The notes under the pieces are model-generated. The model was not told the DNA's origin and did no database searches. It worked only from the letters and a program-made list of their open reading frames with translations. Of a stretch of 36,829 nt of DNA, positions 1 to 36,829 are shown one piece after another (positions within the stretch are counted from its first letter, which is position 1; every line of letters starts with the position of its first letter). The position numbers and the translations under genes are program-made. The DNA is from Deltaproteobacteria bacterium (GTDB taxonomy: Bacteria > Desulfobacterota > Deferrisomatia > Deferrisomatales > JACRMM01), in contig JACRMM010000014.1 of assembly GCA_016214985.1 (NCBI GenBank), forward strand, positions 42,450 through 79,278, read 5' to 3'.

Positions 1-111
1 GGCCGACATATCGATGACTCGCCCCGAGGCCGATGCCGCCGAAGAATCTTCCAGCCGTCTCGGGCGGCTCCGGGTGTACCACGCCGCCCTGGGCGGCTCC
101 CGGTTATCAAG

Positions 112-130
112 CCCCCACCTTGGGTGGGGG
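112..130. repeat. GC-rich hairpin at the 5' edge of cas8
   Basis: CCCCCACC, a TTG loop, then GGTGGGGG form a perfect 8-bp stem. The hairpin contains the first possible GTG start (124) of the cas8 frame. There is no T-tract, so it is not a standard intrinsic terminator. A very similar hairpin (CCCCCGCC-TTT-GGCGGGGG) lies near the other end of the window after slyX, so this may be a dispersed extragenic element. Its function is unknown. Confidence 0.45.
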
Positions 131-1494
131 TCTGTGACTATGTGCCTGACAAGGCACCGAAACACGAGGCCGCTACCTGCCCGCTTTGCGGGTCCACGCA
201 CGTGGCGCTATACCCGAACGCAGTAAAGGGCGCGGGGTTCAACTTCTCCAACGTCAACAGGGCCGGTGCCTTCCCTGGAATGGACCTCGCAGGGGCATGG
301 AAGGGCTTCGGCCTCTGTGTGGACTGTTCCGACTCGCTCTACGTCTTTCATCACCATGTGCTCAACCAGTTCGTCGGGAGCGTCGCTGGCGAGAAGGCGC
401 TCGTGTTCCCCTCGTTGGTCGGCCCCGAGGAAGCCAAAGCACGGTTTCTGACCGACTGGAAGGCCTATGTCGATGGCGTCCAGGCGGGCCAGGTGAAGTC
501 CCGGGAAGCCGAGTTACTGGAGTTCTGCGCCACGCGAGAAGATGCCCAGGTGGTCACCCAGATCCTGTGGGCGAAATTCGGGCAGGACGTGGACGACGTT
601 CGGGGGTGCATCACCGACATACTACCCTCGCGGCTTCAGGAACTCATCGGGCATAACAAGGCAGCCAACGGCTGGTCCCACGCACTCGCCCCACGGCAGC
701 ATCTAGACGAAGGGGAGTTCGACCTTTCTCTGAGCTGCCTGCGCGGCCTCTTCTTTCGACCCGGCGGCAAGAGGGTTACGAAAAGCAACGCGAGCCAACG
801 GCTGTTCGAGCTGAAGAGACAGATCATGGAAGCTTTGTATCACGGGCAACAGCTTGGGACTGCCACGGAAGCCGTTTGGAAAGAAGTTCTGGCCACAGTA
901 GAGGCGTACTTGGCCGAAGCGATGAAGACCGGCAAGACCGGGGGACTACTGCGTGAGGGTGCTGGTGCTAAGAGCGGATCCGCCAAGAAGCCTTGGACCG
1001 GGACCTTCGCGAGTTGGCTCCGGCATGTGGCCCGATTCCTTTACTACCTCGACTGCGCGGAGGTGCTGCCCATGGGCGAGAACGACTCGATCTATACACC
1101 CCGGATGGAGAAGCTGCGACCCTACTTCGAGAAGGGCTCCGGGATCGACTCCCTGGAGAAGGCCTTCGCCTTCACGCTTGGAGTCCTGTACGGGAAACTC
1201 TTGCAGGTGCAGGCTGCCCGGAGAGTCAGCCCCGCACTTACTTGGCTCAAGCGCCTGAACCTCTCGGGGCGGGACCTGCCCGAGCTATACGTGAAGATTC
1301 GAGAGAAACTCTTGACCTATGGGACCGAGGCGAACGAGGGCGTGCGTGAGCTCATCCGGGAACTGGGAGAGTTGGGCGCGCGGCTGGGCGACAACATCTC
1401 GCTCGGTTCGGTTCCGACCTGCTATTTCTTGCTGCTGGGACAGTCCGTCGCGCTGGAGATCTTGCCGTCGAAGGAGAAGGGAGAAACCGCATGA
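124..1494 (+). CDS. cas8b: Cas8b (TM1802/Csh1-like) Cascade large subunit, possibly N-terminally incomplete
   Basis: Probable large subunit of a type I-B Cascade, the role that in this family covers PAM recognition and Cas3 recruitment. Counting from GTG 124 the protein has 456 residues. A zinc ribbon with C19/C22 and C65/C68 fits TM1802-type Cas8 proteins, and the next genes are cas7 and cas5. In that family the ribbon normally lies well inside the protein, after a sizeable N-terminal region; here it is almost at the start. The frame has no stop back to base 1, so the true N-terminus may lie upstream of the window or have been separated by a frameshift. GTG 142 is an alternative start. The stop overlaps the cas7 start (ATGA). 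The remaining sequence is poorly conserved, so the name rests on the ribbon and the gene order. Confidence 0.75.
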   Translation: MGVCDYVPDKAPKHEAATCPLCGSTHVALYPNAVKGAGFNFSNVNRAGAFPGMDLAGAWKGFGLCVDCSDSLYVFHHHVLNQFVGSVAGEKALVFPSLVGPEEAKARFLTDWKAYVDGVQAGQVKSREAELLEFCATREDAQVVTQILWAKFGQDVDDVRGCITDILPSRLQELIGHNKAANGWSHALAPRQHLDEGEFDLSLSCLRGLFFRPGGKRVTKSNASQRLFELKRQIMEALYHGQQLGTATEAVWKEVLATVEAYLAEAMKTGKTGGLLREGAGAKSGSAKKPWTGTFASWLRHVARFLYYLDCAEVLPMGENDSIYTPRMEKLRPYFEKGSGIDSLEKAFAFTLGVLYGKLLQVQAARRVSPALTWLKRLNLSGRDLPELYVKIREKLLTYGTEANEGVRELIRELGELGARLGDNISLGSVPTCYFLLLGQSVALEILPSKEKGETA

Positions 1495-2528
1495 GCGAGC
1501 AACGGGGGCCGGAGACACTGTCGAGCCGGCGCGAGATCCTCTTTCTTTACGATATCCGGATGGGCAACCCGAACGGAGACCCGGACGAGAACCGTCCTCG
1601 CGCACTTCCCGACGGACGGTTCTATGTGACCGACGTGCGGCTCAAGCGGTTTGCGCGAGACTACGTTGCATGCCAGGGCAAGGAGATCCTCGTTGCAAAC
1701 ATCGAAGGGCGAACGACGAATCTCACAGGTCGGGTGGCCCACTACCTGGAGAAGATCGGGAAGCCCAAGGCTGACGGGTTGGAGTTGGTCGACATCCTCG
1801 TCGGTGCGTTTATCGACGCGCGCTGGTTCGGGTCCTCTTTGGCCTTCAAGGAGCGGGACGGAGACGCGGCGGACTCGCCGACTCCCGAAGGGGCGACTCG
1901 AAAAGGTTCAAAGTCCAAGAATCAGGAGGACTGGAAGCCGAAACCTATTCCAAAGACGCTGACGGGCGCTGTGCAGTTCAATATGGGTGAGGTGCTCCAT
2001 GAGGCACAGGAACTCCTGATCCCTGGCACGTCTGTGTTCGGCAGCAAGGAGGAGAAGGGCCAAGGGACGTTCACGAGCTACGCCGCCCTGCGCTACGGGC
2101 TCGTCGCCTTCCACGGCGTGGCAAACGAGCACAGCGCGAAGAAGTCCCGGATGACCAACGCAGACTACGAAGAGCTGCTGAAGGCGCTCTGGAACGGCGT
2201 GCGCTCGGCTGGGAACACCCGGACCAAGGTGGGCCAGGTGCCGCGGCTGCTGGTTTCAGTGGAGTACAACCCGGGTGAGGAGTTCCAGTTCGGGAACCTA
2301 ATGGACTACGTCCGCCTGGAAGCCGCCGACGGCAAGCCGCAGAAGGAGTGGGCCAAGCCCGATGACTATGTGGTCGACCTCACCCTTCTCTTGAAGAGAT
2401 TGGAGGGACAGAAGGGGCGCATCCAGCAAGTGCGATTTGAAGTGTCGCCGGACCTGTGTTTCAAGAAGGAGGCAGAGATTCCCACAGGGTGGATGTCGTT
2501 GCGGTTCGACGCCCCCTCCGCCGGCTAG
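1491..2528 (+). CDS. cas7: Cas7 (Csh2-like, type I-B) backbone subunit
   Basis: RAMP-fold protein that polymerises along the crRNA as the Cascade backbone. The 345-residue length fits Csh2. Diagnostic motifs are visible: NPNGDPDENRPR at residues 26-37 and a TDVRLKRFARDY segment at about 47-58, both hallmarks of the I-B Cas7 family. The ATG overlaps the cas8 stop by 4 nt and follows a purine-rich GGGAG site, which implies translational coupling. The cas5 start follows 3 nt after the stop. No disruption is visible. Confidence 0.93.
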   Translation: MSEQRGPETLSSRREILFLYDIRMGNPNGDPDENRPRALPDGRFYVTDVRLKRFARDYVACQGKEILVANIEGRTTNLTGRVAHYLEKIGKPKADGLELVDILVGAFIDARWFGSSLAFKERDGDAADSPTPEGATRKGSKSKNQEDWKPKPIPKTLTGAVQFNMGEVLHEAQELLIPGTSVFGSKEEKGQGTFTSYAALRYGLVAFHGVANEHSAKKSRMTNADYEELLKALWNGVRSAGNTRTKVGQVPRLLVSVEYNPGEEFQFGNLMDYVRLEAADGKPQKEWAKPDDYVVDLTLLLKRLEGQKGRIQQVRFEVSPDLCFKKEAEIPTGWMSLRFDAPSAG

Positions 2529-2531
2529 GCC

Positions 2532-3248
2532 ATGGACGTCCTGTCCTTTCGTTGGCATGCCAAGTATGGGCACTTCCTGAAGGCCGAGGCCAATCGGAAT
2601 GCCCTGACGTACCCCGTGCCGCCGCGGACGGCGGTGTTGGGACTCGTGGCGGCGATCATCGGCCTGGAGAAAGACCAACTGGCGTTGGACCTCGCGGGCA
2701 CGCTGGTTTCCGTAGCCGGGGCCGTGCCTCGGAAGTTCTGGCACAAGGTGAAGCTCCGGAAGGACCCGCCGGCGCCGCTGCCCTGGGAAGTTCGCAGGAA
2801 TCAGAAGGGTGGCGAGGGAGCGCCGGAGAAGGCTGCGCTCGTCCCGCAGGAGTGGCTGCTTCAGCCGGAGTTCGTGGTGAGCGTCGCCCTTCCAGAGAAG
2901 CCGGAACGCTTCGCCGAGCTCGTCGAGCGTGTGCGTGACCGGCGCTGGCATTTCTCGCCTTGTATGGGGCTCTCCGAGTTCCTGGCCGACGTCGAGTTTC
3001 TCGGGGTCGAGGAAGGGCAGAAGCTCCCGAAGAGCCGGCTGTGGGTCGGGGGCTACTGCCTTGCCGCCGAGGTCCGCCTCTTCGGGGAACCGGGTCTCGG
3101 CGTTCAGCTCATCCGGTTGCCCCGGCACGTCTCCCCGGATCGAGTGTTCACCCACGACAGCTACTACCTGGAGCATCGGGGCCGTCCCTTTCCCGTTGAG
3201 ACCGAGGCGGCGTGGCAGGTGGGCGAGCGCGTATTGACGTTCTCATAG
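2532..3248 (+). CDS. cas5: Cas5 (type I-B, Hmari-like) Cascade subunit
   Basis: RAMP protein expected to bind the crRNA 5' handle at the foot of Cascade. The 238-residue length is normal. The N-terminal segment around residues 18-42 has the Cas5 signature of a polar strand followed by YPVPPRTAVLGLVAAIIG, the typical 'P-rich turn then helix' of Cas5h. The ATG lies 3 nt after the cas7 stop. The cas3 GTG follows 11 nt after its stop, behind an AGGAG that overlaps the cas5 stop. The placement between cas7 and cas3 supports the call. Confidence 0.9.
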   Translation: MDVLSFRWHAKYGHFLKAEANRNALTYPVPPRTAVLGLVAAIIGLEKDQLALDLAGTLVSVAGAVPRKFWHKVKLRKDPPAPLPWEVRRNQKGGEGAPEKAALVPQEWLLQPEFVVSVALPEKPERFAELVERVRDRRWHFSPCMGLSEFLADVEFLGVEEGQKLPKSRLWVGGYCLAAEVRLFGEPGLGVQLIRLPRHVSPDRVFTHDSYYLEHRGRPFPVETEAAWQVGERVLTFS

Positions 3249-3259
3249 GAGCTTAGCGC

Positions 3260-5602
3260 GTGCCTGACCTCCTCTCCCACTACGACCCGCACTTGAGACT
3301 TCGGGAGCATCTGGAGGACGTCCGGTCCGCGGCCTTTCATCTCCTCTCCAGTCACTCCTCGGTCGTGCGCGGGAGACGACCGAGGACAGAGGCCGTTCTC
3401 GAGGCTGCCGTGCGGTGCCACGACATCGGCAAGGGCAGTCCCGGCTTCCAGCAGTACATCGCCGATCCGCCGCACTACCGCGGTAGCGCCAGGGCGAAGG
3501 AGCACTCGGGGCTTTCCTCTGCCGCGGCGATCCTCTGGGCGCGGCGCGAGGGATGGGCGCCGCTTCAGGCGCTGACCCTCGGCGCGATCGTCGCCGGCCA
3601 CCACGCCGGGTTTCCCGTGGCGCACCGTCTGCTCGATGAGCGCCTTCGGTTGGACGATGAGGACGTGTTGGATAGCCAGTGGCAGGGTCTTCCCTGGGAT
3701 ACTCTCGAGGGGGAAACGGGCTTGCAGTTCAACCGGGGAATGGCTTTCGAGGACGCTCGGAGCTGGCTCGCGTGCCAGGCTCGGGTGGAGGAGGTCCTGG
3801 GCGCTCTTCCTCGCGATGAGGCACTTCGCTTTCGGTTCTGGGTCCAGTTCCTGTTCTCCATCCTCTTGGAAGCGGACAAGGCCTTTCTTGCTTTGCGGGA
3901 CGCGGGTGTCGCCAAGTACCTGGCCACAACGGCGCGAGAAGTCGGGCCGGAACTGGTGGACCGCCGGCTTCAGCTGTTGCCGGATACCCCGGCCAACGAG
4001 GTCCGTCGGCGCGTGCGGAGCCAAGTCGTTCGTAACTTTGCCCCCGAGGACGCCTGCTGCACGCTGACGCTGCCCACCGGCGTCGGCAAGACCTTGCTGG
4101 CTGCGTCGTGGGCGCTCGCAATGCGCTCCGCTATGGGGAAACGCTGCGGCACGGCGCCCAAGATCGTCGTGGTGCTTCCGTTCCTGTCGGTGGTGGACCA
4201 GACGGAAAGGGAGTACCGGCTGCTGTTAGGCCTCGGGGACGATCCCGGCGTGCAATCGGACCTCCTCATGGCAAGCCACTCGGTCTCCCAACGAGAGTAC
4301 GAGTTGGAGGGCGAGCGCCTGGGGACCAGCTATTCCGAGTTCTTCCTCGACACCTGGCGCTCGCAGATGGTGGTCACCACCTTCGACCAACTCCTCCTCG
4401 CGCTGTTCTCTCCGAAGACCCGTCACCAGATGCGGTTCCACCAGCTTCTGGACGCCGTGGTCGTCCTGGACGAGGTACAAGCCCTCCCGTGCCGCCTCTG
4501 GAGCTTGGTGGACGAGGGCTTTCGTGCGTTGACGCGGGAGGGGAACACCAAGGTCCTCATGATGTCCGCCACACAGCCGGGCATGCTGACCGGTGCACGG
4601 GAACTCGTAGGCTCGCCCGACGCTGTGGCCGACGTCTTCAGCCTGCTGCGGCGCTACCGGATCCGCCTGAACCATCGTGCAGCGGTGCCGCTCGCTGACT
4701 TCATCGAGGAGTTGGGGGATCGGCTGAAGGAATGGCTGCGAGACAAGTCTCGAGTCCTCTTGACCTTCAACACCCGGGCCGCTGCAAGGAGGGTCTGGAA
4801 GACCCTGGCCAAGGAGAAGACCGGCAGGGTTCCCGTCCATCTCCTCTCAGCGGACGTGGCGCCTCTCGACCGCCTGGACAAGATTGCGAGCATCAAGGCA
4901 GGCCGCCCCTGTATCGTCGTGTCGACCCAGACGGTGGAGGCCGGCGTCGACATCGACATGGACCAAGTGATCAGGGACTTTGGCCCCCTGGACGCCGTCG
5001 TTCAGATCGCCGGCCGGTGCAATCGAAACAACCGCATGGGCGAGCACGGCGGCAGGGTCGAGCTCGTCCGCCTCCTGTCGGACAGGGGAAGGCCATACGA
5101 CGAGATGGTCTACAGGGATGGGATTCTCCTCCAGGCAACGCATGAGGTCCTCGAAGGCCTGGAAGCGGTCCCAGAAGAGGACGTCTTGGAACTGGGTCGG
5201 CGGTACTTCGACCTTCTAAAGGCGCGAAAGAACGCGGGGGCGGAAATCACTGATGCCTTCGCCTATTGGAAGGAGATTCCGGACGTCCACGAGCTCCTTC
5301 GCGGAAAGGACCGGCGGCAGGTGTCCTTCCTCGTGCTGGAAGATGAAGAGGCGGCGCGCCTTCGCAGCGACATCGAAAGCGCTCTTGCTTTGTCTGATCG
5401 GTGGGAACGCCGCACTGCGCTGAGACGGCTCGCCGGTGACGTCCAGCTTCGAACCGTCTCGATCTATGCGCGCCCCGACCTTCACCCGGAAGAGTTTGCG
5501 GATCTCGTCGGCCCGTTCTGGGTGTTGCGACCTGGCTGGTATACCCCGGAATCGGGTCTTGACCTGAAGCTCGACGAGGAGAATCCGGTTTGCATCTTCT
5601 AG
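3260..5602 (+). CDS. cas3: Cas3 HD nuclease-helicase
   Basis: Effector nuclease-helicase that degrades DNA after Cascade binding. The 780 residues hold both domains in the usual order. The HD nuclease part has H7, the H54-D55 pair, H82 and H114/H115. The SF2 helicase part has Walker A LPTGVGKTLL at about 271-280, Walker B DEVQ at 404-407, SAT at 436-438, and motifs V/VI with TQTVEAGVDID and QIAGRCNRNN at about 557-591. All catalytic motifs look intact. The GTG start is supported by AGGAG 8 nt upstream. The 3' end overlaps the cas6 TTG start by 13 nt. Confidence 0.96.
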   Translation: MPDLLSHYDPHLRLREHLEDVRSAAFHLLSSHSSVVRGRRPRTEAVLEAAVRCHDIGKGSPGFQQYIADPPHYRGSARAKEHSGLSSAAAILWARREGWAPLQALTLGAIVAGHHAGFPVAHRLLDERLRLDDEDVLDSQWQGLPWDTLEGETGLQFNRGMAFEDARSWLACQARVEEVLGALPRDEALRFRFWVQFLFSILLEADKAFLALRDAGVAKYLATTAREVGPELVDRRLQLLPDTPANEVRRRVRSQVVRNFAPEDACCTLTLPTGVGKTLLAASWALAMRSAMGKRCGTAPKIVVVLPFLSVVDQTEREYRLLLGLGDDPGVQSDLLMASHSVSQREYELEGERLGTSYSEFFLDTWRSQMVVTTFDQLLLALFSPKTRHQMRFHQLLDAVVVLDEVQALPCRLWSLVDEGFRALTREGNTKVLMMSATQPGMLTGARELVGSPDAVADVFSLLRRYRIRLNHRAAVPLADFIEELGDRLKEWLRDKSRVLLTFNTRAAARRVWKTLAKEKTGRVPVHLLSADVAPLDRLDKIASIKAGRPCIVVSTQTVEAGVDIDMDQVIRDFGPLDAVVQIAGRCNRNNRMGEHGGRVELVRLLSDRGRPYDEMVYRDGILLQATHEVLEGLEAVPEEDVLELGRRYFDLLKARKNAGAEITDAFAYWKEIPDVHELLRGKDRRQVSFLVLEDEEAARLRSDIESALALSDRWERRTALRRLAGDVQLRTVSIYARPDLHPEEFADLVGPFWVLRPGWYTPESGLDLKLDEENPVCIF

Positions 5603-6291
5603 CTCAGGTCCCCTACGCTGCCGTGGAGCTTCACTGGTCCGCGCCGGTCCTCGGTCCGGCGCACCTGCGGGCGCGGCAGCTCCGGGGAGCGCTCGCGGCT
5701 GCCTTCGGCGGCGACGACCTCTTCCACCAGCACGACGCCGCGGGACGGGCGCTCTACCGCTACCCTCGCGTCCAGTACCGGTGGCACCGCGGCTGCGGGG
5801 TGGTCGTCGGCTGGCAGGAAGCGGCCGAGAAGCTCCTGAACCTGCCCTGGCTCGACCTGGCGCTCCGCCTCGGCGCGGACGAGGCGACCGTGGCCGAGGC
5901 GCACCTGGCGACGACCGGCGGAACGTTCGGCTGGGACGACCGGCTCCGGTACTACCGCTTCGGCAGCCCGGTGCTCCTCTTCAACCAGGAGAACTACGCC
6001 CGCTACCAGACCATGAAGCCGGAGGCGCAGCGGCGCGAGCGCGACCGGCTGCTTGTCGCCCAGACCCTCGTGGCCCTGCGCGAGCTCGGAGTGCGCTTCG
6101 AGGGCCGGCTGTACGCGGCCTTCGCAGGCTTTCGAGCTCAGGTGTGCCGGTACAAGGAACAGGATCTGCTGGGGCTGACAGGGTGGTTCGTATCCAACGC
6201 CGTCCTTCCGACGGGCTTCGCCTTCGGCCACGCGGTGAGCCACGGCTACGGGTGGATCGCGCCGCTCGACGAGGAGGCGGATGGGGAGTAG
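5590..6291 (+). CDS. cas6: Cas6 (Cas6b-like) crRNA-processing endoribonuclease
   Basis: Likely cleaves the pre-crRNA within repeats. The 233 residues resemble the Cas6b family: an N-terminal RxxRGALAAAFG stretch, a YRYPRVQYRW segment with a following glycine-rich strand near residues 57-75, and a C-terminal LPTGFAFGHAVSHGYGWI glycine-rich motif. The TTG start at 5590 is chosen because GAGGAG lies about 7 nt upstream and the first strand needs these residues; GTG 5623 is the alternative. It overlaps the cas3 end by 13 nt. Catalytic residues cannot be assigned safely in this divergent family. The gene is followed by a reverse-strand higBA remnant rather than by cas4/cas1. Confidence 0.85.
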   Translation: MHLLAQVPYAAVELHWSAPVLGPAHLRARQLRGALAAAFGGDDLFHQHDAAGRALYRYPRVQYRWHRGCGVVVGWQEAAEKLLNLPWLDLALRLGADEATVAEAHLATTGGTFGWDDRLRYYRFGSPVLLFNQENYARYQTMKPEAQRRERDRLLVAQTLVALRELGVRFEGRLYAAFAGFRAQVCRYKEQDLLGLTGWFVSNAVLPTGFAFGHAVSHGYGWIAPLDEEADGE

Positions 6292-6342
6292 GAGGCTACC
6301 GGCAAAGAGAACTGCAGGGAGGCGGGCGGGGAGCCCTGGTCT

Positions 6343-6573
6343 TCACGGGTCGGTGATCTCCGCAACGTGCTCGTCTTCGTACTTCTCGATCAAGACGCCG
6401 AGGACTTCCATGAACGATGCCAGCGGGTGGCTTTCGTCTTCGCCAATCTGGTCGATCAGGGCATCGAGCAGGCGCACGGCTTGTCGGTACTCCTCTTCCG
6501 TGTGCGGCACTTGGAGAGCTCCTGCGATCTTTGGGCAGACGGCCCTCACGTCTTCCAAGCTTGCGGCGAGCAT
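6343..6573 (-). CDS. HigA-like antitoxin lacking its HTH domain (remnant)
   Basis: A 76-residue acidic protein. Its second half (residues about 25-72, EEEYRQAVRLLDALIDQI then LIEKYEDEHV) resembles the N-terminal region of HigA-type antitoxins. Full HigA proteins continue with an XRE helix-turn-helix that binds DNA. Here the frame stops straight after the YEDEH segment, and the 50 nt left before cas6 encode no HTH in any frame. It starts 3 nt after the end of the higB reading frame, the usual toxin-first higBA order. It opposes the cas genes. It is either a truncated antitoxin or a minimal toxin-binding form. Confidence 0.6.
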   Translation of the reverse strand: MLAASLEDVRAVCPKIAGALQVPHTEEEYRQAVRLLDALIDQIGEDESHPLASFMEVLGVLIEKYEDEHVAEITDP

Positions 6574-6576
6574 AGG

Positions 6577-6863
6577 CTACTCCTTCCACGTGCCCCGGTC
6601 GTACTCCGGATGGGTCAACACGGCTCGCATGTATGCCTTCTCGCGGTTGTAATGTATGGCAGCCACGGGTCGAGCCTTGTTCCCTCCGATGTTGAACACT
6701 GTCAGCTTACCGACTTGGTCCACGCCGGAGAACGTACTTCGTACGTCGGCAAACGAGGAGAAGACTCCCTTCTTCATGAGGCGGTACCAGTGCTGGAGAG
6801 CGGATTTCGCTCTGGATGCGCCTCGACGAAGTCGTTGAGCCTCTTTCGGGTGATGACATGCAT
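6577..6863 (-). pseudogene. higB: Frameshifted HigB-type mRNA interferase toxin
   Basis: From the ATG at 6863 (GAGGA about 7 nt upstream) the protein reads MHVITRKRLNDFVEAHPE, the standard HigB N-terminus. It then runs out of frame near 6805-6815. The next frame continues with AKSALQHWYRLMKK, SFADVRSTF, KLTVFNIGGNK, AIHYNREK and VLTHPEYDRGTWKE, all typical HigB motifs. The total of 287 nt is one base short of 96 codons, so one deleted base explains the break and the intact toxin would have had 95 residues. The gene faces against the cas operon. A sequencing error or programmed frameshift is possible, but inactivation is simplest. Confidence 0.8.
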
Positions 6864-6865
6864 CG

Positions 6866-6881
6866 TGGTCCTCGGGGACCA
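6866..6881. promoter_or_regulatory. Inverted repeat between higB and cas1 (candidate operator)
   Basis: TGGTCC-TCGG-GGACCA is a perfect 6-bp inverted repeat with a 4-nt spacer, starting 3 nt upstream of the higB start codon and 73 nt upstream of cas1. TA modules commonly autoregulate through palindromes in this position. Because the local HigA-like protein lacks its HTH, another regulator would have to use the site, or it is a relic. Confidence 0.35.
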
Positions 6882-6953
6882 GCGTCTCACGTTCAGGTTT
6901 TCGAGAGCATAGCACAGGCAGCGGGCGCTCGAACATGAAGGGGAGGGGAATTC

Positions 6954-8012
6954 ATGAACCTGGTGCTCACGACCTTCGGCGCTTACCTGCACCGAAAGGG
7001 CGAGATGTTCGAGGTCAAGGTCGGAGAGGAGCGCCGGGAGGTGTCGGCCCGGAAGGTGCGCTCCATCTGGATCGCGACCGGGGCGACTCTTTCGACCGAC
7101 GCCGTCGAGCTGGCCCTGGAGAAGAACATCGACATCGTCTTTCTGGACAAGTTCGGCGACCCCATCGGCCGCGTGTGGCACGGCCGGCCGGGCTCCACGA
7201 CCGCGATCCGCCGCCGGCAGCTCCGGATCGCGGACACCTCGGAGGGGCTTCGGCTAGCGCTGTCCTGGGTGCTCCGGAAGCTCGACAACCAGATCGGCTT
7301 CCTGGAGCAGGCTCGCGAACGAAGGTCTCGCCTCTCCGGCGAGCTCACCGAGACGATCCGCTTCCTGCGGGAGGGCCGCGCGGACGCGACCGCAATCGAC
7401 GGACCGCTGGACGACGTGCGGGGCCGGATCCTCGGCCTCGAAGGCCGGGCGGCCCGCGCCTACTGGACGGCGGTCAACTTGCTCCTGCCCGAGCGCTTCC
7501 GGTTCGAGGCGCGCTCGCGCAACCCGGCGAAGGACGAGTTCAACTGTCTGCTCAACTACGCCTACGGCGTCCTCTACGGGACGGTCGAACGGGCGTGTGT
7601 CCTGGCGGGCCTCGACCCCTACGTCGGGTTTGTCCACACCGACCACTACAACAAGCCCTCGCTCGTCTTCGACCTGATCGAGTGCTACCGGATTTGGGCC
7701 GACGAGACGGTGGTCGGCCTCTTTGCGGCAAGGGACGTGAAACAGGACATGTTCGAGAAGCTCGCCAACGGCTTCACGCTGAACAAGCAGGGCAAGGGCG
7801 TGCTCATGGAGCGCTTCGGCGCCCATCTGAGTGAGACCGTCCGCCACCGGGGACGAAACGTCCAGCGCCGAGAGGCGGTGCAGCTCGACTGCCACCGGAT
7901 CGCCAACGACCTGATATCCCCAGGAGGAGGGGATGGTCAGCGGCCCGGCGCGGATGTATCTTGGCCGGAGCCGGAGGATGAAGGCATCCCAGAAAGGGAG
8001 AAGGCAACATGA
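6954..8012 (+). CDS. cas1: Cas1 spacer-acquisition integrase
   Basis: Catalytic subunit of the Cas1-Cas2 integrase that inserts new spacers at the leader end of the array. The 352 residues hold the expected N-terminal beta domain and a helical catalytic domain. The metal ligands appear as E163 (LEGRAARAYW), H228 (GFVHTD) and E243 (FDLIE), with D240 nearby. The conserved NYAYGVLYGTVE and GLDPYVGFVH segments are intact. The ATG is preceded by a strong GGGGAGGGG. The stop overlaps the next ATG (ATGA), which begins an antitoxin gene instead of cas2. The C-terminus runs about 40 residues past the conserved HRIANDLI segment. Confidence 0.96.
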   Translation: MNLVLTTFGAYLHRKGEMFEVKVGEERREVSARKVRSIWIATGATLSTDAVELALEKNIDIVFLDKFGDPIGRVWHGRPGSTTAIRRRQLRIADTSEGLRLALSWVLRKLDNQIGFLEQARERRSRLSGELTETIRFLREGRADATAIDGPLDDVRGRILGLEGRAARAYWTAVNLLLPERFRFEARSRNPAKDEFNCLLNYAYGVLYGTVERACVLAGLDPYVGFVHTDHYNKPSLVFDLIECYRIWADETVVGLFAARDVKQDMFEKLANGFTLNKQGKGVLMERFGAHLSETVRHRGRNVQRREAVQLDCHRIANDLISPGGGDGQRPGADVSWPEPEDEGIPEREKAT

Positions 8013-8197
8013 ACACCGCAAAGGACGAAGTACGACGCCTGTTGGAGGACCTTCCCGACAGCGTGTCGCTGACCGACATCCAGTACCACATCGACGTGCA
8101 CCAGAAGATTGAACGGGGACTCGACGATCTTTCCGCCGGCCGGACGTTCACGGAGCAGGACTTCGGCAAGAGGATGTCGAAGTGGCTCGAAACATAG
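8009..8197 (+). CDS. Small type II antitoxin embedded between cas1 and cas2
   Basis: A 62-residue protein resembling the small antitoxins usually encoded just upstream of RelE/ParE toxins. It has an N-terminal helix (VRRLLEDLPDSVSLTDI), a central QYHIDVHQKIERGLDDL segment, then a GRTFTEQDFGKRMSKWL tail typical of the toxin-wrapping end. The ATG overlaps the cas1 stop by 4 nt, with GGGAGAAGG upstream, so it is translated with cas1. Its 3' end overlaps the toxin remnant by 16 nt. Length and motifs look intact, so it probably outlived its toxin. No DNA-binding motif can be assigned. Confidence 0.75.
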   Translation: MNTAKDEVRRLLEDLPDSVSLTDIQYHIDVHQKIERGLDDLSAGRTFTEQDFGKRMSKWLET

Positions 8198-8340
8198 TCT
8201 GGACGGAAGCGATGACCGTGGACGAAGTCGGCGTCCTGGTGTTCGTCCATGGAGCCCGTGACCTACCCTCCCTGCTCAAAGGGCAAGGCCGCGTGCTCGT
8301 CGCGCCGGCCGAGATTGGACGAAGGAAGGCGCGTCGGTGA
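8182..8340 (+). pseudogene. Internally deleted RelE/ParE-type toxin
   Basis: The 52 residues combine a RelE/ParE N-terminus (VARNIVWTEA) with what looks like a RelE/ParE C-terminal strand (VGVLVFVHGARDLPSLL), without the roughly 45-60 residues of core normally between them. The family is usually 85-100 residues long. The frame stays open, which suggests an in-frame internal deletion. GTG 8182 follows AGAGGA by about 6 nt and overlaps the antitoxin; the TGA overlaps the cas2 GTG (GTGA). The toxin is probably inactive, but the frame may persist because it couples cas2 translation to the upstream genes. A new short protein cannot be excluded. Confidence 0.6.
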
Positions 8341-8642
8341 AGCAAACGGAGACGCTCGTGTGGATCATCTACGACATCTCCGTCGACAAGAAGCGGGGGA
8401 GGGTGGCGAAGCTCTGCAAGGAGGCCGGACTCTACCGGGTGCAGAAGTCAGTGTTCTTGGGCACCATCGAGCGCAATCGGCTCGACGAGCTCTTGATGCA
8501 GGTAGAGGGTCTCATCGACACGGTCACCGACTCGGTCTATGCGTTTCCCTTGTGCCAGCCCGACTTCAAGAAGGTCATTACCCTGGGGCAGGCGTTCGAC
8601 GAGAAGCTGGTGAACGACGAAGTCCGGATGCTCTTCGCATGA
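8337..8642 (+). CDS. cas2: Cas2 adaptation protein
   Basis: Structural partner of Cas1 in spacer integration. The 101 residues have the ferredoxin-like Cas2 pattern: a first strand ending in the conserved aspartate (WIIYDIS, D13), then KRGRVAKLCKEAGLYRVQKSVFLG. The GTG start at 8337 overlaps the toxin remnant stop by 4 nt and has AAGGAAGG upstream. The end overlaps the cas4 ATG by 4 nt. The separation from cas1 by a TA pair is unusual, since cas1 and cas2 are normally adjacent. Confidence 0.94.
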   Translation: MKQTETLVWIIYDISVDKKRGRVAKLCKEAGLYRVQKSVFLGTIERNRLDELLMQVEGLIDTVTDSVYAFPLCQPDFKKVITLGQAFDEKLVNDEVRMLFA

Positions 8643-9253
8643 TCGAGACGCAGATGCTGTCTGACACCGAGACCACGCCGATGCTCACGCCTTCGGAGGT
8701 GATCGAGCACGTCTTCTGCCCGCGGTTCACGTGGTTCATGAACGTGCAGAAGATCTCGCAGCACGAGGACTCCCGCTACAAGGTGCTCAAGGGACGCGAG
8801 GTCCACGCGAGGCGCGAGACCGAGAACAAGGCGTACCTCCGGCGAAAGATCGGGGTGGCGGCGAAGGAGCTTAGCGTCTATCTGGCTTCGCCGAGCCTTC
8901 GGATGAGGGGCGTTGTCGACGAGGTGCTCACGCTAAGCGACAGCACCATGGCTCCGCTGGACTACAAGTACACCGAGCACCAGGGCACGGCGTTCAAGAC
9001 GCATCGCATCCAGGTTCTCATGTATGCGATGCTGGTCCGGGAGAGCTACGATGCGGCCGTGACTCGGGGGTACGTGGCCTATATCCGAGGCAGCCATCAG
9101 GTGGTAGAAGTACCTCTTTCCCAAGGGGCCGAAGCCGAGGTACTGGGCATCGTCGACGACATCTTCGAGATCATCGGAACGGGGAGATTGCCGAAACGCA
9201 CCGCCCATACGGTCCGGTGCCGGGACTGCTGTTACGGAAATATCTGCGTGTGA
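8639..9253 (+). CDS. cas4: Cas4 RecB-like Fe-S nuclease of spacer acquisition
   Basis: Trims prespacers and helps select PAM-proximal ends in type I-B adaptation. The 204 residues show C27 near the N-terminus and a C-terminal C194/C197/C203 group for a 4Fe-4S cluster. RecB-type active-site residues are H56, D94 (GVVDEV) and D108-Y-K110. The ATG overlaps the cas2 stop by 4 nt. The open frame upstream of 8639 is a shadow of cas2, so the start is taken at the overlap. Cas4 lies after cas2 here; in most I-B loci it precedes cas1. Confidence 0.93.
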   Translation: MIETQMLSDTETTPMLTPSEVIEHVFCPRFTWFMNVQKISQHEDSRYKVLKGREVHARRETENKAYLRRKIGVAAKELSVYLASPSLRMRGVVDEVLTLSDSTMAPLDYKYTEHQGTAFKTHRIQVLMYAMLVRESYDAAVTRGYVAYIRGSHQVVEVPLSQGAEAEVLGIVDDIFEIIGTGRLPKRTAHTVRCRDCCYGNICV

Positions 9254-9426
9254 CCGCTGCCTCGCCGCATCCCATCGGAATGGCGGCCCTTTGGGGTCAG
9301 TAGCGGATGCACGAGGCTCCCAAACATGTCCCAATCGAGCTCATTCGGCACCTTCGGAAGGCCAGTCCGAAGCGTTCGGAGTTGGCCAAAGAAGCCCGAG
9401 AATCCAAAGAAAAGGAGGAAAATGCG
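9254..9426 (+). promoter_or_regulatory. CRISPR leader
   Basis: A 173-nt non-coding stretch between cas4 and the first repeat, becoming A-rich (GAAAAGGAGGAAAAT) just before it. The orientation as leader follows from two observations: repeats end in GATTGAAAC, the usual 3' end giving an ATTGAAAC crRNA handle, and the only mutated repeat is at the opposite end. I cannot identify a convincing -35/-10 pair. Confidence 0.6.
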
Positions 9427-9826
9427 GTCCAAGAGGTAGATCCATCACAACAAGGATTGAAACATTGCAAACAAGCACACGCAGTTCACCGAGGCAGACG
9501 TCCAAGAGGTAGATCCATCACAACAAGGATTGAAACAAAAATCCCCTCACAGCCCCATCCCCTTGGCCCGGCGGTCCAAGAGGTAGATCCATCACAACAA
9601 GGATTGAAACACCAGCGCCGTGTCAAGTACTGTGAGCCCCGTGTTGTCCAAGAGGTAGATCCATCACAACAAGGATTGAAACCATTGAACCGACCTACGT
9701 CGAAGTCGGCCCAGGAGGTCCAAGAGGTAGATCCATCACAACAAGGATTGAAACACCGATAGTTGCGTCAGAGTGTAGGAACTGGCAGGGTCCAAGAGGT
9801 AGATCCATCACAACAAGGATTGAATC
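9427..9826 (+). CRISPR. CRISPR array, 6 repeats and 5 spacers
   Basis: Repeats of 37 bp begin GTCCAAGAGGTAGATCC and end AACAAGGATTGAAAC. They start at 9427, 9500, 9574, 9646, 9718 and 9790. Five are identical; the last carries A to T at position 36 (GAATC instead of GAAAC). Spacers are 36, 37, 35, 35 and 35 bp. The repeat has only a weak internal ATCC/GGAT pairing. Transcription is predicted left to right, with crRNAs carrying an ATTGAAAC handle. No spacer matches another place in this window that I can see. The array is short for a complete cas set. Confidence 0.98.
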
Positions 9827-9947
9827 GCGGCCTGTGTGCGTATGGCTGACGTCGGGCAGCGCGCATGCACGGGCTGCGGGGACGGGGCTGCCTTTCGGGA
9901 AGCTGCGGCTCTGTTCGGCTGCCCGGCTTCGGCGAGTACTGCCACGG

Positions 9948-9977
9948 TTGGGGTTGGCACATGGCCCGTGGTATAAG
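9948..9977 (+). promoter_or_regulatory. Candidate sigma70 promoter of the primase-mqnBD operon
   Basis: TTGGGG (9948-9953) and TATAAG (9972-9977) are separated by 18 nt and lie about 40 nt upstream of the primase start. The -10 matches the consensus at 5 of 6 positions. It suggests the primase gene is transcribed separately from the CRISPR array. Confidence 0.4.
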
Positions 9978-10015
9978 CAACCGGATCTTGGGGGTAGTGA
10001 CAACGAGCCGGACCT

Positions 10016-11176
10016 ATGGCGTCGCCTTCAAACCCTGCTGTCGACTTCCACGCACTGACCCCGGATGAGCCGCTGCTTCCGGCGCCCGCCGCGTTTCGGT
10101 TCGTGGAGTTCGCGGCGCGGCGGCGGCCAGGGTTTCGCAACTGCGTCGTTCCCCTCGCCGAGGTGTCCGAGTGGGTGCGGCGGTACCGCGGGTTCGGGTG
10201 CTATGCCACCTTCTATCTCTTCGACGAGGGGCTCGGGCGCTACGCCCACGGGAACCGACCCCGCGGGGTGCCCTCGGTGGCCGGCTACTCGGGGCCGGTC
10301 GTGGCCCCGGTTTGGCCGCTGGACGTGGACGCCGCGGAACTGGGCGACGCCCTGGCCGTGGCCCGGAGGCTCTACCGGCACCTGACCGGGGAGTGGGGCG
10401 TGCCCCCGGCGGCTGTTCGTGCGTACTTCAGCGGTAAGAAGGGGTTCCACCTCCTGGTCGACACGAGGGTCTTCCGGCGCCCGACGCCGTCGAAAGTGAT
10501 GCCCGAACTGCTCCACCGGCTCACGGTGCGGCTGGCACAGGAGCTGGCGCTGCCCCGGCCCGGCCCCTTGGACTTGGCACTTCGCGACCGCGTGCGACTC
10601 CTTCGGCTCCCCAACACGGTCCACGAGGCGAGCCGCCGATTCAAGATCGCGCTCTCGGCCGAGGAGTTGCTCGCCCTGGACGCGGTGGAGGTGCGGAGGC
10701 TGGCGATGGCTCCTCGGGTCCTGGTCGGCACCGACCCTTCAGGGCTTCTCCAGGAGGGGGAGCAACCGGTCGCTCCCGCGGCGCGCCGCCTCCTCGGGGA
10801 GGTCGCGGGGCCGCCGCGCCGAGCGGCACCGCGGCCGTCGACTCCGGCGGCGGCCGCGGAAGAGGTCCTGGTGTGTCCGGCGCGGCGCCGCCTGCTCGAG
10901 GAAGGGGCTCCGGTGGGCCGGCGAAACAACGTGGCGATCCGCCTCGCCTCCTGGTTGCGGGAGGGGGGCAGGGACGCGGAGGAGGTCGAGGCCCTGTTGC
11001 TCGCCTGGAATCGCCAAAATCCCGAGCCGCTGGATGCGGCGGAGGTGGAGCACGTAGTGGCTTCGGCCTTCGCGCCGCCCGCCCCCTACCGCTATGGCTG
11101 CCGAGACCCTCTGATCGAGCCGTGGTGCCCGCGGCCGCCGGGGCCGTGCCCGTACCACCGCGCCGGGACGCCGTGA
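10016..11176 (+). CDS. Archaeo-eukaryotic-type primase/PrimPol with PriCT-like C-terminus
   Basis: Predicted DNA primase-polymerase of the AEP superfamily. The 386 residues show motif I WPLDVD (D103, D105), motif II SGKKGFH (139-145), and a motif III region around D186 followed by RLLRLPNTVHEASRRFKI. A C-terminal part at about 285-350 resembles a primase C-terminal (PriCT) domain, with GRRNNVAIRLASWLREGG and NPEPLDAAEVEHVV. A closing GCRDPLIEPWC/CPYH cluster may bind zinc. It starts 190 nt after the CRISPR array. AEP proteins tied to CRISPR are known mainly from type III loci. Its stop overlaps the mqnB GTG by 4 nt, so it is operonic with quinone genes, not with cas. No helicase partner is seen. 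Confidence 0.75.
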   Translation: MASPSNPAVDFHALTPDEPLLPAPAAFRFVEFAARRRPGFRNCVVPLAEVSEWVRRYRGFGCYATFYLFDEGLGRYAHGNRPRGVPSVAGYSGPVVAPVWPLDVDAAELGDALAVARRLYRHLTGEWGVPPAAVRAYFSGKKGFHLLVDTRVFRRPTPSKVMPELLHRLTVRLAQELALPRPGPLDLALRDRVRLLRLPNTVHEASRRFKIALSAEELLALDAVEVRRLAMAPRVLVGTDPSGLLQEGEQPVAPAARRLLGEVAGPPRRAAPRPSTPAAAAEEVLVCPARRRLLEEGAPVGRRNNVAIRLASWLREGGRDAEEVEALLLAWNRQNPEPLDAAEVEHVVASAFAPPAPYRYGCRDPLIEPWCPRPPGPCPYHRAGTP

Positions 11177-11931
11177 GGACTCGACTCGATGCCCTGATCG
11201 TCGCTGCGACCGCGGGTGAGGTTGCGCGGCTGGGCGCGGCCCTGGTCCGCCGTCGCCGGCAGGCGACGGGCTGCCAGCCCGTGACGATCGGGTGGCTCGC
11301 CGGGCGCCGGGTAGGGCTCCTCTGCGCGGGCCTGGGCAAGGCCAACACCGCGCTCGCACTGGGGGCGGCGCTGAGCCGGGTCGAGCCCGCGCTGCTGCTG
11401 GCCGTCGGCATGGGGGGGGCGTACGCAGGCTCGGGTCTGGAGCCGGGCGACCTGGCCGTGGCGTCGGAGGAGATCTATGGGGACGAGGGGGTGGAGACGG
11501 CCGAGGGGTGGAAGGGCCTGGAGTCGATCGGCATCCCGCTGTGGAGCGGACCCGACGGCCGCGTCCACTGGAATCGCCTTCCGGCCGCTGCGCCAGAAGG
11601 GTCGGCCCTGCTCTCCGCCGCCCGAAGCGTGGGGCACGCGGCAGCCGGCCCGTTTGTCACGGTGTCGACGGTCACCGGCACCGAGGAGCGCGCCGCCTGG
11701 CTCGCCCGGCGCTTCGGGGCCGTGTGCGAGAGCATGGAGGGGGCGGCTGCGGCGCACGCCGCCCTCGCCTGGAGGGTCCCCTTCGGGGAGGTGCGCGGCA
11801 TCTCCAACCGAGTGGGTCCGCGTGACCGGGCCTCGTGGAAGCTGACCGAGGCGGCGGCTGCGGCACAGGAGGCGGCCGAGGCGTTTCTCCGGGCCTGGTC
11901 CCCGACGGGACCCGATGACCCCGCACCTTGA
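11173..11931 (+). CDS. mqnB: Futalosine hydrolase (MqnB)
   Basis: Hydrolyses futalosine to dehypoxanthine futalosine plus hypoxanthine in the futalosine route to menaquinone. The 252 residues have the nucleoside phosphorylase fold signatures: GLGKANTALALGAAL near residues 51-65, VGMGGAYAGSGLEPGDLAV in the centre, and VCESMEGAAAAHAAL followed by EVRGISNRVGPR towards the end, as in MqnB/MTA nucleosidases. The GTG at 11173 overlaps the primase TGA, implying coupling. Length is slightly above typical MqnB, with an extended N-terminus. mqnD follows 19 nt later, which supports the menaquinone assignment over a generic nucleosidase. Confidence 0.88.
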   Translation: MRTRLDALIVAATAGEVARLGAALVRRRRQATGCQPVTIGWLAGRRVGLLCAGLGKANTALALGAALSRVEPALLLAVGMGGAYAGSGLEPGDLAVASEEIYGDEGVETAEGWKGLESIGIPLWSGPDGRVHWNRLPAAAPEGSALLSAARSVGHAAAGPFVTVSTVTGTEERAAWLARRFGAVCESMEGAAAAHAALAWRVPFGEVRGISNRVGPRDRASWKLTEAAAAAQEAAEAFLRAWSPTGPDDPAP

Positions 11932-11950
11932 AACCCTGAAAGGACCCGCT

Positions 11951-12790
11951 GTGCGGACCGTGCGCGTAGGATACTCCCCCTGCCCGAACGACACGTTTCT
12001 CTTCTATGCCCTGGTCCACGGCCTCGTGGATGGGGAGGGCTACGCCTTCGAGCCGTTACTGGCCGACGTGGAGACCCTGAATGAGCTGGCCCTTCGAGCC
12101 GAGCTCCCGATGACCAAGGCGAGCTACGGCGTGCTGCCGGAGGTGTGCGACCGCTACTGGTGCCTGCGCTCCGGCGGCGCCCTGGGCCGCGGCTGCGGCC
12201 CCCTGGTGGTCTGCGGTCGGGACGTGCCCCTGGAGGAGGCGGTGCGCGGGCGCGTGGCGGTGCCTGGCGTCCATACCACGGCGAATCTCCTCCTGGACCT
12301 GCGGGCCGGCCGGACGGTGGAGAAGGTGCCCATGGTCTTCCACGAGATCATGCCCGCGGTCGCGCGGGGCGAGGTCGACGCGGGCGTGGTGATCCACGAG
12401 GGGCGCTTCACCTACCGCTCCCACGGCCTCGTGGCGCTGGCCGATCTGGGGCAGTGGTGGGAGGAGGCGACCGGTCTCCCGATCCCTCTGGGAGGGATCC
12501 TTCTGCTCCGAGACCGGCCGGAGCTCGACCCCGTGCGTATCCAGCGGGCGCTGCGACGCAGCGTGGAGTACGCGCTGGCGCATCCGTCGGCGCCGTCGGC
12601 GTACGTTCGCCAGCACGCGCAGGAGCTCGACGAGGCGGTCGTGGGGGCCCATATCGGGCTCTATGTGAATGAGTTCTCGGTGGACGTCGGCAGGGAGGGC
12701 CAGCAGGCCGTGGAAGACCTGCTGACCCGTGCCGTGGAGGCAGGGCGGTGCGGGTGCTCGGGCGGGACGCTCTTCCCCCCGGAAGAGTAG
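11951..12790 (+). CDS. mqnD: 1,4-dihydroxy-6-naphthoate synthase (MqnD)
   Basis: Converts cyclic dehypoxanthine futalosine to 1,4-dihydroxy-6-naphthoate in menaquinone synthesis. Family motifs are clear: GYSPCPNDTFLFYAL at the N-terminus, ADVETLNELAL, MTKASYGVLPE, SGGALGRGCGPLVV, and FHEIMPAVARGEVDAGVVIHEGRFTY. The GTG at 11951 is chosen because GAAAGGA lies 7 nt upstream and gives 279 residues, normal for MqnD. ATG 11915 in the same frame would overlap mqnB by 17 nt. mqnA, mqnC and mqnE are not in the window. Confidence 0.92.
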   Translation: MRTVRVGYSPCPNDTFLFYALVHGLVDGEGYAFEPLLADVETLNELALRAELPMTKASYGVLPEVCDRYWCLRSGGALGRGCGPLVVCGRDVPLEEAVRGRVAVPGVHTTANLLLDLRAGRTVEKVPMVFHEIMPAVARGEVDAGVVIHEGRFTYRSHGLVALADLGQWWEEATGLPIPLGGILLLRDRPELDPVRIQRALRRSVEYALAHPSAPSAYVRQHAQELDEAVVGAHIGLYVNEFSVDVGREGQQAVEDLLTRAVEAGRCGCSGGTLFPPEE

Positions 12791-12825
12791 CAGGGCGGCC
12801 GCACGGAGGACCGGGCGGCTGAGAC

Positions 12826-13212
12826 TCAGTGGACGACGAGGGCCTCGCGGATCTCGTCGAGGATCTCCCCCGGGTAGAACGGTTTGGGGATGAACTTCCG
12901 GGCGCCCAGGGCGAGCACTCGTCGGGAGATCTCGACCTCCTGCATGGCAGACGTGACCAGCACCGGGAGGTTCGGACCGTCCGGCAGGGCGCGCAGGGCG
13001 TCGAGGAGGCCGAAGCACTCCGGGGTGTGGGCGAAGTGGACGTCGAGCAACAGGCAGCCGACGCGCCGGGCCGAGAGGATGCGCAGCCCCTCCTCCGGGG
13101 TCCGACAGGTGATGAGCTCCAGGTCCTCGCCCTCGAAGACGTACTCCATGAGTTTGAGGATGTCGGGGTCGAAGTCGATAAGGAGCACCGTGGGCCGGCT
13201 CTGGAGTTCCAT
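12826..13212 (-). CDS. Single-domain response regulator (CheY-like receiver)
   Basis: A 128-residue stand-alone receiver. The acidic pocket (D13, D15), the phosphoacceptor D57 (CLLLDVHF), the switch T87/S88 (VTSAM) and K110 (FIPKPF) are all present, so it should be phosphorylatable. There is no output domain, so it signals by protein contact. The ATG at 13212 fits the receiver start. It is divergent from the MshEN/GspE-like gene, with a 10-bp inverted repeat in the 139-nt gap. No histidine kinase is nearby. The link to pili or motility is inferred from the neighbours only. Confidence 0.88.
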   Translation of the reverse strand: MELQSRPTVLLIDFDPDILKLMEYVFEGEDLELITCRTPEEGLRILSARRVGCLLLDVHFAHTPECFGLLDALRALPDGPNLPVLVTSAMQEVEISRRVLALGARKFIPKPFYPGEILDEIREALVVH

Positions 13213-13278
13213 GGCATCCCCCGCACGCTGGAGTCCGAGATCGGTGGCAAGGGTACCATCCGGCCGAGGGGGCCACAT

Positions 13279-13305
13279 CCCCCCAAAAGGGTGAATTTTG
13301 GGGGG
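13279..13305. promoter_or_regulatory. Perfect 10-bp inverted repeat between divergent genes
   Basis: CCCCCCAAAA and TTTTGGGGGG flank a 7-nt centre (GGGTGAA). The element lies in the divergent region between the response regulator and the MshEN pseudo-ATPase gene, 67 nt and 46 nt from the two starts. Its dyad symmetry and position fit an operator. It could also act as a hairpin, with the T-run too internal for a standard terminator. Confidence 0.45.
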
Positions 13306-13351
13306 CACGAAGGAAATCGGCGCGACCCACCGGGCCGCGGGGAGGCTCTCG

Positions 13352-15016
13352 ATGGACGAGAAGACGCGGCGGCTCGGAGCGGTGCTGGTCGAGAAGGGGG
13401 TGATCACCGCTCCACAGCTCGACGAGGTCCTGCGCATCCAGGAAGGCAGCGGCCGACGGCTGGGTGAAGTGCTCGTCGAGCGAGGGCTCCTGGATGAGGA
13501 GGCGCTTCGTTGGGCCCTGGCCGAGCAGCTCGATCTCCCCTTGGTGCACCCCGACCCCGCGGCCTTGGCGCCCGAGGCCCTGGCTCTCGTGGCGCCGGAC
13601 GTGTGCCGGCGGTACGCGGTCGTTCCCCTGCACCTGGCGGCCGAGGCCCCGGGCGCCGAAGCGGTCCTGACCGTAGCTGCGGCCGACCCGTCGCTTCGCC
13701 CGGTGCTCGAGGACCTGCAGGCGCGTACCGGGAAAGTCGTGCGCTTCGTGCCGGCCCCGCGCGGAGAGATCGAGGCGGTCCTCAGCGCCCTTTACGGCCC
13801 GGCTGCGGCGGAGGACGTGGGCGTGCGCGTCACCGACCTCGCGGGCCCGGCGCTGGCTGAGATTCTGGAGGATGCGACCGGGGCGAGGCTGCTGGGGCAC
13901 CTGCTCGACGCGGCCGTGGCCCGCGGTCAGGAGGTTCTTCACTTCCGGGCGAGGGACGCCGAGGCCCGCGTGGATGACGGCCGGGGGCGCGTCGTGTTCT
14001 CCGGGGGAGAGACCTGGCACACCATCCTGCTCGATCGGCTCCGGCAGCTCGCGGGGCTGCCGGCGTCGCAAGGTCGGCCCGGGGGGAGGATCCTGCAGCG
14101 GGGTCGCTTCGCGTTTTCCGACGCCGCGGGTCTGGAGCAGGTGCTCTTCCGCGTCTCGATCCTGCGGGGGGTAGAGGGCGAGGAGGCTCAGGTGAAGCGG
14201 ATGCGGCGCGAGGGCGTGCCTCGTCATCTCACCGATCTGGGGTTCACAGCCCACCAGTGCCTGGAGGTTCGCCGCGCCCTGGGGCGGCCCGGGCTGGTCT
14301 GGGTGACGGCGCCGGGCGACGGAGGGATGGGGAGCACGCTCTTCGGCCTGCTCCGCGAGATCCCGGGCGCCGGGCGAACGTTCACCCTTGAAGAAGAAGT
14401 CTTCTACCGGTCGCCCGACCTGCTGCAACTCGAGACGCTGGACCTGGGCTCGGAGGAGCGCTCCGAGGTACTCCGGGAGCTCAAGTACCTCGATTTCCCT
14501 CGGGTGCTGGTCGATCGGGCGAGTCCTGCCCAGCTCGGCGACCTTCTCGCCCTGGCCGTCCGCAAGCGGTGGATCCTCGCCGGCGGCCATGAGGCGACGC
14601 TCGAAGAGACCCTCACTTCACTGGCGGTTCGGTCGGTGGACGTGCCCCTCTACGGCCTGAGCCTGGTCGTGCACCAGAGGCTCGTACCGCTGCTCTGCCC
14701 CACCTGCCGCGCGCAGTCGGCCCTGGGGACGGCGGAGCGGCAGGCGCTGCTCAAGCTGCTGCCCGGGCAGGGCACCGTCTACCAGGAGGGATCGGGGTGC
14801 GACGCGTGTGGCGGACGGGGTACGCGGGGGGCGCGCGCCTTCTTCGAGGTTCTCCCCGTGGACGCGGCGGTTCGAGAGGACCTGTATGGCGCGGCTCGCG
14901 GCGAGTGCCGGATTCCAAACCTCGCCGCCCGGGTCCGGCCCCGGATTGCCCCTCAGGTGTCGGAGGCGGTAGCGCGGGGAGAAGTCAGCCTATCCGAGAT
15001 CTGGGACTTCGTCTGA
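13352..15016 (+). CDS. GspE/PilB-family pseudo-ATPase with c-di-GMP-binding MshEN domain
   Basis: A 554-residue relative of type II secretion/type IV pilus assembly ATPases. Residues 7-30 and 36-59 each match the MshEN pattern RLGxxLVxxG...L...L..Q, separated by exactly 5 residues, as in c-di-GMP-binding MshEN domains. The C-terminal half keeps the family architecture, including the zinc motif (C449/C452 and C483/C486, followed by GGRGTRGARAFFEVL). The Walker A region reads TAPGDGGMGSTL (319-330), with no GKT/GKS lysine. The Walker B region (RVLVDRASP, 384-392) lacks the usual GEIRD. ATP hydrolysis is therefore unlikely. The ATG is supported by GGGGAGG 6 nt upstream. A sensor or regulatory role is inferred. 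Confidence 0.8.
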   Translation: MDEKTRRLGAVLVEKGVITAPQLDEVLRIQEGSGRRLGEVLVERGLLDEEALRWALAEQLDLPLVHPDPAALAPEALALVAPDVCRRYAVVPLHLAAEAPGAEAVLTVAAADPSLRPVLEDLQARTGKVVRFVPAPRGEIEAVLSALYGPAAAEDVGVRVTDLAGPALAEILEDATGARLLGHLLDAAVARGQEVLHFRARDAEARVDDGRGRVVFSGGETWHTILLDRLRQLAGLPASQGRPGGRILQRGRFAFSDAAGLEQVLFRVSILRGVEGEEAQVKRMRREGVPRHLTDLGFTAHQCLEVRRALGRPGLVWVTAPGDGGMGSTLFGLLREIPGAGRTFTLEEEVFYRSPDLLQLETLDLGSEERSEVLRELKYLDFPRVLVDRASPAQLGDLLALAVRKRWILAGGHEATLEETLTSLAVRSVDVPLYGLSLVVHQRLVPLLCPTCRAQSALGTAERQALLKLLPGQGTVYQEGSGCDACGGRGTRGARAFFEVLPVDAAVREDLYGAARGECRIPNLAARVRPRIAPQVSEAVARGEVSLSEIWDFV

Positions 15017-16897
15017 CCTCGATCCCTGGTCGGCGCGTCGGTCTTCGTCGAGCCGCCGGAACCCCTCCATCAAGAGCCCCTCGGTGCTCCCTTCAACCGT
15101 GACGGCGTCCACAGTCTGTCCGGGGGCGATGCGGAAGCCGCCCTCGGTCCAGCGGATCATCTGGTAGAGCGCCTCCTCGCCGATCAGTCCCGGCGCCCGG
15201 GCGTCCACGACTCGTCCCTGGTCCACAGCAACCTGGCCGATCCCCTCGGGTCCCTCGATCGACACGACCGCCGTCTTCCCGCCCCCGGAGAGGATCTGCA
15301 GGGTGTCGGCCAGGCTCATGTCGCGCAGGTTGCCGGTGATGTAGCCGCGTTCTGGCGCCCTGCGCGCCGCCGCCCGGTGGAGCTTCGTCTCCAGCACCTC
15401 GGGGTGGATGCCGATCGGCAGCACGTCCTCGGCGCCCAGGCGCAGCGCGTACATGGTGTCCGGGGCCGCCGCGTCCGCGGTGAGGAGGAAGACCGGCGGA
15501 CGCCGATCCGCCGGAGCCTTCGACAGGTCCTCGAGCACAGGAAGGCCGGCGGCCATGGTGGCGAGGATCGCGTCCCAGGTGTCCAACAGCCGTTCTGTCG
15601 GGACCGGCCCCGGCGCCGCTCGCTCAACCTGCCAGCCGGTCGCCTCCAGGTGCGACGTGAGGGGCTCCCAGCCCTCGGGAAGGAGCGAAAGCAGGCGGCG
15701 GGTCGCTTCCCAGCGGGTGAGGAGGTTCTCCCCCGCCACCCAGCGGATGAGGCTCGTTACCGCGTCCGGGTCGAGAGACGGCGCCGCCCTCAGGTCCTCC
15801 AGGGCTTGTGCCGGGTCGCGGCCACGGGCGAGGGAGCGCTCGTAGACGGTGACGGCCGCCACGATCTCGTCGCCGGGGAGAGGGATGCCGACCGGCTCCT
15901 CCGGCCATCCGTCGAGGGCCGCGTTCCAGGCGCGAAGCACCAGGCAATCGAGCCCGACCTCCTCGATCGCCCGCCGACCGGCCAGGAACCGCACCAACAA
16001 CACCGCCTTCTTCGCCGGTTCGAAGGCCTCTCCGAGAATCCTCGCTGCGCAGGCCTCTGCGAGGGCGAGTGCCTCGCGCCGCAGCACGCCCGCGGTGACC
16101 AGGGCGCCCTCCAGGGCAGCGACCGGGTCGCCGTAGAGCCGCAGAGCGGCGGAGCCGCCGCGAACCTCGTCCTTCCAGGATTCGTGGAGCCACACCGACT
16201 CGATTCCCGGCCGGTCGGCCAGCGCTGAGGCTTCCTGGGGTGTCGAGGCTCGCGTGACCCGGTAGCCGTGCGCCTCGAGCAGCGACGCCAGGGCGCGCCG
16301 GCGCCGGGGGTCGGGGTCGGCGACCGCCGCCTCACGCGCGCGCCGGTTCGTGGTCGAGGCCGCCGGGCGCGAGGGCGAACCCACCGTCAGGGGGGACGGG
16401 CCCAGGGAGGGCAGGGAGATCTCGGTGGCGACGGGCTCCAACGCCGGTTCGCCACCGTAGTGGTGGCCCAGAAGACGGTCGATGACCGCCTCGGGCGCGA
16501 CCCGGACAAGGACCTTCCGCGCTCCGGACGCGAAGCGCACCTCGTCGATCGTTGAGAGGTCGTGGGGGTCGGTCAGGGCGACCTGGAGGGTGCTCCGGGC
16601 CGGCTCCCAAGCCATGGGCAGGGCCCGGAGCCGCCGCGCCAGACCCTCGGGCACCCGCGCCAGCGCCGCCGGTTCGACGGCGTCGAGGGAGGACAGAAAC
16701 GGGGGGACGTTCCACTGCATCGAGAGCACCTTGGCCAGGTCCTCTTCGGACACCAGTCCCAGCCGCAGCAGGTGCGTCCCCAGGCGGCCCGGCTGGGCGC
16801 GTTGTCGTTCCAGCGCCCGAGCGAGGCCGTCGGCATCCACCAGGCCCGCGCGCAGGAGCAGGTCGCCGAGAGGGATGCGGACGGGTCGGGTTCTCAC
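14990..16897 (-). CDS. MshEN - degenerate receiver - DUF4388 (PATAN) signalling protein
   Basis: A 635-residue multidomain regulator. Residues 9-32 and 38-61 form two MshEN motifs with a 5-residue spacer; the first motif has P9 in place of Arg. A GspE N-terminal-like region runs to about 140. The middle (about 195-480) is unassigned. A CheY-like segment at about 410-520 contains VFLLTAD and LGAEDVLPIGI, but the phosphoacceptor aspartate seems lost. The C-terminal ~110 residues match DUF4388/PATAN (GNLRDMSLADTLQILSGG, VDQGRVVDA, EALYQMIRWTEGGFRI). The GTG start overlaps the pilT stop (GTGA), so it is coupled to pilT. Its 3' end overlaps the convergent MshEN pseudo-ATPase gene by 27 nt. Probably a c-di-GMP-responsive partner of PilT. 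Confidence 0.75.
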   Translation of the reverse strand: MRTRPVRIPLGDLLLRAGLVDADGLARALERQRAQPGRLGTHLLRLGLVSEEDLAKVLSMQWNVPPFLSSLDAVEPAALARVPEGLARRLRALPMAWEPARSTLQVALTDPHDLSTIDEVRFASGARKVLVRVAPEAVIDRLLGHHYGGEPALEPVATEISLPSLGPSPLTVGSPSRPAASTTNRRAREAAVADPDPRRRRALASLLEAHGYRVTRASTPQEASALADRPGIESVWLHESWKDEVRGGSAALRLYGDPVAALEGALVTAGVLRREALALAEACAARILGEAFEPAKKAVLLVRFLAGRRAIEEVGLDCLVLRAWNAALDGWPEEPVGIPLPGDEIVAAVTVYERSLARGRDPAQALEDLRAAPSLDPDAVTSLIRWVAGENLLTRWEATRRLLSLLPEGWEPLTSHLEATGWQVERAAPGPVPTERLLDTWDAILATMAAGLPVLEDLSKAPADRRPPVFLLTADAAAPDTMYALRLGAEDVLPIGIHPEVLETKLHRAAARRAPERGYITGNLRDMSLADTLQILSGGGKTAVVSIEGPEGIGQVAVDQGRVVDARAPGLIGEEALYQMIRWTEGGFRIAPGQTVDAVTVEGSTEGLLMEGFRRLDEDRRADQGSRSDEVPDLG

Positions 16898-17958
16898 GGC
16901 GTCTTGGTACCCAAGCGCTCGAAGACGGCCTTGTTCTGGGCGTAGCGGGCCGCCTCTTCGGGGGTCACGGCCTTGGCGTTGACGAGCTCGAGCAGGTGCT
17001 GGTCCAGGAGCTGCATCCCGTCCTTGCGACCCGTCTGAATGAGCGACGGTATCTGGAAGGTCTTGGCTTCGCGGATGAGGTGGCCCACCGCAGGGGTGTT
17101 GACGAGGACCTCCAGGGCCGCGATCCGGCCGCGGCCGTCCGCGCGGCGCAACAGGACCTGGGCGATTACGCCGCGCAGGCTCTCGGCGAGCATCGAGCGC
17201 ACCTGAGACTGCTGGTCGGCCGGAAAGGCGTCGATGATCCGGTCCACGGTCTTGGCGGCGCTCTGGGTGTGCAGGGTGCCCAGCACCAGCAGGCCGGTCT
17301 CCGCGCCGGTGAGCGCCAGGGCGACGGTGTCGGTGTCGCGCATCTCGCCGACCAGGAGCACGTTCGGGTCCTCCCGCAGGGCGGCTCGAAGTCCTGCAGC
17401 GAAGGACCGGGCGTCGCTGCCTACCTCCCGTTGGTGGATCAGGCACTGGGCATCGTCGTGGAGGAACTCCAGGGGATCCTCCAGGGTGATGATGTGGTCG
17501 GCCCGCTCGACGTTGCGGTGGTGGATCATGGAAGCCAGGGTCGTACTCTTGCCGCTGCCGGTGGGCCCGGTGACGACCACGAGGCCGCGCCGCAGGGAGG
17601 CGAGCTCCCGAACCACCGGGGGCATGCCGAGGGAGTCAAGGGTCGGGGGCGTGGCAGGAATCCATCGAAAGGACGCTCCGAGGCCCTTCCGGTGGAAGTA
17701 GGCGTTGCCCCGAAACCGCGCGAGCCCCTCGATCCCGTAGCCGAAGTCGATGTCCCGCGTCTGCTCGAGCGCTTCAATCTGCTCCTCGGAGAGGACCTCG
17801 TAGATCAGATCCTGGGCGTCGCCCGGGTCGAGTGGGGTGCTGCGGGCCCGCTGGAGCACTCCGTTGACGCGGAACACCGGGGGGACACCCGCGCTCACGT
17901 GGAGGTCGGACCCCCCGAGCTCCACGAGGGTCTGCAGGAGGGAGTCGAGACGGGCCAT
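16894..17958 (-). CDS. pilT: PilT/PilU-type twitching motility ATPase
   Basis: Hexameric ATPase that powers type IV pilus retraction. The 354 residues contain intact Walker A GPTGSGKS (131-138), an Asp box (ITLEDPLEF), Walker B LLVGEMRD with E205, and the His box GTLHT (H230). The HLIREAKTFQIPSLIQTG segment corresponds to the AIRNLIRE-type PilT motif. The C-terminus runs to QNKAVFERLGTKTP. Its stop overlaps the downstream MshEN-PATAN gene by 4 nt. No pilin, pilB, pilC or secretin gene is in the window, so this is either a dispersed pilT or an extra paralogue with its own regulators. Confidence 0.92.
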   Translation of the reverse strand: MARLDSLLQTLVELGGSDLHVSAGVPPVFRVNGVLQRARSTPLDPGDAQDLIYEVLSEEQIEALEQTRDIDFGYGIEGLARFRGNAYFHRKGLGASFRWIPATPPTLDSLGMPPVVRELASLRRGLVVVTGPTGSGKSTTLASMIHHRNVERADHIITLEDPLEFLHDDAQCLIHQREVGSDARSFAAGLRAALREDPNVLLVGEMRDTDTVALALTGAETGLLVLGTLHTQSAAKTVDRIIDAFPADQQSQVRSMLAESLRGVIAQVLLRRADGRGRIAALEVLVNTPAVGHLIREAKTFQIPSLIQTGRKDGMQLLDQHLLELVNAKAVTPEEAARYAQNKAVFERLGTKTP

Positions 17959-18028
17959 GGGGCCGGACCCTAGACCACGACCAACACGCGTGTCAAGCGC
18001 GCTCTCCTGCCGCTTTCGAACGGCGCGT

Positions 18029-18676
18029 TCACTTGGCGCGCCGAGGGGTGGGCTTCGTGATCTCGGAGCAGTAGCTCTGGTCGCGCGCGGCCTTGACGGC
18101 CCCGGCGAGCATCTCCGGGTCCAGGCGCCCCAGATGGATCAGGCGGACGCGTCCCTGGGCATCCAAGAGGAACGAGGTAGGTGTGCCCACGACACCGTAG
18201 CGCTCCGCTGTCTCGAAGTACTCCTCGGTCTCCTTGTCGTGGACGATCGGGAATGTGATACCTTTGTCGCGGCAGAAGGGGACGACGCGCTCGTCGTACT
18301 CCGGGCCGTCGAGGCAGACGCCCACCACGAGCAGGTTCTCGGGGCCGAGCTGGCGCGCGAACGCCTGCAGATCGGGAATCTCCTTCTGGCAGGGGAAGCA
18401 GAAGTAGCTCCAGAAGACGAGGAGCACCGGTCGCTGACCGATCTGCTCCGACAGGGTGAAGGTGTTCCCCGAGAGGGCCGGTAAGGTGAAGGTCGGTGCG
18501 AAATCGCCCACTCGCACCACGCCCGTAGTGGGAGGTGGCGCACCCCGGGCTGCGGTCGGGTTCTGGACCCCGACGCCCAGGACGGCCGCGGCGAGGGCCG
18601 CCGCGGCCGCGAGCGATCGCAAGGCCTTACCTAGGCGCGCGCCTCGGCGGTGAGAAGGGGGCGTCGTGACGTCCAT
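18029..18676 (-). CDS. TlpA/ResA-like membrane-anchored thioredoxin
   Basis: Extracytoplasmic thiol-disulfide oxidoreductase of the redoxin/TlpA type, plausibly reducing apocytochrome cysteines before haem attachment; ResB/CcsA genes lie 5 kb away. The 215 residues have an Arg-rich n-region and a hydrophobic stretch at about 21-40 (signal or anchor). The redoxin part starts GDFAPTFTLPAL and holds the active site WSYFCFPCQKE (CxxC). GVVGTPTSFLLDAQG carries the cis-proline. The ATG at 18676 has a strong GGAGGAG 5 nt upstream. It overlaps the start of the opposite-strand hydrolase by 11 nt. A further Cys near the C-terminus (SYCSE) is unusual. Confidence 0.82.
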   Translation of the reverse strand: MDVTTPPSHRRGARLGKALRSLAAAAALAAAVLGVGVQNPTAARGAPPPTTGVVRVGDFAPTFTLPALSGNTFTLSEQIGQRPVLLVFWSYFCFPCQKEIPDLQAFARQLGPENLLVVGVCLDGPEYDERVVPFCRDKGITFPIVHDKETEEYFETAERYGVVGTPTSFLLDAQGRVRLIHLGRLDPEMLAGAVKAARDQSYCSEITKPTPRRAK

Positions 18677-19391
18677 CGTGCTCCTCCATGGGCTCGGAGT
18701 CGACCACCGCATGTGGTCGCTCCAGCTGGGCGCTCTGCAATCATTGGGCCCGCTCTGGGCCCCAGACCTCCCCGGGTTTGGGGCCGAACCCCCGGTTCCT
18801 CCGCCGGCCCGCTCGGCGGAGGCCTACGCGGACTGGGTCGCGGCCGCGCTCCGGACGCGCGGAAGCGGGCCCCACGGGGTGGCCGGTTACTCCATGGGCG
18901 GCAGCGTGGCGCTGTTGCTCGCTCTTCGCCACCCGGACCTCGTCGCCCGCCTCGCCCTGTGCTGCTGCTCCCCGCGGTGGGGCCGGGGCGGGGGCCGATG
19001 GGTTTCCCGGCTTCTTGCCGGGAGGGGGGGATACCTGGCCGCCGAGGTGTTTCAGCTCTCGGTCCGCTGGGCCTTCCGGCGATCGGGGCTCGACGGTGCG
19101 CTGGAGCCGGTCGTCGCGGACATGACCCGCCGGGCCCATCGGCCCACCATGGCCACCCTGTGCCGCTCCCTCGCACGGCTGGACCTGCGGCCGGCGCTCG
19201 CCGGCGTGGCCTGCCCCACGCTGGTGGTGGGCGGCACGCGCGAGCTTCTGGTCCCCGCCTCCCACCACCGGCGCATGGCCCGGGCCATTCCGCGTGCGGA
19301 GCTCCGGCTGTTCCGAGGCGCAGGGCATGTCCTGTGCGTGACCCGGGCAGGAGAGTTTTCGGCAGTCCTTCGTGGTTTCTTTAGGCACTGA
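18666..19391 (+). CDS. Alpha/beta hydrolase (BioH/MenH-like)
   Basis: A 241-residue serine hydrolase. It has an oxyanion-region LLHGLGVDH (6-14), the nucleophile elbow GYSMGG with S76, an acid position in VVGGTRELLVP (E193 where Asp is usual) and H221 in GAGH. The fold and length fit pimeloyl-ACP methyl ester esterase (BioH), MenH-like or enol-lactone hydrolases, and the sequence alone does not decide. The GTG at 18666 is chosen because GAGAAGGGGG lies about 6 nt upstream and the first strand starts directly after it. Its 5' end overlaps the divergent TlpA-like gene by 11 nt. A hypothetical gene follows 33 nt downstream. The cluster CCCC...CS near residue 99-102 is odd. Confidence 0.75.
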   Translation: MTSIVLLHGLGVDHRMWSLQLGALQSLGPLWAPDLPGFGAEPPVPPPARSAEAYADWVAAALRTRGSGPHGVAGYSMGGSVALLLALRHPDLVARLALCCCSPRWGRGGGRWVSRLLAGRGGYLAAEVFQLSVRWAFRRSGLDGALEPVVADMTRRAHRPTMATLCRSLARLDLRPALAGVACPTLVVGGTRELLVPASHHRRMARAIPRAELRLFRGAGHVLCVTRAGEFSAVLRGFFRH

Positions 19392-19424
19392 CTGAGCGCC
19401 GCACGGCGCGGGGAGGGAAGGTTC

Positions 19425-19955
19425 ATGCAGCTGTCCGAAGAGGTTCGCGAGTTCTTGGAGGCTGCGTCCCTGGCCGCTCTCTTCGTTCCCCTGGACCTGG
19501 GGCGCGGCGAGGAGGCGGTGCTCGTGGTCAAGAGCACGCGCGACGTGCTCGAGGGGCTGAAGGCCGCGTCGCCGCCCATAGAACTGGGCTGGGTGCTCGA
19601 GCCGACGGAGCGAGGGCCGGCGTTGTGCCTCGCGGTGCGCGTGCGGTCGCCCGGGATCGGGGAGCTGCTGGCCGAGGTGTACTTCGACGTGACGGACCCG
19701 GCGGACGGAAACCTGCTCGAGCGGCTCGCGTCGCAGACCCGGTTGCAAGCCGCTCTTCTGGACGAGGAGATGGACGTCGTCTGGGTGGCCGAGGTTCCCT
19801 GGGACGAGGTGCGTGCGCTGGAGTCGGACCAGATGCGCGATCGCGCCGAGGAGCTTGCGGAGCGCACCGAAGCGTACGACTTTGAGTCGGCCCGCTCTCT
19901 CGTCCATGAAACGGTGAGCCTCGAGCAATTGGCGGCACGAGCCTTCGCCTCCTGA
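19425..19955 (+). CDS. Hypothetical soluble acidic protein
   Basis: A 176-residue protein I do not recognise. It is rich in Glu, Asp, Leu and Ala, with no signal peptide, membrane segment or cysteine motif (a single Cys). The predicted pattern is an N-terminal helix (EEVREFLEAASLAALF), alternating strands up to about residue 120, then two helices (QMRDRAEELAERTEAY and the C-terminal EQLAARAF). ATG 19425 follows GGGGAGGGAAGG. A GCGCCG-CA-CGGCGC hairpin (19396-19409) precedes it. It is probably co-transcribed with the hydrolase upstream and converges with the HTH membrane protein gene 25 nt downstream. Confidence 0.75.
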   Translation: MQLSEEVREFLEAASLAALFVPLDLGRGEEAVLVVKSTRDVLEGLKAASPPIELGWVLEPTERGPALCLAVRVRSPGIGELLAEVYFDVTDPADGNLLERLASQTRLQAALLDEEMDVVWVAEVPWDEVRALESDQMRDRAEELAERTEAYDFESARSLVHETVSLEQLAARAFAS

Positions 19956-19980
19956 GGGGGCGCCACTCTCGGCGGGGCTC

Positions 19981-20889
19981 TCACGGGGCGGGGCCTGGGA
20001 CGAAGCGCTCCCCCTTCTCGTCCCACCGATAGCTGCCCGCATTCCACAGGGCCCGAACCTCGGCAGCGTCGACCCCGAGCGCCCGCGCCGCCTCGAGGCG
20101 CTCGAGCGCGTCCAGGAGCTCGGTGTCGCTGACCTGGAAGTCCCCGTTTTCGTCCGCCCAGTGCACCCACTCGACGTCGATGCGGGTGTCTCCGCCCAGG
20201 GTCATCGGCTTGCCCCTGCGGCCCGGCGTGACGATCTCGCCTCGGACGCGGTAGGCGGTGCCCGTGGGCCGATCGGCCGGCGCCCTCACCAGGTACGCGA
20301 GCCGGGAGACCGCCGGGCCTGCGGTGAGGATCCAGCGGACGAGCCCCGCGGGCGTGGGGCCCGCGTCGGGCGGTGTGGTGCTCGAGACCAGCGACCACCC
20401 CGGCGGAAGCTGTTCGCGGAGGATGACGCGCTGGGGCGACGAACCTTCGCTGCGCAGCCAGACGACCACGGGCACCACGGCCCCGGGGGGCGCGTAGGCC
20501 GGCAGCCGGCGCCCGGCCTGCACGCGGACCGGCGGCGGCGGCCACAAAGCCCAGACGACCAGGCCGATTACCGCGAGGACGGTGACGGACGCGGCAACGA
20601 CGCGGCGCCGGGGCCGAGGGGGAGTTGGGCCCGGCGCCGCCGCGTCCGTCGCGGGCTCGTCATCTCTCAGGATGTCCTCGAGGGCGACCTCCAGCGCTTG
20701 GGCCAGGGCCTGGGCATTATCCCGCTTCACGGTCGAGGTCCGGTTGTTCTCCCAACGGCTCACCGTGTCGACGGTGACACCGACGACTTCGGCCACGTAG
20801 AGCTGCGTCAGGCCCTTGGACTCCCTGAGGCGGCGGATCACGTCTCCGTGGAGGCGCAGAGAGGTCGGAGGGGGGGCAGTACGGGTCAT
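19981..20889 (-). CDS. RodZ-like membrane-anchored XRE-HTH protein with extracytoplasmic domain
   Basis: A 302-residue one-pass protein. Residues 14-75 form an XRE helix-turn-helix (RRLRESKGLTQLYVAEVVGV then VDTVSRWENNR). A Pro/Ala linker with RPRRR (about 80-96) precedes one transmembrane helix (97-116). The outside part begins VRVQAGRRLPAYAPPG and has a DUF11-like beta region (LREQLPPGWSLVSSTTPP, GLVRWILTAGPA). It ends with DENGDFQVSDTELLDAL, which resembles an EF-hand/dockerin calcium loop. This topology mirrors RodZ, but the outer domain differs. It is divergent from pyrD. Whether the HTH binds DNA or a cytoskeletal partner cannot be told. Confidence 0.7.
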   Translation of the reverse strand: MTRTAPPPTSLRLHGDVIRRLRESKGLTQLYVAEVVGVTVDTVSRWENNRTSTVKRDNAQALAQALEVALEDILRDDEPATDAAAPGPTPPRPRRRVVAASVTVLAVIGLVVWALWPPPPVRVQAGRRLPAYAPPGAVVPVVVWLRSEGSSPQRVILREQLPPGWSLVSSTTPPDAGPTPAGLVRWILTAGPAVSRLAYLVRAPADRPTGTAYRVRGEIVTPGRRGKPMTLGGDTRIDVEWVHWADENGDFQVSDTELLDALERLEAARALGVDAAEVRALWNAGSYRWDEKGERFVPGPAP

Positions 20890-21126
20890 GGATGGCGCTT
20901 GGCCGGCTCCTTGAAAACGGCCCCGGCGAGCGCCGCGGCGGCTGACGAAGGCCGCACGCTACCAGAGTTCTGGGGCCGTGTCACGGGTCGTGCCGGGTTG
21001 TGCCGGCTCGCCGCTTGACCCCCCTCAGCCCCCCCGATACAATCGCGCCTCTGGCGTTTGCGGTGCTGCTGTTGGGCCGGTCGCCAGCCACCCGTCGTTC
21101 CTCACCCGCCAGCCGCGAGGTTGCTC

Positions 21127-22065
21127 ATGGAAGACTCCCGGCGCCGAGATGCCGTGGATCTTACCTCTCGGCTCGGTCCCCTGGAGCTCCGAAACCCCGT
21201 GATCGCCGCATCCGGAACGTTCGGGTACGGGGAGGAGTACGCCTCCTATCTCGATCTGTCGGCGTTGGGCGCGGTGGCCGTGAAGGGGCTGAGCTTGGAA
21301 CCGCGTGCCGGAAACCCGGTTCCCCGCATCGTGGAGACCCGGGCCGGCATGCTCAACGCGATCGGCCTCCAGAACGTCGGCGTCCGCGCCTTTGAGGCGG
21401 AGAAGATGCCGTGGCTGCGTGAGGTCGGGGTGCCGGTGATCGTGAACTTCTTCGGCAGCACGGTCGACGAGTACGTTGCGTGCGCCCGCAAGGTCGGACG
21501 CATCGAGGGGGTGGCCGCCCTGGAGATGAACATCTCCTGCCCCAACGTGAAGGCCGGGGGAATCGCCTTCGGTGTCGTCCCGGAGCTCGCTCGCAGCGTG
21601 GTCGCTGCCGTGCGCCGGGCTACGGACCTCCCGCTCATCGTGAAGCTTTCACCGAATGTTACGGATATCCGACCACTCGCCCGGGCCGCGGCCGAGGCCG
21701 GAGCGGATGCGCTGGCTCTCATCAACACGTTGACCGGTATGGCCGTCGACCTGGACCGTCGCCGCCCGGCGCTGGCGAACGTCACCGGAGGGCTCTCGGG
21801 CCCGGCGATCAAGCCGGTCGCGCTGCGGATGGTTTGGGAGGTCTTGCAGGAGGTCGATCTCCCCGTGATCGGGATCGGGGGGATCCTCGACGCGCGCGAC
21901 GCGCTGGAGTTTTTGTGCCTGGGAGCGCGGGCCGTGCAGGTCGGGACGGCCAACTTCCTCAAGCCGTGGGTGTGCCGCGAGATCGTCGGGGGAATCGGAG
22001 ACTACTTGCGAGGACAGAGGTTGGCGACGCTGTCGAGTTTCGTCGGAACGTTCCGCGCCGTTTAG
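21127..22065 (+). CDS. pyrD: Dihydroorotate dehydrogenase, class 1B catalytic subunit
   Basis: FMN enzyme oxidising dihydroorotate to orotate in pyrimidine synthesis. The 312 residues match PyrD class 1: NPVIAASGTFGYGEEY, LSLEPRAGNPVPRI, NAIGLQNVGV, NISCPN with the catalytic base C138 (Cys marks class 1), IVKLSPNVTDI, and the C-terminal phosphate-binding GIGGILDARDALEFLCLGA. The class 1B partner PyrK (Fe-S/FAD subunit) is not in the window, so the 1B call rests on similarity. ATG 21127 has GAGG 7 nt upstream; the frame is open further upstream but the extra sequence is not PyrD-like. A terminator follows. Confidence 0.94.
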   Translation: MEDSRRRDAVDLTSRLGPLELRNPVIAASGTFGYGEEYASYLDLSALGAVAVKGLSLEPRAGNPVPRIVETRAGMLNAIGLQNVGVRAFEAEKMPWLREVGVPVIVNFFGSTVDEYVACARKVGRIEGVAALEMNISCPNVKAGGIAFGVVPELARSVVAAVRRATDLPLIVKLSPNVTDIRPLARAAAEAGADALALINTLTGMAVDLDRRRPALANVTGGLSGPAIKPVALRMVWEVLQEVDLPVIGIGGILDARDALEFLCLGARAVQVGTANFLKPWVCREIVGGIGDYLRGQRLATLSSFVGTFRAV

Positions 22066-22100
22066 CAGGAGGCCTGTCCCTGGGAGTTCCTCCGAGCGGA

Positions 22101-22125
22101 GGGTCGGCCTCGAGCAGGCCGACCC
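22101..22125. repeat. Inverted repeat after pyrD
   Basis: GGGTCGGCCT and AGGCCGACCC pair perfectly (10 bp) around a CGAGC loop, 35 nt after the pyrD stop and directly ahead of the stronger terminator hairpin. There is no T-run. It may stabilise the pyrD mRNA end or help termination. Confidence 0.5.
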
Positions 22126-22132
22126 CGAAATA

Positions 22133-22160
22133 CGAAGAGGCCCCTTCCGGGGCCTCTTCG
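22133..22160. terminator. Bidirectional intrinsic terminator between pyrD and rpmB
   Basis: CGAAGAGGCCCC, a TTCC loop and GGGGCCTCTTCG give a perfect 12-bp stem. It is followed by TGCTCTTT on the + side and by TATTTC on the - side. It sits between the convergent pyrD and rpmB genes and can serve both. Confidence 0.85.
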
Positions 22161-22181
22161 TGCTCTTTGGGGCGCGCGCCG

Positions 22182-22373
22182 TCAGGCGGCCTTCGTGACC
22201 TTCCCGGAGCGCAGACACCGAGTGCACACGCGCAGCCGTTGCGCAGCACCACCCACCAGGGCGCGCACCGTCTGAAGGTTCGGGTGCAGAACCCGCTTCG
22301 TCTTGTTGTTCGCGTGGCTCACGTGATTGCCGCGGCCCGAGTTCTTTCCGCAGATGGTGCAGGTTCTCGACAT
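22182..22373 (-). CDS. rpmB: 50S ribosomal protein L28, zinc-binding (C+) form
   Basis: Small 63-residue L28 of the large ribosomal subunit. It has the four-cysteine form: C5/C8 (CTICGK) and C50/C53 ([10 protein letters not shown]), with the typical [19 protein letters not shown] core. C+ paralogues bind zinc, while C- versions replace them under zinc limitation in some bacteria; no zinc-responsive site is evident here. An AGGAGG-like purine run (CATCCTCCTGG in + orientation) lies just upstream. It is transcribed leftward into the shared terminator. Confidence 0.95.
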
Positions 22374-22464
22374 ATCTCATCCTCCTGGAGGCCGATGTCA
22401 GCGAAAGTGCAATTGAGTACCACAGCCGGCCCCGGGAGGCAAGAACAATCACGGCCGGACACGG

Positions 22465-23157
22465 TCAGGAGAAGGGCTTCCACCAGGGTTTCTTGTCGCC
22501 CGTGAGCCGGTAGGGGCGACCGCGGCCGCGAACCTCGTGGAGCTCGTCCTCGAGCTCGATGATGCGCTTGTCCCTCTCCTGAAGCTGTTCCCGGAGCGCC
22601 TGCACCTGCTCCTTGAGTTTGCGGATCACGGTGTCGCGCGGGTCCGGGCTTCTCTGCTGTGGCGCCGCTGTGGCGCCGCGCTCCTTGGCCGGTTCGTCCG
22701 TGCCGGCCGAATCAACGGGAACGGGCCAGTCCTTGGCGAAGTGGCGCAGCCGCAGCAGGACATCCGACGGTAACCGGAACGTCTGGGGCGGGCCCACCGT
22801 CCACGCCTCTCCCTGGTGCGCGCACGCGTGCACCCGGAACTGTCCCGCGTCCAAGAAGCTCTGGAGAAACCGAAGATCGTCCGCGTCCTGCGGGTAGCAG
22901 CGCAGATCGTAGCTCACGGGCTCGGTCGGGATGTCGTAGAGGAGCACCGATACGGTGACGCGGCCCGCCTCGTCCCGGGCCACCTCGACCCCGACCTCTG
23001 CCTCCAGGGCCTTGGACAGATCGGGGACCTTGAGAAGCAGGTGAGGATGGCCCATGCGATCGACGTCCCGCACGACGTTGAAGGCCAGTAAGGCCTTCGA
23101 CGCCTCGTCGCTCAACTGGAACCGGGGATGGCGGGCGTCGGACTCGCTTGAGCTCAT
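22465..23157 (-). CDS. Hypothetical protein with C-terminal coiled coil
   Basis: A 230-residue protein of unknown function. Residues about 10-140 form a mixed alpha/beta domain with strands such as RVTVSVLLYDIP and an RLPSDVLLRLRHFAKDWP segment. A low-complexity linker (about 150-175) follows, then a coiled coil (about 180-215, VIRKLKEQVQALREQLQERD) and a basic, Trp-containing tail. No membrane segment or signal is present. The ATG at 23157 lies 14 nt after the resB stop; a GTG at 23244 overlapping resB is the alternative start, since the ribosome-binding site at 23157 is weak. It is probably co-transcribed with resB-ccsA, but a cytochrome role is not supported by its own sequence. Confidence 0.7.
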   Translation of the reverse strand: MSSSESDARHPRFQLSDEASKALLAFNVVRDVDRMGHPHLLLKVPDLSKALEAEVGVEVARDEAGRVTVSVLLYDIPTEPVSYDLRCYPQDADDLRFLQSFLDAGQFRVHACAHQGEAWTVGPPQTFRLPSDVLLRLRHFAKDWPVPVDSAGTDEPAKERGATAAPQQRSPDPRDTVIRKLKEQVQALREQLQERDKRIIELEDELHEVRGRGRPYRLTGDKKPWWKPFS

Positions 23158-23171
23158 GTGGAGGGCCGTGG

Positions 23172-24203
23172 TCAGAATGCGTCGGAGGAGAGCCCGGGAG
23201 CCGTCTCTCGCGGGAGCCGCGGCCGGGCGCGCCGCGTCGGCCACAAGAGCGGGACGAGGCTGGCGCTCAGGGCGGCGCCACCGGCCAGGGCCAGGGAAGC
23301 ACCGGGGTCATACCTTACATCGAAGGTCGCGAGGGGTTCAACCTCAATCTCCCCCCACAACAGCGCGATCCCTCCGGGCAAGGACAGGCTCTGGCCCGGC
23401 GTGGGCCAGAGCCATCCGTCGACCGACGCGCCGACCGCGGGAGTCCACCGTGCCTGCAACGCGATGCGGCCGTCCGGGGTCCTCGCCCAGTCGACGAGGA
23501 GGAGCTCCCCACCGACGAGGCGAAGCGGTTGGCCGATCTCGGCCAGCGTCCAGCGCCCGTCCGACAAGCCCAGATGCCATCCCCGCAGGGTCGGCTCCGC
23601 GCCCGAGAGGTACACGGCCACGCCGTCCGCGAGCAGCGGGTGATTGACGCTCACCCGCGTCGGATCGCGAGTTTCTCCGCCGGTCTGCAGCGACACCTCG
23701 GCGTCGAGGGATCGGGGGTACCCCTCGGGTGCGAGGTCGAGCGATACGGGCCCCACGCGGAAGGTCCACCCAGGTCGTTGGGTGACAGCGAAGGACTGGC
23801 CGGCGAAGACCCGGTGGCCGTCGGACCGAAACCCCGCCACGGACCCGATCCCGTGCGCCAGCAGCACGAGCAGGAAGCCGAGGTGGGCGACATGCGCCGA
23901 AGCCGAGCGAACGGTGAGGCGTCGCAGGCGCCGAGAGCGCAGCAGCCGGCGGGTCACGCAGACGCACGTGTTCAGCGCGAGCAGTGCCGCCACGAAGATC
24001 ATGGCGCAGATCCACCAGGACGCGGCAGGTCGCGAGAGGCCCGCGTCCCGCAGCCAGTCGGCGAGCACGCCCTGCTCGATCGCCTCATAGGCCTGGGGCG
24101 TGTGCTGAATGGCAAAGGAACCCCACGCCGACAAGATGGCGAGGGCAGCCGCGAGGGCCAGGGTCGTCTTCAGGGACGAGAGGATCTTCACGAGGGGACG
24201 CAT
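23172..24203 (-). CDS. resB: ResB/Ccs1-family cytochrome c biogenesis protein
   Basis: Membrane partner of CcsA in system II cytochrome c maturation, delivering haem and apocytochrome outside the membrane. The 343 residues have transmembrane helices at about 13-32, 64-84, 106-125 and near 305-325. A large extracytoplasmic domain lies between the third and fourth, the ResB layout. The N-terminal MRPLVKILSSLKTTLALAAALAILS is typical of the family. The ATG lies 2 nt after the ccsA stop. The protein is shorter than classical ResB (about 450-550 residues), as seen in many deltaproteobacterial forms. The C-terminus is Arg/Pro-rich. Confidence 0.82.
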   Translation of the reverse strand: MRPLVKILSSLKTTLALAAALAILSAWGSFAIQHTPQAYEAIEQGVLADWLRDAGLSRPAASWWICAMIFVAALLALNTCVCVTRRLLRSRRLRRLTVRSASAHVAHLGFLLVLLAHGIGSVAGFRSDGHRVFAGQSFAVTQRPGWTFRVGPVSLDLAPEGYPRSLDAEVSLQTGGETRDPTRVSVNHPLLADGVAVYLSGAEPTLRGWHLGLSDGRWTLAEIGQPLRLVGGELLLVDWARTPDGRIALQARWTPAVGASVDGWLWPTPGQSLSLPGGIALLWGEIEVEPLATFDVRYDPGASLALAGGAALSASLVPLLWPTRRARPRLPRETAPGLSSDAF

Positions 24204-24205
24204 CG

Positions 24206-24958
24206 TCAGAACTGGTGAGTGTTTCGCATGAAGAGCCCCACGCCGAGGTACGTAAAGAGCACCAGGCCGAAACCCACGAGGCTCAGACCGGCCTGTCGGC
24301 GGCCTCGCCACCCGGCCACGTAGGGCAGGTGCACCGCGCCGGCGTAGTAGGTCCACAGGATCCCAGACCAGAGTTCCTTGACGTGCCAGAGCCAATAGGT
24401 GCCCCAGGCGAGATAGGCCCAGATCCCGCCGCTCACCATGGCCCAGGTGAACCAGGCGAAACCCCAGCGGTGGGCCGAGGCGATGATCCCTGCTTCCTGC
24501 CCCTGACCCACACGCCCGAGCTCCAGGACCGCGGCGCAGGCGCCGAGGCCGAAGCAGGCGTAGGCGAAGAACGAGCTCGTCACGTGGACCTCGAACCAGA
24601 GCGTCTGGAGCGCCGGAACGAGCGGGGTCGGCCGGACCGGCGCGAGGGTGGCGAGCCCCAGCAGCGCTGCGCTCGCCATAAGGCAGAGGCCATAGGCGCG
24701 CACGGCTCCGCGCCGCAGGCACGCGAGGGCCGAGACGAGCGGAAAGCAGACCCCGAACGTGAGCAGGGTCTCGTGGAGACCGGCCAAGGGGAGGTGCCCG
24801 ACCTGGAACGTGCGCGCAGCTGCGGGGAGCAATCCGGGCACCGCGCCGGCCGCCGCCAGCCAGGCGCTCGCTGACCGCCGGCCCAGCGCGAACACGGCCA
24901 GCGCGAGCAGCAGCGCGGACGCGCCGCGCAGGGTCCAGAGGTAGAGGCCCGGGTCCAC
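24206..24958 (-). CDS. ccsA: CcsA/CcsB-type haem-handling protein of cytochrome c biogenesis
   Basis: Polytopic membrane protein that carries haem to the site of attachment with ResB. The 250 residues form about eight hydrophobic helices. The Trp-rich haem motif is present as WAYLAWGTYWLWHVKELWSG near residues 176-195, together with conserved histidines in LHETLLTFG, EVHVTSSFFAY and the C-terminal NTHQF. The GTG start directly abuts the stop of the upstream UPF0173 gene (no gap), and resB follows after 2 nt, so the three form one transcript. The size is normal for short bacterial CcsA. Confidence 0.92.
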   Translation of the reverse strand: MDPGLYLWTLRGASALLLALAVFALGRRSASAWLAAAGAVPGLLPAAARTFQVGHLPLAGLHETLLTFGVCFPLVSALACLRRGAVRAYGLCLMASAALLGLATLAPVRPTPLVPALQTLWFEVHVTSSFFAYACFGLGACAAVLELGRVGQGQEAGIIASAHRWGFAWFTWAMVSGGIWAYLAWGTYWLWHVKELWSGILWTYYAGAVHLPYVAGWRGRRQAGLSLVGFGLVLFTYLGVGLFMRNTHQF

Positions 24959-25648
24959 CTAGGAGAACTCCCTCGTCTCACCGACCTCCATGGGCGCGAG
25001 CTCAGCGCCTCGGCCCTGGGCACGGTGCACGAACCGGCTCGCGTCGGGCTCGAGGATCTCGAAGGTTCCGTAGTGCATGGGCACCGCGTAGCGCGGCCGA
25101 AGGAACTCCACGGCCTTGGCCGCGTCGTCCGGGCCCATGGTGAAGTTGTCGCCAATGGGGAGGAAGGCGACGTCGATCGCGTCCAACTCGCTCAGGAGCT
25201 TCATGTCGGAGAACAGCCCCGTGTCGCCGGCGTGGTAGAAGAGGAGTCCGCCGAGCCGCACGAGGAACCCGCAGGGGTTGCCGGTGTACTCGGTTGTCTT
25301 GTCGATGAAGGCGGATCCGTGGTGGGCAATCGTCAGCTTGACCCGGCCGAACTCAAAGGCGTGAGACCCGCCGATGTGCATGCCGTGAACGTGGGCGCCC
25401 CGGCGCTGGCAGAAGACGGCGAGTTCAAAGGGAGCGATGATCGGCGCTCGGCACCGTTTCGAGAGCTCCACCGCGTCGCCGAGGTGGTCGGCGTGGCCGT
25501 GACTGACGAGGACGGCGTCGAGTCGCGCGAAGTCACCGGGACGCGCCCGGGCCTTCGGGTTGCCCGTGAGAAAGGGATCGAAGAGGATTCGGTGCGTGCC
25601 GTCGTCAAGGTGGAAGCACGAGTGGCCGCAGTACGTGACTTTCACCAT
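24959..25648 (-). CDS. UPF0173-type metal-dependent hydrolase (beta-lactamase fold)
   Basis: A 229-residue protein of the UlaG/UPF0173 branch of metallo-beta-lactamase-fold hydrolases. The metal motif is SHGHADHLGD (H50, H52, D54, H55), followed by H109/H110 in IAHHGS and D142 in HAGDTG; MHYGTF near the C-terminus completes the site. The N-terminus VKVTYCGHSCFHL is typical. The ATG at 25648 has GGGAGGT 5 nt upstream; the frame is open further back without support. It heads the ccsA-resB transcript. The substrate is unknown. Confidence 0.9.
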   Translation of the reverse strand: MVKVTYCGHSCFHLDDGTHRILFDPFLTGNPKARARPGDFARLDAVLVSHGHADHLGDAVELSKRCRAPIIAPFELAVFCQRRGAHVHGMHIGGSHAFEFGRVKLTIAHHGSAFIDKTTEYTGNPCGFLVRLGGLLFYHAGDTGLFSDMKLLSELDAIDVAFLPIGDNFTMGPDDAAKAVEFLRPRYAVPMHYGTFEILEPDASRFVHRAQGRGAELAPMEVGETREFS

Positions 25649-25698
25649 GGTGACCTCCCTGCGGTCGCGCGGTGGGCGGGGGCTGCGCCGTCTACCGC

Positions 25699-25888
25699 CT
25701 GTGGATAGATGATTCCGCCGCCAGGACCCCGGGATGCCCCAGTGGTTCCCGAGAAATTCTGTAACTAGCTGAAGTAACACAAGATTATTCTGCACAGAAT
25801 GTGTGCTCTTGGGCTCGCTGCACGCCCGCAGGGGGCTGCGCCCCACTCTCCACAGCTGACTCCACAGGTTGTCCACAGTTCCTGTGGA
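25699..25888. promoter_or_regulatory. Cluster of DnaA-box-like sites
   Basis: TCCACAG occurs at 25849, 25861 and 25872 and inverted at 25882 and 25699. As 9-mers, TTGTCCACA and CTATCCACA match the DnaA box TTATCCACA at 8 of 9 positions; two others match at 7 of 9. The four right-hand sites are spaced 12, 11 and 10 nt apart, about one helical turn. An AT-rich segment lies just left. This could be a DnaA-binding regulatory or origin-like region, or the operator of an unrelated factor. Confidence 0.35.
25787..25800. promoter_or_regulatory. Short palindrome in the AT-rich patch
   Basis: ATTCTG-CA-CAGAAT is a 6-bp inverted repeat with a 2-nt centre, and a further ATTCTG lies 32 nt to the left (25755). 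It may be an operator for one of the divergent genes. No known factor is recognised. Confidence 0.3.
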
Positions 25889-26018
25889 GAGGCTCCCGTC
25901 AGGGCGGGCTTCTTATCCCACCAAACCGTGTCGGCCGCAAGACGCATCGGGTCGTCCGACGCCGACAGCCGACGCCGGCGCGTCCACCCGGCGGTTACGC
26001 GGCCGGTCCCTATTTCCC

Positions 26019-26047
26019 TTGACCGTCCCTGGTCGATCGCCTTGAAT
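26019..26047 (+). promoter_or_regulatory. Candidate sigma70 promoter of thrC
   Basis: TTGACC (26019-26024; 5 of 6 to TTGACA) and TTGAAT (26042-26047; 4 of 6 to TATAAT) have an ideal 17-nt spacer and end 36 nt before the thrC start codon. Confidence 0.5.
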
Positions 26048-26083
26048 ACGGCGTTCGGTCCCCGGGAGTCCAGGAGGTGATGC

Positions 26084-27490
26084 ATGCGTGCCCAGGAGAT
26101 CCTCGCCGCCACGGCCATCGACGTTCGGCCTCGCCACGAACCCCGCATGGTGTACCGGTGCGTGGCCTGCGGTGAGGAGCACGAGTTGGAGCGGCTCCTC
26201 TACGTGTGTCCCCGTTGCCGGAGCTTGCTGCGCGTTGCGGACCGGAACTTCGACGCCCTGCGCGAGCGGACCGGTGAGCAGTGGCGCACGGTCTTCGATC
26301 TTCGGCGCTGTCTGCAGGAGGAGGGGATGAGGGGCATCTTCCTCTTTCACGAGCTCGTGCTTCCCTGGGTTCCCCTCGAGGATGTCATCTACCTGGGGGA
26401 GGGCCACACGCCCCTCGTGCGAGGGAACGCCGAGATGGCCGCGTGGCTCGGAGCGCCGTGCTTCGTGAAGAACGACGGACAGAACCCTTCGGCCTCGTTC
26501 AAGGATCGGGGCATGGCGAGTGCCATCAGCTTCCTGAATCACTACATCCGCCGATACCGGCCCGACTCCGTCCTCGGGATCTGCGCGTCGACCGGCGACA
26601 CCTCGGCGGCGGCGGCGCTCTACCTCTCGTACCTTCCGGCGGGCGTCGTCACGTCAGCCGTGCTCCTGCCGGCCGGGAGGGTGACGCCCCAGCAGCTCTC
26701 CCAACCCCTGGGCAGCGGTGCCACGGTGATCGAGGTGCCCGGTGTCTTCGACGACTGCATGAAGCTCGTCGAATCGCTGTCCGAAACCTACGACGTGTTC
26801 CTGCTCAACTCCAAGAACCCGGTCCGAATCTGCGGGCAGAAGTCTTTCGCCTTCGAGGTCGCCCAGCAGCTCGGGTGGCGCACGGACAGGCTGACCGTGG
26901 TGGTGCCGATCGGAAATGCCGGCAACGTGACCGCCCTGATGGAAGGCTTCCTCGACCTTCGCTCCCTGGGGATCATCGATGCGCTCCCGCGGATTCTCGG
27001 CGTCCAAAGCGAGCACGCGAACCCGGTCTCCCTCTGGCATGACAGTGGCGAGTACCGGCCGACCGGCGTGCGGCCCAGCGTCGCCCAGGCGGCGATGATC
27101 GGCAACCCGGTCTCCTTTCCCAAGGTCAAGGGTCTCGTGGAAGAGCACTTCCGCGAGCGGTTCGACTGCATCTCCGTCACAGAGCAGGAGATCATGGACT
27201 CGATGCTCGTGGCCAACCGGCACGGCCACGTGGTCTGCACCCAGGGGGGAGAGGCGCTGGCGGGGCTCCGCCGCGCGCTGGGCGAGGGGCGGGTGGACAA
27301 AGGGGGCACGTTCGTGTGTGACTCGACGAGCCACCAGCTGAAATTCGCGGGATTCCAGGAAGCGTACTTCGCCGACACCTTGGGACCGGAGTTCGAGGTC
27401 CGGCCGAGGGCTGAACTGCAGAACCGGCCGGTGAGCCTCCCGGCGACGGTCGAGGCCATCGCGGAGCGGTTGGGGCTCAAGCGGAGGTGA
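26084..27490 (+). CDS. thrC: Threonine synthase
   Basis: PLP enzyme converting O-phosphohomoserine to threonine. The 468 residues begin with a zinc-ribbon-like element (C26/C29 and C42/C45), found in one branch of threonine synthases. The PLP lysine is K140 in SASFKDRG. Further motifs are LGEGHTPLV, CASTGDTSAAAA, a VVPIGNAGNVTA loop, and SVAQAAMIGNPVSFPKV. The ATG follows AGGAGGTG by 6 nt. It is a single-gene transcript converging on the FapA-like gene. Other threonine-pathway genes are absent. Confidence 0.93.
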   Translation: MRAQEILAATAIDVRPRHEPRMVYRCVACGEEHELERLLYVCPRCRSLLRVADRNFDALRERTGEQWRTVFDLRRCLQEEGMRGIFLFHELVLPWVPLEDVIYLGEGHTPLVRGNAEMAAWLGAPCFVKNDGQNPSASFKDRGMASAISFLNHYIRRYRPDSVLGICASTGDTSAAAALYLSYLPAGVVTSAVLLPAGRVTPQQLSQPLGSGATVIEVPGVFDDCMKLVESLSETYDVFLLNSKNPVRICGQKSFAFEVAQQLGWRTDRLTVVVPIGNAGNVTALMEGFLDLRSLGIIDALPRILGVQSEHANPVSLWHDSGEYRPTGVRPSVAQAAMIGNPVSFPKVKGLVEEHFRERFDCISVTEQEIMDSMLVANRHGHVVCTQGGEALAGLRRALGEGRVDKGGTFVCDSTSHQLKFAGFQEAYFADTLGPEFEVRPRAELQNRPVSLPATVEAIAERLGLKRR

Positions 27491-27554
27491 GGGGGAAGGA
27501 GGAGACGGACGTAGGCCTTGGTGTTTGCGAGGGCGAGCGCGGCCTGGCGACGTG

Positions 27555-29513
27555 CTACAGGCGACGCCAGACGACCCCGTTGTGTTCCGGATCGTAGCGC
27601 AGGAGGACGTGGGACACGGTCTCGGTGAGAGTGGTCTTGGCCGGTCCGATCGTCACGACCGTGCCGGCGTGGATCTCTCCGTGGACCGCGATGTGGGCCT
27701 CGCGTGCCTCGTTCAGGGCTCGGGTGAGCTCGTCGCGGCGCGCCGCGAGCTCTTGGGCCCGCTGCTGAAGGTCCTTCATGCGCTGGAGGATCTCGATCTT
27801 GGGCTTGCGCAGCGCCGGGGGCAGGGAGAGCAGAGCGGCCCGCGGATCGCGGAGAAACTCACGGCTGAGGCTCCCCTGGAGCTTGCGGAGCTCGTCCTGG
27901 ACCGTCGGGAGGGTCCTCGAGACCTCCTCGAGCTCGCGGGCGATCCTCAGGTCCACGCCGACGGCCACCCGCGTGCGTGACCCCGCTGACCCGATGGTCC
28001 GCGCCTCGATGCCCAGCGCCGCGTTCACCTCGCCGCCCAGGATCACCCCCTGCGTACCGACGACCCGCAGGCGGCCCTTGGCGTAGATCTCGGAGCCCGT
28101 CACCGACAGGGCTACCTCCACGTCCCCCTCGGTCTCGACCCGCGAGTTGAGGATGAAGCGGGCACTGATGGTCCCCCCGGCCGTTACCCGGCTCCCCGCG
28201 GTGATGGCGCCGCGGACCTTGATCTCCCCCCCGGCATTGACCACGCCTTCCCACACGTCGCCGGCGATCTCAATCCCCTTGCCGGCCTGGACGACGAAAC
28301 CCGGGGTCACCTGGCCCCGCACCCGCACCGACCCGGATGCGCGGATGTTGCCGGTGCTGAAGTCCACGTCAGCCGGCACGAGGTACTCGTCCTCCACGTG
28401 AAACTTGCCTCCGCGCAGCACGACCATTCCGTCGGCGTCGGAGAGGACGCGCGTGCCGTCTTCGGAGAGCACCGTGCGCTCGCCGGGTTTCAGACCCTGG
28501 GCCCGATGCACCTTCGGGGCGAGCGGCGCCCCGTCCACGCGGAAGCCGGGTACGGGCTCTTGGAAGGGCAGGGCTTCGGCCAGCACGTCGCCGCGGCAAA
28601 CGTTCTTGACCGTCTCCATCTCCTTGAAGTCGATCCGGTCGCCGTCCACGAGGGTCCCGGCCTTCTTGTCCAGATCGACGACGAGGTGGTAGTCCGGCTC
28701 CTGGCCGTCGACCGGGAGTTGTCCTCGAGCCGCGACGATCCACGGCACCGGCTGGCCGGACTCGCGGACCCGGCGCACCGCCTCGGCCAAGGCGTCGTAG
28801 TCGATCCCGTGCGTCACGCCCAGGTCGGCCAAGGCCTTCAGAATGCGGTCCCGGTGGACCTCTTCCTCGTGCCGGGGGTCCGGGAGGACCGTGAGGAGGG
28901 CCTGCATCCGGTCGTCGGCCACCTGGAGCGCCGGTACGACTCTCAGGCGACGGTGATGGAAGAGCACGACCCCGTAGGTCTTCGACCGGAAGAGAAGGCC
29001 GTCCTCGCTCTCGCTGACTCCGTCTCCGGGCACGATCGGGATATCCTGGCCGTGGGCTGCGGGCACGGGGGTGCCCAGCAGCGTCCGGCCGCTGATGCCC
29101 TCCGACGCGGGCGTCTTTCGGAGGACGTCGGTGTCCGGGTAGGTCACATTGGCGCCGTAGGCCGCGAAGACGTCGACGCCGTCTTCGACTGGGGTGTCCC
29201 GACGGGGAAAGAAGGCGACCAGCTGGGCGCTGATCCCCGGCTGTGGGGATACGCCCTCGGCCACCAGGATCTCGGCGACACCGGGCGGGGCTACCACCAG
29301 TCTTTGCTGGAGGTCGGTCTCAGAGGGTAGGGCCTGCACCCCCAACCGGCCGAGCTCCTCGCGCACCGCTTGAGCGAGGGTCAGGCTGTCCCCCCGATCC
29401 GGGCCGAGAACGACCACGGCCTCCAGTCCCCCTCTTCTCAGCTCAACGCGGACGTCCACCCGGTAGGCTCCCTTCGCGACAGAAGAGTGTGGCTCAACCG
29501 ATGTTTCGGCCAC
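27555..29513 (-). CDS. FapA/DUF342 family beta-helix protein
   Basis: A 652-residue protein of the FapA (DUF342) family. Members are cytoplasmic, contain a right-handed beta-solenoid, and have been linked to flagellar assembly or polarity, though the biochemical role is unclear. Residues about 230-300 form the conserved entry domain (LADLGVTHGIDYDALAEAV, VDLDKKAGTLVDGDRIDFKE). About 375-500 carry the repetitive solenoid with GSVRVRGQV, GGEIKVRGAI and AGGTISARFI. About 520-610 are a coiled coil. The first ~200 residues are poorly conserved. The GTG start at 29513 lacks a clear Shine-Dalgarno, so the true start may be downstream. No flagellar gene is nearby. Confidence 0.8.
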   Translation of the reverse strand: MAETSVEPHSSVAKGAYRVDVRVELRRGGLEAVVVLGPDRGDSLTLAQAVREELGRLGVQALPSETDLQQRLVVAPPGVAEILVAEGVSPQPGISAQLVAFFPRRDTPVEDGVDVFAAYGANVTYPDTDVLRKTPASEGISGRTLLGTPVPAAHGQDIPIVPGDGVSESEDGLLFRSKTYGVVLFHHRRLRVVPALQVADDRMQALLTVLPDPRHEEEVHRDRILKALADLGVTHGIDYDALAEAVRRVRESGQPVPWIVAARGQLPVDGQEPDYHLVVDLDKKAGTLVDGDRIDFKEMETVKNVCRGDVLAEALPFQEPVPGFRVDGAPLAPKVHRAQGLKPGERTVLSEDGTRVLSDADGMVVLRGGKFHVEDEYLVPADVDFSTGNIRASGSVRVRGQVTPGFVVQAGKGIEIAGDVWEGVVNAGGEIKVRGAITAGSRVTAGGTISARFILNSRVETEGDVEVALSVTGSEIYAKGRLRVVGTQGVILGGEVNAALGIEARTIGSAGSRTRVAVGVDLRIARELEEVSRTLPTVQDELRKLQGSLSREFLRDPRAALLSLPPALRKPKIEILQRMKDLQQRAQELAARRDELTRALNEAREAHIAVHGEIHAGTVVTIGPAKTTLTETVSHVLLRYDPEHNGVVWRRL

Positions 29514-29553
29514 TCGGGCGCGGATCTTGAACCTTCGGCCGCGATTTTTGTCG

Positions 29554-29582
29554 TTGAACGGCCGACGGACGTGTGGTACTTA
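29554..29582 (+). promoter_or_regulatory. Weak candidate promoter of tRNA-Ala
   Basis: TTGAAC and TACTTA are spaced 17 nt apart and end 12 nt before the tRNA. The -35 fits moderately (4 of 6) and the -10 is poor (2 of 6). The position is right for a tRNA promoter. Confidence 0.3.
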
Positions 29583-29594
29583 GTCGGCCCTTCT

Positions 29595-29670
29595 GGGGAT
29601 GTAGCTCAGCTGGGAGAGCGCAGCGTTCGCAACGCTGAGGTCAGGGGTTCGATCCCCCTCATCTCCACCA
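29595..29670 (+). tRNA. tRNA-Ala (anticodon CGC)
   Basis: The 76-nt cloverleaf includes an encoded CCA. The acceptor stem GGGGATG/CATCTCC carries the G3:U70 pair that identifies alanine tRNAs. The D arm begins at GCTCAGCTGGGAGAGC. The anticodon stem CAGCG/CGCTG encloses loop TTCGCAA with CGC at 29628-29630. The T arm is GGGGTTCGATCCCCC-like. It reads the GCG codon, which suits a GC-rich genome. Confidence 0.97.
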
Positions 29671-29996
29671 GAATCAAACGCGAGGCTTGGTTGAAGGCTT
29701 CGCGGCTCTCGAGAGGCTCTTTTCGTGTGGTCGTCAGCTACCCCACGAGGGGAGCCTTTCGTGTCTCCGGGGCCCTCCGTCTCCCGGCTCAAACGGACCG
29801 TCGTCCCCCTCCTCCACGTCCCTCGGGACCTCCTGTCCTTCTTTCAGAATACCGACCGCCGAAAGCCCCTTGGGACTCCACTTGCCGCGCAGCCGCCCCG
29901 CGGTCTACGATCGCAGCCGAGCAGCCCCTCTGCGCCAAGGATCAGGGGCCTCGCGCCCGCGGCGGGCGGCGAAACGGGGGCGCCTTCGGAGGGGAC
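29671..29996. other. Intergenic stretch after tRNA-Ala, 326 nt
   Basis: I see no gene here, although a long open frame runs through it into the kinase gene. It contains a CTCTCGAGAG palindrome followed by GCTCTTTT at about 29702-29722, a possible tRNA terminator, and an imperfect CGTGTGGT/ACCCCACG stem nearby. No copy of the tRNA 3' end, as expected for an integrated element, is seen. Confidence 0.5.
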
Positions 29997-31094
29997 ATGG
30001 GCTCGGACACCGGCAATGTTCTCCTGGCAGCGGCCGAGCGGTTCTGCGGGGCCGGTGCGGTCCTCGACGTCGCGCCCTACGGTAGCGGCAATGTCCACGG
30101 GACCTATCTGGTGCGCCGGCGAGGGGCGGCCGACGGGCGCATCCTCCTCCAGCGCGTCAACACCCGCGTGTTCCCGCGACCCGATCGGGTGATGCACAAC
30201 CTGCGAGCGGTCACCGAGCACCTGGAGCGACGTGTCCGGGTCGGGAGCGCCTGGCAGGTGCCGGGCGTCCTGCTGACCCGCGACGGCCGCGACCACTGGA
30301 TCGACCCGGCTGGCGGCTTCTGGCGGGCTTTGCGCTTCGTGGCCGGGGCGCACACGATCGAGATCGTCCGGAGCACAGGAGAGGCCGAGGAAGTCGGCCG
30401 GGCGCTCGGCACGTTCCAGAGCCTTCTGAGCGACCTCCCGATCGATCGCCTTGCGGATACGCTCAGGGGGTTTCACGTGACCCCCCTGTACCTGCACCGC
30501 TTCGACCGCGTGCTGGCGAGGTGGGGAGGGAGGGGCTCCGCCGAGCTCGACAGCTGCCTGCGGTTCGTCGAGGAGCGCCGCGGTTGCGTGACCGTGCTCG
30601 AAGATGCCCGGTGCCGCGGCGTGTTGCCGCTGCGGCCGATCCACGGTGACCCCAAGGTGAACAACGTGCTCTTCGACGATGTGACCGGGCGCGCCGTGTG
30701 CCTCGTCGACCTCGACACGGTGAAGCCGGGACTAGTCCACTACGACATCGGCGACTGCCTGCGCTCGGCCTGCAACCCCCTCGGAGAGGAGACCGAGCAC
30801 TGGCCAGAGGTCCGCTTCGACCCCGACCTCTGCCGTGCGGTCCTGGCCGGATACCTCGGGGCGGCGCGGAGCTTCCTCACCGAGGCGGATCGCGAGCACG
30901 TCTACGAGGCGGTCCACCTGATCGCCTTCGAGCTCGGGTTGCGGTTCCTGACGGACTACCTGGAGGGGAACGTGTACTTCCGGGTCCGGAGCGAAGAGCA
31001 CAACCTGGTCCGGGCCCTGGTCCAGTTCCGGCTCGCCGAGAGCATTGAAGGGCAAGAGTCCGTCCTCCGCGCCCTGGTCCGGCACCTGCGGTGA
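29997..31094 (+). CDS. Aminoglycoside-phosphotransferase-fold kinase, NahK-like
   Basis: A 365-residue small-molecule kinase resembling N-acetylhexosamine 1-kinase (NahK). The N-terminal glycine loop is YGSGNVHGTYLV (28-39), then ILLQRVNTRVFPRPDRVMHN, which is close to the NahK-type pattern. The catalytic loop is HGDPKVNN (H216, D218, N223) and the Mg site is VDLDTV (D238, D240). These suggest sugar-1-phosphate formation from a hexosamine, but the substrate is inferred. ATG 29997 is preceded by GGAGGGG. It stands alone between tRNA-Ala and the RND genes, with no uridylyltransferase or glycosidase partner. Confidence 0.8.
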   Translation: MGSDTGNVLLAAAERFCGAGAVLDVAPYGSGNVHGTYLVRRRGAADGRILLQRVNTRVFPRPDRVMHNLRAVTEHLERRVRVGSAWQVPGVLLTRDGRDHWIDPAGGFWRALRFVAGAHTIEIVRSTGEAEEVGRALGTFQSLLSDLPIDRLADTLRGFHVTPLYLHRFDRVLARWGGRGSAELDSCLRFVEERRGCVTVLEDARCRGVLPLRPIHGDPKVNNVLFDDVTGRAVCLVDLDTVKPGLVHYDIGDCLRSACNPLGEETEHWPEVRFDPDLCRAVLAGYLGAARSFLTEADREHVYEAVHLIAFELGLRFLTDYLEGNVYFRVRSEEHNLVRALVQFRLAESIEGQESVLRALVRHLR

Positions 31095-31203
31095 GCCCCC
31101 GCGGCGGGGCTGGCCTCCCTCTTCATCGAGGTCTCCTCGCCCGGGGAAGCGCCGAAGCCCGCTGTCAGGGCGTCGGGGGTGGGCTGCCGTGGGCCGAGCC
31201 GCG

Positions 31204-31231
31204 TTGACAAGGGGCATCTTCCGGTCATACT
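31204..31231 (+). promoter_or_regulatory. Candidate sigma70 promoter of the RND operon
   Basis: A perfect -35 TTGACA (31204-31209) lies 16 nt ahead of CATACT (31226-31231; 4 of 6 to TATAAT), 84 nt upstream of the membrane fusion protein start. No TetR- or MarR-type regulator gene is adjacent. Confidence 0.5.
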
Positions 31232-31315
31232 TCGCCGCCAACCGGCTGCTTTCGTCCCGGGGCAGGCCCGTACGATAGCCCCGGCTGCCCGTGTCTCCTC
31301 CCAGCGGAACGAACG

Positions 31316-32458
31316 ATGGGGATGGTCAAGCGCCTCTTCTTCACGGCGGTCGGACTCGTCGCTCTGCTCGGCGCGGTGGCGGGGATCAAAGCCCTGCAGA
31401 TCCGGCGGATGATCGATCAGGGGAGTCACTTCGTCCCGCCCCCTGAAACGGTCACGACGGCGGAGATCCGGGCGGAGTCCTGGGAGTCCGTGATCACCGC
31501 CGTCGGATCCCTGGCAGCCGTGCGGGGGGTCACGGTGTCGGCGGAGGTCCCGGGCAAAGTCGCGCGGATCGGCTTCGAGGGGGGCGGCCGCGTTCGCGCC
31601 GGCGACCTGCTGGTGCAGCTCGATACCGCGTCCGAGGACGCCCAGTTGCCCGGCGCCGAAGCGGCGGTCGCGCTCGCTCGACGAGATCTGGCGCGCGCCG
31701 ACGAGCTCCAGGGCCTCGGCATCATTACCGTGGCCGATCACGACGGTGCCGTGGCAAGGGCCCGGCTGGCACAGGCGCAGGTCGACGACTTGCGCGCGGC
31801 CCGGGCGAAGAAGGCGGTTCGGGCTCCCTTCACCGGCCGACTCGGCCTTCGGCTCGTGAACCTCGGCCAGGTGCTGAACGCCGGCGAGCCGATCGTCTCC
31901 CTCCAGGCGCTCGATCCGATCTTCGCCGACTTCCTGTTGCCGCAGCAGGAGCTCGCGCAGGTGAAGCTCGGACAGACGGTGCGGTTGACGAGTGATGCGC
32001 TGCCCGGCGAGCTCGTAACCGGTCGCGTCTCCGCGATCGATCCGGCGGTCGACGCGAGCACTCGCAGCGTGCGGGTTCAGGCGACGGTGCCGAACCCGGG
32101 GGAGCGCCTGCGTCCGGGGCTGTACGTCACCGTGGCCGTGGTGCTCCCGGGCCGTCGCCAGGTGCTCACGGTTCCAGCCACGGCGATCCTTTACGCCCCG
32201 TACGGAGACTCGGTCTTCGTGGTTGAGGGCACGAAGTCGGGCGAGGGTGGGCGCGTCGCCAAAGGCCTCGTCCTGCGGCAGCAGGTCGTGAAGCTCGGGG
32301 AGAAGCGAGGGGACTTCGCCAGCGTAACCTCGGGTCTCTCGGCCGGGGCAGTCGTCGCCACCACCGGGGTGTTCAAGCTGAGAAACGGTCAGGCCGTCGT
32401 CGTCGACAACTCGCTGGCGCCGCCCTTCCAGCTCGCGCCCCGGCCCCGGGAAGAGTGA
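31316..32458 (+). CDS. RND efflux periplasmic adaptor (membrane fusion protein)
   Basis: Periplasmic adaptor linking an RND pump to an outer-membrane channel. The 380 residues have an N-terminal membrane anchor (about 5-25) and no lipobox Cys, so it is anchored by the helix. A biotinyl-lipoyl-like half motif at about 60-105 (VSAEVPGKVARIGFEGGGRVRAGDLLVQLD) is followed by a short helical hairpin, the second lipoyl half (RAPFTGRLGLRLVNLGQVLNAGEPI), the beta-barrel (FLLPQQELAQVKLGQTV, IDPAVDASTRSVRVQATV) and the membrane-proximal domain. It is paired with the RND gene 25 nt downstream. Confidence 0.92.
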   Translation: MGMVKRLFFTAVGLVALLGAVAGIKALQIRRMIDQGSHFVPPPETVTTAEIRAESWESVITAVGSLAAVRGVTVSAEVPGKVARIGFEGGGRVRAGDLLVQLDTASEDAQLPGAEAAVALARRDLARADELQGLGIITVADHDGAVARARLAQAQVDDLRAARAKKAVRAPFTGRLGLRLVNLGQVLNAGEPIVSLQALDPIFADFLLPQQELAQVKLGQTVRLTSDALPGELVTGRVSAIDPAVDASTRSVRVQATVPNPGERLRPGLYVTVAVVLPGRRQVLTVPATAILYAPYGDSVFVVEGTKSGEGGRVAKGLVLRQQVVKLGEKRGDFASVTSGLSAGAVVATTGVFKLRNGQAVVVDNSLAPPFQLAPRPREE

Positions 32459-32483
32459 GCCCGGGCGCGGGCCCCCATCGACG

Positions 32484-35400
32484 ATGAACGTCACCGACCT
32501 CTTCATCCGCCGCCCGGTCCTCTCTCTGGTCGTCAGCCTCGTGATCGTTATCGCCGGGCTCCAGGCGATCCGTTCGCTCAACGTGCGCCAGTACCCCCGC
32601 AGCGAGAACGCCACGGTCACGGTCACGACCGTTTACGTGGGCGCCAACGCGGAGCTCGTCCGTGGTTTCATCACGACGCCGCTCGAGCGGGCGGTGGCGG
32701 CGGCCGACGGGATCGACTACCTCCAGTCCCAGAGCTCCCAGGGGCTGTCGACGATCAGCATCCGGCTGAAGCTCAACTACGACGCCATCAAGGCGCTCGC
32801 GGAGATCAGCTCGAAGGTCGACCAGGTTCGCCGGGACCTTCCCCCGGAGGCCGAGGTCCCCACTCTCAACGTGGAGTCGGCGGACAGCCAGTTTGCCTCG
32901 GCCTACCTGAGCTTCACCTCGGCCACGCTCAAGCAGAACGACATCACGGATTATCTGGTCCGAGCCGTGCAGCCCCGACTCTCCGCCGTCCCCGGGGTCC
33001 AGCGTGCCGACATCCTTGGCGCCCGCACGTTCGCCATGCGGATCTGGCTCCAGCCCGACCGCATGGCTGCGAGAAACGTCAGTCCCCTGCAAGTGCGCCA
33101 GGCCTTAGCCGCAAACAACTTCCTCTCCGCGGTCGGCCAGACGAAGGGCTCGCTGATCCAGGTGAACCTCACGGCCGACACCGATCTTCGCTCGGTCCAG
33201 GAGTTCAAGCGGCTCGTGGTCCGTGAACAGGGCGGTGCGACCGTGAGGCTCGAGGACGTCGCCGAGGTGGTCCTCGGCGCGGAGGACTACGACACCGAGG
33301 TCCGCTTCTCGGGCCAGACCGCGGTGTTCATCGGTGTCTGGCCGCTCCCCAACGCCAACTCGGTCGACGTGATCCGCCGGGTGCACGCCGAGATGGCGGC
33401 GCTCCAGCGGGACCTTCCGAGCGGCATGCAGGCTCGGGTGGCCTACGACGCCACAAACTACATCACCAACGCAATCCACGAGGTGCTGACGACGCTCGGC
33501 GAGACCCTGCTGATCGTCGTGGTCGTCATCTTCCTGTTCCTCGGGTCGATGCGCTCGGTGCTGATCCCGGTCCTGGCCATCCCCCTGTCACTCGTCGGCG
33601 CCGTGTTCCTGATGCAGGTGTTCGGGTTCACCGTAAACCTCCTGACGCTCCTGGCGATCGTCCTCTCGGTGGGCCTCGTGGTCGACGATGCGATCGTGGT
33701 CGTGGAGAACGTGGAGCGACACCTCAGCCTCGGGGAGTCGCCGCTCGATGCCGCCCTGCTCGGTGCTCGGGAGCTCGTCGGTCCGATCGTGGCCATGACC
33801 GTGACGCTCGCGGCGGTATACGCGCCCATCGGCCTGCAAGGCGGCCTGACCGGCTCGCTCTTCCGGGAGTTCGCGTTCACCCTGGCCGGGGCCGTAACCA
33901 TCTCGGGGGTCGTAGCCCTCACCCTCTCGCCCATGATGTCGGCGAAGCTTCTGAAACCGGGGATCGAGGAGCACGGGCTCGCGCGGCGAATCGCCGCGGG
34001 ATTTCGGCGGCTGAGGAACCTCTATGGCCGGCTCCTCGCCGGCACGTTGAGGGCGCGTCCCGCCGCGTACCTGGTGTGGATCGCCGTGAGCCTCGCCACG
34101 GTGCCGATGTTCGTGATGTCACCCAAGGAGCTCGCGCCGACCGAGGACCAGGGGGTCATCTTCGCCATCTTGGACGCCGCTGCCAATTCGACGCTCGACC
34201 AGAACAGCCGGTACGCCGCCGCGGTCAACCGGGCGTATGAGAGCACCCCGGAGACGCGGTTCACCTTTCAGGTGACCTTTCCGAGCTCCGGGTTCGCAGG
34301 CATGGTCGCGCGCCCCTGGGACGAGCGCCGGCGCACGATCTTCCAGATCCTGCCCGAAGTGCAGCAGAAGCTCCTGTCCATTCCGGGCATCCGGGCCTTC
34401 GCCGTGCTGCCTCCCGCGCTGCCGGGGGGCGGCGACTTTCCGGTGGAGTTCCTCCTGGCGTCCACCGCGGGTGAAGACCAGATTCTCTCCTTCGCCCAGA
34501 CTCTGCAGGCCAAGGCGGCCCAGAGCGGGCTGTTCGCGTTCCCGCCGATCGTCGACGTCAAGATCGATCAGCCCCAGTCAGAGTTCGTCATCGATCGCGA
34601 CAAGGTGGCCGATCTCGGCCTGAGCCTGGAGCAGGTGGGGGTCGACCTGGGGTCGATGGTGGGCGGAAACTTCGTAAACCGCTTCGACATCGCGGGCCGC
34701 AGCTACAAGGTCATCCCCCAGATGCAGCGGGAGGATCGGCTCAACCCGGCGCAACTCCAGAACATCTACGTCACCGGGCCCGGAGGCAGGCTCGTGCCGC
34801 TGAGCACGGTCGCGACGCTTCGAGAATCGGTGGTTCCTCGGTCGCTCAACCGCTTCCAGCAACTCAACGCGGTGAAGATCAGCGGCGTGGCGGTGAGGCC
34901 GCTGGACGAGGCGCTCGGGTTCCTGGAGGCGGAGGCAGCCAGGATCCTGCCCAGGGGGTACGTCGTCGACTACACGGGGGAGTCGCGCCAGCTTCGAACC
35001 GAGGGCAATCAGTTCCTGCCGACCTTCGGGCTCGCGGTCGTGCTGATCTTCCTGGTGCTCGCGGCGCAGTTCAACAGTTTCCGCGACCCGTTCGTGATCC
35101 TGGCGGGATCGGTGCCCCTGGCGCTGTTCGGAGCGCTCCTCTTCACATTCCTGAAGATGCCGGACCCGAACGTGGCGTTCTGGACGCACGGCTGGACCAC
35201 GACGCTGAATATCTACTCCCAGGTCGGTCTGGTAACGCTCGTGGGCTTGGTCTCGAAGAACGGCATCCTGATCGTCGAATTTGCCAACAAGCTCCAGCAG
35301 CAAGGCCGATCGAAGCTCGATGCCGTGCAGGAGGCCGCCCTGACCCGCCTGCGGCCGATCCTGATGACGACGGCCGCCACCATCGCGGGCCACTTCCCGC

Positions 35401-35594
35401 TGACCCTGGTGACGGGCGCCGGCGCGGCGGCCCGAAACTCCATCGGCCTGGTGCTCGTCGGGGGCATGGCGATCGGGACCCTGTTCACGCTTTTCGTCGT
35501 CCCGTCCATCTACATGCTCGTCGCTCGGGACCACTCCCGCAACGTTGCCGGAGACGTCTCCGACCCTCCGCTTCCGAACCCAGCGGATTCGTGA
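32484..35594 (+). CDS. RND multidrug/hydrophobe efflux transporter, HAE1 family
   Basis: Proton-driven inner-membrane pump. The 1036 residues have the RND layout: N-terminal TM1, two large periplasmic loops and two bundles of six helices. The proton-relay pair D401-D402 in TM4 (VGLVVDDAIVVVENVERHL) matches the AcrB D407/D408 site. The IVEFANKLQQQG segment and TAATIAGHFPL near the C-terminus are typical of HAE1 proteins. Substrates are probably hydrophobic compounds, by family only. ATG 32484 lacks a strong Shine-Dalgarno. No TolC-like outer-membrane factor follows; a terminator comes 31 nt after the stop, so the pump must use a channel encoded elsewhere. Confidence 0.95.
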   Translation: MNVTDLFIRRPVLSLVVSLVIVIAGLQAIRSLNVRQYPRSENATVTVTTVYVGANAELVRGFITTPLERAVAAADGIDYLQSQSSQGLSTISIRLKLNYDAIKALAEISSKVDQVRRDLPPEAEVPTLNVESADSQFASAYLSFTSATLKQNDITDYLVRAVQPRLSAVPGVQRADILGARTFAMRIWLQPDRMAARNVSPLQVRQALAANNFLSAVGQTKGSLIQVNLTADTDLRSVQEFKRLVVREQGGATVRLEDVAEVVLGAEDYDTEVRFSGQTAVFIGVWPLPNANSVDVIRRVHAEMAALQRDLPSGMQARVAYDATNYITNAIHEVLTTLGETLLIVVVVIFLFLGSMRSVLIPVLAIPLSLVGAVFLMQVFGFTVNLLTLLAIVLSVGLVVDDAIVVVENVERHLSLGESPLDAALLGARELVGPIVAMTVTLAAVYAPIGLQGGLTGSLFREFAFTLAGAVTISGVVALTLSPMMSAKLLKPGIEEHGLARRIAAGFRRLRNLYGRLLAGTLRARPAAYLVWIAVSLATVPMFVMSPKELAPTEDQGVIFAILDAAANSTLDQNSRYAAAVNRAYESTPETRFTFQVTFPSSGFAGMVARPWDERRRTIFQILPEVQQKLLSIPGIRAFAVLPPALPGGGDFPVEFLLASTAGEDQILSFAQTLQAKAAQSGLFAFPPIVDVKIDQPQSEFVIDRDKVADLGLSLEQVGVDLGSMVGGNFVNRFDIAGRSYKVIPQMQREDRLNPAQLQNIYVTGPGGRLVPLSTVATLRESVVPRSLNRFQQLNAVKISGVAVRPLDEALGFLEAEAARILPRGYVVDYTGESRQLRTEGNQFLPTFGLAVVLIFLVLAAQFNSFRDPFVILAGSVPLALFGALLFTFLKMPDPNVAFWTHGWTTTLNIYSQVGLVTLVGLVSKNGILIVEFANKLQQQGRSKLDAVQEAALTRLRPILMTTAATIAGHFPLTLVTGAGAAARNSIGLVLVGGMAIGTLFTLFVVPSIYMLVARDHSRNVAGDVSDPPLPNPADS

Positions 35595-35625
35595 CCGCCC
35601 CCGGACGTCGGTCGCAACGAGAGAA

Positions 35626-35646
35626 GGGCCCTCCTGCGGAGGGCCC
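35626..35646. terminator. Intrinsic-type terminator between the RND gene and the cytochrome gene
   Basis: GGGCCCTCC-TGC-GGAGGGCCC is a perfect 9-bp stem between two convergent genes, followed by CTCAATA on the + side and TTCTCTCG on the - side. The T-tracts are weak, but the position supports a shared terminator. Confidence 0.7.
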
Positions 35647-35680
35647 CTCAATACTCGACCCGGAGGGCCACCTGGATCGG

Positions 35681-36049
35681 TTAGCCCTTGTGGCAGTCCG
35701 CACACTTGAGCTTGTGCTCGGCGTCCTCGGCACGGTGGCACGCGTAGCACGCCCCCTTGTCCTTGCCGTGCATCGCGGTCTCGATCTTCGGCGCCTTGGT
35801 CACCGCGTCGTCGGTGAGCTTGTGGCACTTGATGCACACGCGCTCGTCACCTGCGTTGTCGTGGGCGTGGTGGCAGCGGTCGCACGGCTTGTCCGAGTGC
35901 TTCGCGTGCTCGAAGATCACGGGCGCCTTCTTCCCGCCTGAGGTCTCGATCTTGACCGGTGACGTCGGAGCGTCGACTGCGGCGGCGAGTCCTGCGGCGG
36001 ACCCGAAAGCGAGAACCGCGGAAAGGGTGACGAGGACGAGTCTGTTCAT
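35681..36049 (-). CDS. Periplasmic tetraheme cytochrome c (class III/c3-c7 type)
   Basis: Secreted electron carrier. The 122 residues start with a signal peptide (about 1-24, cleavage near AAA-VDAP). Four CxxCH haem-binding motifs follow at 56-60, 72-76, 101-105 and 116-120. Additional histidines (H48, H51, H61, H63, H94, H112) can serve as distal ligands. The spacing fits the c3/c7 superfamily, with four motifs as in tetraheme c3 rather than the three of Geobacter c7. AGGAGAG precedes the ATG. The system II maturation genes in this window could assemble it. The partner oxidoreductase is not in the window. Confidence 0.9.
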   Translation of the reverse strand: MNRLVLVTLSAVLAFGSAAGLAAAVDAPTSPVKIETSGGKKAPVIFEHAKHSDKPCDRCHHAHDNAGDERVCIKCHKLTDDAVTKAPKIETAMHGKDKGACYACHRAEDAEHKLKCADCHKG

Positions 36050-36485
36050 GGGCTGAGCTCTCCTGCAGCGTAGAGGGCCCCTCGGAGTTGGGGGCCGTGA
36101 ATGAGAATCGCGACAAATTAGCCTTCCAGAGCTTGTGGGTCAAGAAAACAAAGCGGGTCCTACTCCTCCTTGGTGGGGCTTCAAAGGATTACCTGGGATT
36201 TCATCAGTGATCGTGGAGAACGTCCGGGGCGGGGCGCATCGAGTGCAACTGGCCGAGCCCGTGGGGCCGGCCGACGGGGGAGCGTGGAGGAGCTACGGTC
36301 GCCTCGCGGGCCAGCGTTTCGGGCCCAGCGTGAGGAGGGGTCCGCGTACTTGGCGGACGCCGCGATGATCTGGGCCAGGGGCTATGGTACAGTCGTCGGC
36401 CACCGGACCCGGTGAGGGTTCTCGGTTTGCCTCGGCCGCACAACGCGCCCCTCGCCCTCCGGCTCGCGGTAGAAAGGAACATTGC
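36050..36485. other. Divergent intergenic region, 436 nt
   Basis: It lies between the leftward cytochrome gene and rightward slyX. Several short open frames cross it, but none has a ribosome-binding site or recognisable sequence. I see no RNA gene or clear promoter. Confidence 0.45.
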
Positions 36486-36689
36486 ATGGAAGACCGGCTT
36501 ACCGAACTGGAGACGCGGGTCGCCTTCCAGGACGATGCCCTCCGAAAGCTGCGCGACGTGGCCTCCGCGCAGGAGCAGCAGATCTACCGGCTCACCAAGG
36601 AACTGGAGCGTCTTCGGGCGAGCGTCGTGGCCCTCGCTCCGTCGCTGCTCGGCGGTACTGACGACGAGGGACCCCCTCCGCACTACTGA
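36486..36689 (+). CDS. slyX: SlyX family protein
   Basis: A 67-residue protein made mostly of one long coiled coil. The family pattern is present: EDRLTELETRVAFQDDALRKL at the start, a second heptad stretch to ERLRASV at about 46, and the C-terminal DDEGPPPHY that is diagnostic of SlyX. The ATG has AAAGGA about 8 nt upstream. The function of SlyX is not established. A GC hairpin follows 14 nt after the stop. Confidence 0.93.
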   Translation: MEDRLTELETRVAFQDDALRKLRDVASAQEQQIYRLTKELERLRASVVALAPSLLGGTDDEGPPPHY

Positions 36690-36703
36690 GTACAACGGGT
36701 AAC

Positions 36704-36722
36704 CCCCCGCCTTTGGCGGGGG
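36704..36722. terminator. GC-rich hairpin after slyX
   Basis: CCCCCGCC-TTT-GGCGGGGG forms a perfect 8-bp stem without a T-tract, 14 nt after the slyX stop. It resembles the hairpin at 112-130, so it may be a dispersed extragenic element rather than a simple terminator. The remaining ~100 nt to the window end hold nothing I can name. Confidence 0.5.
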
Positions 36723-36829
36723 ACCCCCGAAGTTTGACGGTTCCGGGAGCGCGCCTTGGCTCTCGAGGGTGCCGAAAAAGGCTGACACCTGACAGGGTCT
36801 CGGTTCCGGTCGGCACTCATGCGCAAGGA

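Follow-up and report, generated by a model that had tools for sequence, protein, structure and literature searches.

Why does a CRISPR-cas operon carry a toxin-antitoxin (TA) pair between cas1 and cas2, and what is left of the pair? The question is raised by a 36,829-nucleotide stretch of DNA, here called the window (positions 42450-79278 of contig 1, which has 351,713 bases, in a draft genome of 5.6 Mb in 72 contigs). Its operon runs on the forward strand in the order cas8(part)-cas7-cas5-cas3-cas6-cas1-62 aa-52 aa-cas2-cas4-array and contains the gene set of a type I-B operon, with its array. The interference genes cas8 (part), cas7, cas5, cas3 and cas6 occupy 124..6291 (Pfam and NCBIfam assignments). 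They are followed by cas1 (6954..8012, 352 aa; PF01867, E 3e-78; TIGR00287), cas2 (8337..8642; PF09827, E 1e-19; TIGR01573), cas4 (8639..9253; PF01930; TIGR00372) and a CRISPR array of six 37-nt repeats, the last of them degenerate (9427..9826; repeat detection, letters read). Cas7 was of the Csh2 type and over the cut-off, while Cas8 and Cas5 were under the NCBIfam I-B cut-offs and over the Pfam ones. Only part of Cas8 (124-1494) lies inside the window, and its family match starts only at position 189; an N-terminal part is likely to be found upstream of the window, past a short unread stretch.

The genes around the insertion form an unbroken chain of overlaps, just as the initial annotation had described it from the DNA. 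The stop codon of cas1 and the start of the 62-aa frame share ATGA (4 nt), the 62-aa frame overlaps the 52-aa frame by 16 nt, the GTG start of cas2 overlaps the stop codon of the 52-aa frame in GTGA, and cas2 and cas4 share ATGA. Shine-Dalgarno-like stretches were found before the 62-aa frame, the 52-aa frame and cas2 (-6.6 to -8.4 kcal/mol; -7.9 for cas2). They are suggestive only, because none passes the 5% point of random 17-mers (-9.5 kcal/mol; median -3.6).

To what family does the first inserted gene (8009..8197, forward strand) belong? A genome scan with the 62-aa protein gave 13 loci. L001-L011 and a second copy from the window's own genome (L015, G000:C42) aligned over 62 columns, of which 15 were invariant; L012, cut by a contig end, and L013, whose frame was unlike a family member, were left outside the alignment. 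The window's copy, itself one row, is open and fills all 62 columns. It matched the family profile with 106.9 bits over positions 1-61 of 62 (listed matches, 31-119 bits) and was altered at E22 and Y29, both of them nearly invariant in the family. At E 1e-6, family members were present in 76 of 395 genomes of the phylum and in 62 of 204 genomes from the order of L004 (Sedimenticola). Neither the 62-aa nor the 52-aa product had a Pfam match or an NCBIfam match above cut-off, and the same held for the antitoxin family members scanned (window, L001, L005 and L015; L110 with Pfam only). The structure model of the 62-aa protein showed three helices (pLDDT 81), with no solved-structure match at E 0.001, and a sequence search gave no clear relative of a solved structure.

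The neighbours of the homologues identified the pair as a TA module, in agreement with the initial annotation. They stand before ParE toxins of about 100 aa, with PF05016 detected in the four that were scanned and in L110. Of the family loci L001-L012 and L015, 13 in all, ten share the -16 toxin start; the misses were L003 and L004, with no accepted start codon there, and L012, at its contig end. In L010 the frame continues into other sequence. The intact toxin of L001 matched the solved ParE-type toxins 6x0a and 5cw7, the latter from paaA2-parE2. As in the type II systems parDE and paaA2-parE2, the toxin family is PF05016 and the antitoxin gene comes first and overlaps the toxin gene. Unlike in those systems, the window's toxin lacks its core, the antitoxin has no Pfam or solved-structure match, and the pair lies inside a cas operon.

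Directly downstream of the window's antitoxin we found not a ParE toxin with a PF05016 domain but its two ends only (8182..8340, forward strand). When aligned to intact toxins, the 52-aa frame consists of about ten N-terminal residues (MARNIVWTEA) joined to the C-terminal strand with HGARDL. The HGAR motif begins at residue 23, compared with residue 88 in L001 and L015, and about 65 residues are therefore gone from the remnant. A profile made from 56 toxins upheld this in-frame loss of the core, which had been read earlier from the letters: among stop-free positions in six frames of the window, the N-terminal nine residues ranked first of 65,008 and the C-terminal 16 first of 59,384. Because both pieces ranked first, chance is a poor explanation of the frame, and a chance ORF was rejected. 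We also rejected an unrelated intact family, the finding that would have spoken against the earlier assignment: a homology search of small reach, having a single candidate, gave only the window's own product, Pfam had no match for the frame at E values as high as 10, and neither Pfam nor NCBIfam pointed to another family. In a leave-one-out comparison with intact toxins, no more than 3 of 50 (N-terminal piece) and 1 of 43 (C-terminal piece) scored lower than the remnant. As nearly all intact toxins score higher, the remnant's pieces look drifted, which is expected for relaxed constraint. The structure model of the 52-aa product had no confident fold (pLDDT 53).

An assembly or sequencing artefact could be suspected in a draft genome, and a frameshift like that of HigB (see below) can be a sequencing error. 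The last 42 aa of the remnant are also a listed protein on four contigs, the longest of 12,826 bases, and the antitoxin is listed on five, the window's included. These four contigs differ from the window's own (12,826 versus 351,713 bases), which argues against an assembly slip, with the same sample as a possible common source; the HigB break has no such support. We consider an artefact at the cas1-cas2 joint extremely improbable.

A second module, absent from the initial annotation, was found on the opposite strand between cas6 and cas1 (6343-6863) and resembles HigBA. The HigB-like toxin gene (6577..6863) has a clear HigB domain (PF09907, E 3e-25 for the downstream frame), but its first ~19 residues are in another frame than the rest, so that the gene is not open in one frame from its start. 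This break could be a sequencing error. The HigA-like antitoxin frame (6343..6573, 76 aa) was compared by eye with a HigA-like frame of the same genome (L048) and stops before a stretch present there, which we take to be the HTH half. In L048, used as a control, both the HigB and the HigA-like frames are open. Because the window's HigA-like frame had no Pfam match, its identity rests on position and resemblance.

With both modules of the window broken, the pair at the cas1-cas2 joint might be plain decay: neutral junk, neither relay nor antidote, headed for loss. The place of the remnant in the low tail of the intact-toxin scores fits this, and so do the two altered antitoxin positions and the frequency of broken toxins in the family. 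The toxin was not open in one frame in 13 of 67 distinct antitoxin loci, the window's included (at least 330 nt downstream were required; shorter, incomplete and duplicate loci were dropped). An internal stop was present in the toxin of L076, one of two antitoxin loci of G010, which is the sole genome sampled from the window's family. However, the frames at the joint have all stayed open with their overlaps kept, and the score of the antitoxin falls among those of its relatives, making plain decay decidedly unlikely.

We then compared the joint in relatives. The earlier statement that cas1 and cas2 are normally adjacent held throughout: no gene lay between them in any of the 42 other joints measured. 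In all 26 I-B-type Cas1 relatives cas2 directly follows cas1, with spacings between -38 and about +93 nt. The gap is 8-53 nt in each of the 16 I-C loci measured, one more locus having no cas2 in reach. The 26 relatives comprised eight from the phylum (E 1e-60), one from one order, 16 from another order and one from a class sample (E 1e-100); the looser Cas1 matches L017, L018 and L027 were excluded. A full toxin at this joint, which the initial annotation had proposed to look for in relatives, did not appear in any of the 26 close ones. The search, made via Cas1, covered 395 phylum genomes, class sets of 12 and 369, order sets of 47 and 210 and 7 handle genomes (partly overlapping sets). Instead, L110 has a full-length pair of the window's antitoxin family at another joint, that between cas7 and cas4.

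This locus came from a scan for cas genes in flanks of up to 1.5 kb, using the Cas1 profile and the window's Cas proteins as probes, which other cas genes could escape. One of the antitoxin loci L051-L109 had cas genes nearby (L088) and none of L001-L012 did. L088 belongs to L110 (G511:C84), a 9.9-kb contig with a type I-C operon in one direction: cas3, Phd-PIN, cas5, cas8, cas7, DUF4258-MqsA, antitoxin-ParE, cas4, cas1, cas2. It thus holds three TA modules in total, with the window's antitoxin family and a full-length ParE between cas7 and cas4. A relative, L150 (Cas1 78% identical to that of L110), carries a Phd-PIN pair at the same joint as L110 (57% and 50% identical). Its cas7-cas4 joint is 22 nt wide compared with 1067 nt in L110; the two are the empty and the filled version of one joint.

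A search with the L110 Cas1 at E 1e-120 gave 17 I-C loci in 210 genomes of that order, one locus per genome and L110 included. TA-type genes over the Pfam cut-off were found in 11 of the 17 (L110, L150, L151, L152, L155, L156, L157, L158, L159, L160 and L163), the NTP_transf_2 gene of L151 being a weaker case. L153 has a HicBA-like pair (locus not scanned in full) and, on the opposite strand, L161 has a HicB-like gene that stays below cut-off; none was recognised in L154, L162 and L164, and L165 was too short. By joint, TA genes were found at cas3-cas5 in two loci, at cas7-cas4 in seven and at cas4-cas1 in four (two loci counted twice), so that three of six joints were occupied; none lay at cas5-cas8, cas8-cas7 or cas1-cas2 in the 17 loci. 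These figures describe a pattern and a count, not an enrichment. In L155, L157 and L160 a DUF433 gene is present for which the forward frames offer no partner before the next cas gene is reached; DUF5615 is the toxin partner of DUF433. We counted DUF433 as TA-type on the strength of PMC4963859 and PMC1462988, where it appears among TA components.

Wider flanks were surveyed in 19 of the 26 I-B-type relatives (L112-L130). Between cas6 and cas1, L128 (G130) has TumE and nucleotidyltransferase genes and L129 (G240) an AbiEii-type pair; elsewhere the joint holds Uma2 in L117 (and, by its protein, in L116) and DUF29 in L126. The cas6-cas1 joint of L128 and L129 is the one that holds the HigBA-like pair of the window. 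A 104-aa frame of no recognised kind was seen between cas2 and cas4 in L117.

Some of these elements have been noted before. PIN, COG2442 and HicB/HicA were listed in 2006 as loosely associated with cas genes (PMC1462988); in its accessible part that list gives neighbours only, whereas the modules described here lie inside the operon chain, at particular joints, in the window between cas1 and cas2. CreTA (type VIII) is likewise a TA unit within a CRISPR-cas locus and guards that locus, but it consists of RNAs with the toxin repressed through Cascade, according to PMC12737573, while the window's pair consists of protein genes and its toxin is broken. Solo toxins and antitoxins are reported to make up >50% of genes in the largest families (PMC2701414). 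The window's pair resembles solo antitoxins in having an antitoxin without a working toxin, and differs from them in its place within an adaptation operon and in the toxin remnant, which has kept its frame. PMC3150331 and PMC9939771, in the sections available, treat Cas1 and Cas2 as proteins and not the genes placed between them. Within the accessible portions of the open-access literature, we came across neither a type II module described at the cas1-cas2 joint nor the joint pattern.

We favour the reading that a ParE-type module sits at the cas1-cas2 joint, that its toxin, with about 65 residues missing from the centre, is predicted to be inactive, and that the module probably survives only as an intact antitoxin gene and a short translated bridge into cas2. 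Because a related intact pair sits in the CRISPR operon of another bacterium, the window's pair is likely the worn-out remains of a cas-operon guest. A TA module of the kind repeatedly seated in cas-operon joints would have landed between cas1 and cas2. Loss of the toxin core would then have abolished toxicity, removing the danger together with part of the extra length. The leftover overlapping open frames would keep ribosomes moving from cas1 to cas2, as a translational relay. Many relatives have a cas1 that overlaps cas2 or comes close to touching it, and the window's chain would replace this contact, with Cas1 and Cas2 still made together. As the frames were left open, cas1 and cas2 likely stay translationally linked. 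Before the loss of the toxin core, the pair is best read as a TA module seated at the tightest joint, either as a passenger or as a guard; it may once have guarded the adaptation genes.

The observations in favour of a disarmed module bridging to cas2 are the unbroken overlaps, the family and toxin identity of the parts with the core absent, the profile test, the low scores of both pieces, the poor fold of the 52-aa product, the empty joint in relatives, L110 with its intact pair and L150, and the 11 of 17 I-C loci. Against it, the intact stage at the cas1-cas2 joint was seen in no relative examined, broken toxins are ordinary in the family, and the antitoxin is altered at E22 and Y29. The data do not require the relay, because an in-frame outcome is expected in about one third of cases without selection and a GC-rich stretch stays open easily. 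Moreover, cas2 may not need a relay, since it has a Shine-Dalgarno-like stretch of its own.

Could the antitoxin be kept for another purpose? As a captured antidote, a solo antitoxin would neutralise the ParE of plasmids and other elements that CRISPR destroys, preventing post-segregational killing; the initial annotation had allowed for a role against foreign toxins. The appeal of the idea comes from a report that TA systems of plasmids put plasmid-borne CRISPR at a disadvantage during transfer (PMC12945316). Both modules of the window combine a broken toxin with an open antitoxin frame, DUF433 stands partnerless in three I-C cas operons (L155, L157 and L160), and anti-addiction by chromosomal antitoxins is discussed in PMC2701414, although a reviewer there doubts its biological meaning. 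The sequences gave the idea no support: antitoxin relatives occurred in one of 72,556 plasmid records (39% identity) and in none of 50,697 phage records, collections that were searched for the antitoxin only and sample environmental elements thinly, and none of the five spacers had an exact match in a viral collection. In addition, nearly invariant residues are changed in the window's copy, and the family in any case often loses its toxin while the antitoxin stays open (13 of 67). A captured antidote therefore appears quite improbable.

Type II antitoxins often bind DNA. The protein might thus have become a transcriptional regulator of the adaptation genes that binds an operator inside the operon, a role proposed for solo antitoxins in PMC2701414. 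However, no DNA-binding domain was recognised in it, its three-helix model is without a solved-structure match, and its place inside a coding chain leaves scant room for a separate promoter. We regard this role as very unlikely.

A broader proposal would take type II TA modules as recurrent, ordered guests at the joints between cas sub-modules that addict the cell to the operon. The window would then be an end state at the forbidden cas1-cas2 joint, with the toxin excised and the antitoxin captured as a cas-operon antidote against addictive plasmids. Taken as a whole, this is unlikely. The loci bear on whether, beyond CreTA, addiction modules inside cas operons keep these operons in genomes: L110, with three TA modules whose genes are all open, and the solo antitoxin-type loci make guard, passenger and antidote directly testable. 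Modules were seen between sub-modules but never at the cas1-cas2 joint of the other operons measured; if this rule holds, it would show which cas genes need co-production.

Finally, the Cas1 protein upstream of the insertion has an unusual end. It is 352 aa long, compared with 325-343 aa in the 26 relatives, and its C-terminal tail exceeds that of most relatives seen by about 27 aa. Among 119 other Cas1 homologues listed, of 2492 found, P0004 (81% identical) was by eye the single one with a similar tail; long tails of different sequence occur in a few more. P0004 is a Cas1 homologue on a 10-kb contig and shares the tail pattern DG-R-G-DV...EDE with the window. Since its tail resembles that of the window, the P0004 locus may hold the same insertion.
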